Below, piece after piece: positions 1-64,000 of a DNA stretch of 64,000 nt. The stretch is from Prochlorococcus sp. MIT 1223 (lineage in GTDB: Bacteria; Cyanobacteriota; Cyanobacteriia; PCC-6307; Cyanobiaceae): the NCBI RefSeq assembly GCF_034092465.1, contig NZ_CP139303.1, forward strand, positions 1,578,865-1,642,864, in the 5' to 3' direction. Positions within the stretch are counted from its first letter, which is position 1, and each line of letters begins with the position of its first letter. A program made the position numbers and the translations under genes. The notes beneath the pieces are model-generated. The model saw nothing but the letters and a program-made list of their open reading frames with translations. It was not told the DNA's origin and ran no database searches.

Positions 1-357
1 GTTTATGATCTCTTGATTATTTTTCAAGCTACAAAGGTTGATACAGATTTAATTTTAAGACATATACTGCTATTATTCCTTCTCTTGATTGAATTTATAC
101 AAGATTTGCCTAATTTGATTTCTTTAAAAACTGAGGATCTAGATGGTAGATTAATTTCAAATTCAGTAAACTCTTTTTCTAATGAATCAGAAAATATTAA
201 ATTTGACGAAAGAAAAAATATTTTAATGAAAAAGAAAAATATTGAATTGAAAAGATTATTAAGGGGAGTGCCTAAGATTTCCCGTTTAAATAAAAATCAA
301 TTAGTTAATAAAGTATTAATGATGGAGTTTCGGAAATACTATCCAGACTCAGTTTAA
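1..357 (+). CDS. hypothetical protein, 5' end outside the window
   Basis: The reading frame is open from base 1, so the true start probably lies upstream; a TTG at 13 is the first usable start inside the window but has no clear ribosome binding site. The visible part begins with a leucine/isoleucine-rich stretch and ends in a basic segment with many lysines and asparagines (KKKNIELKRLLRGVPK), followed by a tail ending in YYPDSV. I do not recognise a family. The base composition matches the neighbours and no partner gene is visible. The protein is real only if the frame continues upstream. Confidence 0.5.
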   Translation, partial: VYDLLIIFQATKVDTDLILRHILLLFLLLIEFIQDLPNLISLKTEDLDGRLISNSVNSFSNESENIKFDERKNILMKKKNIELKRLLRGVPKISRLNKNQLVNKVLMMEFRKYYPDSV

Positions 358-448
358 CTTATTGATCTTTTCGTATTAACTATATTAAACTCGTTAAAAC
401 TGAGGATTTTAATTAATAATACAATAATTTGAATATATAAAATACTAT

Positions 449-892
449 ATGAACCGACTGATTGAAGAACAGTTAATATATGTATTAACTAAAAAAATTT
501 TTCAATCGCAAGACTTGCAACTTTATCTGATGGAACTATCTCCGGAACAATTCGCAAAGAAATGTCGTGATGAGGCATTAAGAAAATATCAAGATGAGCA
601 GCAGAAATTTGCATTGCAAATGATGACTATGGGGTATTACAAAATTAAATCACTACTTAGTGAGTCAGGATTAAAAAAAGTTTCTGAGATTGATCACAGA
701 AGGGAGCTCGACCTTGAGTTTAATAAGGAACTGAGTCAAAAGATTTGGGAAAGCACCGAAGAGGCTTGGAGTGCAGCCCTTGGTCAGCTAATTATTAAAA
801 TTTCAGATGTTTACGGTTTGAAAGTTGGATATGATATAAGAGCTGAATTACCTAATGAAGAAGATGATAATAAGTTAGACTTCTATGTTTAA
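449..892 (+). CDS. conserved hypothetical protein (147 aa)
   Basis: This is a soluble, mostly helical, highly charged protein of 147 residues with no signal peptide or membrane segment. The middle (residues about 30-70) is rich in Gln, Glu and Lys and could form a coiled coil; the C-terminus is acidic (NEEDDNKLD). The ATG at 449 has no strong ribosome binding site, which is common in this window. It ends just where the convergent DUF1499 gene ends. I do not recognise the family; it looks like a Prochlorococcus lineage protein, and no function can be given. Confidence 0.6.
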   Translation: MNRLIEEQLIYVLTKKIFQSQDLQLYLMELSPEQFAKKCRDEALRKYQDEQQKFALQMMTMGYYKIKSLLSESGLKKVSEIDHRRELDLEFNKELSQKIWESTEEAWSAALGQLIIKISDVYGLKVGYDIRAELPNEEDDNKLDFYV

Positions 893-1294
893 TTATGACC
901 TGTCAACGATCAATGTCATTTTTTGACCAATATTATTAACCCTATTTTTATTTACTCCATTATCACTAATTCCTACCCTTGACTCTGATCTAATCTCTAT
1001 ATTATTATCTACTAGCATTATTTCAAGATCATCTATATATCTCATCCATCTTGTTTTTGCTTCAGCATGTAGGTAATAATTATTCTTTTCAATAATTGTA
1101 GTTCTAGGAGTTTCTTCTATTATTTTAATAGCTTCATCAAAAGCTTTTCTCGAGTCATTAACTACCCAAATTTCTTTTATACAATGAGAATGAGTTATAC
1201 ATTCTTTAAGTTGACTTTGTGCAGCTGTAGTTTTAACAGGCACTTCCATAAATATAATTAAGCAGAAAACTATTAATATTAGTAATTTACTCAT
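893..1294 (-). CDS. secreted DUF1499-family protein
   Basis: The ATG at 1294 was chosen because it starts a clean signal peptide (MSKLLILIVFCLIIFM) with a likely cleavage near TTAAQS; the frame is open further upstream but adds only polar residues ahead of it. The mature part carries the DUF1499 pattern: an AEAKTRWMRYIDDLEIML core, then IRSESRVGISDNGVNKNRV near the C-terminus. DUF1499 proteins are small, often exported, and have no established activity. At about 133 aa it is a normal length. It converges tail to tail with the 449-892 gene. The family call rests on the RY-DD-E and R-SR-G-D-G-N-R signatures only. Confidence 0.75.
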   Translation of the reverse strand: MSKLLILIVFCLIIFMEVPVKTTAAQSQLKECITHSHCIKEIWVVNDSRKAFDEAIKIIEETPRTTIIEKNNYYLHAEAKTRWMRYIDDLEIMLVDNNIEIRSESRVGISDNGVNKNRVNNIGQKMTLIVDRS

Positions 1295-1507
1295 TCTGTT
1301 TTTTTGATTTATACTAGTGTTGCAGACTCTAAACCATAATGAATGATTCAATTTTCTTTTGATCTCTTTATCTCCTGATTTCCTGTTTCTTTCTAGTTAA
1401 GGAATCAGCGCTAAAGGTTTTTTATGGCTAGCTTATTGCAAATCAATAACAATCAGGTAGGCAAACAATAAAACAGGACCTAAAAATTATAGGAACTATG
1501 AGCATCG

Positions 1508-2044
1508 ATGATGTCTGAGAAACAACAGATTATCCATTATTGGAAATTGGCTAAGCTTGTAAGGTCTTCAGAAGCAAAGATAGCTTTTTTCGATGAAAAT
1601 GAAGAAGCTTTTTACTTAGATGTTCCTCAGGGAGAAGAATTTGAAAACTGTAAATATTCTTTTTGCGAGGAGAAAGCTTTGACACCAGAGGACGCTGAGG
1701 ATCTTCAAGATAATTCTTGGGCCTCTTTCCCTAATGAATTTAAAGTATATGCTTTTGATTACTGTATTTCCGGAGGCGTTGCATATGAAGCAATTGATTC
1801 TCCAGTAACCATCGATCAGATTGTTTCTTTGGTCTCAATAGAAACTCTTAATGAAAAAATAGAAGACCAAGGTTTAATGCTTTCTGAAGCGGAGGATGAT
1901 GTGATGCTGATCTTAGAAAAGAAGTTGAAAAAATTGGGGATATCTGCCACAGAAGATGATCTTTGTGATGCAACAAAGAAATTGCTGCAGGATTTAAGAG
2001 ATTATCAAGATGACAATCACCCAGACAATATAAAAGTAGCGTAA
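1508..2044 (+). CDS. conserved hypothetical acidic protein (178 aa)
   Basis: This is a soluble acidic protein of 178 residues with no membrane segment. The N-terminal 110 residues are aromatic-rich and read like a small alpha/beta domain (IAFFDENEEAFYLDVP, then FKVYAFDYCISGG). The C-terminal third is a charged helix (MLILEKKLKKLGI) ending in a stretch rich in Asp and Asn. Two ATG codons in tandem, 1508 and 1511, are both possible starts. It runs towards the convergent photolyase gene, with 68 bases between the stops. I do not recognise the family; it appears to be a conserved picocyanobacterial protein of unknown role. Confidence 0.65.
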   Translation: MMSEKQQIIHYWKLAKLVRSSEAKIAFFDENEEAFYLDVPQGEEFENCKYSFCEEKALTPEDAEDLQDNSWASFPNEFKVYAFDYCISGGVAYEAIDSPVTIDQIVSLVSIETLNEKIEDQGLMLSEAEDDVMLILEKKLKKLGISATEDDLCDATKKLLQDLRDYQDDNHPDNIKVA

Positions 2045-2112
2045 ACATTATAAATACATTCCTAGACTTAAATTTTTTACTCATACATTTACAGTCATTA
2101 AATATACTTTTA

Positions 2113-3627
2113 CTAGGTAAGATTTGAATAAAGATCTTTGAAAAGAGATTGTTGTTCTTTATGATTAACAATTGGCGCTGGATAACCTCTTCTCTCAATA
2201 GGCAGAATCTCGCAATTGATTAAATCTTTTGGGTTTACATGAGATAACTCGGGCAACCATTTTTTGATATATCTTGCTTCAGAATCGAATTTACGTGCTT
2301 GTATTAATGGATTGAAAATCCTTAAAGGCTTTGTGTCCATTCCACTGCTTGCGCTCCATTGCCATCCTCCATTATTAGCTGCAATATCGCCATCTACTAG
2401 TTTTTCCATGAAATATTTTTCTCCTATCCTCCAATCACAAATCAGGTCTTTAACTAAAAACGAAGCAACAATCATCCTACAGCGATTATGCATCCAACCA
2501 GTTGTATTAAGTTGTCGCATTGCTGCATCTACAATTGGATATCCAGTTAATCCATCCATCCATGAATTAAAATTATTAGTATTATTATCCCAAGGAAAAT
2601 TTTTCCATTTCTTTCTAAAAGGACCTTTTTCAAGTTCAGGAAATAAAAATAGACAATGTTGATAAAACTCTCTCCAAATTAATTCTTTCTCCCAAGTATT
2701 TACTGATATAACTTCTAATTCATTCCTCCTATGTAAAGCAATTGACTTGGCATTATTCATTGCTTCCCAAGCTACTCTTGGGCTTAAAGTTCCAGTTGAA
2801 AGTGCTGCACTTATAAAAGAAGTTCCTTGTATTATTGGTAGATCTCGATTCCTATTATATTTATATATTCCCGAATTATTATTGATATTGATTTCATTCT
2901 CAAGTTCAGATAAACTACAAAATAACTTTAGTTGTTCATTTGCGCCTTCCTCCCCTGGCTTACAAGGGCATAAGGATACTTTTTTAGCTTCTATATTATA
3001 AATTTTTTGTGGAATATCTTTTAAAAGGTTGGCTTGGTTAAAGAGTTTGAAATTCTTTTTAAAAAGAATTTTTAGATCAAGCTTGATTAGATTTTTTGGT
3101 TGATTAACAACAAATATTTGATTGACTTCATTTTTTTTATTTATAAGCTCTTTCTTCCATTTTGATGAAAAAGGAGTATAAACTTTGAAATTTGTATGTG
3201 TATTTGTTTTTATGACACCGGGTTCGATTAATAAATGATCCCAATACTCATAAAATATTACTCCATTCCGATTTATTACTTCTTTTAATTCCCTATCTCG
3301 TTCTCTTGAATAAAAATCAATATCTTTATTGCATGTAATAGCTTTAGCATTAACTGCTTTGCAAAGTATTGGAAGTACTTTTATAGGATCCCCTTTTAAG
3401 AGTAATAACTCACTTCCAGCCTTCCTCCAACTTTGCTGAAGCTCTTTGAGGCTTTCAAGAATAAACCAAGCCCTGGATGTGGACATGGTTGATGGATTAA
3501 ATATTTTCTGGTCAAATACATAGACTCCAGTGATAGATTTAGTTTTTTCTGCAGCTTTGAGTAGTCCTATATTGTCTCTTATCCTAAGATCTTTTCTATG
3601 CCAGAAAAGATCACATTCGAAAGACAT
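2113..3627 (-). CDS. phrB: deoxyribodipyrimidine photolyase (class I CPD photolyase)
   Basis: This enzyme uses blue or near-UV light to split cyclobutane pyrimidine dimers in DNA. It has an N-terminal antenna-binding Rossmann domain opening with LFWHRKDLRIRDN (residues 7-19), and a helical FAD-binding C-terminal domain with GWMHNRCRMIVASFLVKDL and NNGGWQWSASSGMDTKP (about 418-434). The latter holds the tryptophan used for FAD photoreduction. At 504 aa it is a little longer than the E. coli enzyme; the extra length lies in a Lys/Asn-rich middle. Such repair suits a surface-exposed phototroph. The C-terminal signature matches CPD photolyase better than cryptochrome-DASH. It is transcribed alone, divergent from the 3836 gene. 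Confidence 0.96.
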   Translation of the reverse strand: MSFECDLFWHRKDLRIRDNIGLLKAAEKTKSITGVYVFDQKIFNPSTMSTSRAWFILESLKELQQSWRKAGSELLLLKGDPIKVLPILCKAVNAKAITCNKDIDFYSRERDRELKEVINRNGVIFYEYWDHLLIEPGVIKTNTHTNFKVYTPFSSKWKKELINKKNEVNQIFVVNQPKNLIKLDLKILFKKNFKLFNQANLLKDIPQKIYNIEAKKVSLCPCKPGEEGANEQLKLFCSLSELENEININNNSGIYKYNRNRDLPIIQGTSFISAALSTGTLSPRVAWEAMNNAKSIALHRRNELEVISVNTWEKELIWREFYQHCLFLFPELEKGPFRKKWKNFPWDNNTNNFNSWMDGLTGYPIVDAAMRQLNTTGWMHNRCRMIVASFLVKDLICDWRIGEKYFMEKLVDGDIAANNGGWQWSASSGMDTKPLRIFNPLIQARKFDSEARYIKKWLPELSHVNPKDLINCEILPIERRGYPAPIVNHKEQQSLFKDLYSNLT

Positions 3628-3835
3628 TTGAATTACACAGGGCTAAATTATTTGGTTTTGAACCAAGTCTTTGTTATAGCTAATAAATTAGAAATTGGGT
3701 TTATTGTACGAGTCTCGAATTAAATGTCGAGATTCTTTATACTTTCAATGAGTTTTATCATTAAATACCTCTATCCTTTTTCGTTTGATGTTCATTTAAG
3801 TATTACCATGGATATATGAATAGATTATTTGCCTT

Positions 3836-4081
3836 ATGCCGGAAGAGAAAAATACTTCAAAAGTATTTAAAGATTACATAGATAAGTTTCTTGTTGCCAA
3901 CTTATTTCTAATAATTCTAGGATTTTTCTTCTTTATATTTTCAGTTGTAGCCTTTTTAAATGGTTTTGAAGCACCATTTAATTTATTCCAAAGTTTATGG
4001 TTCCCTTTGTTTATTCCTGCATTAAGTACTTTCTTTACAGCAATCTTAGTCTTATTTGCTTTGGATAGACTTAATAATTAG
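3836..4081 (+). CDS. small two-helix membrane protein
   Basis: This 81-residue protein has two strong hydrophobic segments: about residues 20-43 (LFLIILGFFFFIFSVVAF) and 53-75 (WFPLFIPALSTFFTAILVLF). A polar N-terminus (MPEEKNTSKVFKDYIDK) precedes them and a short connector holds Gly and Phe. The overall shape is an inner- or thylakoid-membrane hairpin with both ends probably cytoplasmic. The gene is divergent from photolyase and stands alone. No family is recognised. It is typical of the many small membrane proteins of picocyanobacteria. Confidence 0.65.
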   Translation: MPEEKNTSKVFKDYIDKFLVANLFLIILGFFFFIFSVVAFLNGFEAPFNLFQSLWFPLFIPALSTFFTAILVLFALDRLNN

Positions 4082-4216
4082 GCTAGCTTGTGATTCAACT
4101 ATCTTTAAACAACTAATTGTATTTATGATAGTTCTATATAATCTTTCACATACTTATGACAAGGTTTATCAAGACTAATCTGATTAAATAGAATTATATC
4201 TATAGACTTTTCTGAT

Positions 4217-4489
4217 ATGGCTTTTTCAGGACCCGATGCGATTGATCAAGCAATTAAAGTTGGCTTAGATCTTGATGGATCTCCAATACCCGAAAAAATG
4301 CTAACTCTCTACAAAGAGGTTATGGAAAAGGAAAATCTAAGAAAAAGAACCGGAGTTAAAAAATCAATGCGAAATAGAATTGTTCGCACTGGTTCCAAGC
4401 ACTTTGATCAGTCGAGTCTTGATCAAAGATTAAAAGAGGCCGGTTGGGATGGCCTTTCATCTAAAGAAATTGGATTTTTCTTTGGCTAG
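4217..4489 (+). CDS. conserved hypothetical basic protein (90 aa)
   Basis: This is a 90-residue soluble protein with a neutral N-terminal third (MAFSGPDAIDQAIKVGLDLD) and a basic middle (ENLRKRTGVKKSMRNRIVRT) that could touch nucleic acid. The C-terminal part, SSLDQRLKEAGWDGLSSKEI, resembles a short helix-turn-helix-like pair of helices. It starts at a clear ATG. It lies upstream of the first pcb gene but is separated from it by a 353-base gap, so it is unlikely to share a transcript. No function is known to me; the basic patch is the only visible hint. Confidence 0.65.
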   Translation: MAFSGPDAIDQAIKVGLDLDGSPIPEKMLTLYKEVMEKENLRKRTGVKKSMRNRIVRTGSKHFDQSSLDQRLKEAGWDGLSSKEIGFFFG

Positions 4490-4842
4490 GCAAAATATTC
4501 CATCATCATCCATCTACTGAAATTATGAATTGATTAAAATCTTTCCCATTTATGTTGAATTGATTAACTAATTAACTTCTTGTAACTTTTGGAAGGAAAA
4601 CTCAAAATTTAAATATAAGCGGTTTTTTTAGAGGTTCGATGTCCTAAGAGATAAGTATAAGTATTTGCAATGACAGGGTTTATAAGATTTATTTCTTGGT
4701 TTGCTACCTTGCATTAGTGAACATAAATCGCTTCTAGTAGACCGGTAATTTATATCAGTCATTAAGGATGCTGAAATGTTTGGTTTGCAAGCTGAAAAAG
4801 AGCTGTAATCTCTATATCGATTTGCGAGTGAACTTTTAACTT
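4490..4842 (+). promoter_or_regulatory. pcb upstream region without a gene
   Basis: The 353 bases before the first pcb gene hold no convincing reading frame on either strand. The DNA is A+T-rich with a direct near-repeat around GAATTGATTAA (about 4530-4565) and T/A-rich hexamers such as TATAAG near 4650-4690 that could serve as -10 elements. There is no obvious Shine-Dalgarno sequence in front of the pcb ATG. The likely content is the pcb promoter and a long leader. This is inference, as no promoter was mapped. Confidence 0.3.
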
Positions 4843-5919
4843 ATGCAAACCTACGGAAATCCAGACGTCACCTATGGGTGGTGGGCTGGTAATGCAGGTG
4901 TAACCAATCGTGCTGGGAAATTCATTGCAGCACACGCCGCTCATACCGGTTTAATTGCTTTCGCCTGCGGTGCAAGCACAATTTGGGAAATGTCTCGCTT
5001 TGACCCATCTATTGCAATGGGCCATCAAAGTTCGATTTTCCTTGCCCATCTTGCTTCAATGGGTATTGGTTTTGATCAAGCAGGAGTATGGACTGGCGAG
5101 AACGTTGTTTCTGTAGCCGTTGTTCATTTGATTGCTTCAATGGTTTATGCGGGTGGAGCACTTGCCCACTCATTGCTTTTTGATGGTGATTTGGCTGATG
5201 GCCCAGTCCCTACTACTAAAAAGTTCAAACTCGAATGGAATAATCCTGATAATCAAACTTTTATTCTTGGCCATCACCTCCTTTTCTTTGGGGTAGCAAA
5301 CATTTGGTTTGTTGAATGGGCGAGAATTCATGGAATCTATGACCCTGCAATAGATGCTGTTCGTCAGGTTGAATACAACTTGAATTTGAACGCTATCTGG
5401 AGTCATCAATTTGATTTTTTATCAATAGATAGCCTCGAAGATGTTATGGGAGGTCACGCTTTCCTTGCTTTTGCTCAAATTGCTGGTGGTGCTCATCACA
5501 TTGCAACAAAAATGGGCTCAGGCTTGTTAGGTGAATACACAACATTCAAAGGTTCGAAAGTTCTATCAGCTGAAGGGATTCTTTCCTTCTCTCTAGCCGG
5601 CATAGGTTGGATGGCAATTGTTGCAGCATTTTGGTGTGCACAGAACACAACTGTTTATCCTGAAGCTTGGTATGGAGAGCCATTAGCCCTCAAATTTGGA
5701 ATCTCTCCTTATTGGGTTGATACAGGAGATGTTTCAGATTGCACTTCATTCTTAGGACATACAACTAGAGCTGCTCTAACAAACGTTCACTATTACTTTG
5801 GCTTCTTCTTTATTCAAGGACACCTATGGCACGCAATACGCGCTTTAGGGTTCGACTTTAGAAGTGTTACCAGAGCAATTAGTAACCTTGATAATGCAAG
5901 AGTTACGCTTGAAGGTTAA
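4843..5919 (+). CDS. pcb: Pcb divinyl-chlorophyll a/b light-harvesting protein (first copy)
   Basis: Pcb proteins are six-helix thylakoid antenna proteins of the CP43/IsiA family that bind divinyl chlorophyll a and b and feed the photosystems. This copy has 358 aa, the usual Pcb length, and lacks the large lumenal loop of CP43. It starts with the family N-terminus MQTYGNPDVTYGWWAGNAG and carries several conserved chlorophyll-ligand histidines, for example in AAHAAHTGL, MGHQSSIFLAHL, LGHHLLFFG and HYYFGFFFIQGHLWHA. The C-terminus (RVTLEG) differs from the copy at 6910. Whether it serves photosystem I or II cannot be told from sequence alone. A strong terminator follows. Two internal tracts are almost base-identical to the second copy. 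Confidence 0.95.
   Translation: MQTYGNPDVTYGWWAGNAGVTNRAGKFIAAHAAHTGLIAFACGASTIWEMSRFDPSIAMGHQSSIFLAHLASMGIGFDQAGVWTGENVVSVAVVHLIASMVYAGGALAHSLLFDGDLADGPVPTTKKFKLEWNNPDNQTFILGHHLLFFGVANIWFVEWARIHGIYDPAIDAVRQVEYNLNLNAIWSHQFDFLSIDSLEDVMGGHAFLAFAQIAGGAHHIATKMGSGLLGEYTTFKGSKVLSAEGILSFSLAGIGWMAIVAAFWCAQNTTVYPEAWYGEPLALKFGISPYWVDTGDVSDCTSFLGHTTRAALTNVHYYFGFFFIQGHLWHAIRALGFDFRSVTRAISNLDNARVTLEG
5256..5453 (+). repeat. pcb conversion tract A, copy 1
   Basis: This 198-base segment matches 7326-7523 at all but one base (G at 5359 against A at 7429), while the flanking parts of the two pcb genes differ at many synonymous sites. It encodes the block from about LGHHLLFFG to DVMGG. The pattern is best explained by recent gene conversion between the paralogues. 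Confidence 0.85.
5590..5660 (+). repeat. pcb conversion tract B, copy 1
   Basis: This 71-base segment is identical to 7645-7715. It encodes the stretch around LAGIGWMAIVAAFWCAQNTT. Sequence on both sides differs between the two genes, including at third codon positions. Confidence 0.85.
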
Positions 5920-5938
5920 TTAAGCTTCGAACGACAAG

Positions 5939-5975
5939 AATAAAAAAACCTCGTATTAATGCGAGGTTTTTTTAT
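5939..5975 (+). terminator. bidirectional rho-independent terminator after pcb
   Basis: A CCTCG/CGAGG stem with a 7- to 8-base loop is flanked by A7 on the left and T7 on the right, so it can stop both the pcb transcript and the convergent Nif11-peptide transcript. Confidence 0.9.
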
Positions 5976-6005
5976 TCTTCTTTTTTTTATTGAAAACTTA
6001 GAGAT

Positions 6006-6188
6006 TTATTTCTCCCCCCAACGTTCTCCGATTTCAAATCCCCAAGATTTGGCAAGATCAACTACTTCCTGGTGATTGGAACAAGATGCTAATCGTTCTT
6101 TTCTCTCGGCAGATTTTTCTATTGACTCAATCATTTTTTTTAAACTATTAACTTTTTTGATGAATTTCTGGAGATCTTGTTCTGACAT
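6006..6188 (-). CDS. Nif11-domain peptide
   Basis: This 60-residue protein matches the Nif11 leader-peptide domain: MSEQDLQKFIKKVNS at the N-terminus, a charged helix, then HQEVVDLAKSWGFEI where the family usually shows EVVAIAKEAGF. Nif11 domains occur in nitrogen-fixer proteins of unknown role and as leaders of ribosomally made modified peptides, including the prochlorosin-type leaders of some marine picocyanobacteria. Here the domain fills almost the whole protein: no double-glycine cleavage site and no Cys/Ser/Thr-rich core peptide follow it, and no modifying enzyme lies nearby. The ATG at 6188 gives the standard domain start; an in-frame TTG nine bases upstream is less likely. It converges on the pcb terminator. 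Confidence 0.75.
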   Translation of the reverse strand: MSEQDLQKFIKKVNSLKKMIESIEKSAERKERLASCSNHQEVVDLAKSWGFEIGERWGEK

Positions 6189-6262
6189 TTGGATCAATTT
6201 GATGGGTGATTTATGACTTAATAGTTTTATAGGTTTATTATTAGAAAAATAAATTTAAAATA

Positions 6263-6520
6263 GTGGGCACAAGTAAAAAAGACGAAGCTAAAACTATTCT
6301 TCGGTTTATCAGAGAGGAGCTCAGATATCTTGATGAAGACTTACGTAATGATGGATTGCTTCCTGAAGTGACATCTTTGAGATCAATTTATGAGCAGTTA
6401 TCTGCATTACATGATTCGATAGAAGGAAAGCCTAAAAAAGTTTTTAAGCCTGATGGGGACAAAGGTAAAAAAATCAATAATGAAACTGAAAAATCTCAGA
6501 AGAAGAATAAGTCTATTTGA
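6263..6520 (+). CDS. hypothetical charged protein (85 aa), GTG start
   Basis: This is a soluble 85-residue protein with an N-terminal helical part (AKTILRFIREELRYLDEDLR, then LLPEVTSLRSIYEQLSALHD) and a lysine-rich disordered tail (KKVFKPDGDKGKKINN onward). The start appears to be GTG. The stop codon is immediately followed by the ATG of the tiny membrane protein at 6521, so the two may be translated together. No family is recognised. Helix followed by basic tail suggests a small binding or adaptor protein, which is inference. Confidence 0.55.
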   Translation: MGTSKKDEAKTILRFIREELRYLDEDLRNDGLLPEVTSLRSIYEQLSALHDSIEGKPKKVFKPDGDKGKKINNETEKSQKKNKSI

Positions 6521-6631
6521 ATGAAAAACAAAACACCACGCCCTGCTTGGATGAATTGGGCTTATCTCGCAATATTCATATATTCAAGTTGGTTTTTAGC
6601 AACTGCTTGGTCCCACCAGTTAGGGCAATGA
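6521..6631 (+). CDS. possible 36-residue single-helix membrane protein
   Basis: An ATG directly follows the stop of the preceding gene and opens a 36-codon frame. It has a basic N-terminus (MKNKTPRPAW), one membrane helix (MNWAYLAIFIYSSWFLATAW) and a short polar end (SHQLGQ). The size and layout resemble the small one-helix subunits of cyanobacterial membrane complexes, but it matches none of the Psb, Psa or Pet peptides I know. An overlapping opposite-strand frame (6562-6768) has no such organisation and was rejected. Confidence 0.5.
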   Translation: MKNKTPRPAWMNWAYLAIFIYSSWFLATAWSHQLGQ

Positions 6632-6909
6632 ATATCAATTTCGTTGAATTTGATATTGGTGGAATTCCTTTCAATACTTGAAAATTTGACTCTGACCATA
6701 ATTAAACAAAATAAATTTATTCTTTCGATAAAACCGTTTAAAATTTTCAGCTTGTCAATTTTTTCCAACTTGCCTTAGAAAAAAACTGTTGCAAAAAGAT
6801 TGAATTTAATACTTTAAGTAATCTTTTTACGGTTGCTAAAGCTTTTGTTTCTTAATTGGAAATTGATTGTAGTCTTCACTAAGTATTGCAGTCTTGCGCT
6901 TTCTAATTT

Positions 6910-7953
6910 ATGCAGACTTATGGAAATCCAAGCGTTACATACGGTTGGTGGGCTGGAAATGCTGGGGTAACAAACCGATCAGGTAAGTTTATCGCCGCTC
7001 ATGCTGCTCACACTGGATTAATAGCTTTTGCTGCTGGTGCAGCAACTTTGTGGGAACTCGCACGTTTTGATCCTTCAATCTCTATGGGTCATCAGAGTTC
7101 GATTTTTTTAGCTCATCTCGCTTCTATAGGTATTGGTTTTGATGAAACTGGATCTGTATGGACCGGGGCTAATGTTGCTTCAGTAGCAATTGTTCACCTT
7201 GTAGCGTCAATGGTTTATGGGGCTGGAGGGCTTTTGCACTCTCTGTATTTCAGCTCAGATATGCAAGAAAGTGACGTTAAGCAAGCTAGAAAGTTTAAAC
7301 TCGAATGGGATAATCCCAAAAATTTAACTTTTATTCTTGGCCATCACCTCCTTTTCTTTGGGGTAGCAAACATTTGGTTTGTTGAATGGGCGAGAATTCA
7401 TGGAATCTATGACCCTGCAATAGATGCTATTCGTCAGGTTGAATACAACTTGAATTTGAACGCTATCTGGAGTCATCAATTTGATTTTTTATCAATAGAT
7501 AGCCTCGAAGATGTTATGGGAGGGCATGCATTTTTGGCATTTCTTCAAATAAGTGGAGGTGCTTTGCATATTGCTCAAAAAACTGGCCAGTACACTAAAT
7601 ACAAAGGTGCTGGGCTTCTATCTGCTGAAGCAGTTTTATCTTGGTCTCTAGCCGGCATAGGTTGGATGGCAATTGTTGCAGCATTTTGGTGTGCACAGAA
7701 CACAACTGTTTATCCAACTGAGTTTTTTGGAGAGCCTTTAATTCAGAAATTTACTATTGCTCCTTATTGGATAGATAGTGGAGATTTTTCTGATAGCAAT
7801 GCTTTCTTTGGTCATAGCACAAGAGCTGCTTTAACAAACGTCCATTACTATTTTGGATTCTTCTTTATCCAAGGTCATTTATGGCATGCTCTTAGATCTA
7901 TGGGCTTTAATTTTAAAGACGTACTTAGTTCATTGAACGTTAAATCAGCATAG
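6910..7953 (+). CDS. pcb: Pcb divinyl-chlorophyll a/b light-harvesting protein (second copy)
   Basis: This is the second Pcb antenna protein, 347 aa, with the same six-helix layout and N-terminus (MQTYGNPSVTYGWWAGNAG). It differs from the first copy mainly in three places: the loop after the second helix (FSSDMQESDVKQARK against DGDLADGPVPTTKK), the helix IV-V loop (QKTGQYTKYKGAG, about eight residues shorter) and the C-terminus (LSSLNVKSA). These are the surfaces expected to decide photosystem partner or expression niche, which is inference. The central block shares base-identical tracts with the first copy. It is preceded by its own 278-base gap and followed by its own terminator, so the two pcb genes are probably separate transcripts that can be regulated independently. 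Confidence 0.95.
   Translation: MQTYGNPSVTYGWWAGNAGVTNRSGKFIAAHAAHTGLIAFAAGAATLWELARFDPSISMGHQSSIFLAHLASIGIGFDETGSVWTGANVASVAIVHLVASMVYGAGGLLHSLYFSSDMQESDVKQARKFKLEWDNPKNLTFILGHHLLFFGVANIWFVEWARIHGIYDPAIDAIRQVEYNLNLNAIWSHQFDFLSIDSLEDVMGGHAFLAFLQISGGALHIAQKTGQYTKYKGAGLLSAEAVLSWSLAGIGWMAIVAAFWCAQNTTVYPTEFFGEPLIQKFTIAPYWIDSGDFSDSNAFFGHSTRAALTNVHYYFGFFFIQGHLWHALRSMGFNFKDVLSSLNVKSA
7326..7523 (+). repeat. pcb conversion tract A, copy 2
   Basis: This tract is identical to 5256-5453 except for one base that changes Val to Ile (A at 7429). It is bounded on both sides by clearly diverged sequence. Confidence 0.85.
7645..7715 (+). repeat. pcb conversion tract B, copy 2
   Basis: This 71-base tract is identical to 5590-5660. 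The codons immediately downstream (ACTGAGTTTTTTGG against TGAAGCTTGGTATGG) already differ. Confidence 0.85.
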
Positions 7954-7977
7954 ATTTGATTAAATTTGATCTACAAA

Positions 7978-8012
7978 GAAAAAGCCTTGTCATACAGTGA
8001 CGAGGCTTTTTC
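7978..8012 (+). terminator. rho-independent terminator after second pcb
   Basis: An inverted repeat pairs AAAAGCCTTGTCA with TGACGAGGCTTTT through a 4- to 5-base loop and runs into TTTTTC. The stem contains one wobble pair. Confidence 0.9.
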
Positions 8013-8039
8013 TTTAACTTATTTAAAACTATACAGTTT

Positions 8040-8399
8040 ATGTTTAACTCTCTTTTCGCATTAACTCAATTTAATCTAATTTGGATAGGTATACCATCTA
8101 TCTTGCTATTAGTTTTTATTACTATATTATTTTTTAGAAAAACCGATAAAAAGTTTTTTATAGCCAAAGACGGTAGCAGATTTATTACAAAAGAAGAATG
8201 CGAAAAATATGATTCAGTCTTAGAAAAAATAAATAGAGTTTTACAAAACTTTGATAATGCCTCCAGTTCTGTTGATGATTTTGGTTTAACTACAGACTTT
8301 ATTCAAAAATTGAAATCCAATGGTTTTAATAATGGGAAACAAATACTAAAACATAGAGAGGAATTTAAAACTTTGGTTGACATTATATATAATCAATAA
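8040..8399 (+). CDS. membrane-anchored hypothetical protein (119 aa)
   Basis: This protein of 119 residues has one N-terminal membrane helix (about residues 12-32, LIWIGIPSILLLVFITILFF). A polar cytoplasmic or lumenal domain follows, with KFFIAKDGSRFITKEECEKY and a C-terminal helical region ending EFKTLVDIIYNQ. The segment FGLTTDFIQKLKSNGF resembles a helix-hairpin-like repeat but is too short to assign. It starts at an ATG just after the pcb terminator and has no obvious operon partner. I do not recognise the family. Confidence 0.6.
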   Translation: MFNSLFALTQFNLIWIGIPSILLLVFITILFFRKTDKKFFIAKDGSRFITKEECEKYDSVLEKINRVLQNFDNASSSVDDFGLTTDFIQKLKSNGFNNGKQILKHREEFKTLVDIIYNQ

Positions 8400-8425
8400 T
8401 TTTACTCAATTAATATAATCTTGCC

Positions 8426-8551
8426 TTATGTAGGCTTCCCTTTGTTAAATGCAGTAGAGCTTTCTTTAATGAACTCACGCATCCCTAGCAAAGCAAGTAA
8501 CCCTAATGTCCCGCCAAGTAATACTGGAACTAGAGGTTCAATTTGAGTCAT
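8426..8551 (-). CDS. small single-helix membrane protein (41 aa)
   Basis: A 42-codon frame with an ATG at 8551 encodes MTQIEPLVPVLLGGTLGLLA and then LLGMREFIKES, with a polar tail ending NKGKPT. It has one glycine/leucine membrane helix followed by a basic amphipathic end. The IEPLxxxxLxGxLGL opening recalls PetG (cytochrome b6f subunit V), but the later residues do not fit PetG, so I do not assign it. No neighbouring gene shares its strand closely. The clean start, length and topology make it a credible small membrane protein. Confidence 0.5.
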   Translation of the reverse strand: MTQIEPLVPVLLGGTLGLLALLGMREFIKESSTAFNKGKPT

Positions 8552-8775
8552 AATCTTTGCCTTGATTAGAATTGAATATGATCATTTAAATCCAAAATGA
8601 TCTAGAAGCCTTGAAATCTTTATTTAAAAAATTTATAGGCCTCTTATTTATTTTTAGTAATTCAAGAAGGATTTGTCTATGGGCTAAAAAACTTAGGTAT
8701 TTTCACCTTTTTAATTAATTCAAATTTTTATTTTATTAGAGATCAAGTTAATAGAATTATTTTGGCTTCTACTTT

Positions 8776-9006
8776 TTAGTATTCCTCCCAGTACTCTTCT
8801 TGGTCATCTTCAATATCTGGAGGGTCTTCGAGTTCTCCAGGGGATTCTCCTAGCATCATTAATAGCCCTTCTAAATATCTCATCTCAGAAGGATCTTCTG
8901 ATGAATTAAGAATTTCCCTGATTCTTTTGGCTGCATTCGGGTCATTATTTTCTACAGCTTTAGACAAAGCATAAAAAATTTTTTCTGAAGAGTCTTTTTT
9001 TTTCAT
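8776..9006 (-). CDS. conserved hypothetical acidic protein (76 aa)
   Basis: The ATG at 9006 is chosen because GGAGGAAG, a strong ribosome binding site, lies five bases upstream; the frame extends to a TTG at 9018, but that start would lie on top of this site. The protein is small and soluble: a helical N-terminal half (SEKIFYALSKAVENN, DPNAAKRIREILN) and a very acidic Pro-rich C-terminus (GELEDPPDIEDDQEEYWEEY). It may interact with a basic protein or nucleic acid partner. No family is recognised. It stands alone on the minus strand. Confidence 0.6.
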   Translation of the reverse strand: MKKKDSSEKIFYALSKAVENNDPNAAKRIREILNSSEDPSEMRYLEGLLMMLGESPGELEDPPDIEDDQEEYWEEY

Positions 9007-9083
9007 TACTTCCTCCAAAGATACTGAATTTGAAAGTAATTATTCATTTGAATACTTTGTTAAAGGAATAATTGAAAATGTGC

Positions 9084-9461
9084 TTAATAGTCAGATCCAG
9101 GATAATTAAGAGTTGATTCCTCTGTATCCACTTCTGAAAACTTTCTTTTCTCCCAATAGATATCTCTAACTATTAAAAACCGTATATCTTGTTCTTTTAA
9201 GAATTCTTCATTCACCAATTTTTGCAAGCTTTCGATTGAGAATTCCCCCCATCCCTCATAGTTTTCGATCCATTTTGCCATCTCCCATTCTTTTTCTGCC
9301 GCTATGTTTCTATAACCAAAAGCTGTTTTGCCATCATTAGATATTTCGCAGATATACCAATCTCCAATTACGCCAAAAAGATGTGCATAAACAATGATTT
9401 CACTCTTATCTCTCTCTTGTGTATTCAAATGAGAAATCGATGATGCCACTTCCTTCGGCAT
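9084..9461 (-). CDS. hypothetical protein resembling DUF2958-type proteins
   Basis: This is a soluble protein of about 125 residues. The core IIVYAHLFGVIGDWYICEIS, then KTAFGYRNIAAEKEWEM, GWGEFSIESLQKLV and a final IRFLIVRDIYWEKR follows the order of short motifs seen in DUF2958 proteins (GDWYICE, FGY, GEFSLEEL, ERDLHW-like end). The resemblance is by eye and needs a profile search. ATG 9461 is the first ATG; TTG codons upstream at 9485 and 9494 would add an N-terminal extension. The role is unknown. It stands alone in an A+T-rich area. Confidence 0.55.
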   Translation of the reverse strand: MPKEVASSISHLNTQERDKSEIIVYAHLFGVIGDWYICEISNDGKTAFGYRNIAAEKEWEMAKWIENYEGWGEFSIESLQKLVNEEFLKEQDIRFLIVRDIYWEKRKFSEVDTEESTLNYPGSDY

Positions 9462-9678
9462 TAGTGAGAAGGAGTTCTTGTTCAAAGAGACCAAACTTTT
9501 AGGTTATGAACTTGTCATTACATACACTACCCTTTTATAGGACGTAGTTGAATTTTATATCATTAGTTTTTTTATAGTGAATATAGTTTGTTGCTTATTG
9601 CAAGTACAATTTAAAGATTGAAAACTAAAAATTTATGCTTTAATTAACCTTAATTTGTTATTTAATAAAATAAGGTTG

Positions 9679-9987
9679 TTAACCCGTTCTCTCTGAGGCT
9701 TTTAAGGCTTGAAGTGCCATATTTAGGTGAACTTCCATTGCACCCAAAGCCATTATAGAACTATTGTCTTTGCCTTCTGCAAGGTATTCTCCTTTTTTTT
9801 CAAGTTTAGATAGTAGCTCTTTGCTTAATGTTTTCCAACTATCAATTAGTTCTTTGTATTCTTCTAATTCTCTTTGCTGCTTGATTGATTTAGTATTTTC
9901 TTCGCCCTTATCTTTATAAGCTTTGCTTAAAAGAGAACTTAATTCTCTGTGGCTAATAGAAGTAGGGGGTGATGGTAGATCTTGCAT
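9679..9987 (-). CDS. conserved hypothetical helical protein (102 aa)
   Basis: This 102-residue protein is predicted to be almost entirely helical. It has a Pro/Ser-rich start (MQDLPSPPTSISHRELSSLL) and then long charged helices with heptad-like spacing (RELEEYKELIDSWKTLSKEL), so a coiled coil is likely. It ends with ALGAMEVHLNMALQALKASE. No signal peptide or membrane span is present. It lies downstream of murD on the same strand with a gap of about 110 bases, so co-transcription is possible. I do not recognise a function. Confidence 0.6.
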   Translation of the reverse strand: MQDLPSPPTSISHRELSSLLSKAYKDKGEENTKSIKQQRELEEYKELIDSWKTLSKELLSKLEKKGEYLAEGKDNSSIMALGAMEVHLNMALQALKASERTG

Positions 9988-10096
9988 TGTTCGTCTCGCG
10001 ACTTTTTTAAATTAACAATTAAGCTGAAGAATTTCCAGTGATTTAAAGGGTGTAATCACCGGCCATTATTTTGTTAAAAGTTTTTCCGTTCTTTTT

Positions 10097-11509
10097 TTAT
10101 ACTTTCTCTTTATATTTCTTGAATAACTCCTTGAAATCATTTCCTCTTTCTTCAAAGTTTTGATATTGGTCAAAGCTAGAGCATGCTGGAGAAAGCAAAA
10201 TACTTGAAGCTCCAAGGCCTTTTCCCATTTTGAAAGCGGCAAAAGAAGCTTCAGTAAGACTTCTATGAATAGATAAATGTGCTTTAAAACCTGACTCTAA
10301 GATTAATTCTTTAAGTGATTGAGCTGACTCGCCAAATAGATAAATACTACATGCGCTCTTATTCAGTTGTTCAAGCCATTTAGAAGGTTCGCCTTGCTTT
10401 ATTTTTCCACCAGCTAAAACTACTAATGGATCTTGAATGGATTTAAGTCCAACTATTGCTGAATCATAGTTAGTAGCTTTGCTGTCATTAAATACTTTGA
10501 TGTTGTCTATTTTACCAATATATTCGAGCCTATGTGGGACCCCGTAGAAATCTGATAGGCCAAATTTAATTTCTTCAGCTGAAAGATCTAGTTTTCGCAA
10601 TGCTGCAGTCACAATTAGTAGATTTTGAAGATTATGCTCTCCTGGCATTGAAAGAATTGATGAATGGAATAATTCACTTTCTTTCTCGCAAACTATGCCT
10701 GCTTGATTGATCCAGTAAGCAGTTCTGAAGCCTCCATTTTCTTCTCCTTGTGCACTTATCCATATCCCATCACTTAGTTTTTCTTTGTGATTATTTAAAT
10801 ATTCATCATCAGAGTTATAAATTCGTATAGATGATTGATCTATAAGCTTTTTTTTGATTTTAAAATAATTATCTATGTTTTTATGGCGCTCTAAATGATC
10901 GGGTGTGAAAGTTGTCCATATTCCTATCTGCGGAGTGATTTCTGAGGCTGATTCAATTTGGTAGCTGCTTAATTCCATGACTAAGCAGGATGGAATACTT
11001 TTCCCATTATTTAATTCATTTAATGCAATCTCTGATGCTGGATAGCCAATATTCCCTCCCATAAGAGAGTTAATATTATTTTTCTTTAAAACATGATTAA
11101 TCATTGCTGTAACTGTTGTCTTTCCATTTGTACCTGTTATCGCAATCCAAGGAATGTGTTTAAGATTTTCCCAGGCAAGAGAAATTTCCCCCTGCACTTT
11201 TATTCCTAGATTTCTCAATTGAACTAATGTCATGTGATCCCATGGAATTGCTGGACTAGTAATTACTTCAGAAATATCTTCAATCCATGGATAAAAGCTT
11301 GATATGACTAGAGATTTTCCAAGTGCTACAGTAATTCCTAAAACTTCTAACCTTTTTGAAATCTCTAAATATTCTTTACTTCTTTCTTTTTCTATCACTA
11401 CTACTTTTTTACCTTTTTTTTTCAATAGCTTGGCAGCGCTTATTCCAGATTTACCTAAGCCAATAACAACTGATATTGCATTTGAGTTTTTTTTCTTAAC
11501 CAATTCCAT
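10097..11509 (-). CDS. murD: UDP-N-acetylmuramoylalanine--D-glutamate ligase
   Basis: MurD adds D-glutamate to UDP-MurNAc-L-alanine in the cytoplasm, the second amino-acid step of peptidoglycan precursor synthesis, using ATP. The N-terminal UDP-binding domain shows VVIGLGKSGISAAKLLKKKG (residues 14-33). The central ATP domain has the Mur-ligase P-loop ITGTNGKTT (124-132) and the lysine-carbamylation region around HLERHKN. The C-terminal domain has NDSKATNYDSA and VVLAGGKIKQGE. At 470 aa it is standard length. It is a single gene on the minus strand; ddl, ftsQ and ftsZ, also wall or division genes, lie far away at the other end of the window. Confidence 0.97.
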   Translation of the reverse strand: MELVKKKNSNAISVVIGLGKSGISAAKLLKKKGKKVVVIEKERSKEYLEISKRLEVLGITVALGKSLVISSFYPWIEDISEVITSPAIPWDHMTLVQLRNLGIKVQGEISLAWENLKHIPWIAITGTNGKTTVTAMINHVLKKNNINSLMGGNIGYPASEIALNELNNGKSIPSCLVMELSSYQIESASEITPQIGIWTTFTPDHLERHKNIDNYFKIKKKLIDQSSIRIYNSDDEYLNNHKEKLSDGIWISAQGEENGGFRTAYWINQAGIVCEKESELFHSSILSMPGEHNLQNLLIVTAALRKLDLSAEEIKFGLSDFYGVPHRLEYIGKIDNIKVFNDSKATNYDSAIVGLKSIQDPLVVLAGGKIKQGEPSKWLEQLNKSACSIYLFGESAQSLKELILESGFKAHLSIHRSLTEASFAAFKMGKGLGASSILLSPACSSFDQYQNFEERGNDFKELFKKYKEKV

Positions 11510-11610
11510 TAATAATTAGAGACTTGTTGAAGATTGGACTTAAAGGACTGGCAAGAACATTCTCTCCTTGCTTAGATCGTATTAAATAAATAACTTTTTA
11601 GACCTTTTAC

Positions 11611-11757
11611 ATGACTACAAGCTTTAAGCAAAAAGGATTGCAGAACGCTTCTCATCAAAGTCAGGCTTGTAATTGTAATCACTGTATGGGTATTAGGAGG
11701 CAACAACAAGAAAGTGAGTTGAAATGGTTGAGAGAGCATCAATTGTTTGATCGTTAA
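11611..11757 (+). CDS. small Cys-rich hypothetical protein (48 aa)
   Basis: A 49-codon frame with an ATG at 11611 encodes a soluble basic peptide with a clustered ACNCNHC motif (CxCxxC with a His between), followed by RRQQQESELKWLREHQLFDR. The cluster looks like a metal- or redox-active site. It is too short for standard gene-finding limits but has normal codon use, and lies between divergent murD and the minus-strand tRNA-Val. Because the motif is compact and the tail helical, I consider it a likely real small protein of unknown function. Confidence 0.45.
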   Translation: MTTSFKQKGLQNASHQSQACNCNHCMGIRRQQQESELKWLREHQLFDR

Positions 11758-11786
11758 ATCAATTCGTTGCTTTTAAAAGGATTTTA

Positions 11787-11858
11787 TGGGCGATACTGGA
11801 ATCGAACCAGTGACTCCTACCGTGTCAAGGTAGTGCTCTACCTCTGAGCTAATCGCCC
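11787..11858 (-). tRNA. tRNA-Val (anticodon GAC)
   Basis: Read on the minus strand it folds as a cloverleaf with acceptor GGGCGAT/ATCGCCC, D arm TAGCTCAGAGGTAGAGCA, anticodon arm CTACC-TTGACAC-GGTAG (anticodon GAC) and T arm with GGTTCGATTCC. CCA is not encoded. No integrase or duplicated 3' end is seen next to it. Confidence 0.95.
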
Positions 11859-11926
11859 GTGAGAAAGTTGTTAATTAGAGCTTCTATTCTTTCATCAAAC
11901 AAGCTTTCCCTTTCAATTATAGTTTC

Positions 11927-12715
11927 TCATTGCCTTAATAATTCAATTCTCCATCGGTTCCTTTTTGTTAGTTCAAGATGTAATACTTCCAGACAACCTT
12001 TGTCTTCAAGTTGGACTCGGTCTCCAACTTTGAGTGGTCGGCTGGATTGCTTTATGGTTGCCCAATTCAATCGAAGACGCCCTTCTTTTATATGATTGAC
12101 AACCTTAGATCTTGATAAACCGAAACCAGCCGAAGCAATTGCATCAAGCCTAGTGGATGCTTCTACCGAATTAATCTTTCGGGGTAATCTCTGTAATGGG
12201 AAATTTAATTCATTAAGCTCTAAAGCTTCTAACCTGATTTCTATTTCTCTTATTAATCCAACTTTGCCATTTAGAAATAGGGCAGATTCAGGAGAACAAA
12301 TAACTTGAGCGCCTCTGTCTTTTATTAGCCATATATCTCCAACATCTTCTGAGGAAACACCAAATGCGTTCAAAGCATTTTTGAAATCTAATTTCTCAGC
12401 TCTATCAAATAAGAAGTTCCCTTTTATAGTAATTCCTTTTATTGGTAATAAAACTTCTTCTGAAAACTTTTCTTTAGATGCTCTTCTAAAACATATTCTC
12501 TTCTTCTCCGCCAATGGATATCCACCGTCAGAAAAGCATTCGATATCATTTAAAAGATTAAACTTTTCTTCTACTTCTTCTCTTAATAATGGTGAAATAA
12601 ATTTTGTCCATATAGGTTCCCATGAGTTAAAAGCTAATTCAGCTTTAGATAGTATTAATTGAAGTTCTTTTTTATTTAAAGAACCTTTTAATAAATCTTT
12701 AATTGGTAAATTCAC
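11927..12715 (-). CDS. photosystem II S4-domain (YlmH-like) RNA-binding protein
   Basis: This 262-aa protein belongs to the cyanobacterial/plastid S4-domain family named for a photosystem II link and related to YlmH. The C-terminal S4 RNA-binding domain (about 185-245) is clear: VEASTRLDAIASAGFGLSRS, then KVVNHIKEGRLRLNWA and LKVGDRVQLEDKG. The N-terminal two thirds form the YlmH-type domain with YPLAEKKRICFRR. The biochemical role is unsettled; RNA binding is the safe statement and the photosystem II link comes from the family name. It starts at an ATG, ends 68 bases before the tRNA-Val gene and is probably co-directional with the 12772 gene. Confidence 0.88.
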   Translation of the reverse strand: MNLPIKDLLKGSLNKKELQLILSKAELAFNSWEPIWTKFISPLLREEVEEKFNLLNDIECFSDGGYPLAEKKRICFRRASKEKFSEEVLLPIKGITIKGNFLFDRAEKLDFKNALNAFGVSSEDVGDIWLIKDRGAQVICSPESALFLNGKVGLIREIEIRLEALELNELNFPLQRLPRKINSVEASTRLDAIASAGFGLSRSKVVNHIKEGRLRLNWATIKQSSRPLKVGDRVQLEDKGCLEVLHLELTKRNRWRIELLRQ

Positions 12716-12771
12716 TTTTAATAATTAAAAAAAATAATACCTTTAAATCAAAAAGAAGATTTTTAGACGAT

Positions 12772-13344
12772 TTAAATATCATTTAAACTAATAATTTTAA
12801 GGTTATTAGAATCTTTTATTAGTTTCCAAGGTAATTCAAACTCCAATGGAGTTTCTAGTAAGAGTAAATATTTGCCTTCTTTGCTTGTTTTACGAAGAGT
12901 TTGAATATCATCATTTATTTCTGGATTGACACTCCCAGAAGCAACATAGCTACCAATCCATCCAGACCCCATACCCAATAAACTTCCAATTAATGGTTCG
13001 GCAATTGGATCAAATCCAAATTGAGAGAATGTTTTTAGGCCCGTCATCTTTGTAAATGCTAGCCCTGTAATTAACCCAAATGGCATTAGCCAGAATGCCA
13101 TTGTTTTTTGACGTAATTTCTTAGCGAGTTTAGGACTCAATAGTTTTACGCTATCAATATCAAATATTTTGACCGCACTTTTTATTTCTTTTCCCAATCC
13201 CTCCATTTGATTGAATTCCTTTTCTCCAAAAGAGCTAGGACGAACAAGTTGTACTTTTAATGGGGATTCAGATGTTCCTTGAAGTTCTGTAATTAATCCG
13301 TTGGCTTCCTCAATGCCTTTGAAGACAACTACGCAAATAGGCAC
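12772..13344 (-). CDS. conserved hypothetical membrane-associated protein (190 aa)
   Basis: This 190-residue protein has an N-terminal alpha/beta-like part (MPICVVVFKGIEEANGLITE). A hydrophobic glycine-rich middle follows (about residues 82-135: FWLMPFGLITGLAFTKMTGL and LIGSLLGMGSGWIGSYVASG), like the glycine-zipper segments that insert into membranes. The C-terminal domain is polar (KYLLLLETPLEFELPWKLI). The same general plan, a soluble domain broken by a glycine-rich hydrophobic hairpin, occurs in several cyanobacterial proteins of unknown role. The ATG start has GGAGGAAAT upstream, a good ribosome binding site. It is divergent from serA. Confidence 0.65.
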   Translation of the reverse strand: MPICVVVFKGIEEANGLITELQGTSESPLKVQLVRPSSFGEKEFNQMEGLGKEIKSAVKIFDIDSVKLLSPKLAKKLRQKTMAFWLMPFGLITGLAFTKMTGLKTFSQFGFDPIAEPLIGSLLGMGSGWIGSYVASGSVNPEINDDIQTLRKTSKEGKYLLLLETPLEFELPWKLIKDSNNLKIISLNDI

Positions 13345-13445
13345 AATTTCCTCCTGAATTGTTTGGATTTTGAACCCTAGGCCTCAGAAAACTGGTAAGC
13401 AACATTTAGCTCACTAAAGTTCAGAGCGGCAGCCTTAAGCCTTTA

Positions 13446-15032
13446 ATGACAAAAGTACTTGTTTCTGATCCAATTGACCAAGCAGGCTTAGATATTCTCA
13501 GCCAAGTCTCTCAGGTGGATAAGCGTTTAGGGCTTTCACTTGAAGAGTTGATGCAGATAATTTCTGAATACGATGCTTTGATGATTCGTTCTGGCACTTT
13601 GGTGACTAGCGAAGTTATCGAGAAAGCTGAGAATCTTCGAATTATTGGGAGAGCAGGAGTTGGCGTTGATAATGTTGATGTGCCTGCCGCTACACGAAAA
13701 GGAATCTTAGTTGTAAATTCTCCTGGAGGAAACACGATTGCTGCTGCAGAACATTCATTGGCAATGCTCTTAGCTCTTTCGCGACATATTCCACAAGCTC
13801 ATGGGAGCATGTTATCTGGGACATGGCAGAGAAAAAAATATGTCGGGAATGAGCTTTATAAAAAGATTTTAGGGGTAGTAGGACTGGGCAAAATAGGTTC
13901 TCATGTCGCGAAAGTTGCAAAGGCAATGGGAATGGAGATCTTGGCGTTTGACCCCTTTGTTTCAGCAGAACGTGCTCAGCAAATGCAAGTCAATTTAAGT
14001 AATCTTGAAGAACTATTTGAAAAATCAGATTACATAACACTTCATTTGCCAAGAACTTCTGAAACAGAGAATTTAGTTGATTTCAAAATGTTGTCACGTA
14101 TGAAATCAACTGCAAGATTGGTTAATTGTGCACGTGGAGGAATTATTAATGAACCTGATTTAGCTAAAGCTCTAAATACAGGTGTTATTGCGGGGGCTGC
14201 GTTAGATGTTTATGGAGTCGAACCGTTGAGTGATGATTCGCCACTAAGATCCGTTGAGAAAGGATTGATTCTGACTCCTCACTTGGGAGCTTCAACAACT
14301 GAAGCTCAAGAAAATGTGGCTATTGATGTAGCTGAGCAAATTAGAGACGTTTTAAAGGGTTTACCTGCGCGAAGTGCTGTAAATATTCCTGGATTAAGTG
14401 CTGAAATTATGGATAGCTTGAAACCACATTTGCAACTTGCGGAAACTCTTGGCCTATTTGCTAATCAATTGTCTGGAGGGCAAATTCAGAAGATAGAGGT
14501 AAGACTTCAAGGTGAATTTGCTAAACATCCTTCTCAACCTTTAGTAATAGCAACTCTTAAAGGTGTTTTGACTAATGCTTTGGGAGACAGAATTAACTAT
14601 GTAAACGCGTCTCTTGAAGCAAAGGGGCGTGGAATTGATGTTGTTGAGGTAAAAGAAGACTTTAATCCTGATTTTTCAGGGGGCGCATTGCAACTAACTA
14701 CTTTCGGGGATAGTGGAACCAATAGTGTCTCAGGAACAGTTTTTGCGGATGGAGATCTCAGAATTACAAGTATTGATGATTTCCCCGTAAACGTATCACC
14801 CAGTCGACATATGCTGTTTACTCGACATAGTGATATGCCAGGAATAATTGGGAAATTAGGTTCTTTATTGGGAGAACACAACGTTAACATTGCTTCTATG
14901 CAGGTTGGTAGACGAATTGTTAGAGGGGAAGCTGTAATGGTTTTAAGCGTTGATGACCCTATCCCCTCTGAGCTTTTAGGATCTGTTCTATCAATTTCTG
15001 GAATCAATCAAGCAAAGTCTGTAACCTTGTGA
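13446..15032 (+). CDS. serA: D-3-phosphoglycerate dehydrogenase
   Basis: This enzyme makes 3-phosphohydroxypyruvate from 3-phosphoglycerate, the first step of serine synthesis, with NAD. The 528-aa length is that of the long form with substrate, NAD, intervening and ACT domains. The NAD fold is at ILGVVGLGKIGSHVAKV (141-157), and the catalytic Arg and His-Glu regions are at LVNCARGG and LTPHLGAST. The C-terminal ACT domain starts near HMLFTRHSDMPGIIGKLGS and contains the serine-type regulatory loop, so feedback control by serine is plausible. Its stop overlaps the prmA start by four bases (GTGA), indicating translational coupling. Confidence 0.97.
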   Translation: MTKVLVSDPIDQAGLDILSQVSQVDKRLGLSLEELMQIISEYDALMIRSGTLVTSEVIEKAENLRIIGRAGVGVDNVDVPAATRKGILVVNSPGGNTIAAAEHSLAMLLALSRHIPQAHGSMLSGTWQRKKYVGNELYKKILGVVGLGKIGSHVAKVAKAMGMEILAFDPFVSAERAQQMQVNLSNLEELFEKSDYITLHLPRTSETENLVDFKMLSRMKSTARLVNCARGGIINEPDLAKALNTGVIAGAALDVYGVEPLSDDSPLRSVEKGLILTPHLGASTTEAQENVAIDVAEQIRDVLKGLPARSAVNIPGLSAEIMDSLKPHLQLAETLGLFANQLSGGQIQKIEVRLQGEFAKHPSQPLVIATLKGVLTNALGDRINYVNASLEAKGRGIDVVEVKEDFNPDFSGGALQLTTFGDSGTNSVSGTVFADGDLRITSIDDFPVNVSPSRHMLFTRHSDMPGIIGKLGSLLGEHNVNIASMQVGRRIVRGEAVMVLSVDDPIPSELLGSVLSISGINQAKSVTL

Positions 15033-15937
15033 AAAAAAAATCACATGGTTTTTTATGGCTTTATCAGATTCAGATCCCTTTTGAGCTGGAAGAATCTCTT
15101 TCTTGGAAATTAGAAAGTTTTGGAATAACTAGCTATTCCTTTGAACATGGACCTGAAGAACTGTCATTGCAAACATTATCTATTTGGCTTCCAGATTCAG
15201 AGTGGTCTATTAATGATAAAAAAGAATTAATCTCATCTTTTATCCCTCTTGCTGAAATTTTTGGAATAGATCTTCCTGCTTCAAAATGGCAAAAAATTAA
15301 TGATGAAGAATGGAATGAAGCTTGGAAAAAATATTGGTTACCTGACCCTATTGGTAATCATCTTTTAATTTTGCCCGCTTGGCTTGATATCCCTAAAGGG
15401 GTAGATGGGCGAAAGGTCGTTCGAATGGACCCAGGGACAGCCTTTGGATCTGGAAGTCATCCGTCAACTCGCTTATGTCTAGAAGCTCTTGATAGGAATA
15501 AACCATTAAATAAAACAGTTGTGGACCTTGGTTGTGGAAGTGGAATTTTAGGATTAACAGCTCTTGCTTTTGGAGCTCAAAAAGTATATGCAGCAGATAT
15601 AGACTGTCTTGCTGTGAGTTCTACCAGAAATAATTTTTTGCTAAATGACTTTGATGAAGATACTCTTACTATTCTGAATGGTTCTCTAGAAATACTTCAG
15701 ACAAAACTTCAGCAAAACAAGGTTGATTTACTTTTATGCAATATTCTTGCTCCTGTCATTAGTAAGTTGTCAGTTGACTTTAATCAAATCTTAAGAAGAG
15801 ATGGACGAGCTTTGTTGAGTGGAATATTGCTTAGTCAAATGTCTGAGCTTTCTGAAGTATTGAGAAGTAATGGATGGAAAATTTCCAAATACTGGGAGAA
15901 AGAAAATTGGGGATTAATAGAAATATATGGAGATTGA
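15029..15937 (+). CDS. prmA: ribosomal protein L11 methyltransferase
   Basis: PrmA trimethylates ribosomal protein L11 using S-adenosylmethionine. The 302-aa protein has the short N-terminal substrate-recognition domain and a class I methyltransferase domain with VVDLGCGSGILGLTALAFGA (164-183), an acidic ribose-binding AADID, and the PrmA-type motif LLCNILAPVI in place of NPPY. The RMDPGTAFGSGSHPSTRLCL segment just before motif I is diagnostic of PrmA. It starts with GTG inside the serA stop codon region, so it is coupled to serA; this pair order is common in marine picocyanobacteria as far as I know. Confidence 0.95.
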   Translation: MKKKSHGFLWLYQIQIPFELEESLSWKLESFGITSYSFEHGPEELSLQTLSIWLPDSEWSINDKKELISSFIPLAEIFGIDLPASKWQKINDEEWNEAWKKYWLPDPIGNHLLILPAWLDIPKGVDGRKVVRMDPGTAFGSGSHPSTRLCLEALDRNKPLNKTVVDLGCGSGILGLTALAFGAQKVYAADIDCLAVSSTRNNFLLNDFDEDTLTILNGSLEILQTKLQQNKVDLLLCNILAPVISKLSVDFNQILRRDGRALLSGILLSQMSELSEVLRSNGWKISKYWEKENWGLIEIYGD

Positions 15938-16067
15938 AAAAAAAAGTCAATGTAGAATCCAAACTGATTCAGGTTTTACTTTTAATGAGTGAAAATCAGA
16001 AAATCATCTTGAAGAATTTAGTCACCAAAACAAGTGATATTTATTACATTAATTTCTTCTATTCCAA

Positions 16068-16367
16068 ATGACTTCATTCAAGATCAAATTATTAAATAAA
16101 AATGAAGGGCTAAATGAGACCATTGAAGTACCTGATGACCAATACATCCTTGATGCCATAGAGGAACAAGGTATTGATCTTCCTTACTCTTGCAGAGCAG
16201 GTGCTTGTTCAACTTGTGCTGGAAGGGTTTTGTCAGGCAGCGTTGATCAATCTGATCAGAGCTTTTTGGATGACGATCAATTGAATAAGGGGTTTATCTT
16301 GATGTGTATCGCTTATCCGACGTCTGATTGCACAATTTCGACGCACTCTGAAGAAGAACTTTATTAA
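16068..16367 (+). CDS. petF: plant-type [2Fe-2S] ferredoxin
   Basis: This soluble electron carrier accepts electrons from photosystem I and delivers them to ferredoxin-NADP reductase and other enzymes. The 99-aa protein has the four cluster cysteines in the plant-type pattern: C42, C47 and C50 in [13 protein letters not shown] and C80 in LMCIAYP. The acidic surface (DDDQ, EEELY) fits docking to FNR. It follows prmA by 130 bases and probably has its own promoter. Prochlorococcus usually has more than one ferredoxin, so which one is the main photosynthetic form cannot be stated from this window. Confidence 0.95.
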
Positions 16368-16493
16368 AAGAGATGATATTTATGACTCATATTTTGATTC
16401 CAGGTTGCAAAAGGCTATTTTCTTGCCAACCTCATAAAGGAACTTTTGATTCAATTGGATTTTTCTGTTTTTAAAATTACTCCTTAATGAAAT

Positions 16494-16871
16494 ATGGATG
16501 AAAATAATATCAATGTTCTTCTTGAGCATGGAAGTATTCAAACAAGTATGGGAGGGCAATACAGCTTCCGAGTAGTAGGTCCTTGTTGCCGTTTATTTGA
16601 TCGAGATGAATTACCTTGGCCTTGTTGTCGACTGTCTTGGAAGACTAAAGAACCAAGCTGGAGAAGGATTGGGAGTAGATTCGTTCCAGATATTGCTGCA
16701 CGTAGATGCCCTTCATATTCTGTGGAAATCTTCCAGCCTGGATCTAGGCCTATTGAAACAGTTATGACGTTGTTTCCTAATAAATTTGATTCTGTAATGC
16801 AAGAGTGGTGGTATAGCAAGCATCCCAGGTCTAGAGAGGCCTCAAACCTTTATCCTTGCAAGTCTGCGTGA
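16494..16871 (+). CDS. conserved hypothetical protein with paired cysteines (125 aa)
   Basis: This soluble protein of 125 residues contains two CC pairs in a short block (VVGPCCRLFDRDELPWPCCR) and two further cysteines (ARRCPS, YPCKSA). It is also rich in Arg, Trp and Pro, for example SWKTKEPSWRRIGSRFVPD. The CC-x11-CC spacing could bind metal or form disulfides. Base composition in this block is somewhat richer in G+C than the neighbours, consistent with strong amino-acid constraint. No signal peptide is present. I do not recognise the family; it seems conserved among marine picocyanobacteria, with no known role. Confidence 0.6.
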   Translation: MDENNINVLLEHGSIQTSMGGQYSFRVVGPCCRLFDRDELPWPCCRLSWKTKEPSWRRIGSRFVPDIAARRCPSYSVEIFQPGSRPIETVMTLFPNKFDSVMQEWWYSKHPRSREASNLYPCKSA

Positions 16872-17020
16872 ATCTTCAAAACCCTTTCCCTTAATTGGAT
16901 TGGAAAAATTAAATAAGATATTTTAATTTTTCTTAAATGAAGATTTGAAGCATTAAAAGAAATGTCATATACGTAATTATTGATTTAGATGGATACTGTA
17001 TTAACAAAATATATTTGTGC

Positions 17021-17212
17021 ATGAATTTCGATTATCACGCAGTTGCTGCAGCAACCTCTGCTGCAATCCCATTAGCTGCAGGTGCAGCTGGTGTTGGTTA
17101 TTTTATTATGCGTTCTAAAGGTGTTGGGTTTGGAACCGCACATTTACTTGTGGGTGTTCCTGTTTTCGCAATTGGAGCAGCTTCTGCTGCTTTCTTTTTG
17201 ATCACAAAGTGA
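17021..17212 (+). CDS. small Ala/Gly-rich two-helix membrane protein (63 aa)
   Basis: The ATG at 17021 begins MNFDYHAVAAATSAAIPLAA; a TTG six bases upstream is less likely. The 63 residues form two small-residue membrane helices (GAAGVGYFIMRSK and LLVGVPVFAIGAASAAFFLI) joined by a basic loop, a compact hairpin suited to tight helix packing in a thylakoid or plasma membrane complex. It ends just before a strong bidirectional terminator shared with the convergent pentapeptide-repeat gene. The family is not recognised. Confidence 0.65.
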   Translation: MNFDYHAVAAATSAAIPLAAGAAGVGYFIMRSKGVGFGTAHLLVGVPVFAIGAASAAFFLITK

Positions 17213-17260
17213 TTGGTTCTTTTTGAACGGACATTTTATTCTTGACCTAGTTCAATGCTA

Positions 17261-17300
17261 AATAAGAAAAGGGACCACTTATGTGGTCCCTTTTCTTATT
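17261..17300. terminator. strong bidirectional terminator
   Basis: A perfect 18-base inverted repeat (arms 17261-17278 and 17283-17300, core GGGACCAC/GTGGTCCC) with a four-base loop and A/T-rich outer arms separates two convergent genes and can stop transcription from either side. Confidence 0.95.
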
Positions 17301-17327
17301 TAGCCAGGTTATAGAGTTGTTAGCTCT

Positions 17328-17882
17328 TTAGCCTCTTCCAGGGTTGAATGTATTTTGCCCTTCAGAAGCAGGAACGTAGCCAGAACTGATTGCACCACAT
17401 TCAAGTGATTCTGCAGTCTTGCCGGTAGCTCTATCACAGAGTGATTTTTGCTGTGGCTTGTCCAGCACAGCATCTGTGAAGTTAGCACCATCGATAGTTG
17501 CACCATCGAAGATACTTTTTAGAAGTTCAGCCCCAGTGAAGTTCGCATTTGACAAATTTGCATTATCAAAGCGAGAAGCGTAAGCAATAACGTTAGTTAA
17601 ATTTGCTCCACTTAAATCAGCATTTTTGAGACTGGCTACTGAAAAGTAAGAGCCAGTGAAATCAGCATCTCCTAAATCCTTCCCAGAGAGATCGTATTTA
17701 ACGTACTCAGTGTTTTGAAGGTTTTGACCGTGGAGATTTGTGTCGAGTGTATCTACAGACGATGGATCGCTGGGATATAGAGCATTTGCCGACAGCGGAC
17801 TGATAATGAGTCCCAGTACGACTGGTAACAAGATTAATAGTCTTGTCAGGGACCTTTTTAAGGTAGAAAAAAGAGAGGCCAT
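17328..17882 (-). CDS. exported pentapeptide-repeat protein (probably thylakoid lumen)
   Basis: This 184-aa protein has a signal peptide with a basic start (MASLFSTLKRSLTRLLILLP) and cleavage near LSANA-LYPSD. The mature part contains about ten pentapeptide repeats of the A(D/N)LXX type: NLHGQNLQNT, DLGDADFTGSYF, LKNADLSGANLTNV, ANLSNANFTGAELL, ATIDGANFTDAVLD. Such repeats fold as a right-handed square helix. The C-terminal end has two cysteines (SLCDRATG, LECGAI) that could form a disulfide, as in cyanobacterial lumenal proteins of this family. The function is unknown. It starts about 75 bases downstream of rnz on the same strand. Confidence 0.85.
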   Translation of the reverse strand: MASLFSTLKRSLTRLLILLPVVLGLIISPLSANALYPSDPSSVDTLDTNLHGQNLQNTEYVKYDLSGKDLGDADFTGSYFSVASLKNADLSGANLTNVIAYASRFDNANLSNANFTGAELLKSIFDGATIDGANFTDAVLDKPQQKSLCDRATGKTAESLECGAISSGYVPASEGQNTFNPGRG

Positions 17883-17957
17883 TTAAAACGCCAGCAGTTG
17901 ACGGAAGCACCAAACGCAACCATTGTTTCATGGGGTGGTGGCTCCAACGACAAGGGA

Positions 17958-18914
17958 TCACGAACTGTTGCAGCGTTTTTTTACGTCTAATTGGAGAAAG
18001 TCTTTTGCTAGAAGGGTATTTGGGAAAATTGCCTTTGCTTCATTAAGAAGATCATTTGGAGTAATTTCGTTATTTGGCGCATATCTAGGGCTCAAATGTG
18101 TAAGTGCTAATTGTCCAACGTTTGCTTCAGAAGCTATTTGAGCTGCCATTGTGCTTGTTGAATGAGCTCTTTGATAGGCAAGATCAGCATCTTTATGAGC
18201 GAAAGTAGCTTCATGTATTAGCAGATCAGCTCCTTTCGCTATCTCTATCGCATTTTCTGTGAAAACAGTATCTGTGCAATAAACCATGCTTAACCCATCT
18301 CTTGATGGCCCAGTAAACTCTTTCCCGTTAAAGATTCGACCATCTTTAAGGGTAACCACTTCTCCCCTTTGCAAGGCTGCATAGTCTGGTCCAGGGGGGA
18401 TCCTTAGCTTCTGTGCAAGTTCAAGATTGAATCGGCCTGGTTTTGGCTTTTGATCAACTCTGTATGCAAATGCGGGCACTCTGTGCTCTAAAGGTATGCA
18501 GTGCACTAAAAGATCATCATCCTCTAATAATAGATTTCTGTTATATGCGGCTTCTTCAATAGGAAAAATGTTAATTGGATAAGAAATTTTACTTGAACTG
18601 CTTTTTAGTACTCCATATATAAAATCTTTTAAAGGCTTTGGTCCATAAAGGTTTATTCCTGAACTATTGCCTGCTAAACCAATACTTGCAAGAAGACCTG
18701 GAAGACCAAAAATATGGTCTCCATGCATATGAGTTATAAATATTTTTTTCAATTGGGAAAGACGAAGATCACTTCGAAAGAACTGATGCTGAGTAGCTTC
18801 ACCACAATCAAATAGCCATAATTCAGATCTTTGAGGAAGTCGCAATGCCATTGCTGAAACATTGCGATTCCGAGTTGGAACTCCTGAACTTGTTCCTAGG
18901 AAAGTTACCTGCAA
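17958..18914 (-). CDS. rnz: ribonuclease Z (tRNA 3'-processing endonuclease)
   Basis: RNase Z cuts the 3' trailer from tRNA precursors before CCA addition, which fits tRNA genes here that lack encoded CCA. The 318-aa protein is a metallo-beta-lactamase with the zinc motif [12 protein letters not shown] (H62, H64, D66, H67), the RNase Z-specific PKPGRFN loop, the [10 protein letters not shown] motif and a late histidine in ALTHLSPRY. The flexible arm for tRNA binding lies around residues 150-185. The length and motif set are those of the short bacterial form. It is divergent from the SpoIID-like gene. Confidence 0.95.
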
Positions 18915-19016
18915 GTTCTTTGACTCTTTAAGTTCATGCTGACATTTATAAGTGTGGCCACAGATTATTGAACTGTCTTGTCGTCAAAGTTAAGTTTATA
19001 TTTTGAGGTAATACTT

Positions 19017-20222
19017 TTGAGAGAATTGCGTGGCGCTGGATGTGGTATTGCTTTAGGAATCGCAATAATTTTTCCTGTTTCAGATCAGGTTGCCTTCGCT
19101 GCAAGAGAGCCAGTGATACGCGTTTTTGTTAAGGAAAATAATTTAATTAGGTTGCGTGCTGATGGGAATATTCCACTTTTAGTAACAGGAGCCTCTCGTC
19201 GATTGAAAAGGCTCAAATCTGTGAACTTGAAATTTAATAATAATCAGTTTATGTGGGATGAAGGTAAAGGGTCTAATAATTGGTCAAAATTGAGGTTGGG
19301 GAGTTCTTTAAAAGTAAGAAGTTCTGATCCAAGGGGAATCTGGCTAGGAAATCGAAGATATAGAGGTGAATTAAGAGTGAATACAAAAAACAGAAGCTTA
19401 GTTGTTGTCAATCATCTTGGTATAGAGAAATATCTTATGAGTGTGGTAGGGAGTGAGATGCCAAAAGATTGGCCAATGGCGGCTTTACAAGCCCAAGCTG
19501 TTGCGGCAAGAACTTATGCTTTGAAGCGATTAGGAAAAAACAATATATTTGATATCAATTCTTCTGAGTCAAGCCAGGTTTATTTGGGGATTGAAGCAGA
19601 AACAAAAAGGACTATACAAGCAGTCCGTAGGACGAGGTCATTAGTACTTAAACATGAAGGTAAGCTCATTAGTGCGGTATTTCACAGCAGTTCAGGTGGA
19701 CAAACTGAGAGGAGTGGAGATGTTTGGAAATATCAGCTTCCATATTTGAAAAGTGTTCGTGACTATGATCAAAACAATCCAAAATTTCGTTGGAAAACTG
19801 TTTTTGAACAAGCTGAACTTAAGAGAATCTTTCCTGGGATTGGAGGTGTAAATAGTATTCAAGTATTAAAAAAAAGTAAGACAGGAAGAGTACAGCAGAC
19901 AAATATTTATGGGCCCTCAGGGAAAATATCTATTTCTGGAAATGAGTTACGTAGACGTTTAGGCCTTAAAAGCACACTTGCTAAGTTTGAAATGCTTCCA
20001 AACGCTTCTATTGAAAGAAAAAACAAATCAAGAGCCAGCTCGTTCTCCCTTAAGTCGCTGCCTAAAGCTCCCAAAGAATATTCATTATTGGTCACAGGAC
20101 TTGGTTCAGGTCATGGGGTAGGTATGAGTCAATGGGGAGCAAATGGCCTGGCTAAAAAAGGAGCGAATTTCAGACAGATTCTTAATCATTATTACCATGA
20201 TGTTAAAATTCTGACGTATTAA
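19017..20222 (+). CDS. exported SpoIID/LytB-domain protein
   Basis: The TTG at 19017 is chosen because GAGG lies nine bases upstream and the product then begins with a clean signal sequence (RELRGAGCGIALGIAIIFPV, cleavage near AFAA). An in-frame TTG at 18978 would add 13 residues. The SpoIID domain is clear: GSEMPKDWPMAALQAQAVAA, RTYALKRLG, AVFHSSSGGQTERSGDVW and the end GHGVGMSQWGANGLAKKG followed by FRQILNHYYHD. SpoIID is a lytic transglycosylase acting on denuded glycan strands in sporulation; the cyanobacterial relatives are presumably peptidoglycan enzymes, a role inferred here, not shown. Confidence 0.85.
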   Translation: MRELRGAGCGIALGIAIIFPVSDQVAFAAREPVIRVFVKENNLIRLRADGNIPLLVTGASRRLKRLKSVNLKFNNNQFMWDEGKGSNNWSKLRLGSSLKVRSSDPRGIWLGNRRYRGELRVNTKNRSLVVVNHLGIEKYLMSVVGSEMPKDWPMAALQAQAVAARTYALKRLGKNNIFDINSSESSQVYLGIEAETKRTIQAVRRTRSLVLKHEGKLISAVFHSSSGGQTERSGDVWKYQLPYLKSVRDYDQNNPKFRWKTVFEQAELKRIFPGIGGVNSIQVLKKSKTGRVQQTNIYGPSGKISISGNELRRRLGLKSTLAKFEMLPNASIERKNKSRASSFSLKSLPKAPKEYSLLVTGLGSGHGVGMSQWGANGLAKKGANFRQILNHYYHDVKILTY

Positions 20223-20334
20223 AATTTGTTCTCTTGTAAGAATCTCTCTCTTGGCAATAATATGGTAGTTATAAGTTCCGAATTAACTACTTTGAGTTGA
20301 TTTACGTTGATCGAGATTTGATTGAAATTAAATC

Positions 20335-21267
20335 TCAACTGATTGCATTGAAAACAACTTTAGGCTTAATACTATTCTCTTTAGTCCAACTACCGATGCC
20401 TTCAAGTTCATTATTTGAATTAACTACAGCTATAGGCTTTAGAAGATCACTTTGAGGCGTCATTGATTCTGAAAGTAATGTTGACGAGCCTGTGCAAATA
20501 TTTATTTCTTGTCCCATTCTCCAGGATTGAATAATTTCCTTGGTTAGAAGTTCCATTTTTTTTAGATGATTAAGCGCATTTATAGGATTAATTAGTTTCG
20601 GAACAGTGGGTAAGTCCTTATTAACCTTTGGAAGAAGTATTGATTGTTTTTCATGAAACCCTTGCGATTCAGTTCGACGTAACCTCAAAAGACACCCTCC
20701 GCACTCAAGCATTTCTCCTAAGTCTCTTGCTAATGAACGAATATATGTTCCAGTTGAACAATGAATATTTAATGATATCTGACCGCTAGTTTGATCCCAA
20801 TTTAAAAGCTGTAATTTATGTATCGAGACGTTCCTTTCAGGTAATTCGAAGTTCTCTCCTTTTCTTGCTTTTTTGTAGGCTCGTTCTCCTTTGTAATGAA
20901 CACTAGAAATCAAAGGAGGTTTTTGTTGTATATTTCCTCTGAAATTTTCAAGAAGCTTTTCAAGAAAGATATCTTTTATTTGAGGCCATTCTTTCTCAAG
21001 GATAACCTCTCCATGAATATCGTCAGTAAAAGTTTGCTTCCCTAGTTGGATAATTGCTTGGTACGTTTTGCCGCTGGGTAGATATTTAAAGAGTCTAGTG
21101 GCACTTCCAACTGCAATTGGCAAAACACCTGTTACTGCTGGGTCAAGGGTCCCCCCATGGCCCACTCTTCTTGTATTGAAAATCTTTCGAATAACATTTA
21201 CGCAGTCATGAGAAGTGATTCCTTCAGGTTTGTCGACAATTAAAAAACCAAAATGATTATTATTCAC
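20335..21267 (-). CDS. truB: tRNA pseudouridine(55) synthase
   Basis: TruB converts U55 in the T loop of tRNAs to pseudouridine. The N-terminal motif GFLIVDKPEGITSHDCVN and the catalytic block RVGHGGTLDPAVTGVLPIAV carry the active-site aspartate D42. Further family motifs include YKGERAYKKARKGE and STGTYIRSLARDLGE. The 310-aa length includes a C-terminal extension (about 240-310) with no clear PUA motif, as in many cyanobacteria. It is divergent from the methyltransferase gene at 21370. The other pseudouridine synthase families lack the GGTLDP motif, so the assignment is secure. Confidence 0.96.
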   Translation of the reverse strand: MNNNHFGFLIVDKPEGITSHDCVNVIRKIFNTRRVGHGGTLDPAVTGVLPIAVGSATRLFKYLPSGKTYQAIIQLGKQTFTDDIHGEVILEKEWPQIKDIFLEKLLENFRGNIQQKPPLISSVHYKGERAYKKARKGENFELPERNVSIHKLQLLNWDQTSGQISLNIHCSTGTYIRSLARDLGEMLECGGCLLRLRRTESQGFHEKQSILLPKVNKDLPTVPKLINPINALNHLKKMELLTKEIIQSWRMGQEINICTGSSTLLSESMTPQSDLLKPIAVVNSNNELEGIGSWTKENSIKPKVVFNAIS

Positions 21268-21369
21268 TTTACAAGTCTCCTGTTAAATTTGAATCAATGA
21301 ATTTATTGAAAAAGCCATACTTGAGAATAATAGGTCCAGTTAATTACTATTTTATGAAAGGATATACTA

Positions 21370-22116
21370 ATGAATAATAAACAACTTGGTATTGAAGAAT
21401 TTTTGAAGACAGGATTTGATTTAAAGAGTCATTTAGCTGAATTTCTTCAAATATCAGTGGTTCAACTAGAATCTAAATTGCCTAATGGGATTGATGCTTT
21501 AGCGGCTCTACATCCTGGGTCTTTCACCCCTGAAGATGCTTCTGACTTTTATGAAAAAAAAGTGGGAGATGCTCATTTAATTGATTTAGCTTCTTGGCAT
21601 TTGAATAGTGCAAATTACATAGCAGATACCTTGCGCCTTCAAGAGATGTTTGCAAAAGGGAAGGTTTTAGATTTTGGAGGTGGTATTGGCACTCATGCAC
21701 TTGCAGTGGCATCACTAGAGAACGTAGAACATGTTTGGTTTGTTGATTTAAATCCACAAAATAGAGATTTCGTTAAGGCAAGGGCAGAATCACTTAATCT
21801 TTCGGGAAAATTATCGGTTTATCGTGATTTACAAAGTTTAGGAGATATTAAATTTGATACTTTGGTTTGTCTAGATGTTCTAGAACATCTGCCTGATCCT
21901 TCTGCTCAATTAATTACCTTTTTAGAACGTTTGTTACCTCAATCAATAATTTTGATGAATTGGTACTTTTTTAAAGGAAATAATGGTGAATATCCTTTTC
22001 ATTTTGATGATCCTAGTATGATTAATCAATTCTTTCATACACTTCAGTCTAATTTTATTGAAGTTTTTCACCCATATCTTATAACTACTAGAGCTTACAA
22101 ACCTTTGAAATCCTAA
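21370..22116 (+). CDS. class I SAM-dependent methyltransferase, substrate unknown
   Basis: This 248-aa soluble protein has a Rossmann-type SAM motif KVLDFGGGIGTHALAVASLE (98-117), an acidic motif at VWFVDLNPQNRDFVKARAES and a post-motif FDTLVCLDVLEHLPDPSAQL. The N-terminal 80 residues form a helical lid. The VLEHLPDP pattern is common in small-molecule and lipid or quinone methyltransferases but does not identify the substrate. It is a single gene between divergent truB and convergent rpmA. I cannot say what it methylates. Confidence 0.8.
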   Translation: MNNKQLGIEEFLKTGFDLKSHLAEFLQISVVQLESKLPNGIDALAALHPGSFTPEDASDFYEKKVGDAHLIDLASWHLNSANYIADTLRLQEMFAKGKVLDFGGGIGTHALAVASLENVEHVWFVDLNPQNRDFVKARAESLNLSGKLSVYRDLQSLGDIKFDTLVCLDVLEHLPDPSAQLITFLERLLPQSIILMNWYFFKGNNGEYPFHFDDPSMINQFFHTLQSNFIEVFHPYLITTRAYKPLKS

Positions 22117-22155
22117 GGATATTATTTAGTTGATGAATTGGAAGATATAAATTAT

Positions 22156-22419
22156 TTAAGCAATTGCTATATTTACTCTTTTCCTATTTCGAAGCTTGCG
22201 CTTAATGCTTTCAAAATTCACAATTCCGTCGGTAAGCGCATAAAGAGTATCATCTTTACCTTGGCCAACATTCTCTCCAGGGATAATTGAGGTACCTCTT
22301 TGACGAATAATTATTGAGCCTGCTGTGACCTTCTCCCCACCATAAGCCTTTACTCCAAGTCGTTTGGAGTTGGAATCACGACCGTTTCTAGTCGAACCAG
22401 TACCTTTTTTATGTGCCAT
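22156..22419 (-). CDS. rpmA: 50S ribosomal protein L27
   Basis: L27 is a small basic protein whose N-terminal tail reaches the peptidyl-transferase centre. The 87-aa product begins with the canonical [20 protein letters not shown] and continues with [20 protein letters not shown] and [15 protein letters not shown]. There is no extra Firmicutes-type N-terminal extension requiring cleavage. It lies 38 bases after rplU on the same strand, the usual rplU-rpmA operon. Confidence 0.98.
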
Positions 22420-22457
22420 TAGTAGTAAGTAGATTTAGTCGAAATTTATTTATTTAT

Positions 22458-22919
22458 TCAGTTTACTCCTTTTTTGGCTGTCTTAGGGGTTATAGGTTTA
22501 TCTTCTGTTTCTTTTGTCTTTATTGAACTTTTGGTTGATTTCGTCTTTTTTTCTTCGCTTTTTGCTTTGCCACCAATTGAAATTGATTCAACCATTACCC
22601 TTGTTAGCTCTTGCCGATGTCCATTTTTCCTGCGAGTTTTCTTTTTAGGACGCATTTTATATACCAATATTTTTGGTCCTCTTCTATGAGCCAATACTTT
22701 TAGCTCTACCCTTGCTCCTTCTACATAAGGTTTACCAATTTTTGCGGTTTTCCCATCACTTAACAGAAGAACATTTTTCAAAATTATTTTTTCATCTATA
22801 TCTGCATTTATTCTGTCTAGGTCATAGTATCTATTGGGCTCAAGCCAAAACTGAGTGCCAGAAGTTTCAACTATGGCATATTGGCCAAGAGTTTTTTTAT
22901 CGGATGTTTGTGTCGTCAT
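22458..22919 (-). CDS. rplU: 50S ribosomal protein L21 with a C-terminal tail
   Basis: L21 binds 23S rRNA in the large subunit. The core (residues about 12-110) shows YAIVETSGTQFWLEPNRYYD, then VLAHRRGPKILVYKMRPKKK and TRRKNGHRQELTRVMVESI. Bacterial L21 is normally about 100-105 aa; here about 45 extra residues rich in Lys, Thr and Glu (SEEKKTKSTKSSIKTKETED) form an apparently disordered tail. It is the first gene of rplU-rpmA and is divergent from kaiB, in the position where Synechococcus-type genomes carry kaiA nearby. Confidence 0.97.
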   Translation of the reverse strand: MTTQTSDKKTLGQYAIVETSGTQFWLEPNRYYDLDRINADIDEKIILKNVLLLSDGKTAKIGKPYVEGARVELKVLAHRRGPKILVYKMRPKKKTRRKNGHRQELTRVMVESISIGGKAKSEEKKTKSTKSSIKTKETEDKPITPKTAKKGVN

Positions 22920-23086
22920 TGGTTTTGGAAGACGCGGACAGGCTCGAGAGTCTTGCTGAAATAAAATAATCAGTTTGACATAAATCGATTAAGCCTGAAT
23001 CGCAATCGGAAAACAAACTAACATCCTCGCTTTTCAAGGATAAATTAGTCAAGATTTAAATATGAATATAATCTTATGTGATTTCT

Positions 23087-23404
23087 ATGAGTCCGCGCAA
23101 AACATATATCCTCAAGCTTTACGTAGCTGGGAATACTCCAAATTCAATGAGAGCTTTGAAAACTCTCAGGGAAATTCTAGAGACAGAATTTCGAGGAGTT
23201 TATGCTTTGAAAGTGATTGATGTATTAAAGAATCCACAATTAGCTGAAGAAGACAAGATCCTTGCCACACCAACATTGGCAAAGATTTTGCCTCCTCCTG
23301 TACGCAGAATTATTGGAGACCTTTCTGACAGAGAAAGAGTTCTAATAGGACTTGATTTGCTTTATGACGAATTGAAGGAAGGTGACTATAAATCACCAGA
23401 TTAG
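23087..23404 (+). CDS. kaiB: circadian clock protein KaiB
   Basis: KaiB is a fold-switching thioredoxin-like protein that binds the KaiC N-terminal ring at night phase. The 105-aa product from the ATG at 23087 ([20 protein letters not shown]) contains the family segments [32 protein letters not shown] and [20 protein letters not shown]. An in-frame GTG nine bases upstream is less likely. No kaiA lies upstream: the gene next door is divergent rplU. kaiB and kaiC are co-directional with a 100-base gap. Confidence 0.97.
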
Positions 23405-23504
23405 GTTGGGAGATGAGGACATGACTAACCAGATTCTTAAGGCTAAATGAGATAAATGAATATCTTGTAATTTTCCTCTAGCTTTTATAAAGAACAGAGA
23501 TTCT

Positions 23505-25034
23505 ATGGGATCTTCTAGAGAAAAGTTACCACCAGGAATGCAAGTACAAAAACTACCTACGGGCATTGAAGGCTTTGATGATGTATGTCAGGGGGGGTTG
23601 CCAAATGGCAGAAGTACATTGGTTAGCGGAACTTCAGGGACTGGTAAAACAGTTTTCTCTCTTCAATACCTTTACCATGGAATCTGTCACTTTGATGAGC
23701 CAGGAGTTTTTGTGACCTTTGAAGAGTCACCACTAGATATTATTAATAATGCTTCGAGCTTTGGTTGGGATCTTCAAGAATTAATTGATCAAAACAAACT
23801 ATTTATTCTTGATGCCTCTCCTGACCCAGATGGACAAGACGTTGCTGGGAATTTTGATTTATCAGGATTGATTGAACGAATTAGTTATGCAATAAGAAAA
23901 TATAAAGCAAAAAGAGTTGCTATTGATTCTATGACAGCTGTTTTTCAGCAATATGATGCTTTATATGTTGTAAGAAGAGAAATTTTTAGACTTATAGCGA
24001 GATTAAAAGAAATAGGTGTTACAACTGTTATGACTACTGAAAGAGTTGATGAATATGGTCCTATTGCTCGTTATGGAGTAGAAGAATTCGTTTCAGATAA
24101 TGTGGTTATTCTAAGAAATGTACTTGAAGCTGAAAGGAGGAGACGCACAGTAGAAATTTTGAAGTTAAGGGGTACGACTCATATGAAAGGAGAGTTTCCG
24201 TTTACTATGGGAACTCAAGGTATTAGCGTCTTCCCGCTAGGCGCAATGCGGTTAACTCAACGTTCGTCAAATGTTCGGATAAGTTCAGGTGTTCCTGCCT
24301 TAGATGAAATGTGCGGCGGAGGATATTTTCAAGATTCTATTATTCTTGCTACCGGTGCTACTGGTACTGGTAAAACAATGCTGGTTTCTAAATTTATTGA
24401 AGACGCTTACTTGAATCAGGAGCGTGCAATTCTTTTTGCCTATGAAGAATCTCGTGCTCAACTACTACGTAACTCTACTAGTTGGGGAATTGATTTTGAG
24501 AAAATGGAAGAAGATGGTCTTTTGAAAATTATTTGTGCTTACCCAGAGTCAACAGGTCTTGAAGACCACCTTCAAATAATTAAAACGGAAATCGCTAATT
24601 TTAAGCCATCTAGAATGGCAATTGATTCATTGTCAGCATTAGCTCGCGGTGTTAGCCTTAATGCTTTTAGACAATTTGTAATAGGAGTAACTGGTTATGC
24701 AAAACAAGAAGAAATCGCGGGCTTTTTCACTAACACTGCAGAAGAATTTATGGGGAGTCATTCAATAACTGATTCTCATATTTCAACTATTACAGATACT
24801 ATTCTATTACTACAATATGTAGAGATTAGAGGCGAAATGGCTCGTGCGGTTAATGTATTTAAGATGCGTGGTTCATGGCATGATAAGAGGATTCGTGAAT
24901 ATTTGATAACCAATGAAGGTCCTCAAATTAAGGACTCTTTCTCTAACTTCGAACAAATCTTTAGTGGAGCCCCTCATAGGATTGCGGCTGAAGATCAGTT
25001 ACCTGGGGTTTTTAAGAGTATTGAAAAGAAATAA
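23505..25034 (+). CDS. kaiC: circadian clock ATPase/autokinase KaiC
   Basis: KaiC is a double RecA-like hexameric ATPase that autophosphorylates and autodephosphorylates as the clock core. Both Walker A motifs are present: GTSGTGKT (about 42-49) in the CI half and GATGTGKTM in the CII half. The phosphosite block ITDSHISTITDT is intact, giving Ser/Thr at about 427/428 when aligned with the S. elongatus S431/T432 pair. The C-terminal segment with RGSWHDKRIREYLITNEGPQ and FSNFEQIFSGAPHRI corresponds to the A-loop and tail that KaiA binds in other cyanobacteria. At 509 aa it is about ten residues shorter than the S. elongatus protein. It ends 12 bases from convergent nblS. Confidence 0.98.
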   Translation: MGSSREKLPPGMQVQKLPTGIEGFDDVCQGGLPNGRSTLVSGTSGTGKTVFSLQYLYHGICHFDEPGVFVTFEESPLDIINNASSFGWDLQELIDQNKLFILDASPDPDGQDVAGNFDLSGLIERISYAIRKYKAKRVAIDSMTAVFQQYDALYVVRREIFRLIARLKEIGVTTVMTTERVDEYGPIARYGVEEFVSDNVVILRNVLEAERRRRTVEILKLRGTTHMKGEFPFTMGTQGISVFPLGAMRLTQRSSNVRISSGVPALDEMCGGGYFQDSIILATGATGTGKTMLVSKFIEDAYLNQERAILFAYEESRAQLLRNSTSWGIDFEKMEEDGLLKIICAYPESTGLEDHLQIIKTEIANFKPSRMAIDSLSALARGVSLNAFRQFVIGVTGYAKQEEIAGFFTNTAEEFMGSHSITDSHISTITDTILLLQYVEIRGEMARAVNVFKMRGSWHDKRIREYLITNEGPQIKDSFSNFEQIFSGAPHRIAAEDQLPGVFKSIEKK

Positions 25035-25046
25035 AAGGTTATAACA

Positions 25047-27110
25047 TTAAGTTGTCTCAGTGATTTCAGGATTAAGCTTCATATCCCAATCTCTACTTTT
25101 TCTTGCTGATTTAAGGAATAATTCTTCTTTGTCAGATTCTTTCAAAGGGAGTTCAAACCAAAAAGTTGTCCCTATCCCAGACTCACTTGCCATGGATATT
25201 TTCCCTCCTAACTTTTCAATAATTCCTCGAACAATCGATAGCCCTAGCCCTGTCCCCGCTTCTGTATGTACTGCATTCTCTACTCTAAAAAAGCGTTCAA
25301 AGATTCTTTCTTGGTCTACCCCAGAAATTCCACATCCAGTATCTGCTATTTCTATTCTCAAGCTTGGCAATGGTGAAATTAACTGGCAATGAGGAGCACT
25401 TGTTTTTGTGTTAACAGAGTTTATACATGTATCTGGCCATGGATATGCTTTTAAGGAAATTATTCCTCCATCGCTGCTAAACTTTAAGCTATTCCCAACT
25501 AAGTTATCTAGGACTTGTAGCAATAAATCCCAGTTACCTCTAACTAAAGGCATACTTTCACTTATGTCTACAACTATTTTGACATTCTTATCATCTGCAT
25601 TTAATTTGTAGTTCCTGACTGTTTGCTCTATTGCTGGGCTGATATCAATCGATTCAAATTGAACTGTATTACTAGATTCAAGTTTAGAAAGATCTAGTAC
25701 ATCATTTACTAGTCTTGTAAGCCGATCTGTTTCTGAATTAGCAATTCCAAGAAATTCCTTTTGCTCTTCATCTGAAAGCTGATCCCCGAGATCGTGCAAT
25801 GTTTCCACATAACTTTTGATATTGAAAAGAGGGGTTCGCAGCTCGTGTGAGACATTGCTTATAAAACGTCGTTGCGCAGCATTTAGTTCAACTTCTCTGG
25901 TTAGGTCTTGAATAGTGACGGCAATACCTTTTAACGTTTCCCCACTTGAATCTCGAACTGATTGTAATACGATTCTAAATGTTCTTGGTGGTTCATCAAG
26001 GCTACATCTGAGGTCATCACTATCTTCTAGATTTCCTAAAAGTGAGGCAATTGGCGCATGCAAGTCATTTGCAATGATTTCTGGCAAGAGATTAAGGAGT
26101 TCTTGACCTTCCAAGTCTCGTCCTTCCCATCGAAACAGTCTTCGAGCTGTTTGGTTCACTAATACAATCTTACCTTCCTCGTCTAATAAAATTGCTCCAT
26201 CAGCCATGGTTGCAATTAAGGATTGTTGCTTAACTTGGGCTGCTCTCAACTCTTCAATATTTGCATTGTCATAATCTTCTAATTGAGATGCCATAGCATT
26301 AAAGCCCTTTAATAATTCTCCTAAATCTCCACTCATAGGAATGGACATTCTAGATTTGAAATTTCCGTTTGCTATATCTCTAACCCCTTTTACTAGAGCT
26401 CTAATGGGTCTAGTTATTGTTAGCGCATTGAATACTGCTCCTATTATTACAAGTACCCAAATTGATATGAATACAGCTACTGTGACTTCTCTTGTTAATG
26501 CAGCACTCTCTAATGCTTTCTTGTTAGGAGTTACTCCTAAAGCTAGAGTTCCTAAATACTCACCTTTCCATATCATAGGAACAAATACATCAGTAACTTG
26601 ACCTTGAGGTGTTGTATGTTGCCGTACAAGTGGAAACTGTGGGCGTTTCTGTAATTCAGCTGGGATTTGTAATTTTCTTGTTAACTGTAGGTTGCTATCA
26701 ACATCTGAAGGAGTTGCACTAACTGGTATGCCTAGATTAATTATCCCTTCTGGATCTGTAAAAAATATATAACGCAGGTTTCTGCTTGATCTCCAAAACT
26801 TTTCTGCAACGTTAAAAAGCTCTCTGTCTTGCTTTTTGGCTACTAGTTCAGTGACATTTCCTGAAAGTAAAAGTCCTAAGTCTCTTGCATACCTAGTATC
26901 ATTCAGCCCTGCATCTCTTTGAATACCGTTTAGAGCGAAGAATGTAATTAAAGTCATTATGAAACTGACTCCTAAAGTTGCTATTGCTAGGAGCTTTGAT
27001 CTCAGATTGAAACCAGCCCACCAAAGATTGAGAGATATCAACCAACTGGGACGATTGAAGCTTGGACTTTCACTACTTGGTATAGATGAATTTGAGGTTT
27101 TATTAGACAT
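25047..27110 (-). CDS. nblS: NblS/DspA (Hik33) sensor histidine kinase
   Basis: This is the conserved cyanobacterial membrane kinase that senses high light, cold, osmotic and nutrient stress and controls photosynthesis and high-light-inducible genes. Domains in order: TM1 (about 41-62), periplasmic sensor (63-205), TM2 (209-229), HAMP (229-282, TITRPIRALVKGVRDIANGN), PAS (about 297-405), HisKA with FISNVSHELRTPLFNIKSY (phospho-His H422) and HATPase with NLVGNSLKF, DTGCGIS, and GTGLGLSIVRGIIEKLGGK. The 687-aa length and RSKLLAIATLGVSFIMTL first helix match the family. It lies five bases downstream of purD. Hli proteins, one encoded at 50235, are typical targets of this pathway. Confidence 0.93.
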   Translation of the reverse strand: MSNKTSNSSIPSSESPSFNRPSWLISLNLWWAGFNLRSKLLAIATLGVSFIMTLITFFALNGIQRDAGLNDTRYARDLGLLLSGNVTELVAKKQDRELFNVAEKFWRSSRNLRYIFFTDPEGIINLGIPVSATPSDVDSNLQLTRKLQIPAELQKRPQFPLVRQHTTPQGQVTDVFVPMIWKGEYLGTLALGVTPNKKALESAALTREVTVAVFISIWVLVIIGAVFNALTITRPIRALVKGVRDIANGNFKSRMSIPMSGDLGELLKGFNAMASQLEDYDNANIEELRAAQVKQQSLIATMADGAILLDEEGKIVLVNQTARRLFRWEGRDLEGQELLNLLPEIIANDLHAPIASLLGNLEDSDDLRCSLDEPPRTFRIVLQSVRDSSGETLKGIAVTIQDLTREVELNAAQRRFISNVSHELRTPLFNIKSYVETLHDLGDQLSDEEQKEFLGIANSETDRLTRLVNDVLDLSKLESSNTVQFESIDISPAIEQTVRNYKLNADDKNVKIVVDISESMPLVRGNWDLLLQVLDNLVGNSLKFSSDGGIISLKAYPWPDTCINSVNTKTSAPHCQLISPLPSLRIEIADTGCGISGVDQERIFERFFRVENAVHTEAGTGLGLSIVRGIIEKLGGKISMASESGIGTTFWFELPLKESDKEELFLKSARKSRDWDMKLNPEITETT

Positions 27111-27115
27111 TAATT

Positions 27116-28441
27116 TTAAGCATTAAACTCTTTTCTAACTTGATGACCAATATCCTTTCTATATGTAATTCCGTCATAATCAATCATTTTGATAATCTTA
27201 TAAGCTTTTGAAAAAGCTTCATCGAAGGAATCTCCTTGACTAACGATAGAGAGTACCCTCCCCCCAGAGGTTATTAGTGTTCCATCTTTATCATGTTGTG
27301 TCCCAGCATGAAATATTTGAACTGACTCATTTGGCTCAAAGTTGATCGTAATAGGGTCCCCTTTGATGGGTGCTTCTGGGTACCCAGAAGCAGCTGCTAC
27401 AACACAGGCACTGCATTTTTGCTTGATAGAAAGTTTCGAACATTGATCTAGCTTCCCTAATGCACAAGCTAGTAATACTTCGGCTAACTCTGCACCTAAC
27501 AAAGGAATTAGAGCTTGACATTCTGGGTCCCCAAAACGACAGTTGTATTCAATAACTTGAGGACCTGAAGATGTGATCATTAAACCTGCGTAAATAACAC
27601 CTCTATAATTAATTCCACGGCTTTTAAGAGCTTCTATAGTGGGTTCAAGAATTGATTCTCTTATAGTTGCTAGCTCAGTACTGTTAATTAAAGGAGCAGG
27701 TGTGTATGCTCCCATGCCACCTGTGTTAGGTCCTTGATCACCTTCTTTTAGACGTTTATGGTCTTGTGCTGGAGGTAAAACAACCATTCTCTCTCCATCG
27801 CATAGTGCAAAAATCGAAACTTCTGGACCTTGAAGAAGTTCTTCTAAAATAACTCGTTTTCCCGCGTCCCCAAATTTTCCGGAAAAAACATCTTTAACTG
27901 CTTGAATTGTTTCATTGATATTTTTCGGAACCATTACTCCTTTACCGCTGGCTAGGCCATCGACTTTTACAACAAGAGGTTTCTTGAATTCATTGATAAT
28001 GGTTAATGCTTCATTTAGATTTTCAATTTCCCAGTGCTTAGCTGTTGGTATTTGAACTTTATTCATAAGATCCTTTGCCCAGCTTTTGCTTGCTTCTAAT
28101 TGCGCCCCATCTTTGCCTGGTCCAAAAACTGCAATATTGTCCTCTCTAAGTTTGTCTGCCAAGCCTGATGCTAATGGGGCTTCAGGACCAATTACGACTA
28201 AATCAATTTTATTTAATTTGCATTCATTTTTAATTTTATCGACATCGGAAGTTGCAATATCTATGGATACACATTTATCAAAGTCTCTACTACCCCCATT
28301 CCCAGGCGCAATAAAAATCTTTTCAACACCATCTGAATGGCTTAACCCCCAAGCTAAAGCATTTTCTCTTCCACCGCTTCCTACAATTAATATATTTTTT
28401 GCATGATTATTAACTTGATTTTCTTTCTTAAGGTTTGTCAT
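27116..28441 (-). CDS. purD: phosphoribosylamine--glycine ligase
   Basis: PurD joins phosphoribosylamine and glycine, the second step of de novo purine synthesis, with ATP. This is an ATP-grasp enzyme of 441 aa: N-terminal domain with ILIVGSGGRENALAWGLSHS, lysine-rich ATP-binding region PLVVKVDGLASGKGVMVPKN, GPEVSIFALCDG, and the metal-binding end VIEYNCRFGDPECQALIPLL. It precedes nblS by five bases, so the two are probably one transcript, an arrangement that ties a sensor kinase to a housekeeping gene. purC, also a purine gene, is divergent about 200 bases away. Confidence 0.97.
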   Translation of the reverse strand: MTNLKKENQVNNHAKNILIVGSGGRENALAWGLSHSDGVEKIFIAPGNGGSRDFDKCVSIDIATSDVDKIKNECKLNKIDLVVIGPEAPLASGLADKLREDNIAVFGPGKDGAQLEASKSWAKDLMNKVQIPTAKHWEIENLNEALTIINEFKKPLVVKVDGLASGKGVMVPKNINETIQAVKDVFSGKFGDAGKRVILEELLQGPEVSIFALCDGERMVVLPPAQDHKRLKEGDQGPNTGGMGAYTPAPLINSTELATIRESILEPTIEALKSRGINYRGVIYAGLMITSSGPQVIEYNCRFGDPECQALIPLLGAELAEVLLACALGKLDQCSKLSIKQKCSACVVAAASGYPEAPIKGDPITINFEPNESVQIFHAGTQHDKDGTLITSGGRVLSIVSQGDSFDEAFSKAYKIIKMIDYDGITYRKDIGHQVRKEFNA

Positions 28442-28643
28442 AGGTAATTACAGGAGAATGAAATTGATTTAAAAAAGCTGGTAAAGAAGAATTTATTTGG
28501 CACTTAAGCCATTGTTTATTTTATTAGTTTGACTATTTTAATGATTTTTAAGAGGATCCATCATTTATTTTGTGTTTTTAGAATAAGTTGCATCCTTTCC
28601 ATTGATTTGGGTAGTTTGATATTGAAGTCTATTAAGCGTGTAA

Positions 28644-29411
28644 ATGGAAATAAAGCATGGCCCTCTTATATATGAAGGGAAGGCTAAAAGAGTTTATTCC
28701 ACTAGTTCTCAAGACAAGGTTTTGATTGAGTATAAAGATGATGCGACTGCTTTTAATGCCTTAAAACACTCTGTTTTGAGTGGAAAGGGCTTACTGAATT
28801 GTCAAATCTCAGCTCATCTTTTTAATTTCCTCCATCAAAATCAAGTCCCTACTCATTTCTTATCTCTTCAAGGTGAGACTTGGATGCTCGCACAACGTAT
28901 CAATGTAATTCCATTAGAGGTGGTGATTAGAAATGTTGCTACTGGTTCTTTGTGCAAGCAAACGCCAATACCTGAAGGAGAACCAATTAATCCCCCACTC
29001 CTAGATATTTATTACAAAGATGATGATTTGGGTGACCCTCTTTTAACAGACTCAAGATTGAAATTGCTTGGATTGATAACTTCCGAGCAACGTTTAGAAA
29101 TAGAGAGTCTTGCGAGAAAAGTTAATGAATTAATGATTGGATTTTTTAATAAAATTGATTTGACCCTTATCGATTTCAAGTTAGAAATGGGCTTTAATAA
29201 TTTAGGAAAAATACTTGTGGCAGATGAAATCAGCCCAGACACCTGCAGGCTTTGGGACAATCGAAGCAATGATTCAAATGAGCGTATTCTTGATAAGGAT
29301 CGATTCAGGAAGGACCTTGGAGGAGTGATAGACGGTTACGGTGAGATTCTTAAACGTATACAAGGGGGTGCTGATAAAGCGGCAAATGCAGTTAATCTCA
29401 GCGAAGGTTAA
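28644..29411 (+). CDS. purC: SAICAR synthetase
   Basis: PurC ligates aspartate to CAIR in purine synthesis, using ATP. The 255-aa product shows [20 protein letters not shown] near the start, the signature [20 protein letters not shown], and [14 protein letters not shown] and [14 protein letters not shown] at the active site. The length is standard for the single-domain bacterial enzyme. It is divergent from purD and 30 bases before bamA on the same strand, so bamA transcription could be partly coupled to purC. Confidence 0.97.
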
Positions 29412-29440
29412 AAACTTTTTAGAAGAATTTTAAATTTTTT

Positions 29441-31711
29441 ATGGCACGAACTTCAAAAAGAGGTCCAGTCGGATTGATACGTAAAGGTACTTTTGGATTG
29501 GCATTAGCCCTTCCTTTCGTTTCTTGTCCCATGTATTCCGAGGCCTCTAATATTGAAATTATTAATAGTCAGAATCAATTAGGGGTTGCTAACTCGAGGC
29601 TTAGTAATGATTTTCAGCATAAAACTATATCAGATAATCAACAAAGCCCAGATTTAGAAATAAATAAGATTGCTAATAACTCAACTGAGAAAACTCAGGA
29701 GAAACTTTTCTTAATTGCTGAAGTTATTATTGAAGGAATAGATGGACATCCTGATCAGAAGCGACTTCAATATGCTGCATATGATGCAATGAGTATTAGA
29801 CCTGGAAGTAAAGTTTCTAGGAAAGATGTTCAAAGGGATTTAGAAGCTATTTATGCAACTGGTTGGTTCTCAGGAGCTACTATCGATTCTCAGGAAACCC
29901 CTTTAGGTATAGGCTTAATTGTTAAAGTTCAGCCAAACCCGTTGTTGAAAAGGGTTGATATTTTGCCTAAAGGTTCAAAGTTAGAGTTAGCTGTAATTGA
30001 TCAAATCTTTAAAAGAGACTATGGTAAAACTCTTAATTTAAATATACTTCAACTTCGAATTAAAGAACTTAAAAATTGGTATTTAGATGAAGGATATTCA
30101 CTTTCAAGGATATCAGGCCCCAATAGAATTTCTCCAGAAGGTATTATAGAACTAAATGTAAATGAAGGAGCTGTAGAAGGATTCGAAATAATTTTTATAA
30201 ATGAAGATGGTGAAACTGTTAATGAGAATGGTAAAGAGGTTAAGGGAAAGACAAAAATTTGGGTAATTGAAAGAGAATTATCTTTAAAACCTGGAGATGT
30301 TTTTAATAGAAATAAGCTGGAAGAAGATATTAAAAGGCTTTATGGACTTGGGCTTTTTACCGATGTAAAAGTCACCTTGAAACCTGCGCCTGGTAAGCCA
30401 GGTCATGTTTTCATAGTTTTAGGTATAACCGAGCAAAGGACAGGAACTCTAACTGGTGGAATCGGCTATAGTGGTGCACAAGGAGTGTTTGGTCAAGGAG
30501 GACTACAAGAGTCAAATTTATTAGGAAGATCTTGGAAAACAAGTTTTAATATGAGTTATGGTGAATATGGTGGCTTAATCAATCTTTCTTTACGCGATCC
30601 TTGGATAAAAGGTGATAAATATAGAAGCTCATTTAGAGGTTCTATATTTGTCGCAAGAGATGTTCCTCAAGAGTTTAGGAGTGAAAAGGATGGAAATATT
30701 AAAGGTATTAGTGAACGTTATGAACCTTCTGCTTCTTATTCCACGGCTTATCAAATCGACTCTACTACTCCTACTGGAAGTTCCTACACTTCTGTTGATT
30801 TAGCTAAAGCAGCAGATAACACTGTTAGTTGGTTTGACTATGAAGGAGATTCAATAGTTCTTCAAAGGTCAGGTGGTTCATTCTCTTTTGGAAGGCCATT
30901 AAATGGAGGAGATCCATTTAAGAGAGCTAAGTGGAGCGTGCTTCTGGGGATGAATTTTCAAAAAATAAAAGCAATAGATTATGCAGGAAATAAAAGACCA
31001 TATGGTGTAGTAGATAAGGATATCTCTACCAGTAAATCTGCACCAAAAGATAGCGTTATTTGCGTAGCTTTTAATTGTGCAGATGAAAATACATTAGTTA
31101 GTTTCAGAGCTGCAACTAGTTACAACAATGTGAATGACTCAAGAAATCCCACATCAGGAGATTTCTTATCATTTAGCACAGAGCAATATGTTTCTCTTGG
31201 AAATAATTCTCCTACTTTTAATCGTGCAAGGGTTGGTTATTCATACTTTATTCCTGTTAATTGGTTAAAACTTCATAAAGGTTGTCGCCCCAAGGATGGC
31301 GAAAAACGTAATTGTCCACAGACTATTGCTTTCCAAGCCAAGACAGGCTCAATTGTTGGAGACCTGCCTCCTTATGAAGCCTTTTGTGTTGGTGGTACAA
31401 GCTCAGTAAGAGGATTTGCTAGTTGTGATTTAGCGGTTGGTAGAAGCTTTGGAGAGGCTTCAGTGGAATATAGATATCCGATTTGGAGAATAGTTTCAGG
31501 AGCTCTTTTTGTTGATGCTGGAACTGACTTTGGATCTCAATCAAGTGTTCCAGGTAAGCCAGGAGTGATTCTAGATAAGCCTGGTCATGGATACTCATTG
31601 GGTACTAGTTTTGTTGTCAATACTCCAGTTGGCCCACTTCGCTTTGATGTAGCCAGTAAAGAGTTAGGAGAAGAATGGAGATACAACTTAGGAGTTGGTT
31701 GGAAGTTCTAG
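29441..31711 (+). CDS. bamA: outer-membrane assembly factor BamA/Omp85
   Basis: This is the Omp85 family beta-barrel protein that inserts outer-membrane proteins; the cyanobacterial form is the relative of chloroplast Toc75. At 756 aa it has an N-terminal signal region (LALALPFVSCPMYSEAS) and a Ser/Asn-rich linker. Three POTRA-like repeats lie at about 90-335 (FLIAEVIIEGIDGH, PLLKRVDILPKG, GFEIIFINEDGE). The C-terminal barrel has the lid-lock motif VRGF within GGTSSVRGFASCDLAVG. The C-terminus ends GVGWKF with the terminal phenylalanine typical of outer-membrane proteins. It heads the lipid A operon, linking protein and lipid assembly of the outer membrane. Confidence 0.94.
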   Translation: MARTSKRGPVGLIRKGTFGLALALPFVSCPMYSEASNIEIINSQNQLGVANSRLSNDFQHKTISDNQQSPDLEINKIANNSTEKTQEKLFLIAEVIIEGIDGHPDQKRLQYAAYDAMSIRPGSKVSRKDVQRDLEAIYATGWFSGATIDSQETPLGIGLIVKVQPNPLLKRVDILPKGSKLELAVIDQIFKRDYGKTLNLNILQLRIKELKNWYLDEGYSLSRISGPNRISPEGIIELNVNEGAVEGFEIIFINEDGETVNENGKEVKGKTKIWVIERELSLKPGDVFNRNKLEEDIKRLYGLGLFTDVKVTLKPAPGKPGHVFIVLGITEQRTGTLTGGIGYSGAQGVFGQGGLQESNLLGRSWKTSFNMSYGEYGGLINLSLRDPWIKGDKYRSSFRGSIFVARDVPQEFRSEKDGNIKGISERYEPSASYSTAYQIDSTTPTGSSYTSVDLAKAADNTVSWFDYEGDSIVLQRSGGSFSFGRPLNGGDPFKRAKWSVLLGMNFQKIKAIDYAGNKRPYGVVDKDISTSKSAPKDSVICVAFNCADENTLVSFRAATSYNNVNDSRNPTSGDFLSFSTEQYVSLGNNSPTFNRARVGYSYFIPVNWLKLHKGCRPKDGEKRNCPQTIAFQAKTGSIVGDLPPYEAFCVGGTSSVRGFASCDLAVGRSFGEASVEYRYPIWRIVSGALFVDAGTDFGSQSSVPGKPGVILDKPGHGYSLGTSFVVNTPVGPLRFDVASKELGEEWRYNLGVGWKF

Positions 31712-32562
31712 TGGATATATGGCCTTGTGATTATGAAGGAGCTTGGACTCTCGCAAACCCTTTTAGAAGAAAGGGTATCGCACTTCATAGTGGAGAAGTT
31801 TCAGAAGCACATATTTTCCCATCTGAAGTTGCAGGATTTCATATTTCTTGGATTGATCAAGAAGAGAAACCAGTAGCTCTTAATACGGCACAAATAAGAA
31901 ATACACCTTTATGTACAACGCTTGATTTTGAAAATAAATCTCTTTCGACAGTTGAACATCTTTTATCTGCTTTAGTTGGATGTGGTTTAACTCATGTACA
32001 TATAAAGGTTTCAGGTAATGAAATACCTATTTTAGATGGATCAGCAAAGTGCTGGGTAGATGCTATTCAGGAAGTTGGACTAAAACCTGCAATTACTCCT
32101 TCTGAAAAAGCTTCAATACTTAAGAAATCGATACTCCTCAATAGAGGAGATAGTGTTATTAGTGCAATTCCTGCCAAAAAATTGAAATTAATTGGTGTAA
32201 TTGATTTCCCTTATCAAGCCATAGGCCAGCAAATGTATGCCATTGAATTATGCCCAAACAATTTTGTTAAAGAAATAGCTCCAGCTCGTACTTTTGGATT
32301 TATTGATCAAATAGACCAATTAAAAAAAGCAGGTTTAATCAAAGGTGGAGGATTAGAAAATGCTTTAGTTTGTGACGGCAGCACTTGGCTTAACCCACCT
32401 CTAAGGTTTAAAGATGAACCGGTACGTCATAAGCTTTTAGACTTGATAGGTGACTTGGCTCTAGTCGGTTTGCCTAAGGCCCAAGTATTGGTATATAAGG
32501 GATCTCATTCCCTGCATGCTGATTTGGCGGCTGCTCTTCTTGAGCATTGTTCTACGGATTGA
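31711..32562 (+). CDS. lpxC: UDP-3-O-acyl-N-acetylglucosamine deacetylase
   Basis: LpxC is the committed zinc-dependent step of lipid A synthesis. The GTG at 31711 is chosen: it overlaps the bamA stop by one base (TAGTG), with GGAAG about eight bases upstream. An ATG at 31675 inside bamA would add 12 residues with no family support. The 283-aa protein shows RRKGIALHSGEVSEAHIFPS, the zinc histidine motif STVEHLLSALVGCGLTHVHI, ARTFGFIDQ and the second zinc site RHKLLDLIGDLALVG. It is the first of four tightly linked lipid A or fatty-acid genes. Confidence 0.95.
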   Translation: MDIWPCDYEGAWTLANPFRRKGIALHSGEVSEAHIFPSEVAGFHISWIDQEEKPVALNTAQIRNTPLCTTLDFENKSLSTVEHLLSALVGCGLTHVHIKVSGNEIPILDGSAKCWVDAIQEVGLKPAITPSEKASILKKSILLNRGDSVISAIPAKKLKLIGVIDFPYQAIGQQMYAIELCPNNFVKEIAPARTFGFIDQIDQLKKAGLIKGGGLENALVCDGSTWLNPPLRFKDEPVRHKLLDLIGDLALVGLPKAQVLVYKGSHSLHADLAAALLEHCSTD

Positions 32563-32568
32563 TTTCTC

Positions 32569-33024
32569 TTGACTGACTCCTCAACTAAAACAGCTTCATT
32601 AACAACTGAGCAAATTTTAGGCTTATTGCCTCATCGATATCCATTTGCCTTAGTTGACCGTGTCATTGAATATGAGCCTGGTGTAAAGGCAGTTGCCATT
32701 AAGAATGTAACTCTTAATGAGCCACAGTTTCAGGGACATTTCCCTGATAAACCCTTAATGCCAGGTGTTTTAATTGTCGAAGCAATGGCTCAAGTAGGTG
32801 GTCTTATCGTGTCTACGATGAATGATGTTCCCAAAGGCCTTTTCGTCTTTGCAGGAATAGATGGAGTGAGGTTCCGTAGACCTGTCGTTCCAGGAGATCA
32901 ACTGAAAATATATTGTGAGCTTTTGAGTATTAAAAGGAAGCGTTTTGGGAAGATTCGTGGAGAGGTCAAAGTAGATGATCAACTTGTATGTTCTGGCGAA
33001 CTATTATTTTCGTTATTGAATTAA
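32569..33024 (+). CDS. fabZ: 3-hydroxyacyl-ACP dehydratase
   Basis: FabZ dehydrates beta-hydroxyacyl-ACP in fatty acid elongation and competes with LpxA for hydroxymyristoyl-ACP, which explains its place in an lpx operon. The 151-aa hot-dog protein contains the catalytic His in [14 protein letters not shown] and Glu in [20 protein letters not shown]. The start is a TTG at 32569, six bases after the lpxC stop. It is followed closely by lpxA. Length and motifs are standard. Confidence 0.96.
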
Positions 33025-33029
33025 AAGTC

Positions 33030-33881
33030 ATGAGTGTACAAAAATACCCTTCAGATCTAAAAATAAAAAACGAAATTAAGATTCACCCTTTGGCTGAGGT
33101 GTCTTCACAAGCTGAACTTGCCTCTGGAGTAGTTATTGGGCCAGGAGTGGTAATTGGCCCTGATGTTCAGATTGGAGAAGGTTCGGTTATTGGCCCAAAT
33201 GTAGTCCTTGATGGGAAATTAACGATTGGTGCTTATAATCATTTCTTCCCTGGTGCTTGTATAGGTTTAGAACCTCAAGACTTAAAATATAAAGGAGCAA
33301 AGACTGAAGTTGTAATAGGAGATCGAAACACCTTTCGTGAGTGTGTAACTATTAATAGGGCAACTGAAGAAGGTGAAAAAACATTGATAGGCGATGGGAG
33401 CCTTTTAATGGCTTATTGTCATGTCGCACATAATTGTAAGATTGGGGATAGCGTTATCATGTCAAATAGTGTGCAGGTCGCTGGACACGTAGTTATTGAA
33501 GATAGAGCTGTAATAGGAGGGTGCGTAGGGATTCATCAATTTGTTCATATCGGATCTTTAGCAATGGTTGGAGGGATGACAAAAGTAGAACGAGATGTAC
33601 CTCCTTACTGTTTAGTGGAGGGGAACCCTGGAAGAATGAGAAGTTTAAATCTTGTAGGTATTAGACGTAGTGGTCTAGAACGCCACAATAAAATTGAATT
33701 TAGGCAATTACAAGAAACTTGGAGATTACTTTATAGATCAGGACATGTTTTAAAGAGAGCATTAGAGTTGGCAAGAGAAACAAAATTACAACCTTCTTCT
33801 GAAAACCTTTGCTCATTTCTTGAGGCTTCTTCAGGAAAAGGTAGGCGAGGACCAATCCCTTTGGCAATTGTTAATAACTAA
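33030..33881 (+). CDS. lpxA: UDP-N-acetylglucosamine acyltransferase
   Basis: LpxA transfers a 3-hydroxyacyl chain from ACP to UDP-GlcNAc, the first step of lipid A. The ATG at 33030 lies five bases after the fabZ stop; the frame is open upstream within fabZ but those codons are not LpxA-like. The 283-aa protein is a left-handed parallel beta helix of hexapeptide repeats ([20 protein letters not shown]), with the catalytic His in [12 protein letters not shown] and the C-terminal helical domain from about residue 200. Its stop overlaps the lpxB ATG by one base. Confidence 0.96.
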
Positions 33882-35059
33882 TGCTGCGTTTGCTTATCAG
33901 TACAGGTGAAGTCTCAGGAGACTTGCAAGGTAGCCTTTTGATAAAGGCTTTGAAAAGTGAAGCTATTAAAAGAGGTATTGAATTAGAGATACTCGCTCTT
34001 GGCGGAAACAGAATGAGAGCTGCTGGTGCTGAACTGGTTGCTAATACCACTTCGATAGGTGCCATTGGTTTTTGGGAAGCCTTGCCATTTGTAATCCCTA
34101 CCCTCAGAGTACAATCGTTGGTTGATGAGGTGTTAAAGAAAAGAGAGCCTGATGCAGTTGTCTTAATTGATTACATGGGCCCGAACATTCGTTTAGGTAA
34201 TAAAATTAGGAAAATCAAATCCAACTCTCCCATCATTTATTACATTGCTCCTCAAGAGTGGGCTTGGCGTGTTGCTGACGGTGGTACTACAGATTTGATT
34301 GCCTTCAGTGACAAAATACTTGCAATTTTTAAATCAGAGGCTGAGTTTTATTCTGATCGAGGAGGAAAAGTTACCTGGGTTGGTCATCCGATGCTTGATA
34401 CTTTGACAGATTTGCCTACAAGAAAAGAAGCGTTGAATCGCTTGGGGATTGGAATTGATAAGAAAGTTGTTTTACTTTTACCTGCTTCACGCTCTCAAGA
34501 ATTAAAATATCTCATGCCAGTGTTAACTCAAGCAGCTGCTTTGCTTCAAATTGATGATCCTTCCTTATATTTTCTTGTTCCGGCTAGTTTAGACTCTTTT
34601 GAAAAACCTCTAAGAAAAATATTAGATTTTTATGGAGTTATTGGAGAAGTAATTCCAGCAAGCAAAACAGATGAATTAAAACCTTTTCTTTTTGCTGCGG
34701 CTGAACTAGCACTTGGAAAATCGGGCACTATTAATATGGAATTAGCTTTGAATTGCGTTCCTCAGGTTGTTGGTTATAAAATAAGTAGGATTACAGCATT
34801 TATTTTAAGTAAACTTTTAAAATTTAATATAGATTACATATCGCCTGTAAATTTATTAATGAAAGAAAGATTAGTCCCTGAATTGGTACAAGAAGATTTT
34901 AATGCCACATCAATTGCTGACTTGGCGTTACCTTTATTGGGAAATACAAGTTATCGTTCGGAGATGATTAAAAATTATGAAAGATTCAGAGAAAATCTTG
35001 GTAATAAAGGAGTTACAAAAAGAGCAGCAAATGAAATTATTAATTTAGCCATAAAGTAA
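33881..35059 (+). CDS. lpxB: lipid-A-disaccharide synthase
   Basis: LpxB, a GT19-family membrane-associated glycosyltransferase, condenses UDP-diacyl-GlcN with lipid X to form the lipid A disaccharide. The 392-aa protein opens with [20 protein letters not shown] and has the catalytic-region [32 protein letters not shown] and [16 protein letters not shown]. It overlaps lpxA by one base, so the two are translationally coupled. lpxD and lpxK are not in this window. Confidence 0.96.
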
Positions 35060-35065
35060 TCAATT

Positions 35066-35689
35066 ATGAAAAGAATTGCTGAATTTTTAATTATAATTAT
35101 TTTTTGCTTAATTATTTATCCATTCAGTGTGAATGCTCTTGAAGAAAGTGCGATCTTAGCAGGAGGATGTTTTTGGTGCTTGGAGCATGATTTAGAAGAA
35201 ATACATGGAGTAATAGATGTGAATAGTGGCTATTCTGGAGGTGACTTAATTAATCCCACTTACCGAAATCATAAAGGCCATCAAGAAGTCGTGATGGTTA
35301 AATTTGATAATCAAATAATAACTTATGAGGCTCTCTTAAGATCTTATTTGAGGAATATAGATCCTTTAGATGGCAATGGTCAATTTTGTGATCGAGGAGA
35401 TTCATATAAACCAATTATATTTACAAACTCTCCAACCCAAATAGATGCAGCTAAAAATAGTTTGGAAAAGGCTTCTAAAGAGATAGGTATATCCTTAGAA
35501 GAGCTTAAAGTAGAAATAAAAAAATCAAATAAGTTTTGGTTAGCTGAAGATTACCATCAGAATTTTGCCACAAATAATAAAGCTAAATATAAATTTTATC
35601 GATATAGTTGCGGAAGGGATAATCGATTAAAAGAAATTTGGGGAACAAAATCAGGTAGTATTGAACCTTGGTTTAGAGCTAAAGGTTAA
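35066..35689 (+). CDS. msrA: exported peptide-methionine (S)-S-oxide reductase
   Basis: MsrA reduces methionine-S-sulfoxide in damaged proteins. The 207-aa protein has an N-terminal hydrophobic signal (ISEFL-type: RIAEFLIIIIFCLIIYPFSV, cleavage near NALEE), so it is probably periplasmic, lumenal or membrane-anchored instead of cytosolic. The catalytic motif GGCFWCLEHDLEEIHGV and the family motif YRNHKGHQEVV, then EDYHQNF, are intact. It follows lpxB by six bases and is likely the last gene of the outer-membrane operon, consistent with repairing envelope proteins; that link is inference. Confidence 0.93.
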   Translation: MKRIAEFLIIIIFCLIIYPFSVNALEESAILAGGCFWCLEHDLEEIHGVIDVNSGYSGGDLINPTYRNHKGHQEVVMVKFDNQIITYEALLRSYLRNIDPLDGNGQFCDRGDSYKPIIFTNSPTQIDAAKNSLEKASKEIGISLEELKVEIKKSNKFWLAEDYHQNFATNNKAKYKFYRYSCGRDNRLKEIWGTKSGSIEPWFRAKG

Positions 35690-35733
35690 AGATATAGCGA
35701 GGACTTATTAATGATATTCAAATGACTGATTAT

Positions 35734-37230
35734 TTAATTTTTAATGGTATGTGGAATTGCTTTGTTGCAAGCCCATTCGACTAAAGTTCTTACTCCATAT
35801 CCAGTTGCTCCTGAAGGATTTATTCCATTATCTTTATCTGTCCAACATGTTCCGGCAATATCAATATGGGCCCAAGGAATTGATTCAGTAACAAACTCTT
35901 TGAGGAAAAGGGCGGCTGTAATTGAACCGCCTGCTCTTGGCCCGGTGTTTTTAATGTCTGCAAGCATTGATTTAAGGCCTTTTCTGTAAGAATTTCGCAT
36001 AGGCATTCTCCATAAGCCTTCACCTGTATGCTCTGCCGCTATTTCTAATTCTTTTGCTAATTCTTCACTCTCACTCCATAGGCCAGCAATCTCATCACCT
36101 AGAGCTATAACGCATGCGCCAGTTAGCGTGGCCAGATCAACTATTGAATCTGGTTCAAGTTTGCAAGCATATACAAGTGCATCTGCAAGAGTTAATCTTC
36201 CTTCAGCATCGGTATTGTTTACTTCAATAGTTTTTCCATTTGAGGCGGTGATTATATCTCCTGGGTGCAAAGCGGATCCATTTATCATGTTTTCACAAGC
36301 AGCAACAATAAAATGAACTTCTATATTCTCTGGGGCTAATTCTCCGATAGCTCTTGCTGCTCCTATGACGGCGGCACTCCCTCCCATGTCATATTTCATT
36401 TTTTCTATTTGAGCCGCACCTACCTTGAGGTTGTATCCACCAGAGTCAAAGGTTAAGCCTTTCCCAACCATTACGATCTTTTTTTGAGCAGGACTATTTG
36501 GCTTATAAGTAAGGTGAATAAACTTTGGTTCTAAATCAGATCCTTTTGCAACAGCTAGATAAGATCCCATTCCTTTTTCTGCACATTGCTTTCGATTAAG
36601 AATTTTTGCTTCTAATTTAAATTCTTTTGAAATTTCTAATGCTTGGTTAGCTAATTCACTGGGAGTAAGGATGTTAGGGGGGGCTCCTACTAATTCACGT
36701 GCTAATTCAACTCCAGCACAAATAGGTGATATTTGATTGATTAATGTATTTTCGATTTGAGGAAGACCAAGAAGTTCGATTTTTTCTGGACGCTTGATTT
36801 CTTCTGGATTACTGCGAAACCTTAGATCTTTAAAGGTTGAAAGTCTTATTGCTTCTCCAATCGCTTTTGCTGCGATTGAATAATCAATTACTTCCCAAGG
36901 ATATATAAATCCAATCTTTTCTGAGCTTCCTAAACATTCTCTTGCAGCAATAGAAGTTGCTTGTCTTATCCCATCGGCTAAAAGTTTTTCAGGTTTACCT
37001 AGACCAATTATCACAAGCTTCATAAGTTTATCTTGGGTTAAGTTAAAGGAGCAGATTTCTCCTACTTCTCCTCCAAAATTTTGATCTTTCAGTACTTGCA
37101 GCAGATAGTCTTTTTCAATTACATCTGCCAGTAGCTCTAGCTGGGTCTCAATATCGCCATTTAATAGACCAAAAATAACTATAGAGCCATCCCAATTTTT
37201 GAGACTTATTGATTTTTGAGAGATTTGCAT
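35734..37230 (-). CDS. pepA: cytosol (leucyl) aminopeptidase, M17 family
   Basis: This two-zinc hexameric aminopeptidase removes N-terminal residues from peptides. The 498-aa protein has a divergent N-terminal macrodomain-like part and the conserved M17 catalytic half: MVGKGLTFDSGGYNLK, YDMGGSAAVIGA and the signature NNTDAEGRLTLADALVY, with VDLATLTGACVIALG. The metal ligands (Lys, Asp, Asp, Asp, Glu) are in these motifs. It converges with msrA and lies 38 bases downstream of the GIY-YIG gene, with which it may form an operon. Confidence 0.96.
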   Translation of the reverse strand: MQISQKSISLKNWDGSIVIFGLLNGDIETQLELLADVIEKDYLLQVLKDQNFGGEVGEICSFNLTQDKLMKLVIIGLGKPEKLLADGIRQATSIAARECLGSSEKIGFIYPWEVIDYSIAAKAIGEAIRLSTFKDLRFRSNPEEIKRPEKIELLGLPQIENTLINQISPICAGVELARELVGAPPNILTPSELANQALEISKEFKLEAKILNRKQCAEKGMGSYLAVAKGSDLEPKFIHLTYKPNSPAQKKIVMVGKGLTFDSGGYNLKVGAAQIEKMKYDMGGSAAVIGAARAIGELAPENIEVHFIVAACENMINGSALHPGDIITASNGKTIEVNNTDAEGRLTLADALVYACKLEPDSIVDLATLTGACVIALGDEIAGLWSESEELAKELEIAAEHTGEGLWRMPMRNSYRKGLKSMLADIKNTGPRAGGSITAALFLKEFVTESIPWAHIDIAGTCWTDKDNGINPSGATGYGVRTLVEWACNKAIPHTIKN

Positions 37231-37268
37231 TTACTCATTGACCTTTTTCTTGATGTTACTCATATTTC

Positions 37269-37868
37269 TTAGCTAATTCCTGTAGTAAATGGCGTTTGCC
37301 AACGAGTCCTGGTTTCTTTGTTAAAGGGTGGAAGCCACCTTCGAATGAGTTTCTGCTCTAAAGCTCTTCTTTTAACTGTATCTCTTGGAACATCAGTCCA
37401 AAAGCGAATACTTAATTGGCAACTCATTGAGACTTCGTTAAGGATTGAAGAATAATTATTTAAATAAGATTTGCAATCGTGCTCTCCTTTCCAGCGTTGT
37501 TCTGCTGCAATTGTTTCGCCTATATATAAAATGATACTTTTTTCCTCTTTACTAAATTTGTCCATAACTAAGTAAACTGCTGGGCCTTCAAAGAATTTCT
37601 TTGGCCATCTCCAGAAATTAATTGGTAAAGGTGTAAGGCTTAATGGTTTAAAAGATTCCTCTTGATCTCTTTCATGGTTTTGAAAAAGAGATGTTTGATG
37701 ATTTATTAGATCAAGATTTTGAAAACATTTCTTTTGGTGAGAGTAAATACGAGTTTGCCATTCTTGAATTGACTTCTTACTCAATGCTATAGATTGCTCT
37801 GAAAGCGAAGCTTCCCAAAAGAAATTACTTGAGCTAAAAAACTCACCTTGGCCTTGAAAAGAGCTCAT
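37269..37868 (-). CDS. GIY-YIG superfamily protein, cyanobacterial type
   Basis: This 199-aa protein has a C-terminal GIY-YIG-like domain (about residues 93-190). The first motif is PAVYLVMD (GIY position) and the second ILYIGET (YIG). A catalytic-type Arg follows in AAEQRWKGEH, a Glu in RALEQKLIRRW and an Asn in PPFNKETR. Thus all key positions of an active GIY-YIG nuclease appear to be present. The N-terminal 90 residues are helical, rich in Gln, Ser and Phe, and unrecognised. The substrate is unknown. It sits upstream of pepA on the same strand. Confidence 0.78.
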   Translation of the reverse strand: MSSFQGQGEFFSSSNFFWEASLSEQSIALSKKSIQEWQTRIYSHQKKCFQNLDLINHQTSLFQNHERDQEESFKPLSLTPLPINFWRWPKKFFEGPAVYLVMDKFSKEEKSIILYIGETIAAEQRWKGEHDCKSYLNNYSSILNEVSMSCQLSIRFWTDVPRDTVKRRALEQKLIRRWLPPFNKETRTRWQTPFTTGIS

Positions 37869-38064
37869 TAATTAAAGCATCGTTGGTAAAAGAGATTTTT
37901 GAATCAATGTAGTGGTGATTTCCCTCTTCCGAAATAAAATGATTTTAGGCAAAATAAATACTAGAAAAACTATTTGTGAAAATGCAAAATAGTCTTTTCA
38001 GATTCTTGTATCGGTCCTTGTCAGGTCTGTTTATGAATTTGGTAAATTTTGAGGTAAGAAGAAG

Positions 38065-38391
38065 ATGACCTTTTTTGAGTCTGAGATTGTTCAACAAGAG
38101 GCCAAAAGGCTTTTTATCGACTATCAGGATCTTATGAAACTGGGTTCTGACTATGGCAAGTTTGATCGAGAAGGTAAAAAAATGTTTATTTGCAATATGG
38201 AAGAACTAATGGAACGATATAAAGTTTTTATGAAGAGGTTTGAATTGTCTGAAGATTTTCAGGCAAAGATGACTGTTGAACAATTGAAAACGCAACTTAA
38301 TCAATTTGGCATGACACCTGAACAAATGTTTGATCAGATGAATATGACTCTTGAACGGATGAGAGCACAATTAGAAGAGTCTTCTGATTGA
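38065..38391 (+). CDS. DUF1825 family cyanobacterial protein
   Basis: This is a 108-aa helical, Met/Glu-rich soluble protein matching the cyanobacteria-only DUF1825 family: MTFFESEIVQQEAKRLFIDY, YGKFDREGKKMFICNMEELM and MTVEQLKTQLNQFGMTPEQM. The family is almost universal in cyanobacteria and has no established function. It starts at an ATG with AGAAGAAG upstream as a likely ribosome binding site. It lies 45 bases before tyrS on the same strand. Confidence 0.88.
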   Translation: MTFFESEIVQQEAKRLFIDYQDLMKLGSDYGKFDREGKKMFICNMEELMERYKVFMKRFELSEDFQAKMTVEQLKTQLNQFGMTPEQMFDQMNMTLERMRAQLEESSD

Positions 38392-38436
38392 CTTGTATCT
38401 ATACGTGCTGTAATTCCTTTTTAAAGAGTTTTTAAT

Positions 38437-39684
38437 ATGAATGACAAGCTAGATCATTTGCCAGAATGGCTAAATAGAGGAATCGTCGATCTATTCCCTT
38501 CAGAGAATACTGAAAGTAATGATCAAAATCTTTCTTTTAGACTTACTGAGGCCTTAACGACAAAAAACCCTTTGAGAGTAAAATTAGGAATTGACCCAAC
38601 AGCTGCAGATATTCATTTAGGACACAGCATACTTTTTCGTAAATTAAGAGCTTTTCAGGATGCAGGACATACTGCTGTATTAATTATTGGAGACTTTACT
38701 GCTCAAATAGGAGATCCCACGGGAAAAAGCAAAACAAGAGTTCAATTAAGCCAAGACCAAGTTGAGTCAAATGCGGCAACTTACTTAGATCAATTAGGTT
38801 ATGGAAAATCTAGAGATCAATCGATTTTAGATTTTGAAACACCTAATCGTTTAGAGATAAGACGAAATAGTGAATGGTTGTCAAACCTTGATTTGGTGGA
38901 AGTGGTTAACTTGTTAAGCGCAGCAACTGTCGGACAAATGCTTGCAAAAGAAGAGTTTGGTAATCGATATAAAGAAGGAACCCCAATTTCACTTCATGAG
39001 TTCCTTTATCCTTTGCTTCAAGGTTATGACTCTTTTGCTATTTCGTCTGATATCGAATTAGGTGGTACAGATCAGAAATTTAACGTCGCAATGGGACGAG
39101 ACATACAACGAATTTTTAAAAAGAAGCCTCAATTTGGATTACTCCTTCCAATTCTAAATGGGATTGATGGAGAACAGAAGATGAGTAAAAGTTTAGGTAA
39201 TACTGTTTCTTTAAAAGAAGATGCTCTTTCTATGTATTCTAAATTAGAAAAAATACCTGACACTCTTGTTGATAGCTACCTCAGACTATTGACTAATTTA
39301 GATGTAACTAAATTAGTCAATAGTCCAAGAGAATTACAGAAATTAATGGCATTAGAAATAACGTCTAATTTTCATGGAAGAAAAGCAGCTGAATCTGCTC
39401 AATTAGCTGCTCAGAAGCTCGTTAAAGGAGACAGAGATTCTTTATTAGAGATACCCTTACTTTCTTTGGCTAGTGTTAATTTCCCTGCAAAAGCTTTTTA
39501 TTTGCTTAGTGCAGTGAATTTATGCGTGAGTAGTAGTGAGGCTAGACGGCAGATTCAAGGTGGAGGAGTTCGCCTTGATGGACAAAAAATCACTGATCCA
39601 AACACAGTGTTTGAGGATAAAAAACTGTTGATTGGCAAGGTTTTGCAATTAGGTAAAAAGACTTTTCGACGTCTTGCAGATTAA
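38437..39684 (+). CDS. tyrS: tyrosyl-tRNA synthetase
   Basis: This class I synthetase charges tRNA-Tyr. The 415-aa protein has the HIGH-type motif DIHLGHS (HLGH at 60-63), the KMSKS motif in [11 protein letters not shown] (248-252) and the tyrosine-binding [15 protein letters not shown]-terminal S4 domain is seen at [20 protein letters not shown]. The HxGH plus KMSKS form is the TyrZ-like bacterial type. It overlaps or nearly abuts pyrF, whose start lies 13 bases after this stop. Confidence 0.97.
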
Positions 39685-39697
39685 TTTAAGGAATCAA

Positions 39698-40429
39698 ATG
39701 TCAAATACTTCAAAATCTTCAGAGAAAATTATTTTAGCTTTAGATAGCATGGACCCGAATGATTCAATTAGGCTAGTCTCTTCTATTCCTTCATTGCGTT
39801 GGGTAAAAGTCGGACTTGAATTATTTGTCCATGGAGGACCCGAATTACTATATCTTCTAAGAGAACATGGTGTGAGAATTTTCCTTGACCTTAAGTTTCA
39901 TGATATCCCTACCACTATGTCCAAGGCTTGTTGCCAAGCAGCAAGAAGTGGTGTTGATTTAATAACTGTGCATGCATGTGCTGGAAGTAAAGCGCTTGTT
40001 GCGGCAAAACAAGGAGCAATTAAGGGTGCTATGGAAAGGAATTTACCTGTACCAACTCTATTGGCGGTGACAGTCTTAACGAGTTGGAATGAGCAATCTT
40101 TTGCTAATGAACTGTTGATGAAACAATCAATTCATAAGAGAGTCGAATTAATGGCGCAATTAGCGGTGAGTGCAGGGATGGGAGGTTGTATATGTTCCCC
40201 TTTGGAAGTCGCTAAATTACGTCAGAAGCACCCTGATCCTTTTCAGTTAATTACTCCAGGTATTCGGCTCTCAGGTGACTCTTCCCATGATCAAATGAGA
40301 ACTATGACCCCATTAGAAGCAGTCGAGGCTGGAGCCTCAAAGCTAGTTGTGGGAAGGTCCATCACAGAGGCTAAAAGTCCTTTTGATGCTTTTCATAAAA
40401 TTTGTGAGGAGTTGACGCCTTACTCTTAA
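39698..40429 (+). CDS. pyrF: orotidine-5'-phosphate decarboxylase
   Basis: PyrF decarboxylates OMP to UMP, the last step of pyrimidine synthesis. The ATG at 39698 is chosen, with AAGGA about seven bases upstream; the frame continues upstream into tyrS without family support. The 243-aa TIM barrel shows KIILALDSMDPNDSIRLV, the catalytic FLDLKFHDIPTTM, and ITPGIRLSGDSSHDQMR plus KLVVGRSITEA at the phosphate site. Its stop overlaps the stop of the convergent plsY gene by four bases. Confidence 0.96.
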   Translation: MSNTSKSSEKIILALDSMDPNDSIRLVSSIPSLRWVKVGLELFVHGGPELLYLLREHGVRIFLDLKFHDIPTTMSKACCQAARSGVDLITVHACAGSKALVAAKQGAIKGAMERNLPVPTLLAVTVLTSWNEQSFANELLMKQSIHKRVELMAQLAVSAGMGGCICSPLEVAKLRQKHPDPFQLITPGIRLSGDSSHDQMRTMTPLEAVEAGASKLVVGRSITEAKSPFDAFHKICEELTPYS

Positions 40430-41046
40430 CGGGATTCTCCTATCTTTGGTTCATTGCCTTTTATCAGCCTCTGGATATTAGTTCTGTGCCTCCATATAAC
40501 TAATACCATAGATATTAAGGCAACTAATAAGTAGGTATATGAAATATTATCTTTACTGAAACTTAAAAACATAAGAATAGGAAGGCTAATAGAAGCACAA
40601 ATGCTTGCTAGAGAAACTATTTTCGTCAACCCTAGACATGCAAGAAAAATCCCTAATGATGCAAGTGCAACAGGCCATGATAATCCTAGGAATAAACCTA
40701 AGCCAGTTGCTACCGCTTTACCACCTCTCCAGTTCAACCATACAGGCCAGATATGCCCGGCCAATGAAAATAAGCCAGCACTAATTTCCCAACCACTATC
40801 AAGTTGAAAAGATTTAACTATCAAAACGGCTATCATTCCTTTGAAAACGTCAACTAAAAAAACAACTACTGCAGCTTTTTTTCCAATATGTCTTAGAACA
40901 TTGGTTGCCCCTGTAGAGCCTGAGCCGATTTCTCTTAAATCAATATTTAAAAGCCATTTACCTGCTAGGAACCCACTAGGCAGTGAACCAAGAAAATAGC
41001 CAATAATTAAGCATATAATTCCTACTAAAATATTTTTGTCAATCAT
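40426..41046 (-). CDS. plsY: acyl-phosphate:glycerol-3-phosphate acyltransferase
   Basis: PlsY is a small multi-pass inner-membrane enzyme that acylates glycerol-3-phosphate using acyl-phosphate, the entry to membrane phospholipids. The 206-aa protein has about five to seven membrane segments and the three conserved cytosolic motifs: GSLPSGFLAG, GSGSTGATNVLRHIGKKAA and WRGGKAVATGLGLFLGL. It is the last gene of an operon that also carries DUF3086, DUF3119, an MlaE-type permease and a sugar transporter; lipid supply and lipid transport in one transcript fits envelope work. Confidence 0.95.
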   Translation of the reverse strand: MIDKNILVGIICLIIGYFLGSLPSGFLAGKWLLNIDLREIGSGSTGATNVLRHIGKKAAVVVFLVDVFKGMIAVLIVKSFQLDSGWEISAGLFSLAGHIWPVWLNWRGGKAVATGLGLFLGLSWPVALASLGIFLACLGLTKIVSLASICASISLPILMFLSFSKDNISYTYLLVALISMVLVIWRHRTNIQRLIKGNEPKIGESR

Positions 41047-42084
41047 TTAGATGAAATCCTCTTCTTCATAAAGTTCTTCTGCAGTTGCAGCAAAAGCTAA
41101 CCATATAGGAAATTGAAGTATGGGTATATCAACTATTTTCTCTGCCGCATCAATAATGATCAAAGGTACTTCATCTCTTTCTTCTAGTCTATCTGCTTTT
41201 TCAATTAAACCATCACCTCTTTCGAACAGCATTATCCCACTATTTGGCCCGAAATCTTCTCGCGCAAGACCAAGTGCATCTTGAAGGCCTCTTCTCCATT
41301 CACCTAATCGCTCTGGTTGACTTGCTAAAACAAGAGTTTGGAAACGGTCTCCATATAACTCGCCAAGAATTGATATCAAAGCTGCAGTCACAAGTACATT
41401 CTTAGATCTATTCCCTCTGCTTGGTTGGGCACCTCTTCCTCCTAGATTAAAGAACCAGTCTGAAAGGAGATTTATATCTTTAGGGTCTAAACTTCTTCGG
41501 AACTTCCATGGATCTGCATAAAAATCAGGTTGATCTAAAAATTGGTCTAAATAATTTCGGATTAACTCTTCATCAGGTTTAAAGGTATCTGCTATTGCAG
41601 GAGTGATCTCTGTAATTTCGTCACTTGTTGTCTTAGTAGTTTCATCAAGAGGCGATGGTTTTAAAACAACTGGTTGAACAACAAGTTCTAATTGTTCTGC
41701 AGATTGAGCCAAGTCTTGAAAGGCACCAGTTAAATAATCTTGAAAACCTTTTAGCCTTCTTGCAATTGCATCTGATTGACCAATGAAAGAGCTTTGTAAT
41801 TCCTTCTCAATTTGAGACTTGCGCTCAGTAAGCTCTTTCACCTCCTCTTTAAGAATGTCTCGATTCTTTTTGATTTCTTCTAATGCTATGGAAACAATAG
41901 AAGTAATCTTTTGCTCTGATTGATTTCCTTTATTAGATATAGCAATAGTTGATGAATTTTGATTATTTTTTTTTATTGGTTCAACAATTTGCTCAACTTC
42001 AGACTTATTAGTCTTTATTACTTCTTCCTCGGAGCTCGTTTTTGAAACATTTTTCTGAGTTTCAGGTGGGTTTGTTTCTTTCAT
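41047..42084 (-). CDS. DUF3086 family cyanobacterial protein
   Basis: This is a 345-aa soluble protein. The N-terminal 80 residues are disordered and Lys/Glu/Asn-rich, residues about 80-140 form a coiled coil (LEEIKKNRDILKEEVKELTE), and the C-terminal 170 residues are a conserved globular domain. That domain includes DPWKFRRSLDPKDINLLSDW, GGRGAQPSRGNRSKNVLVTA and LPEEL-type AATAEELYEEEDFI end, matching the cyanobacterial DUF3086 family. Function is unknown. Its start shares one base with the end of the DUF3119 gene and its stop abuts plsY, so it is translated as part of the operon. Confidence 0.82.
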   Translation of the reverse strand: MKETNPPETQKNVSKTSSEEEVIKTNKSEVEQIVEPIKKNNQNSSTIAISNKGNQSEQKITSIVSIALEEIKKNRDILKEEVKELTERKSQIEKELQSSFIGQSDAIARRLKGFQDYLTGAFQDLAQSAEQLELVVQPVVLKPSPLDETTKTTSDEITEITPAIADTFKPDEELIRNYLDQFLDQPDFYADPWKFRRSLDPKDINLLSDWFFNLGGRGAQPSRGNRSKNVLVTAALISILGELYGDRFQTLVLASQPERLGEWRRGLQDALGLAREDFGPNSGIMLFERGDGLIEKADRLEERDEVPLIIIDAAEKIVDIPILQFPIWLAFAATAEELYEEEDFI

Positions 42085-42491
42085 TAACTTTTTTTAATTT
42101 CTAATTCCCCAACTCTTAGTTTCAATTGTGCTTCAAGTTCTTTGGGGTTAAAAAGGATAGGAAGCAGATGAGGACTAGCTTCCTCTCTGAAGTAAAAAAA
42201 ACCTGGAATAGTTGGGAAAATAAGTTTCCATGCAAGCCAATTTTTGAATGGGAATCTCCTTAATTCTTTCCCTAATTGTAAAACAACTAAATCTTCTTTA
42301 GTAAATTTCAACTTAAGAGTGAAAGATTGTAAGAGGAGGAAAAGTCCGAAACTACTAATTAAGATTGTTGGCAAGGGACTAAATGGAAGGACTAGAAGTA
42401 TGGCTCCAAAACCAGTAATGATTAAGGGCAATTTAAATGAAGAAGATAAAATAATTTCTTCGTTGGAATTTAACTGCAGTTCTTGATTCAT
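42084..42491 (-). CDS. DUF3119 family membrane protein
   Basis: This 135-aa protein has two hydrophobic segments (about 20-56, LIITGFGAILLVLPFSPLP and ILISSFGLFLLLQSF) followed by a PH-like or soluble beta-rich domain with LKFTKEDLVVLQLGKELRRF and FPTIPGFFYFREEASPHLLP. It fits the cyanobacterial DUF3119 family of unknown function. It overlaps the upstream MlaE-type gene and the downstream DUF3086 gene by one base each, so production is probably linked to the lipid transporter; a helper role for that transporter is inference. Confidence 0.82.
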   Translation of the reverse strand: MNQELQLNSNEEIILSSSFKLPLIITGFGAILLVLPFSPLPTILISSFGLFLLLQSFTLKLKFTKEDLVVLQLGKELRRFPFKNWLAWKLIFPTIPGFFYFREEASPHLLPILFNPKELEAQLKLRVGELEIKKS

Positions 42492-43237
42492 TATCCGAAT
42501 AAGACTTGGGTTAGTAATACATCCATTAAAGAGACGGTGACAAGTGTCATTACTACTGCACCAGTAGTACTTGTGCCGACTTCTTTAGGCCCACCTCTAG
42601 TAGTTAAGCCCCAACCGCAGGCTATTACACCAATTTGCAAACCAAAGACAAGCGCTTTTACTAGCATGAATGGAATATCACTGAGAATCAACCATTCACG
42701 AACTGAAGTCCAGAAAACTTCGGGTGGAATTTGATAAAGTGCTGTACTACTTGCTTGTCCACTCCAAAGAGCCACTGTGAAAAACAAAAGGCATTGAATG
42801 GGTGCCATTATTATCATTGCTATTAATCTAGGTACAACAAGATATTCGACTGGATCTGTTTTTAACATCGTTATCGCGTCAATTTGTTCAGTTACTTTCA
42901 TGGTCCCTAATTGAGCTGCATAGGCTGTAGCAACTTTCCCAGTTAAAAGAGTTGCTGTAAGCAAAGGCGCGATTTCTCTTGCCATTCCGATTGCTAATAA
43001 TCCTCCAACTTCTGACCCGATTCCTTGGCTACTAAGCTCTGCAGCAACTTGAATGTTAAACACAGTACCTGCGGCAACAGCTGTGATTAATACAATTAAG
43101 AAGCTTCCTGGTCCTGCTTCCATTAGTTGTTCCGATAAATCTGTGCGATTTATTTTCCCTTTTGCTGTTGCATTAACTGCTTGACCACCTATTAGAAGAC
43201 TATTCCAAAGCCTTTTTAGCCATCTAGGAATATTCAT
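42491..43237 (-). CDS. mlaE: MlaE-family ABC transporter permease
   Basis: MlaE/TGD1-type permeases move phospholipids or related lipids between membranes, with an ATPase (MlaF) and an MCE protein (MlaD). The 248-aa protein has five to six membrane helices and the family signatures LITAVAAGTVFNIQVAAELS, GSEVGGLLAIGMAREIAPLL, ATLLTGKVATAYAAQLGTMK and VTEQIDAITMLKTDPVEYLV. Partner genes are not adjacent and must lie elsewhere. It overlaps the upstream transporter stop by four bases (ATGA) and the downstream gene by one, so it sits inside a coupled operon. Confidence 0.92.
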   Translation of the reverse strand: MNIPRWLKRLWNSLLIGGQAVNATAKGKINRTDLSEQLMEAGPGSFLIVLITAVAAGTVFNIQVAAELSSQGIGSEVGGLLAIGMAREIAPLLTATLLTGKVATAYAAQLGTMKVTEQIDAITMLKTDPVEYLVVPRLIAMIIMAPIQCLLFFTVALWSGQASSTALYQIPPEVFWTSVREWLILSDIPFMLVKALVFGLQIGVIACGWGLTTRGGPKEVGTSTTGAVVMTLVTVSLMDVLLTQVLFG

Positions 43238-44640
43238 GAACTAAATGTTTGTTGTGTTTTTTTTCGATCAACCCAGTCTCTCATTAATAAAAGACCCAGT
43301 GTAATAAGTACTGAAGGAATTAAACCCATGCAAATTCTTATTGTTGTAATTGCACTGTTGGGTTGGCTTAAACAATCAGGCAACTCCATGCATTGATTGT
43401 TAGATTGATACCCAGCAAATGTAAGAAGGAGTCCAAGTACCTGAACGCTAAGTCCGATGCCAATTTTCTGAATTAAAACCATCCATGCTGTATAGATACC
43501 TGCGGGTTTCTCTGGATCAGAATCTATGGCATCTGGTAATAAAGACCAGGGGATTAAATATGCTGTAGAGGCTCCAAATCCTATTAATATTATAGTTAAT
43601 AAAAGAAAGAACATTTTCAGGGAATTTATATTATTTATATCCAGTAATTGAGATAAACTAACCCCGTAAGAAAGAGGAGGCAAAATAATAGAAGCTAGAC
43701 ATGCAATAATCCATAAAATCGCACCACCATATAAAGCTTTAACTCGTCCATAATTATTTGAATAAAGACTCCAAAACTGAAGTCCTAATAGAGCACTTAT
43801 TTGAAAAGGTATTGGTATCCATTTGGATATTTCTTCAGGTACTTTCATTACTTGTTCTAGGTATATAATTGAAACAGTTTGCATTAACTGTAAACTCACC
43901 CATAAAAGAAGATATAGGCAAATAATCTTAATAAAAATCTTGTTTCTAATAATTCTATTTAATTGAACCTTAAAAGGTTCAGATTTGCCTGCAGGTCTTC
44001 TAGCTTTCTTTGCGTAAGGAGCTAATCCCCAAGATGAAATTAAGGTCGTTAAGGTAGCAATTGAGCCTGTAATTCGTCCCATTAAAACATAACCACCATT
44101 TCCAGAAGATAGAAGCCAAGCTGCAACAATAAGCCCGCTTAAACCTGCTAGTATTGAACCAGTAAATCTTGCAGCATTGAGGCGAGTCCTTATATTTGTT
44201 TCTTCTGTTAATTCAGTAGAAAGTGCCGAAAAAGGGAGATTTACACTTGTATATGCCGTCATTAGCAGAATAGTTATCCCTACGTAATACAAAGTTTTTT
44301 CAGAAGTATTACCATGAGGAATCCACCAAACAGCCGCAAGGCTTAGACCCAATGGAGTAGCGCCTGCGATCATCCATGGGAGTCGAGGTCCCCATCTTGA
44401 TTTTGTGTGATCGCTAAGCCAGCCAATTATTGGATCATTGAATGCGTCCCAAACTTTTATAACCATTAATAAAGAACCAGCTACAAATGCTGGTAATCCG
44501 GCTGCTCCAGTAAAAAAAGGAAAGAGGTAAAAACCCAGTTGAGTTGCAGCTAATCCTGTCCCAGCGTCACCTAAGCCATAGGAGAACATTAACCTCCTTC
44601 TGGAACCCTTATTTGGAAATTTTGATTTAGATATTGTCAA
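43234..44640 (-). CDS. glcH: GPH/MelB-family sugar transporter, GlcH-like
   Basis: This is a 468-aa twelve-helix permease of the glycoside-pentoside-hexuronide (MelB) family. Conserved features are GLGDAGTGLAATQLGFYLF, the cation/sugar motif VWDAFNDPIIGWLSDHTKSR and RWGPRLPWMIAGATP. In Prochlorococcus the MelB-like protein Pro1404 of strain SS120 was shown to take up glucose and named GlcH; this gene is a probable orthologue by family and by its neighbourhood (between mlaE-plsY and tRNA-Gly/glgX, about twenty genes from kaiC). The name is inference. It is first in the operon with mlaE, DUF3119, DUF3086 and plsY. Confidence 0.72.
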   Translation of the reverse strand: MTISKSKFPNKGSRRRLMFSYGLGDAGTGLAATQLGFYLFPFFTGAAGLPAFVAGSLLMVIKVWDAFNDPIIGWLSDHTKSRWGPRLPWMIAGATPLGLSLAAVWWIPHGNTSEKTLYYVGITILLMTAYTSVNLPFSALSTELTEETNIRTRLNAARFTGSILAGLSGLIVAAWLLSSGNGGYVLMGRITGSIATLTTLISSWGLAPYAKKARRPAGKSEPFKVQLNRIIRNKIFIKIICLYLLLWVSLQLMQTVSIIYLEQVMKVPEEISKWIPIPFQISALLGLQFWSLYSNNYGRVKALYGGAILWIIACLASIILPPLSYGVSLSQLLDINNINSLKMFFLLLTIILIGFGASTAYLIPWSLLPDAIDSDPEKPAGIYTAWMVLIQKIGIGLSVQVLGLLLTFAGYQSNNQCMELPDCLSQPNSAITTIRICMGLIPSVLITLGLLLMRDWVDRKKTQQTFSS

Positions 44641-44727
44641 TCTCTTGTTTTGGGGGCTCCGGGTAATAATGTATAAGTAATTAGCTTAAGACTTTAAACT
44701 AACGAGTTTTTGTCTTTGAGTTAATAC

Positions 44728-44798
<71 letters not shown>

Positions 44799-44809
44799 TT
44801 GTTTGATAT

Positions 44810-46846
44810 TTACATTTTTATTTTTTGGAAATAATCATTTGAAATCATTAAAACCATGCTTCTATTTTCAAGAGAAATATCTTTTTGATTTAGTTCTGGA
44901 TTATTTGAAAGTTTTTGCTTAGATACTTCTGATGTATCTAAGACCTTTATCCATTTTGAAGTCGGTTTTGGCAATTCAAAAACCATTGATTGGCTGTAAG
45001 CATTGAGTCCTATCCAAGCCGCAGCACCACTTTTCCCTATGTTGATGCTATAGCTAATAGTGTGTGACCAGCTCCCCCAATCTGGTTTGCCTAATTCGAT
45101 TCCGTGCCATTCAATCCAAGTCTCTTCATCTTGCTGAATGTCAGACAGACCTAATTCAGGGCTGAAAAAACCAGGGAGACTTTTTCTAATTGAAAGTAGA
45201 TTTTTTAGATATTGACTTAAATCTTTATCGCAACTTCTTGTGTCCCAAATCATCCATCCAAGAGGACTATTTTGACACCAAGCATTATTGTTTCCTCCTT
45301 GACTTCTTCCAACTTCGTCACCCATGGAAATCATGGGAACACCTTGTGATAACAATAAAGTTGATAATAAGTTTCTTTGTTGTTTTTTTCTTAATTTAGT
45401 TAAGCTAATATCAGAGCATGGACCTTCTATCCCATGATTCCAATTGTTATTGTGATTATCACCATCTCGATTATTTTCTCCATTAGCTAAATTATGCTTA
45501 TAACTGAAACTTACTAAATCATTAAGAGTATAACCATCATGTGCAGTTATAAAATTGATAGATTTCTTGTTTGAATTTTCCTTATCTTTATAAAGATTGG
45601 GACTTCCTTGTAGGTGATCTTTTAGTTCCCAGGCACAGTCTTTATCTCCTTTCCAGAATTTTCTTACATTATCTCTAAAATGACCATTCCATGTACTTAT
45701 TCGTTTCGCAGGAAAATCAGCTAAGCGATATAAGCCTCCACAATCCCATGGCTCACTTATTAATTTGAGTTCGCTAAGTATTGGGTCAGATTCAATCTCT
45801 TGAAAAATTGGAGGGTTATCTAGAGGTTTAAGACTTTCCCCCCTGCTTAAGGCAATACCTAAATCAAAACGAAAACCATCAACTCCTAATTCCTGAGCCC
45901 AGCATCGTAATGACTCTAGAATTAAATGTCGCGTAAGAGGATGATTTGCGGCGATAGTATTACCGCAACCACTTACATCTAAAAAACCTTTTTTCTTATT
46001 TTTATGATAATAAACAGATTCTCCAAAACCTTTCCAGCTAATAGTGGGACCATTTTCGTTCCCTTCAGCTGTATGGTTATAAACAACATCTAAAATCACT
46101 TCTAACTGTTCATCATGGCAGGCAGATACAAATTTCCTAAATTGATCTCTTCCGCTTAATTCACTGCTTTTAGATATATAACTCTCATGCGGAGTAAACC
46201 AATTTAATGGACTATATCCCCAATAATTGGATACTCCAAAAGGTGCTTCATAAGGGTTGAAGGCAAAAACCGGAAGAAGTTCAATAGTCGTTACACCAAG
46301 ATCTTTTAAGTAAGGTATTTTGTCAATTAACCCTAGGAAAGTTCCTTTCTCTAATGGATTAACTCCTGAATCAATTTGAGAGGTGAAACCTCCTACATGT
46401 AATTCATATATGGTTGTTTTGTTCCAGGCATGTCTTGGTCGAGGATGATCTTCAAAGTTGAATTGTTCTCTTTCACAAACGACTGATTTTAAAGATTGTT
46501 TCGTATTTAACTGCCTGAGAGCTTCCCAGCCTTGGATTTGCCTTGAACATGGATCAAGCAAATAAATGCTATTAGATGGGCTTCCTGAGCTTATAGATCT
46601 AGTTTCGAGGACTCTGTAGCAATAGCAGCATCCATTAGACAATCCTTTTACTTCAACGTGCCAATAATCTCCTGATTGGTTGTTTTTATCCAGTCGAATA
46701 ATTTGGGATGGTTCTTTATCTTTGTGATTGGAAAATATAAGAAGCTCTATTTTCTGAGCTTCTGGAGCTGCTACAGAAAAATTTACCCCTCGCTTTGTAA
46801 CGGTGCTGCCTAACGGCCAAGAATTTCCTAGATAATTTTTGCTCAC
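44810..46846 (-). CDS. glgX: glycogen debranching enzyme (isoamylase type)
   Basis: GlgX hydrolyses alpha-1,6 branches of glycogen during night-time carbon mobilisation. The 678-aa GH13 enzyme has an N-terminal CBM48-type domain (SWPLGSTVTKRGVNFSVAAP) and the catalytic barrel: region I DVVYNHTAEGNENGPTISW, region II GVDGFRFDLGIALSRG with the nucleophile Asp, region III LISEPWDCGG with the acid Glu, and region IV FITAHDGYTLNDLVSF. All three catalytic acids are present. It neighbours a probable glucose transporter gene across tRNA-Gly; both concern hexose supply, although they are separate transcripts. Confidence 0.95.
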   Translation of the reverse strand: MSKNYLGNSWPLGSTVTKRGVNFSVAAPEAQKIELLIFSNHKDKEPSQIIRLDKNNQSGDYWHVEVKGLSNGCCYCYRVLETRSISSGSPSNSIYLLDPCSRQIQGWEALRQLNTKQSLKSVVCEREQFNFEDHPRPRHAWNKTTIYELHVGGFTSQIDSGVNPLEKGTFLGLIDKIPYLKDLGVTTIELLPVFAFNPYEAPFGVSNYWGYSPLNWFTPHESYISKSSELSGRDQFRKFVSACHDEQLEVILDVVYNHTAEGNENGPTISWKGFGESVYYHKNKKKGFLDVSGCGNTIAANHPLTRHLILESLRCWAQELGVDGFRFDLGIALSRGESLKPLDNPPIFQEIESDPILSELKLISEPWDCGGLYRLADFPAKRISTWNGHFRDNVRKFWKGDKDCAWELKDHLQGSPNLYKDKENSNKKSINFITAHDGYTLNDLVSFSYKHNLANGENNRDGDNHNNNWNHGIEGPCSDISLTKLRKKQQRNLLSTLLLSQGVPMISMGDEVGRSQGGNNNAWCQNSPLGWMIWDTRSCDKDLSQYLKNLLSIRKSLPGFFSPELGLSDIQQDEETWIEWHGIELGKPDWGSWSHTISYSINIGKSGAAAWIGLNAYSQSMVFELPKPTSKWIKVLDTSEVSKQKLSNNPELNQKDISLENRSMVLMISNDYFQKIKM

Positions 46847-47396
46847 TGGAAAAATGCCTTCAGAGCAGTAAGCATTACTTCTAAATTAGTTCCTTGAATT
46901 AGTTAATGAAGTAAATAGCTTTTAATCCCTCACCAGATTCTTTGGATTTTTGTTGAGTCGGACCTTTTTTTAAGGTGGAAATAGCTTAAAAGATGTCCAA
47001 ATAATTTGAAATGTGCTGTTCTGCAAACGTTTGTTAATTACATTAAAGATTTTTAAGGAATTTTTTTGAACTTTTTCAAGTTTTCTTTTTTTTTGAAAAA
47101 AGAAAATGAATAATTCTTTTCTTAGACTTGAATATTCCTTCTAACTCATTGCTAAAACTAGGTTTTTTATTTAATCCGGATATCTTTAAATAGTATTTGC
47201 ATTTCGTTTAAGGGACCTTTTTTGAACTTTTTTACCTGTTCAAATGTTTCTTTCTTTGGATAAAGCATTGCGCCACAGGGTCTTTCGGTTGCCGGCATGC
47301 GTTTGCTTCCATACGATTAGCCCGATTGAGATTTTTGCAACTAAAGCCTTGTTTGGTTTTAGCCGCCAATATTCTCTGCTACATCCCCTCTTTTAA
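46847..47396 (+). promoter_or_regulatory. long hup upstream region with a G+C-rich leader
   Basis: These 550 bases hold no convincing long gene. The first 400 are very A+T-rich, with T- and A-runs and two copies of TTTTTTGAACTTTTT (near 47063 and 47220). The last 130 (about 47265-47395) are strikingly richer in G+C than anything nearby, around GCGCCACAGGGTCTTTCGG and TTGCCGGCATGCGTTTGC. A 50-codon frame (47244-47396) crosses this part and its stop abuts the hup ATG; it may be a leader peptide, chance, or a sign that the RNA is structured. The region probably contains the hup promoter and 5' UTR. Confidence 0.4.
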
Positions 47397-47672
47397 ATGA
47401 ACAAAGCAGATCTTGTAAATCTTGTTGCAGCTCGTACAGAGCTAACCAAGACAGACGTGTCACTTGTGGTTGATGCCGCAATAGATACCATTATTGAATC
47501 TGTTGTGGAGGGCAAGAAGGTCTCCATTCTAGGATTTGGTTCTTTCGAACCGCGTGATCGCTCAGCTCGTCAGGGATTAAATCCCAAGACAGGCGAGAAA
47601 ATTAAAATTCCGGCTAAGCGAGTTCCTGCTTTTACAGCTGGAAAAATGTTTAAAGATCGAGTACAAGGTTGA
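47397..47672 (+). CDS. hup: HU-family nucleoid DNA-binding protein
   Basis: HU compacts and bends DNA as a dimer. The 91-aa protein matches throughout: MNKADLVNLVAARTELTKTD, VVEGKKVSILGFGSFEPRDR, the DNA-binding beta arm ARQGLNPKTGEKIKIPAKR and VPAFTAGKMFKDRV. It is the usual length. The ATG directly follows a stop codon of an upstream 50-codon frame. A terminator follows, then the decayed gluQ gene. Confidence 0.97.
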   Translation: MNKADLVNLVAARTELTKTDVSLVVDAAIDTIIESVVEGKKVSILGFGSFEPRDRSARQGLNPKTGEKIKIPAKRVPAFTAGKMFKDRVQG

Positions 47673-47702
47673 TTTTAAGAGTCTTAATTTGATCTTCGAC
47701 TT

Positions 47703-47732
47703 AGGGATTCTGTTAATTCAGGATCCCTTTTG
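47703..47732 (+). terminator. rho-independent terminator after hup
   Basis: The stem AGGGATTCTG/CAGGATCCCT (one wobble pair) with a six-base loop is followed by TTTT. Confidence 0.75.
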
Positions 47733-47736
47733 ATTT

Positions 47737-48349
47737 ATGGGTGATTTAATCCCTCTCCCTGAAGAGCTTTTTCGTTCTTTCAAAGTAGGAAAGAAACTTA
47801 GTGAAATGGAATATTGTGGAAGTTTTTTATCTACACCTTCAGGTCCGTCACATCTTCGGAATATTCTCACAGCACTGATGCCTTGGTTATTCGTAAGATT
47901 GAATGGAGGTAAATGGTTCTTGAGATTTGATTATCTTGATATCCCTAGACATCGAAAGTGGGCTTTGGAAAAATTTTTGGATGAATTAACATGGTTTGGA
48001 TTAGAATTGTTTGAGAAAATTATTTGCCAAAGAAAAAGAATAGATATTTACAACTCTGTTTTAGAGGCTTTAAAAAGTGCAAACAAAATAAATCCATGCA
48101 GAGGCTCCCAAAAAAACTAATAAATCTTTCTTTAGATAAAACTTATAAAATTATTTATCCGGGAAAATGTAGAGATTTAAAGTTAAGATGGGAGAAAAAA
48201 ATGAGCGACTTCCTATCTTGAAAATTCAGGTGATTAGCTTTTTAGCAACTTCACTTGAACTTGTGAAAAAGTCAAACTTTAAAATAATGAATCAAATAAA
48301 GCAAAAGAGCGATTTATTTGAAAATTCCTTTATAGCTATTAAGAGTTAG
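47737..48349 (+). pseudogene. gluQ: decayed glutamyl-Q-tRNA(Asp) synthetase gene (N-terminal part)
   Basis: The first frame (47737-48120) reads like the start of GluQ-RS, the GluRS paralogue that glutamylates queuosine of tRNA-Asp: PSGPSHLRNILTALMPWLFV for the usual PTGPLHLGNLRTALLAWLFA, then LRFDYLDIPRHR and QRKRIDIYNSVLEAL. It stops at a run of seven A. The match resumes in the next frame with TYKIIYPGKCRDLKLRWEKK, fitting the zinc-site Y-x3-C part, until a second A7 run, after which a third frame gives NERLPILKIQV. The KMSKS-half is missing. The signature glycine of HLGN is replaced by Arg. Two frameshifts at A7 and loss of the C-terminus make it a pseudogene; slippage or assembly error could explain the breaks but not the missing end. 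Confidence 0.78.
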
Positions 48350-48354
48350 ATTAA

Positions 48355-48699
48355 ATGCATTTTAATCTTAAACTAAAAATTAATAAGCATAAGATTAGAT
48401 TTTTAATAACCTTGTTAATTAGCATTTATTTATTTGATATAAAAATAAATGCTTTGCCTAATAAAAGTTATATCCTTAGTATTGTAGACCTCTGCTTTTC
48501 TTCTAAAATGAAGAAAGATTGCATAAAGGCATTAATAGAATTAGAAGGTCTTCAAATAAAAAAGGCTGAGCTTGGAGAATACTCATGTAATACTAGAATA
48601 TTGGCATTACAATCAGATTTGATAATGATTTTACATGATTTAGAGAAGAGAAGAGTCTCAAAAAAGATGATTAGGGAAGTTAAAAAGTTTTGTTTTTGA
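48355..48699 (+). CDS. secreted hypothetical protein (114 aa)
   Basis: This protein has a basic N-terminus (LKLKINKHKIR) and a hydrophobic signal or anchor (FLITLLISIYLFDI), with likely cleavage near INALP. The mature part of about 80 residues is helical and basic with four cysteines (DLCFSS, KKDCIKA, YSCNTR, KKFCF), enough for two disulfides. It starts six bases after the last in-frame stop of the gluQ remnant. It is unrecognised, and probably a lineage-specific exported protein. Confidence 0.55.
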   Translation: MHFNLKLKINKHKIRFLITLLISIYLFDIKINALPNKSYILSIVDLCFSSKMKKDCIKALIELEGLQIKKAELGEYSCNTRILALQSDLIMILHDLEKRRVSKKMIREVKKFCF

Positions 48700-48862
48700 T
48701 TTTGGGAAAATACTTTTTACTATTATCTAAATTCAGATTCCTTTAAGGATGAGTTAGGGTTTTCATTGCATTAAGTCCTGGGCTCACATTAAAACCTATA
48801 ACTTTATAAAGGTTCATCTTATATTTAAGTGATAATTAACTTTATTGCTTTTACGAAAAAGT

Positions 48863-49132
48863 ATGGCATCTCAAAAAAATGATGATAAGAAGTCAAGCAA
48901 AAGGAGGTCTGCTAAAGATAAATCCTTTGCTAATTCAGCAGATCAAGGACGAGAACAAGAGGTACTTTTAAATTTGCCAGCAGGCTTGAAATATAGAATG
49001 CCTGGTCAAAGGCAAAGAGTTATCGTTGGATCGATTGTTATAGCTTTAAATGTTCTTCTTGTTCTTAGTGTAATCCTTTATTTTTATAACCCTGCTTTTC
49101 AGGAATTTATCTATAACGTTGGCAGGGAATGA
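48863..49132 (+). CDS. conserved single-helix membrane protein (89 aa)
   Basis: The ATG at 48863 begins MASQKNDDKKSSKRRSAKDK, a very basic N-terminal tail; an in-frame TTG at 48845 is a weaker start. After the motif LPAGLKYRMPGQRQRVIVGS comes one membrane helix (IVIALNVLLVLSVILYFY) and a short end FQEFIYNVGRE. The LPAGLKYRMPGQRQR block looks conserved and could be an amphipathic interface. No function is known to me. A strong terminator follows 45 bases after the stop. Confidence 0.65.
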   Translation: MASQKNDDKKSSKRRSAKDKSFANSADQGREQEVLLNLPAGLKYRMPGQRQRVIVGSIVIALNVLLVLSVILYFYNPAFQEFIYNVGRE

Positions 49133-49177
49133 TTTATATCTGTTTTAGTGGATTTCTTTATAACTGAAATTAGACAA

Positions 49178-49207
49178 AAAAAAGCCCTGCCTAAGCAGGG
49201 CTTTTTT
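49178..49207 (+). terminator. strong rho-independent terminator
   Basis: A perfect GCCCTGC/GCAGGGC stem with a CTAA loop is flanked by A and T runs, so it can act on both strands. On the plus strand it closes the 48863 gene; on the minus strand it would close any transcript coming from 49.2-49.4 kb. Confidence 0.92.
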
Positions 49208-49432
49208 GAGTCAAACGGGCGTCTTTCCTAGTTTCGACTCCGCAGACTCAACTCCTCACAAATATATTATGAGTGCTTTTTTTGTTAAGCCCGCTAAGAA
49301 GAGGCAACTAACCTAACTGGCACAGTGACAGTTGAGGAGACTTCTTTGTTTTTTGATGAAGTTTCTATAATTTTTTCAATTTACCACTCCTAAGGTGGTT
49401 CTATGGATCACAAGTTACCGGACTAAGTTTTT
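49208..49432. ncRNA. candidate structured RNA locus (strand undecided)
   Basis: The region holds no protein gene but several paired elements. GAGTCAAAC (49208) can pair with GTTTCGACTC (to 49240) with one bulge. ACTCCTCACAA follows unpaired at 49251-49261, and a weak hairpin then runs into seven T (49277-49283). CTCCTCA at about 49252 can instead pair with TGAGGAG near 49333. The plus-strand layout, hairpin, ACUCCUCACA, hairpin and U-run, resembles the cyanobacterial small RNA Yfr1 (motif ACUCCUCACAC), but no promoter is evident for it. A minus-strand RNA ending at the terminator at 49178 is equally possible. Confidence 0.35.
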
Positions 49433-49591
49433 ATGTCTTCTATGCCTGAGAACAATCCAGTTTCAGATCATGATCCACTTCAGAGAAAAACCACTTTAAA
49501 ATGGGGAGCAGATGGAGAGCTTTCTGCTATTGATATGGCAAGAATTATTGCAAAACTAGATAACACTAGCCTAACTGAATGTGATTTATAG
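49433..49591 (+). CDS. small soluble hypothetical protein (52 aa)
   Basis: A 53-codon frame with an ATG at 49433 encodes MSSMPENNPVSDHDPLQRKT, LKWGADGELSAIDMARIIAK and LDNTSLTECDL. The second half forms one or two helices; no membrane segment is present. The WGADGELSAIDMARIIAKL block looks like a constrained small domain instead of random coding. It is short but has normal codon use and a plausible start. The function is unknown. Confidence 0.5.
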   Translation: MSSMPENNPVSDHDPLQRKTTLKWGADGELSAIDMARIIAKLDNTSLTECDL

Positions 49592-49700
49592 TCGTCATAA
49601 GATCTAGGGTTGTACGGTATAGATCATTCTTTGGAAATAAATATTGATTAATTTTGCTAGTACCTACATATTATAATTAATAGGTAGAAATTTTAGAAAC

Positions 49701-49943
49701 ATGAAAGCTATAGGGTTAGTTTCTGTTTTGGCAGTAATGATTTTCAGCATTATTTTCTATTACTTTAGTGGATACAAATCAGCGTTTGAAGCGGATCAAG
49801 AATGTCATTCCATATTAAATACTGAATATTCAGAAAAATTGGAATATGGATGTGATCATGATCTTGAGACAAGGCAGTGGCTTCTTTTTGAGAAGGGTTT
49901 TGAGAATCAACCAGCAATTGTAATCAAGCGCTTTCGGTATTAA
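49701..49943 (+). CDS. small exported or anchored hypothetical protein (80 aa)
   Basis: This 80-residue protein has an N-terminal hydrophobic helix (GLVSVLAVMIFSIIFYYFSG) serving as signal or anchor. A polar domain follows with two cysteines (DQECHSIL and EYGCDHD) and aromatic residues, ending NQPAIVIKRFRY. The two cysteines could form a disulfide outside the cytoplasm. It converges with the two-helix protein at 49950. The family is not recognised. Confidence 0.6.
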   Translation: MKAIGLVSVLAVMIFSIIFYYFSGYKSAFEADQECHSILNTEYSEKLEYGCDHDLETRQWLLFEKGFENQPAIVIKRFRY

Positions 49944-49949
49944 GTTTTT

Positions 49950-50174
49950 TTAGTTGGTGCTTTTAAAAATACGTTCTTTTATAATTGAGAATGATTGAAT
50001 TCCCAGAACTGTGAAAAGTAACCCACTTATGGAAAATGTAGATAATTGACCTAAAGAACCTTCTGTATATAAGTTCCTCTGGAGGAAGGCATAATCTATA
50101 AGTGAACCTATACTTCCCCAAATAACTATTAGGCAAGATACATATAAAATACCTAGTAGAATGTCTTTCTTCAT
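49950..50174 (-). CDS. small two-helix membrane protein (74 aa)
   Basis: This is a 74-residue membrane hairpin: helix one about 6-28 (LLGILYVSCLIVIWGSIGSL), a loop with DYAFLQRNLYTEGSLGQL, and helix two about 45-64 (FSISGLLFTVLGIQSF), then a basic end KERIFKSTN. The ATG start follows AAAGATGAAG-type purines. It lies downstream of the hli gene on the same strand (60 bases), so it may belong to a small light-stress transcript; that is inference. No family is recognised. Confidence 0.6.
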   Translation of the reverse strand: MKKDILLGILYVSCLIVIWGSIGSLIDYAFLQRNLYTEGSLGQLSTFSISGLLFTVLGIQSFSIIKERIFKSTN

Positions 50175-50234
50175 CTTTAGGAATGAATGTTTATTGATAC
50201 CTAAATCTTATCAGTAAATATTTCACTAAGGCAT

Positions 50235-50525
50235 TTAAAGGCCAATTCCAAAAATACTTTTTGTTGCAGCCTCTCCTTTGAAAACTAGTTCAGTTAGAAT
50301 AAGCATCGCGAAACCAAACATAGCTGCACGTGCATTTACTAGCTCTGCATTTTCATTGAAACCAAATACCTCTTTAACCTCATTGCCTTGATTATTAATC
50401 CATTTAGCATTCTCTATTAAGTCATCTGTTGCAAAATCAACTTTTGTTTTATTTTCTATTGATGATTCAGTCTCTAACTCAATGTTATCTTTTTGATAAC
50501 CCAAGTAGTCATTATCTTGTTTCAT
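50235..50525 (-). CDS. hli: high-light-inducible (Hli/SCP) chlorophyll-binding protein
   Basis: Hli proteins are single-helix relatives of plant light-harvesting proteins that bind chlorophyll and carotenoid and protect photosystems in excess light. The diagnostic motif ENAELVNARAAMFGFAML (ExxNxRxAMxGF) sits in the C-terminal helix of this 96-aa protein. The N-terminal 60 residues are polar and disordered (DNDYLGYQKDNIELETESSI), as in the longer Hli group. The ATG at 50525 is preferred to an upstream TTG. It follows a 51-codon gene by 26 bases. The NblS pathway is known to control hli genes. Confidence 0.92.
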   Translation of the reverse strand: MKQDNDYLGYQKDNIELETESSIENKTKVDFATDDLIENAKWINNQGNEVKEVFGFNENAELVNARAAMFGFAMLILTELVFKGEAATKSIFGIGL

Positions 50526-50551
50526 CTTTAAAAGTGCCAATCAATTTTAAT

Positions 50552-50707
50552 TTAATACCTTTTCTTTCTTTTGTGTGAATTTTTCTTCAACTTCTTTATC
50601 ATTCTCTTTGGCTTCGCTAATATATATGACCTTTCAGCTTGGTTTAAATTAAAACCTAACAAAGAAACTATAAATATAAAAATTATTATAGCGAAGTATG
50701 ATTTCAT
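50552..50707 (-). CDS. small basic membrane-anchored protein (51 aa)
   Basis: The ATG at 50707 has AGGAG nine bases upstream, a good ribosome binding site. The product begins with a hydrophobic signal or anchor (MKSYFAIIIFIFIVSLLGFN) and ends in a strongly basic tail (AKPKRMIKKLKKNSHKRKKR, then Y). A basic tail of this kind could bind acidic membrane surfaces or nucleic acid. It lies 26 bases upstream of the hli start on the same strand, so the two probably share a transcript. It is unrecognised. Confidence 0.6.
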   Translation of the reverse strand: MKSYFAIIIFIFIVSLLGFNLNQAERSYILAKPKRMIKKLKKNSHKRKKRY

Positions 50708-50810
50708 TTCAATATGCTCCTGCTAACGAGGAATCCTTTATTATTTTACCTTTCATAATAATCTTCTAAATTGATCTAGAATAGAGATAATCAATTTTTA
50801 TAGCCAATTG

Positions 50811-51248
50811 ATGCTATCTTTGCAAAAATTATCTTGGTTGATTCCAAGTGCTCCATTATTTGGAGCTATTCTAATTGGGGGTATGCTGATTAGTTTCAAT
50901 AGAACAATGAATAGGTTGACTAAGCCTATATCCTTTTTCTTGATAATTTCTGTTTTGTTCTCCACTCTACTAAGTCTTACTTTATTTTTAAAGAATGTTA
51001 CTGGGCAATCTTTTGAGTTGGATTTGACTTTGGCAAGTTTTAATTTACACTTCTCTTTTTATCTAAGCTTACTTATAGATAAACTATTGCTAATTGCCGG
51101 TTCTGTATTTGTCATAATTATGACAGGCTCCTATTATTTCCTAGATCGAAGACAAGGTTATGTACGTTATTTATCATTAATTTCTGCTTTATCTGGAATA
51201 GTCTTCTTTTCGATTTTAAATGGGGTGATACCCTTGTCATTAACTTAA
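50811..51248 (+). CDS. short NdhF-like N-terminal fragment (145 aa)
   Basis: This protein of three to four membrane helices resembles only the N-terminal part of NdhF (NAD(P)H dehydrogenase subunit 5). SWLIPSAPLFGAILIGGMLI corresponds to the family start AWLIPVLPLLGATLVG, and FYLSLLIDKLLLIAGSVFVI to the IDHLTALM region. RQGYVRYLSLISALSGIVFF then matches DPGYVRFYAYLSLFSTSM. It ends where NdhF would enter its FWELVG helix, so the proton-channel core is absent. It has an intact frame, ATG start (TTG just upstream) and no continuation after the stop. It could be a remnant of a lost paralogue or a short protein with its own role. Confidence 0.65.
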   Translation: MLSLQKLSWLIPSAPLFGAILIGGMLISFNRTMNRLTKPISFFLIISVLFSTLLSLTLFLKNVTGQSFELDLTLASFNLHFSFYLSLLIDKLLLIAGSVFVIIMTGSYYFLDRRQGYVRYLSLISALSGIVFFSILNGVIPLSLT

Positions 51249-51369
51249 ATCTTCATAGAATTAATTTGATATACTATAGGAATTCTTCCTTTTATATATG
51301 ATCTTTATTTATCACTTGCTTGCTGGAAGATATATATAGAAATTCATTGAATATTCTAAAACTCAAAAT

Positions 51370-52620
51370 ATGAATACTTCTTTGATTGATACTCATCAAA
51401 TTGATTTTCCAACAAGAGTAGCTCTTGTTCATGAATGGTTTACTCCAGGTTCTGTAGGAGGAGCCGAAAAAGTTGTTCGCCAAATAGATCAGTTTCTTTT
51501 CTCTAAAGGATGCAAGGTTGAATTAGCTGCTTTAGTTGATGGGGAAAGTCAAAGGCCAGAGAGTTGGCTTTCAGGAAGAGATATTCAAACAAGTTTTGTT
51601 CAAAAATTTCCTTTTGGAGTTAATAAAGTTCAGCATTATTTACCTTTATTACCACTAGCCATAGAACAGTTGGATTTCTGCAATTGTCCTCTTGTTATAA
51701 GTAGTAATCACTTGGTAGCAAAGGGCATTTTACTTGCTCCAGACCAGTTACATGTTAGTTATATCCATACTCCTGTTAGATATGCGTGGGATCAAATGAA
51801 TATTTATTTAAAGAAATCAACTTTGAGGCGCTATGGATTTGGACCTTTAATTCGCTGGCAGCTCCATTCACTTAGGAAGTGGGATCAATTAAGTGCAGCA
51901 AGAGTTGATTGCTTGATAGCAAACTCTCGTTTTACCTCTAGAAGAATTTCCCGCTATTGGAGAAGAAAAGCCGAAATCGTTCACCCACCAGTTGACGTGG
52001 GCCGCTTTCATTTTGATAAAGAAAGAGATTCTTTTTATCTTTGTCTTTCTAGATTAGTGCCAAATAAAAGAGTTGATTTGGTTATTAAAGCGTTTAATGA
52101 ACTTCAATTGCCTTTAATCGTGGTTGGTGATGGACCTGAAAAAAAATCGTTACAAAAACTTGCTGGATCTAATGTTCAAATCCTTGGTTTTCAGGCATCC
52201 GATAAGGTCTCAGAATTAATGGAAAGATGTCGTGCTTACGTATATGCAGGCATAGAAGACTTTGGTATTGCCCCAGTTGAAGCTATGGCGGCAGGAGCAC
52301 CTGTCATTGCTTTTGGAAAAGGAGGTTTGTTAGATACTGTTTGTTGTGCTTCAAATGGTTTTGAATCAGCTACTGGAGTCCTTTTTAAAAGTCAGACAGT
52401 TGACTCTTTAGTTGAAGCTGTTAGGTGGTTTGAGGAAAAGAGGCTATGGACATTAATTCCTCCAGAGAAACTTAATGCTTGGGCAAGTCGCTTTAGTAAT
52501 GAGGCTTTTAAAAAACGCTTTGAAAAGGTTTTAAATAAGGCTCTGATAGTCCATGAAAAAACTAATCGTGCTGCATCTATTGACCCTTCCTTAATACTTG
52601 CTCTTGAAGAAAGCAATTAA
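51370..52620 (+). CDS. glycosyltransferase, GT4 family
   Basis: This 416-aa GT-B enzyme probably adds a sugar to a surface polysaccharide or lipid-linked glycan. The N-terminal acceptor half shows VALVHEWFTPGSVGGAEKVV. The C-terminal nucleotide-sugar half has CLSRLVPNKRVDLVIKAFNE, IVVGDGPEKKSLQKLAGSNV and the E-x7-E signature in EDFGIAPVEAMAAGAPVIAF. No signal peptide is present, so it acts on the cytoplasmic face. It is followed after 21 bases by a polyprenyl-phosphate sugar transferase, so the two probably build one glycan. Donor and acceptor cannot be named. Confidence 0.9.
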   Translation: MNTSLIDTHQIDFPTRVALVHEWFTPGSVGGAEKVVRQIDQFLFSKGCKVELAALVDGESQRPESWLSGRDIQTSFVQKFPFGVNKVQHYLPLLPLAIEQLDFCNCPLVISSNHLVAKGILLAPDQLHVSYIHTPVRYAWDQMNIYLKKSTLRRYGFGPLIRWQLHSLRKWDQLSAARVDCLIANSRFTSRRISRYWRRKAEIVHPPVDVGRFHFDKERDSFYLCLSRLVPNKRVDLVIKAFNELQLPLIVVGDGPEKKSLQKLAGSNVQILGFQASDKVSELMERCRAYVYAGIEDFGIAPVEAMAAGAPVIAFGKGGLLDTVCCASNGFESATGVLFKSQTVDSLVEAVRWFEEKRLWTLIPPEKLNAWASRFSNEAFKKRFEKVLNKALIVHEKTNRAASIDPSLILALEESN

Positions 52621-52641
52621 GTATTCTTGCGAAGGTAAGCG

Positions 52642-53421
52642 TTGCTATTAAAATTTTTAAAATCTTCCAACTTCGTTCTTCGTTTTAAATTATTTCTAGA
52701 GATGTCTAAGCTTTTTAATAAAAATATATTTTTCTCTTCTAAAGGACTTGAACAAAACCCTTCTAAATTGCCTGCAAAAGAGTTACTAGATCAACAGAGC
52801 TTTTCTGGCAGGATTATTAAAAGGATAGGAGATATTATTTTTTCTGGAAGTCTTCTAATTCTTGGTATACCAGTTTTTTTTCTTTTAGCAGTTCTCGTTA
52901 AGCTAAGTTCTCGTGGCCCAGTTTTTTATATTCAGGAAAGAGTGGGCCGAAACTATAGGAAGTTTGGGTGTATAAAATTCAGGACAATGTATAAGGATGC
53001 AGATACTCTTCTTAAAAACCTTCTTTTAAGTTCACCTGAGTTGAAAAAAGAGTTTGAAAGTGACTTTAAGTTGAGAAAAGATCCAAGGATAACTCCTTTA
53101 GGAAGGTTTCTTCGTAGGTCCAGCCTTGATGAATTACCTCAATTTCTGAATGTATTAAAGGGTGAAATGAGTGTTGTAGGACCAAGACCAATTGTTGTAG
53201 AAGAGCTTGAAAAATATGGTTTATCTATGGACGAAGTCATATCAGTTAGGCCAGGTTTAACAGGCCTTTGGCAAGTGAGTGGACGTAATAATCTTAGTTA
53301 TACAAAAAGAGTAAAAATTGATTTATTTTATGCAAGAAATAGATCATTTAAATTGGACTTAGAAATTATCTTTCTTACTATAGGAGTACTTTTCTTCCCA
53401 ATGGATAGAGGCGCATATTGA
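52642..53421 (+). CDS. polyprenyl-phosphate sugar-1-phosphate transferase (WcaJ-like)
   Basis: This 259-aa membrane enzyme of the bacterial sugar transferase family starts polysaccharide assembly by moving a sugar-phosphate to undecaprenyl phosphate. It has one reentrant hydrophobic helix (about 60-85, IIFSGSLLILGIPVFFLLAV). The catalytic domain has RGPVFYIQERVGRNYRKFGC, KFRTMYKDAD, RRSSLDELPQFLNVLKGEMS and VGPRPIVVEE, then RPGLTGLWQVSGRN. The TTG at 52642 has GAAGG upstream; an ATG at 52702 is an alternative. It pairs with the upstream GT4 gene and converges with cbiB. Confidence 0.92.
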   Translation: MLLKFLKSSNFVLRFKLFLEMSKLFNKNIFFSSKGLEQNPSKLPAKELLDQQSFSGRIIKRIGDIIFSGSLLILGIPVFFLLAVLVKLSSRGPVFYIQERVGRNYRKFGCIKFRTMYKDADTLLKNLLLSSPELKKEFESDFKLRKDPRITPLGRFLRRSSLDELPQFLNVLKGEMSVVGPRPIVVEELEKYGLSMDEVISVRPGLTGLWQVSGRNNLSYTKRVKIDLFYARNRSFKLDLEIIFLTIGVLFFPMDRGAY

Positions 53422-53435
53422 CTCTTTAATAATAG

Positions 53436-54446
53436 TTATGTAGATAGATTTATTATTACTATTAAAAGCAGCCAAAATATTTGCAATTTAACTATACTAA
53501 GGATAATTTTTTTTATAGATCTTGTATTGGCTTCAGGATGATTTTTGCCAAGTTCAGGTTTATATTTTTTCGTCCCTCGATAGATATTTTCTCCACCCAT
53601 TCTTATTTTTAAGCAATTAGCAAAAATAGCTTCAGATAAGCCCGAATTAGGCGACTCATCTTTTGATCCTTCCTTCCAAGCCTTTTTTATTATTTCAGGA
53701 GCAAGATTCCATGATCTGCTTACTAAAGGAAGAGTGATTAAAACTAAACGACTAGGTATCCATGTCATTAAGTCATCAAGTTTTGCACCTGTGTAACCAA
53801 TCCACCTCAAGGAACCTTCTTTATATCCAATCATTGAATCTATCGTGCTGCTTGCTTTGAAAGTTAATACAAATGATAATGGCCCTGGTAAGTATAAGGA
53901 GACTTTCCAAAACATAATTCCAATAAATATCCAAAATAAAGGAGCAAAAATACCATCTACTGCATTCTCACTTGCTGTTTCTGCAACGGCTCTAAGAATT
54001 TCTTGCTTTTTAAGATTAGATGTATCCCTTCCGACTATATTGGATAACATCTTGCGTGAATTCTGAATATCTAAATAGGAATAATTATTTTCAATTGGGT
54101 GTATAACGTCTAAACAACTAGAGGCTAGACTCCTTGCAGCAATTGAGCTTGAGATTAAAAGCAATAAGACTAATGAGCTAATAGTACTTATAATATTTGA
54201 CTCTGAAAGTGATAATTGTTCAATGATCCAACCTGTTAGTCCACTGATAATTACAATATTAAAAGTTAGAAGTAAGCCACCTATCTTTAGAAATAAGATG
54301 TTACCTCTTGAATATTTTTCAATTAATATCCTTGTAAAGTTTATAACCCAACCTATAACCTCAACAGGATGTAAAAATTGTTTTGGATCTCCAATTAACC
54401 AATCTATGAAGATTGCTGTTATTAAAAATAGAATTAGATTATTCAG
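53436..54446 (-). CDS. cbiB: adenosylcobinamide-phosphate synthase (CbiB/CobD) with a non-standard start
   Basis: CbiB is a membrane enzyme that attaches aminopropanol phosphate to adenosylcobyric acid in cobalamin synthesis. The C-terminal part is unmistakable (DTSNLKKQEILRAVAETASE, NAVDGIFAPLFWIFIG, MIGYKEGSLRWIGYTGAKLD, GGENIYRG). The N-terminal family motif DWLIGDPKQFLHPVEVIGWV is also in frame, but the frame from the ilvC stop to it contains no ATG, GTG or TTG; the first TTG is at 54164, after that motif. I therefore place the start provisionally at CTG 54446, six bases behind the ilvC stop, giving about 336 aa. Alternatives are an AUU/AUA start, coupling from ilvC, or a sequence error. 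Confidence 0.75.
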   Translation of the reverse strand: MNNLILFLITAIFIDWLIGDPKQFLHPVEVIGWVINFTRILIEKYSRGNILFLKIGGLLLTFNIVIISGLTGWIIEQLSLSESNIISTISSLVLLLLISSSIAARSLASSCLDVIHPIENNYSYLDIQNSRKMLSNIVGRDTSNLKKQEILRAVAETASENAVDGIFAPLFWIFIGIMFWKVSLYLPGPLSFVLTFKASSTIDSMIGYKEGSLRWIGYTGAKLDDLMTWIPSRLVLITLPLVSRSWNLAPEIIKKAWKEGSKDESPNSGLSEAIFANCLKIRMGGENIYRGTKKYKPELGKNHPEANTRSIKKIILSIVKLQIFWLLLIVIINLST

Positions 54447-54452
54447 TCTTTT

Positions 54453-55454
<1,002 letters not shown>

Positions 55455-55595
55455 TCAGTGCTAATAAACAAAGCTTACGAAAGAGAGGTTATATCAAATT
55501 CTCAAAAAGATTTACTAATTTGTTCATTTTAGGCAATTACAAATATCTGATAAAAAAAATATATAAATTACGGACAAGGAATCGTCTCCATATAG

Positions 55596-56204
55596 TTAGG
55601 CCTGGGCTTCATTGGGATGAGATATGACTCTATCAATTAATCCATATTCCTTCGCTTCCTCGGCACTGAGGAAATAGTCTCTATCTGTATCCTTTTCTAT
55701 TTTCTCAAAAGTTTGTCCTGTCATATCAGCCATTGATCGATTAAGCATTTCTTTTATCCTCAAAATCTCACGTGCTTCAATTTCGATATCGCTTGCTTGT
55801 CTTTGCGAAGTACCTCCTAGTGGCTGATGAATCATTATTCGGCTATGAGGCAATGCTAATCGTTTGCTTTTTGTTCCCGCAGACAATAGGAATGCTCCCA
55901 TGGATGCGGCAAGTCCGACACAGATAGTAACCACATCACTTTTGACATATTTCATGGTATCAAAAATGGCTAGCCCTGCAGTTACAGATCCTCCAGGGCT
56001 ATTGATATATAGATAAATGGGCTTAGTACTATCTTCAGAATCTAGATATAGCATTTGAGCTACTAGGCTGTTTGCAATTCCATCATTAACTTCTTGCCCT
56101 AGAAATAATATTCTTTCTGCTCCTAGTCTTGTGTAAATATCTACCCAACGTTCATATTGACTTCCAGGAAGTCTGTAAGGAACACTTGGAGTACCAATTG
56201 GCAT
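55596..56204 (-). CDS. clpP: ATP-dependent Clp protease proteolytic subunit (ClpP3 type)
   Basis: This serine protease subunit has 202 aa. The catalytic triad is complete: S101 in [15 protein letters not shown]126 in IMIHQPLGG and the Asp near [17 protein letters not shown]. The N-terminal helix and handle domain ([39 protein letters not shown]) are standard. It follows clpR by 68 bases on the same strand; clpR-clpP3 is the known cyanobacterial arrangement, in which an active and an inactive subunit form one mixed ring. Assignment to P3 relies on this context. Confidence 0.94.
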
Positions 56205-56272
56205 GATTTTTTAAAAGATCGAGTGATTTGATTAATTAACAATTGATTCGAAAAGAATCTAGTTATGAAAAG

Positions 56273-56944
56273 TCAACTTATCTGAGCCTGATCAGGTAAG
56301 TCTTTTCTGCTGCTAAGGACTCTATCGATAAGACCATATTCGACAGCTTCCTGAGGATTTAAATAACTCATTCTGTCAGAGTCTTTAGACAATTGGTCTA
56401 TAGATCTACCAGTGTTTTGAGAAAGAATTTCAAGCATTGCTTTCTTATTATGGATAACTTCTTTTGCGCGAATTTGAATATCAGTGGCTTGTCCTCTTGC
56501 TCCGCTTATGGGTTGATGAAGAACTATTGAAGCATGTGGAAGAGAAGCTCTTTGACCTTTTGTTCCAGCAGAGAGAATTACTGCAGCAGTTCCCATTGCT
56601 TGGCCAATACAAATCGTGTGAACAGGAGGCTTTACATATCTTAGAGTGTCACATATTGCGAAAGCTTCTGTTTCGAATCCGATTGCATCCCCTGTATACC
56701 AACTTGTGCCTGTTGAATTGATATAGAAGTAAATTGGTTTGTCTGGATTGTCAAACTCTAAATAAAGCAATTGAGCAATTATTAACTCAGTTACATCCAT
56801 TCCTAATTGCCTTTTTGCGTCATCATCTGAAAACAAAGGTAGCCCTAAGTAAACTATGCGTTCTTTAAGAAGCAGTGATGGTAAATCAGGAGGAGGAGTC
56901 CGCATTACTGCTGAATCCCCATAGTATGGAGCTGAAACAGTCAT
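56273..56944 (-). CDS. clpR: inactive Clp subunit ClpR
   Basis: This 223-aa ClpP homologue lacks the catalytic serine: the usual AASMGA is replaced by CIGQAMGTAAVILSAG, with Gly 118 at the serine position. The histidine of IVLHQPISGARG is still present. It also contains a ClpR-type insertion around STGTSWYTGDAIGFETEAFA (about 77-96). In cyanobacteria and plastids ClpR combines with active ClpP subunits in a mixed heptameric ring and cannot cut on its own. It precedes clpP on the same strand and would be made together with it. Confidence 0.94.
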   Translation of the reverse strand: MTVSAPYYGDSAVMRTPPPDLPSLLLKERIVYLGLPLFSDDDAKRQLGMDVTELIIAQLLYLEFDNPDKPIYFYINSTGTSWYTGDAIGFETEAFAICDTLRYVKPPVHTICIGQAMGTAAVILSAGTKGQRASLPHASIVLHQPISGARGQATDIQIRAKEVIHNKKAMLEILSQNTGRSIDQLSKDSDRMSYLNPQEAVEYGLIDRVLSSRKDLPDQAQIS

Positions 56945-57012
56945 ATTCTATAAACCATTTTGACGTTGATCCTAGCTAGCTCTAATCCTAAGTTGGATTT
57001 ATTTTTTGTGAC

Positions 57013-58092
57013 TTATTTCGTTGCAGGATTTTTTTCGAGTTTTCCAAAGATCATTCTGCCTGTTGGAGTTTGTAGTGCACCTGTAATCACCACTTCTAAT
57101 CTCTGCCCAATTAAATCTTTAGCACCTTCTATTACAACCATAGTTCCATCTTCCAGATAGCCTATTCCTTGAGTAGCTTCTTTACCCTCTCTAACTATTT
57201 TTAAATTTAGATGTGCTCCAGGTTGAACATCTGGTCTTAAAGATATTACCAAGTCACTAAGATTTAGAGATTTAATTGCTTTTACTTCAGCTACTTTGGA
57301 AAGATTAAAGTCAGCTGTAATTAAGACTCCACCTGTATCTTCAGTAAGTTTGAGTAAAATTTCATCTGCACCTGGCCCTTCATATTTAGTACTATTAACG
57401 ACAAGCCTTCGACCATAAACTTCTCGTAATTCAGTAAGAGTTTTTAACCCTCTTCTGCCCTTCCCTCTTTTTTCGTTATTGCTTGAATCAGCTAGTTTTT
57501 GAAGTTCCTCAATAACAGCTTCTGCAACAATGATTTGACCTTCAACTAATCCACAACTTATAAGATATTTTATTCTTCCATCAATAATTACACTTGTATC
57601 TAATATCTTTGCTGTAGCCGGAGTAAGTATACCTTCTGCTACAAGAAGAGCTTCAGTACTATTTGGGTTAAATATTCTTAGAAGGGTTCTTCCATGTATA
57701 TCTGCTAAGTTGTAACCAATTAACCCAAAGAAGATATTGCTTAAAATTGCTGAAAGAGGCTTAGCAAAAAAGATTTTATCTGGTATAGGAAGCAGAAGTA
57801 TTGGTGCTAGAAGGAGATTTGCTACAAGTAAACCCATTATTATGCCGACAGATCTACTTATGAGAAGATCTGTTGGCATAGTTCTCACTTGTCTTATTAG
57901 ACTTTTGCGAAGTTGAAGGAATAAAAAACCAATTAGAGTACTTATAAGAGCTGCTAGGGATGATGCAACTTCTCTAGGAAACTTTGAACTTATATCCATC
58001 TCTAAAATCTTTCCAGGCAAAAATTCATTGCCAAACCAACCAATTGCAGCTCCAGCAATCAAAAATAAAATCAGGACAAGAAGGTCCACCAT
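57013..58092 (-). CDS. membrane PIN-TRAM domain protein (YacL family)
   Basis: This 359-aa protein has four N-terminal membrane helices (about 1-115, beginning LLVLILFLIAGAAIGWFGNE). A cytoplasmic PIN domain follows (about 160-285, KILDTSVIIDGRIKYLISCG, IIVAEAVIEELQKLAD, GVLITADFNLSKVAEVKAIK), with acidic residues typical of ribonuclease sites. A C-terminal TRAM domain with EGKEATQGIGYLEDGTMVVI completes it. YacL-type proteins are conserved in Gram-positives and cyanobacteria; RNA cleavage is inferred from the fold and the role is unknown. It lies about 70 bases upstream of clpR on the same strand. Confidence 0.88.
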   Translation of the reverse strand: MVDLLVLILFLIAGAAIGWFGNEFLPGKILEMDISSKFPREVASSLAALISTLIGFLFLQLRKSLIRQVRTMPTDLLISRSVGIIMGLLVANLLLAPILLLPIPDKIFFAKPLSAILSNIFFGLIGYNLADIHGRTLLRIFNPNSTEALLVAEGILTPATAKILDTSVIIDGRIKYLISCGLVEGQIIVAEAVIEELQKLADSSNNEKRGKGRRGLKTLTELREVYGRRLVVNSTKYEGPGADEILLKLTEDTGGVLITADFNLSKVAEVKAIKSLNLSDLVISLRPDVQPGAHLNLKIVREGKEATQGIGYLEDGTMVVIEGAKDLIGQRLEVVITGALQTPTGRMIFGKLEKNPATK

Positions 58093-58201
58093 GTTATTAA
58101 TTTATGCTTATTTCCGATGAATTGCTGCAGGATGTTTTTAGTTCAAGGGTTTGCTTCACGAATTTGTTCACAGTTATGATTAATGATTGCAAGTAATAGT
58201 T

Positions 58202-59452
58202 GTGAATAACAACCCAAGAAGCGCATATTTGCATATTCCTTTTTGTCATAGACGTTGTTTCTATTGTGATTTTGCTGTTGTGCCTTTGGGGGATAAAGCT
58301 AATGGAGTGAATGGACCTGGGAGTAATTCAATTAAGACATATTTAGAACTCCTTCATAGAGAGATAGCTCTTATAAAAGAAGGCAGTCCTCTTTCTACTA
58401 TTTATTTTGGAGGCGGGACACCTTCGTTATTGACTCCTGTTCAAATATCTTCTTTATTAAGGCATCTGCAACAGATATTTGGATTTCAAGATGGGGTGGA
58501 AATTACACTTGAGGTGGATCCGGCAAGTTTTGATAAAAACTCCTTAGAGGAATTCTTAGAAATTGGAATAAATAGATTGAGCCTTGGAGGACAAAGTTTT
58601 GATGATGATCTTCTATTACAAATTGGACGAAGACATAACCGTAAGCAATTAATTCAGTCTTGTGAATGGATTGATCAAATGTTCAGGATTGGCCAGCTAC
58701 GAAGCTGGAGTCTTGATCTTATTCAAAATCTTCCAGGACATGATTTGCTTTTTTGGAAGTCTCAGTTACTTCAAGCCCTTGAGGTATCTGCCCCGCACCT
58801 ATCAATTTATGATCTTTCAGTTGAACCTGGCACTGTTTTTTATCGAAAAAAACTTAAAGGTGAACTGAGTCTCCCTAATGAAGATACTTCTATTGGAATA
58901 GATAGATTAACCAAATCACTTCTTTCAGAAGTGGGCTACTCAAGATATGAGATTTCTAACTACGCATTACCTGGCCATGCCTCCCGTCACAATAGGGTCT
59001 ATTGGAGTGGAGCGGGTTGGTGGGGATTTGGGATGGGAGCAACAAGTGCGCCTTGGGGTGCTCGTTTCTCTCGACCAAGGACTCGAGATGGATATGAAAA
59101 ATGGCTTGAGAGCCAAGAAAAAAAGGGTTTAGAACCTTCTTTGGAGATGCCTAATGCTCGTCCAATAGACTTAGATGAGCAATTGATGGTTGGTTTACGT
59201 AGAAGAGAAGGTGTTAATTTATTTGAGATAGGAAGAAATTGGGGATGGAGTACAGATAAATGTGGAGAGTATTTAGATGCTTTGGACTTACGTTGGAAGA
59301 ATTTTTATGAAAAAGGTTTAATAATAAAAAATGGCAATAGAACTCTATTAACTGATCCTGAAGGTATGGAGATTAGTAATCAAATTATTGTTGAAATGTT
59401 TTTGTGGTGGGATTCATTGCCTAATGACGCTCTACTTCCACCCATTTCTTAA
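58202..59452 (+). CDS. hemW: radical SAM heme chaperone HemW
   Basis: HemW is a radical SAM protein, long annotated as oxygen-independent coproporphyrinogen oxidase, that binds heme and the [4Fe-4S] cluster. The cluster motif [13 protein letters not shown] (CxxxCxxC) and the Gly motif [10 protein letters not shown] are present, as are [10 protein letters not shown] and the C-terminal helix domain [20 protein letters not shown]. HemW instead of HemN is preferred because HemN has an extra N-terminal sequence and a different cysteine. GTG at 58202 is chosen; a TTG at 58187 is an alternative. Its 3' end overlaps the panB 3' end by 32 bases on the opposite strand. Confidence 0.9.
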
Positions 59453-60191
59453 GCTCTTGAATGAAAAGTTCTCTTCCTGATATTAAAGGTTTAGAAAAAG
59501 GGGGCTGTTTCAAAGAAAGCCCTAATAGGTCAGCTGTTACTCTCACTTGACCATCGCAATCTTCCCCTGCTCCAATTCCAATTATTGGAATTTTCAAGAT
59601 ATTTGTAATATGTCCAGTTACCTCGGAAGGTATATGCTCTAACACAATTGCAAAGCATCCAGCTTTTTCTAAATCAAGAGCTTCCGAAAGAATGTGTTCT
59701 TGGCTTATTTTGTCTTCTGCTTGTCGACGATATCCTAATTGATGCACTGATTGTGGAGTTAGTCCAAGATGTCCCATTACTGGTATACCAGCTCTAATAA
59801 GCCTCTTAATTACACTTAAAGTTTCCGGTTGCGCTCCTTCTACTTTTACAGCGCATGTAGACGAATTTTTCAGCAGACTTCCTGCTGCTGCAACTGCGTG
59901 CTCTTCGCCGCACTGATAACTAAGAAAAGGTAAATCACAAACTATTAATGGTTGTTTAGTGAGCGGTTTCTTGAACCCTCTTTCAACCGCCTGAGCATGA
60001 TGAAGCATTTGTTCTAAAGTTACTGGGAGAGTAGTTGCATGGCCTAATGCCACCATTGCCAAAGAATCTCCAACTAGAACGATATCTGCCCCAGCTTCTT
60101 CAACTATTCCAGAAGAGATGCTATCCCATGCTGTTAGGACTATTATCTTTTGGCCAATTTGCTTAAAACGAATCAATTCGTTTGGGATCAT
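59421..60191 (-). CDS. panB: 3-methyl-2-oxobutanoate hydroxymethyltransferase
   Basis: PanB makes ketopantoate in pantothenate and coenzyme A synthesis. The 256-aa TIM barrel has the metal- and substrate-binding motifs [38 protein letters not shown] (as [10 protein letters not shown]), [20 protein letters not shown] and the catalytic [19 protein letters not shown], followed by [20 protein letters not shown]. The length is normal. It is transcribed convergent with hemW and opposite the SRP RNA, which lies about 45 bases upstream of its start. Confidence 0.96.
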
Positions 60192-60235
60192 TGTTATTTA
60201 ACTATTTAGAAGACTGATATTGCTAAGATTTTAAT

Positions 60236-60331
60236 GACTCGGACCCATGCGGCTTAAACGCCCAAATCTGGTCAGGACCGGAAGGTAGCAGCCACAAGGG
60301 ATGCTTAAAGCAGGCGTGGATCCCGGGTCAC
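60236..60331 (+). ncRNA. ffs: signal recognition particle 4.5S RNA
   Basis: The conserved SRP helix 8 core GGTCAGGACCGGAAGGTAGC (about 60270-60289) is present. The flanks pair into a long stem: GACTCGGACCCATGC at the 5' side with GCGTGGATCCCGGGTC at the 3' side. This is the short bacterial SRP RNA of about 95 bases that works with Ffh. Ends are estimated from the stem and may be off by a few bases. Confidence 0.93.
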
Positions 60332-60352
60332 CTCAATTTTAGATTCATTGAA

Positions 60353-61480
60353 TCAGCTCCCTGGATATTTGCGATTTTGCCTCAAACGTAAAAACTCAGG
60401 AATATTGGCCCCAGTTTCTTTAACTTCATTTTGATTGTATGAAGGCTGGCCAGAAATTCTGTTGCGACTTCTCTGGTTGTTATATGGAGATTCTTTGTTC
60501 TCAAAACCTGTTGCAATAACAGTAACTTGAATTTCCCCTTCAAGCTCTTTATCAACAACTGCTCCAACAATAATATTCGCTTCCGGATCTACTGCTTCGT
60601 ATATAACTTCTGAGGCGGAAGTCATATCCTCAAGTGTCATATCTTTGCCCCCAGTGATATTTATTACACAACCCTTAGCACCATCAATTCTTGCAGATTC
60701 TAATAATGGACTATTGATCGCAGCTTCAGCAGCTTCTAAAGCTCTTGAGCGTCCAGACCCAAGCCCAATGCCAAGGAGTGCAGTTCCAGCTTCTGTCATT
60801 ACAGAGCGTACATCTGCAAAGTCAACATTAACCAAACCAGGGCAAGTAATTATGTCGCTTATCCCTTTGACTCCCATTCTTAAAACATCATCTGCGCTTC
60901 TAAATGCTTCTTGTAAGGGGGCTCCAGCAATGACATCTTTTAATCGGTCATTTGGAATGACGATTAGGGTATCTACATTTTCAGACAGCCTTGCTATCCC
61001 TTCCTCTGCTTGTCGCATTCTTCGGCGACCTTCAAATCCAAATGGTTTAGTGACTATCCCTACAGTTAAAGCTCCTATTTCTTTCGCAACTTCTGCTACT
61101 ACAGGGGCAGCTCCTGTGCCAGTTCCACCCCCCATGCCAGCAGCAATGAAAACCAAATCAGATCCCTGAAGAGCTTGTTGAAGCTCATTCCTTGATTCTT
61201 CTGCGGCTTTTTGCCCAATACTTGGATTACCCCCTGCTCCTAAACCTCTTGTAAGTGTTTGGCCAAGTTGAACTCTATTGCCAGCTGATGATTCTATTAG
61301 TGCTTGAGCATCAGTATTGAGCACTCGATAGGTGACGCCCTCAAGATCACTTGAAATCATTCGGTTTACGGCATTACTGCCTCCACCTCCAACGCCAATA
61401 ACCTCAATTCTTGCAGATTGACTGGGTTGGATTTGTTCATCCAAAGTTAAACCCGAAGTGTTACCGATGCCCATCACCAT
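60353..61480 (-). CDS. ftsZ: cell division protein FtsZ
   Basis: FtsZ is the tubulin-like GTPase that forms the division ring. The 375-aa protein has the N-terminal nucleotide motif [15 protein letters not shown] and the tubulin signature [12 protein letters not shown] (GGGTGTG at 117-123). Its T7 region is [10 protein letters not shown], with a variable Ser/Asn/Arg linker ([20 protein letters not shown]). The C-terminal peptide [17 protein letters not shown] is the conserved anchor-binding tail. MVMG at the start gives two possible ATG codons. It sits downstream of ftsQ and ddl in the conserved ddl-ftsQ-ftsZ order, with a 179-base leader holding a large hairpin. Confidence 0.97.
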
Positions 61481-61517
61481 ATTTTGAATTAATTAAGAGA
61501 TTTTGGTGCATTATGTA

Positions 61518-61568
61518 CTCACCAGAGAGTTTTGATGAATTTTTCAAAAAAACTCTCTGTTTGGTGAG
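61518..61568 (-). promoter_or_regulatory. large stem-loop in the ftsZ leader
   Basis: On the minus strand CTCACCAAACAGAGAGTTTT pairs with AAAACTCTCTGGTGAG across a 14-base loop, giving a 16-pair stem interrupted by a three-base bulge. It lies 38-88 bases upstream of the ftsZ start. No U-tract follows, so it is not a plain terminator; an attenuator, processing site or stabiliser is possible. This is seen directly; the role is inferred. Confidence 0.7.
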
Positions 61569-61659
61569 ACAAATAAAAAGAACATAACCCGAGTTTTAAA
61601 CGGATACTTTCTTTTAAAACATTGTCAGTATATTGCTTTTAAGAACTTGATGCCGCTAA

Positions 61660-62454
61660 TTAACGATTACCTGTTTGCAATTCAGGTTTTGAGAGATCTC
61701 TTAAGTCGAGTTTGCTTCCTCTTTGATTGATTAATCGTTGAGGTAATGATCTGCTCAAATGAGATAGAACTTTTATCTGCGCACTTAGTAGTTCAGCATT
61801 AGAGCCAAGAGTCACAGAATCGAACCCCTCAGTCCTAATCTCTAATTCTCCTGTTGAACCTATTTTTATTTCCTTTAAAGGACTTCCTAAACTCTTTTGG
61901 TGCTTGAGAAGAAAAGCAATTGATTGTTGATGGCTCTTCCTCCATCCGGAAACAAAAATATTTACTTCGGATTGATCTTTTTTATACCAATTTAGAGGAA
62001 TCCATTCGGCATCCTCGTCAATCATTCCATTCTGAGTGCCGTTTGGACTATTTCTCTGAGCATAAGCAATTGGCTCCCTCTCAAGTATCTCAATAAACAA
62101 TTCCTTTGAAAAAATTTGGCGATGTATTGAAACTGCTTCAAGCGAAAGCATATTTTTAAGATTCACTTCTATTCGTTTAGGAATTATTTTCAAAAGAGGC
62201 CTAGGCAAAGAAATTCCAGATGCTTTGATAATCTCTTCATCCTCAAAATATTTATTTCCATAAATATGTACTTGATTAATTGAGATTAGGGATAACCCAT
62301 TATTTAAAAAGAAGAAAATAAGTACTATCGAAAAAAAAGTGTAAATAAACGATTGCCAAAGTTGTTTAAAGAAGTTTGGATTACTTGAATATCCCCGTGC
62401 TCTAGTTTTCTTGAAGTTTAAATTAGATTTTCTCCGTCTTTTAGTATTACTCAT
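61660..62454 (-). CDS. ftsQ: cell division protein FtsQ
   Basis: FtsQ is a bitopic division protein that links the ring to wall synthesis. The 264-aa protein has a basic cytoplasmic tail (NTKRRRKSNLNFKKTRARGY), one membrane helix (about 33-52, FIYTFFSIVLIFFFLNNGLS) and a POTRA domain starting INQVHIYGNKYFEDEEIIKA. The FtsQ/DivIB beta domain follows (LEAVSIHRQIFSKELFIEIL, REPIAYAQR). It lies between the 62470 gene and ftsZ on the same strand, 179 bases before the latter. FtsQ is weakly conserved, but context and domain order are clear. Confidence 0.92.
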   Translation of the reverse strand: MSNTKRRRKSNLNFKKTRARGYSSNPNFFKQLWQSFIYTFFSIVLIFFFLNNGLSLISINQVHIYGNKYFEDEEIIKASGISLPRPLLKIIPKRIEVNLKNMLSLEAVSIHRQIFSKELFIEILEREPIAYAQRNSPNGTQNGMIDEDAEWIPLNWYKKDQSEVNIFVSGWRKSHQQSIAFLLKHQKSLGSPLKEIKIGSTGELEIRTEGFDSVTLGSNAELLSAQIKVLSHLSRSLPQRLINQRGSKLDLRDLSKPELQTGNR

Positions 62455-62469
62455 ATTTGACTAGCGTTT

Positions 62470-62880
62470 TTACAGGTCGCAACGAGCTTTCTCCATTAAT
62501 TGATTCATCCATTCTCTTGCTCTGTCTGCGTCTGTAAAAGGGACATCTATTTCTTTACCGCATCCAATTAATCTTAGACGGCAACTTCCTTGTGACTCAT
62601 TAGTAAGCGGTGCTTCCCCGGAAGCTAGAGCTAATAATTCAAGTAATTCTAATTGTTTAATTTCAAAAGAAGCTTCTTCTTTGAAATTACCTGCTTCAAA
62701 ACTGCTCCAACAAAGTACACCTTCTTTTAATCTTGCGGCACCGGAACCGTCCAATTTGGCAAGTTCAGACCCTTTAGCCCATTCCCTATATAAATTTTGC
62801 CTTCTTCTTTCAATCCATCCCAATCCGGTAAGAAGGATAAATGCAATTAGAAGAGGGAACCAAAGTAAGCCGTGAATCAT
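62470..62880 (-). CDS. conserved membrane-anchored protein of the ddl-ftsQ region (136 aa)
   Basis: This 136-aa protein has one N-terminal membrane helix (about 5-22, LLWFPLLIAFILLTGLGWIE), a basic linker (RRRQNLYREWAKG), and a soluble domain with beta-like stretches (GVLCWSSFEAGNFKEEASFE, CRLRLIGCGKEIDVPFTD) and a final helix ADRAREWMNQLMEKA. The domain size and strand-helix pattern suggest a PH-like fold, which is inference. It sits between ddl and ftsQ on the same strand, the usual cyanobacterial order, so it may have a wall or division role. It is not otherwise recognised. Confidence 0.7.
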   Translation of the reverse strand: MIHGLLWFPLLIAFILLTGLGWIERRRQNLYREWAKGSELAKLDGSGAARLKEGVLCWSSFEAGNFKEEASFEIKQLELLELLALASGEAPLTNESQGSCRLRLIGCGKEIDVPFTDADRAREWMNQLMEKARCDL

Positions 62881-62926
62881 TTTTTCTTCTGCCGAGATTA
62901 TTTGAGCGTTAAAGAAATGCTTTAGT

Positions 62927-63991
62927 TTATTCTGTAGCTGTTTTTAAGAGTTCAGCAACTAATTCTTCAAGATTTAAGCCTGAAGCTTCCCAAAGCATTG
63001 GATACATACTTTTATTTGTGAATCCAGGCATTGTGTTTATCTCATTTATTAAAAGCTCATTTTTTGCTGGAACATAAAAGAAATCAACTCTTGCAATACT
63101 ATTAATTGATAATGCTTTACAAGCTTTCAAGCTTAAATTACTAATTTCTCGGGAAATAGTCTCAGGAATAGGAGCAGGTATTAAAACTTTAATTTCTTCA
63201 GAAGAGTATTTTGTTTCATAGTCATACCACTCTGAATTGTGCATAACTTCTCCTATTACTGAGGTCTTGATATGGGTTTTGCCTAGAATCCCGCATTCAA
63301 GTTCTCTTCCGATAATGTTTTTTTCAATGATTATGCGATTGTCGTATTTGCAAGCTAGTTCTAAGCCAGATTTCATTTCGCTTTTGAAATGAGCTTTACT
63401 TATCCCAACTGATGATCCAAGATTTGCAGGTTTTATGAAGCAAGGATATCCAATTTTTTCTTCTAATTGCTCTATAAGGTTTTTTAGTAATTCAGGATCG
63501 GTTATTTGATTACTTTCAGCGGCTTGATATGTAACTTGTGGAAGCCCTAATGCCGCAAATGAATTTTTCATTGCGATTTTATCCATTCCAAGAGCTGAAC
63601 CCAAGACACCAGAACCAATAAAAGGTTTGCCAATTAATTGCAAAAGACCTTGTATTGAGCCATCCTCTCCGTTTGGCCCATGTAGGAGGGGAAACCAAAT
63701 GTCTATACCCGATACGTCTTGCGGAAACTCGTAAAATCCTTTCTTATTGTGTTGCTTTGGGAGTTCGCTTTCTAGGAGTCTATGCCCTTTCCTTAAGGCT
63801 TTACGTGCTACTTCATTAGGCCACCAACGTCCTCTTGGATCAATATAGATACAGGTTAAATGAAAATTTTTTAAGCTTTTACCTTTTTTAAAACAGTTTG
63901 AGACTGTGTTTGCTGATTTAATTGAAACATCATGCTCTCCAGATGCTCCTCCGAAAATAATACCTACGCAAGTTTCTTTATTAGTATTCAT
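62927..63991 (-). CDS. ddl: D-alanine--D-alanine ligase
   Basis: Ddl makes the D-Ala-D-Ala end of peptidoglycan precursors in an ATP-grasp reaction. The 354-aa protein shows the N-terminal GIIFGGASGEHDVSIKSANT, the serine loop region LHGPNGEDGSIQGLLQLIGK, the ATP-grasp lysine motif PCFIKPANLGSSVGISKA, and the metal-binding end LLINEINTMPGFTNKSMYPM. A three-domain DdlA/B-like enzyme fits. It is the first gene of the ddl-ftsQ-ftsZ set, starting nine bases from the window edge, so what lies upstream cannot be seen. Confidence 0.96.
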   Translation of the reverse strand: MNTNKETCVGIIFGGASGEHDVSIKSANTVSNCFKKGKSLKNFHLTCIYIDPRGRWWPNEVARKALRKGHRLLESELPKQHNKKGFYEFPQDVSGIDIWFPLLHGPNGEDGSIQGLLQLIGKPFIGSGVLGSALGMDKIAMKNSFAALGLPQVTYQAAESNQITDPELLKNLIEQLEEKIGYPCFIKPANLGSSVGISKAHFKSEMKSGLELACKYDNRIIIEKNIIGRELECGILGKTHIKTSVIGEVMHNSEWYDYETKYSSEEIKVLIPAPIPETISREISNLSLKACKALSINSIARVDFFYVPAKNELLINEINTMPGFTNKSMYPMLWEASGLNLEELVAELLKTATE

Positions 63992-64000
63992 TTAACTTCT

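Follow-up and report, generated by a model that had tools for sequence, protein, structure and literature searches.

Nif11 domains in picocyanobacteria are often read, and in genome mining counted, as leaders of natural-product precursors. The prochlorosins of picocyanobacteria are made with Nif11 leaders (PMC10783134), and among RiPP systems Nif11-derived peptides are described as precursors with leaders (PMC2887384; for both papers, in the text available to us). A 60-codon gene between two antenna genes of Prochlorococcus sp. MIT 1223 thus raises the question of what a Nif11 domain is for when its gene stops at the end of that domain. An earlier note on this DNA had proposed either a free-standing regulator or a relic leader. 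The window analyzed here is a stretch of 64,000 nucleotides of the source genome (G000), which is a single contig of 1,795,922 bp; its relevant features are collected in the table.

Features of the window around the nif11 gene (positions in the window)
Feature	Coordinates	Strand	Basis
Predicted free-standing Nif11 protein, cupin-less TIGR03890 form	6006..6188	-	ORF, PF07862, TIGR03890
Cys36-x-x-His39, codons 36-39	6072..6083	-	26/26 short, 32/32 two-domain forms counted
W-G-[FY]-x-I-x-x-x-W-G-[EDG] tail, codons 49-59	6012..6044	-	Short-form alignment
pcb chlorophyll a/b antenna gene, convergent with nif11, context only	4843..5919	+	TIGR03041
Second pcb antenna gene, context only	6910..7953	+	TIGR03041
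Terminator-like hairpin between convergent pcb (+) and nif11 (-)	5936..5979	.	Consensus match only
85-aa gene, divergent from nif11, no Pfam match above cut-off	6263..6520	+	ORF, Pfam

The open reading frame lies on the minus strand, with an ATG at 6188 and a TAA at 6008-6006, and encodes 60 residues; an alternative TTG start at 6197 would extend the protein to 63 residues. The Pfam Nif11 model PF07862 matches residues 1-57 at 52.5 bits (cut-off 23.8, E 6.1e-14), which is far beyond chance and bears out the description of the protein as almost wholly Nif11. The best family is TIGR03890 of NCBIfam (82.4 bits, 2.9e-23), with residues 2-60 aligned to positions 1-59 of the 171-position profile. 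The score stays below the TIGR03890 cut-off of 159.45 because the second half (profile 60-171) is missing: the protein matches the N-terminal half (profile 1-59), whereas it lacks the C-terminal cupin half and does not reach the total score, and we therefore regard it as a shortened form and not as a full member. Judged by its sequence, the 60-residue protein is the Nif11 half of the Nif11-cupin family in a cut-down form. In the two-domain proteins, a linker and the cupin start after the W-G-[FY]-x-I-x-x-x-W-G-[EDG] tail. A Pfam-A search (E<=0.01) of two of these proteins returned Nif11 and no cupin, thus 'cupin' is used here as the label given by TIGR03890. A separate cupin half was found neither in the whole source genome with the TIGR03890 profile (E<=1) nor in the first 14 kb of the window with a cupin profile, in agreement with the earlier suggestion that the protein is free-standing. 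The strand and the closer family TIGR03890 are additions to that account.

The distribution of the family was examined in a sample of 300 genomes of the same taxonomic family, 197 of them of good quality. At E<=0.001, TIGR03890 has a match in 264 of the 300 genomes and in 183 of the 197 good-quality ones, short and two-domain forms taken together, and 181 of the 300 lie above the two-domain cut-off. In 79 genomes from 15 genera, the best match has an E-value from 6e-26 to 2e-16, which corresponds to a lone Nif11 half; these genomes were picked by hand from the match table, without G068, whose match is of similar strength but which was judged to be a masked two-domain form. The five listed genomes of one genus (code g8), which are 95-99% complete, have no TIGR03890 match, against 183 of 197 among the good-quality genomes. 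One locus, L041 in G046, encodes a two-domain form whose second half has diverged and which scores 129.6 bits, below the cut-off; its cupin is possibly on its way out. A scan of genome_contigs returned one close relative, in Prochlorococcus AG-402-N21, and a partial match in Shewanella (39%, residues 1-43, E 2e-5). A phage origin was rejected, as phage records gave no match (tblastn E<=0.1) and viral contigs gave 12 pattern matches with no relative among them. The cupin-less Nif11 form is not described in the open-licence literature searched, mostly by title and the start of the abstract, and TIGR03890 is not mentioned in it.

All 26 short loci that were read contain intact open reading frames of 59-64 residues, which end at most seven residues after the last Trp-Gly. 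The set comprises 23 loci retrieved by a motif filter and three (G016, G060, G033) that the filter missed for their Gln at position 56; a frameshifted locus (L038), two partial or masked ones (L040 and L058) and L067, a near-copy of L064 that fits the pattern, were left out of the residue count. All 26 short forms share eleven residues, namely F9, K12, L16, C36, H39, V42, W49, G50, I53, W57, and G58. The same residues are kept in the 32 two-domain forms counted, except for Trp49 (30/32), which is also missing in further two-domain forms beyond those 32. Arg56 is not invariant (Arg in 23 of the 26 short forms, Gln in the three named above), and at position 55 the window protein carries Glu, in contrast to Arg or Lys in the other 25 short forms. 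Among nine pairs compared, five have a finite dS, with dN/dS of 0.19 (G000/G003), 0.09, 0.26, 0.21, and 0.12; three of these five dS values exceed 1, one being 2.75, near saturation, and dS is below 1 just in the two pairs with dN/dS of 0.09 and 0.26. These few pairs support purifying selection. Taken together, the conserved residues and the low dN/dS speak for a working protein and not for a relic.

A two-sequence AlphaFold2 model has helices at residues 3-25, 27-34, and 39-48 with a mean pLDDT of 84.6 (61 in the last ten-residue block), and places Cys36 and His39 where helices 2 and 3 join. Among solved structures, the best named match was 9zn4, a 'Nif11 domain-containing protein', at a non-significant E of 0.087, and a single-protein query gave no match below E 0.24; the structure comparison was uninformative, with 3 of 48 chains at Z >=2 and a best Z of 2.5.

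The origin of the short form can be read from the locus of its two-domain relatives, for which we compared 20 short-form and 20 two-domain stretches. All 20 two-domain contexts hold a cytochrome-c-like gene and a gene for a 112-aa protein, and most of them share the order PyrC, TrpA, AbrB-like, YCII, cytochrome-c-like, [nif11-cupin], 112-aa, DUF1232, and sigma factor, where PyrC, TrpA, and the sigma factor are what we take these genes to be from their sequences; the cytochrome gene lies several kb off in some Synechococcus-like genomes (G009, G045). In 4 of the 20 short contexts (G053, G019, G012, and G055), the short gene sits exactly between the cytochrome-c-like and 112-aa genes. The distance from its stop to the next gene is 55-131 bp in these four, and in the 13 two-domain genomes listed the corresponding distance from the cupin stop is 28-124 bp for 12, with G071 (713 bp) as the exception. 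Since the spacing after the short stop and after the cupin stop is alike, the cupin was removed and not left to decay. Searching 21 short contexts with the cupin profile gave no sign of this half (best E 1.3), with control matches of 1.2e-52 and 3.4e-36 for two sequences that are both among the profile's own 52 rows. Thus, the cupin was cleanly lost in place in G053, G019, G012, and G055.

The number of such losses was approached with two sets of trees. A concatenation of 12 genes from 22 of the 24 loci (LG+G4; G009 and G045 were dropped as too gappy), which holds the four in-place short forms as its only short forms, rejects a single clade of these four, with a log-likelihood 93 lower and an AU p of 6.6e-5. 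It needs three changes, two of them forced, and six of its rows differ in composition. G053 and G019 pair in this tree and may share one loss. A run under LG+F+R4 likewise puts the four short forms in three places, with weak inner forks. The second tree is based on SerA, which was sought in 33 genomes and yielded 29 full-length sequences, or 30 with that of the window; left out were G060, G042, and G014, in which no gene was found, and G055, in which a weak paralogue was the only candidate. For the 16 short-form genomes in this tree, six changes are needed, four of which are forced by well-supported branches, and a single clade of all 16 is rejected (AU p 0.0043). Eleven short-form genomes including that of the window form one clade (100/99), a group named after the tree had been seen. 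Several forks are weak, and the tree oddly joins G031 with G009, a pairing that hints at transfer. Because both trees reject a single clade, this truncation has most likely occurred more than once, though the pattern may also stem from one loss after which the cupin was regained, or from transfer of the short form.

The window gene itself has left the locus of its relatives: four other short forms have the two-domain neighbourhood and it does not. In the source genome, the ancestral site is empty, with the cytochrome-c-like and 112-aa genes adjacent (G000:C1:9682-10397, 62 bp between matches). A gap of 43-81 bp at this site was found in eight more of the 18 genomes queried (G003, G010, G065, G078, G039, G056, G060, and G016). 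In four, the gap is larger (234 bp in G042, 500 in G121, 787 in G031, and 1097 in G052) and TIGR03890 matches at another place; the flanking genes lie far apart in G094 and G017, and at least one of them was not found in G027, G033, and G108. As the window copy is off the ancestral site, its orthology is drawn from its sequence and from its being the sole strong match in the source genome.

In its present position, the short gene is flanked by pcb genes on both sides in G000 and G003, adjoins one in G065, and is found about 3.5 kb (G010) and about 5.1 kb (G121) from pcb; no pcb was found in the remaining short contexts fetched. The terminator-like hairpin is a single find against a shuffle mean of 0.5. 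Homologues of the divergent 85-aa gene lie beside the short nif11 gene in G003 and G108, and about 1.3 kb and 2.7 kb off in G052 and G027, respectively. With homologues in 5 of 21 contexts, the window's included, this gene may be a companion of the short nif11 gene. The two pcb genes of the window share a 103-bp identical run (5256-5358 and 7326-7428) inside a stretch of 179 identical bases out of 180 aligned, where the other full 60-column blocks have 18-51 identical bases; in the same two genes of G003, the longest identical run is 23 bases. The pair in the window looks like the product of a recent gene conversion.

We consider it probable that the 60-residue protein is a cut-down Nif11-cupin descendant, kept by selection and working as a free-standing module in trans. 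It would descend from a picocyanobacterial Nif11-cupin protein (TIGR03890) that presumably shed its cupin half immediately behind the ...WGE/D motif in at least two lineages, one of them the Prochlorococcus clade of the source genome. The Nif11 half would have been kept as a stand-alone gene, which in G000 appears to have moved between two pcb genes. Nif11 leaders act as docking modules for enzymes, and on this analogy we propose that the protein serves as a small module of three helices that binds, in trans, to another cellular protein which is itself conserved. The binding surface of the module might be formed around Cys36-x-x-His39 and the Trp-Gly tail; the conserved residues would belong either to the interface or to a small sensor site. 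The cupin would be an accessory part, ligand-sensing or oligomerising, that could be dropped in streamlined genomes. A regulator role, as the earlier note had suggested, is possible. In a bolder form, which we hold tentatively, the family would be a widespread regulator with a non-RiPP role, whose working unit is the 60-residue Nif11 domain with its Cys-x-x-His and Trp-Gly tail, and whose cupin sensor was cut out at one and the same boundary in several independent events as genomes were streamlined.

A more specific alternative is that the protein is a small redox- or metal-responsive regulator, in which metal binding or oxidation at Cys36-x-x-His39 alters the binding of a partner linked to photosynthesis or electron transport. 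Consistent with it, Cys36 and His39 are present without exception in the forms counted, Cys is absent from the two further Nif11 proteins of the source genome, the gene beside the ancestral site is cytochrome-c-like, and the transcript of a Synechococcus 'Nif11 domain-like protein', whose membership in this family is not established, is up with iron in the available text of PMC9723758. A monomer offers just two candidate ligands, however, and the conservation may be structural, given the modelled position at the joint of helices 2 and 3; we regard this alternative as rather unlikely.

Readings that return the protein to RiPP biosynthesis are not supported by the model scores or by the search for four RiPP enzyme families. 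That the free Nif11 protein serves as a leader in trans, helping an enzyme to modify other peptides, would fit the use of Nif11-derived peptides as leader-bearing precursors (PMC2887384, in the part available), and is improbable here. Confirming genome-wide what had been noted for the window, LanM (DUF4135) has no match in the source genome at E<=10, whereas the positive control G071 matches at 1.2e-107; LanC-like proteins, peptidase C39, and YcaO, the other three enzyme families covered by the search, have no match at E<=1. Among 27 further genomes, DUF4135 was matched in the control G071 and in none of the other 26, 25 of which carry the short form. A genome-wide search for Nif11 paralogues, likewise proposed in the earlier note, found two more Nif11 proteins in G000, of 71 aa (L003 1429-1644, ending in GEYT) and 88 aa (L004 1465-1731), neither of which contains Cys or Gly-Gly; the 71-aa protein resembles the '-GEYH/N-' group in the accessible text of PMC10783134.

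Still less probable is that the protein is the relic of a RiPP leader whose core peptide and enzymes were lost, although it has a Nif11 domain and a weak TIGR03798 match, and Nif11 leaders serve prochlorosins in picocyanobacteria according to the available part of PMC10783134. The absence of a core and of a cleavage site, as first described, holds: the protein ends in GERWGEK with the stop directly after the Nif11 domain, and contains no Gly-Gly site. The proposed profile check, in which PF07862 was matched above its cut-off, gave TIGR03798 26.6 bits against a cut-off of 32.3, far behind TIGR03890. The two-domain relatives have a cupin half in place of a core, length and motifs are constant across the 26 intact short forms, and dN/dS, where measurable, is well below 1 and points to purifying selection; the relic-leader proposal is already contradicted by these results. 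Gene fission is common, yet a split protein whose cupin half survives as a separate, cooperating gene has the least probability of all and is contradicted at the sensitivity used, which a strongly diverged cupin could escape, since TIGR03890 finds lone cupin halves in G229 and G298 and none in G000 at E<=1, nor any at E<=0.001 in 25 short-form genomes.

The case shows a widespread Nif11 protein without a core, of which, most likely on more than one occasion, just the Nif11 domain has been left; it would allow a general function of this domain to be separated from its leader function. The 60-residue form is small enough for direct study and offers a minimal protein for a binding-partner screen.

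Among known systems, the leader family TIGR03798 of the prochlorosin type shares the Nif11 domain with the window protein, which differs in scoring below the cut-off of that model, in having neither Gly-Gly nor a core, and in its C-x-x-H and W-G...W-G pattern, in a genome where none of the four RiPP enzyme families was found. Unk10 of the chromatic acclimation (CA4) island of marine Synechococcus is likewise a Nif11-domain protein encoded near light-harvesting genes; it is of unknown function, is longer (107-118 aa), belongs to other strains, and is likened here by its description in the available text and not by sequence (PMC3877281). The closest system is TIGR03890 nif11_cupin: profile positions 60-171 are absent from the window protein and its gene lies away from the two-domain locus, whereas the two have the first 59 profile positions and the conserved residues in common.

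Follow-up and report, generated by a model that had tools for sequence, protein, structure and literature searches.

A minus-strand copy of the small RNA gene yfr2 (Cyano-1) at a Yfr1-like locus of Prochlorococcus sp. MIT 1223

Introduction

Yfr1 and Yfr2 are small RNAs with complementary motifs. Pairing between ACUCCUCACAC of Yfr1 and the 5′ motif of Yfr2, RNAs of 87-95 nt (PMC1242208), was predicted from sequence (PMC2518516), and the two were found to interact in Prochlorococcus MED4 (PMC6778093). MED4 accumulates Yfr2 as a small RNA that binds both Yfr1 and Yfr10; in an E. coli reporter, Yfr2 relieves the repression by Yfr1 (PMC6778093). The gap between guaB and trxA is the canonical position of Yfr1 in most genomes, and the promoters of yfr2 genes are bound by the GntR protein PMM1637 at the element CGRE1, which is present nowhere else in MED4 (PMC6778093). 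The Yfr10 family also has the Yfr1 motif, there placed in a hairpin loop.

Because Yfr1 and Yfr2 are complementary, either one looks like the other when the opposite strand is read. Here we describe such a case in a window of 64,000 nucleotides, the whole stretch of DNA that was analysed, from Prochlorococcus sp. MIT 1223; positions are those of the window unless given with a contig (C1). A first-pass annotation, made from the sequence alone, had compared an intergenic region of this window with Yfr1 on the plus strand, and had considered an RNA on the minus strand as the alternative.

Results

When the window was scanned with the Rfam covariance models, the only match above gathering score at the locus was to RF01701 (Cyano-1). 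It lies on the minus strand (49265-49203), spans the full model (1-69) and reaches 52.5 bits (gathering score 41), with an E value of 2e-8 for the genome. Further matches at E ≤10, such as OrzO-P and STnc370, were far under gathering, lay mostly over the terminator and were rejected. We take Cyano-1 to be the Rfam name of the Yfr2 family, in keeping with the published motif and loop of Yfr2-5 (PMC1242208, PMC2518516). We conclude with high confidence that the locus is a yfr2 gene on the minus strand, one of three copies in the genome, with a promoter that is probably switched through a palindrome, a transcript predicted to end at an intrinsic terminator, and an RNA that would pair with Yfr1 (Table 1). 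The family of this small regulatory RNA was already known, and the copy, not labelled before, is an ordinary member of it. The analysis established the family match, the structure with its covariation, the complementarity of the motifs, the association with the palindrome and the synteny.

Table 1 Features of the yfr2 locus and its neighbourhood (window positions).
Feature	Position	Strand	Evidence or remark
yfr2 (Cyano-1) small RNA gene	49176..49262	-	predicted transcript ~85 nt; RF01701 match, fold z -4.27
Yfr2 5′ motif UGUGAGGAGU	49251..49260	-	exact complement of the Yfr1 ACUCCUCACA core
Yfr2 stem-loop, loop GAAACUAGGAAA	49207..49250	-	formed in both MFE and centroid fold
Intrinsic terminator AAAAAAGCCCUGC-UUAG-GCAGGGCUUUUUUUU	49176..49206	-	fold, sequence; kept in syntenic copies
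Probable -10 box CATAAT of the yfr2 promoter	49266..49271	-	ATAAT invariant in 6 aligned syntenic copies
Palindrome AACTGGCACAGTGACAGTT	49315..49333	.	candidate yfr2 operator
Divergent 52-aa ORF, conserved neighbour	49433..49591	+	tblastn 56-74% identity beside syntenic yfr2 copies
Converging 89-aa ORF, conserved neighbour	48863..49132	+	synteny; ends at the probably shared terminator

The minus strand at 49263-49176 folds with -36.8 kcal/mol, and none of 200 shuffled sequences folded as well, whereas the Yfr1-like stretch of the plus strand gave a z of -1.29 and was equalled by 16 of 200 shuffles, which is not significant. All six inner pairs of the loop stem are formed in every one of 16 family copies and show 13 two-sided changes; 0 of 500 shuffles scored as high and no slid register came near. 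This count covers the inner helix only, and the outer stem was lost by RNAalifold on alignment A2 because of alignment gaps; the copy at L059 was left out of the alignment of copies. Within the 5′ motif, GUGAGGAG is invariant in the 16 aligned copies and near-invariant in 34.

Besides its score, the studied copy shares with Yfr2/Cyano-1 the UGUGAGGAGU at the 5′ end, a hairpin with a GAAACnAGGAAA loop, the terminator, a predicted length of about 85-90 nt and the presence of several copies per genome. The 5′ motif UGUGAGGAG of the family is single-stranded and complementary to Yfr1 at this locus, and the loop GAAACUAGGAAA is close to the GGAAACA-repeat-type loop of the family. In contrast to the family, the pairs closing the loop are GUC/GAC instead of GUG/CAC, a variant common to the syntenic orthologues of this copy, and the stem is shorter than in the Rfam consensus. 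The 5′ end was placed by means of the -10 box and the family lengths. A mechanical scan found one promoter-like site nearby on the minus strand against 0.7 expected by chance, and CATAAT lacks a good -35 hexamer at the usual distance. The terminator consists of a 12-pair hairpin followed by a U-run. As it carries a T-run on the plus strand too, it is probably common to yfr2 and the converging 89-aa ORF.

On the plus strand, the elements listed by the first-pass annotation are all present, namely the motif ACTCCTCACAA (49251-49261), the hairpin at 49207-49250, a T7 run near 49277-49283 and the terminator directly upstream (49179-49206). These features are real but belong to the minus strand, which alone has a significant fold and a covariance match. 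A Yfr1 gene or a Yfr1-like decoy on the plus strand, in which a bulged hairpin is followed by ACTCCTCACAA in single-stranded form, then by a weak hairpin and finally by a T-run, would account for the order of the elements, which resembles Yfr1, and for the 10 of 11 matching motif bases. We regard it as highly improbable, since a search of the locus with the Yfr1 model RF01116 up to E 10 gave no match, the fold of the plus strand lacks significance, the terminator abuts the 5′ side, and the genome already has a canonical Yfr1 between guaB and trxA. Moreover, the weak hairpin (CTCA/TGAG) and the T-run are not conserved in the five syntenic orthologues; the conserved element at their site is the ATAAT box of the minus-strand gene. 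The alignment of six syntenic copies, made up of the studied one and these five orthologues, shows the palindrome, this box, the motif GUGAGGAGU, the hairpin GUCGAAACnAGGAAAGAC and the terminator as conserved blocks. The alternative, an RNA on the minus strand that runs into this same terminator, was right in strand and end, whereas its length of about 150-200 nt has to be replaced by a predicted ~85 nt and its identity is Yfr2.

The likeness to Yfr1 is explained by an antisense reading, because the motif of Yfr2 is complementary to that of Yfr1: the plus-strand ACTCCTCACA is the exact reverse complement of the conserved Yfr2 UGUGAGGAGU. Apart from this shared motif, the locus differs from Yfr1 in strand, in covariance-model match and in genomic context. 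A clear Yfr1 at another locus, named beforehand as an argument against the plus-strand reading, does exist at C1:541994-542050 (RF01116, 59.9 bits), between ORFs that we named IMP-dehydrogenase-like (guaB) and thioredoxin-like (trxA) by inspection of their sequences. With the motif of this Yfr1, the motif of the studied locus forms a perfect 10-bp duplex of -16.6 kcal/mol, a modest margin over shuffled motifs (5% tail -14.2, best shuffle -20.0 kcal/mol). The 1.8-Mb genome contains six copies of the bare 10-mer ACTCCTCACA and equally many of its reversed sequence, so that the motif alone is at chance level. The six sites are Yfr1 (542014), the antisense strands of two yfr2 copies (1142139 and the studied locus), a Yfr10-like hairpin (1337293, L086) and two positions inside ORFs (417370; 1619267, i.e. 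40403 of the window).

The palindrome AACTGNCACNGTGNCAGTT shares one base at its end with the TGAGGAG at 49333-49339, which the first-pass annotation had correctly pointed out as a sequence. No further copy of the palindrome was found in the genome at ≤2 mismatches. Exact matches are present in 10 of 61 genomes of the family, and all 10 adjoin yfr2, as do 12 of 15 matches at ≤1 mismatch; the reversed pattern, used as a control, gave a single match. GAGGAG lies 56-58 bp away in nine of the ten exact matches and 22-23 bp away in two others. The genome encodes a single GntR-domain protein (C1:1284337-1284525), and we infer that the palindrome is probably the published GntR site CGRE1. Its arms (also in L073, L074 and L079) vary in sequence among genomes and keep their self-complementarity, which in G017 is perfect over 26 bp. 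As the arms differ between lineages and yet stay self-complementary well past the core, the palindrome might be more than a protein-binding site: as a cruciform, or as a hairpin in a transcript, it could link yfr2 with the divergent 52-aa gene, although we consider this unlikely.

Cyano-1 is present in 57 of the 61 family genomes. The three copies of the studied genome score 61.8, 52.5 and 48.0 bits with RF01701, the studied one ranking in the middle. Since the other two (L001, L003) are without the palindrome, the copies are probably regulated differently. The order 89-aa ORF, converging yfr2, palindrome and 80-aa ORF is also found in G001, G011, G017, G063 and G074; the 52-aa ORF was detected in three of these five (G017, G063, G074). 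It matched no Pfam family, and a family search with the 89-aa ORF gave none that was convincing. In ten Prochlorococcus genomes having the 89-aa neighbour, no yfr2 was found beside it by model R1 or by motif, in agreement with the reported occurrence of yfr2 genes at unconserved loci. This absence, together with the two other yfr2 copies in the genome, would suit a degenerate, untranscribed relic of yfr2. However, orthologues from several genera conserve the motif, the loop, the covarying stem, the -10 box, the terminator and the palindrome, and each of these is intact at the studied locus; a relic therefore has very little probability.

Discussion

For the functional gene we adopt transcription, titration and GntR control from the literature. 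We propose that yfr2 is transcribed on the minus strand from the promoter with the CATAAT box, that a regulator bound to the palindrome probably switches this promoter, and that the transcript ends at the terminator. In the RNA of about 85 nt, the 5′ end would present UGUGAGGAGU and the hairpin loop GAAACUAGGAAA. The 5′ motif would pair with ACUCCUCACAC of Yfr1 and of the Yfr10-like RNA and, as the published work suggests, titrate them off their mRNA targets; Yfr2 may also pair with mRNAs directly.

A Yfr10 candidate of this genome lies away from the studied locus, at L086 485-545 (~G000:C1:1337284-1337344, +), where ACTCCTCACAC is found in the loop of a TGGACA/TGTCCA stem that is followed by a second hairpin. 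At the studied locus itself, we considered and rejected CTCCTCAAC (49332-49340, minus strand) as part of a Yfr10, since this site overlaps the palindrome and its fold is not significant (z 0.57). A Yfr10-like arrangement is also present just upstream of yfr2 copies in G001 (L008), G002 (L007) and G022 (L059). A small inverted repeat, CCACTCCTAAGGTGG, is located at 49384-49398, within what is probably the 5′ leader of the 52-aa ORF.
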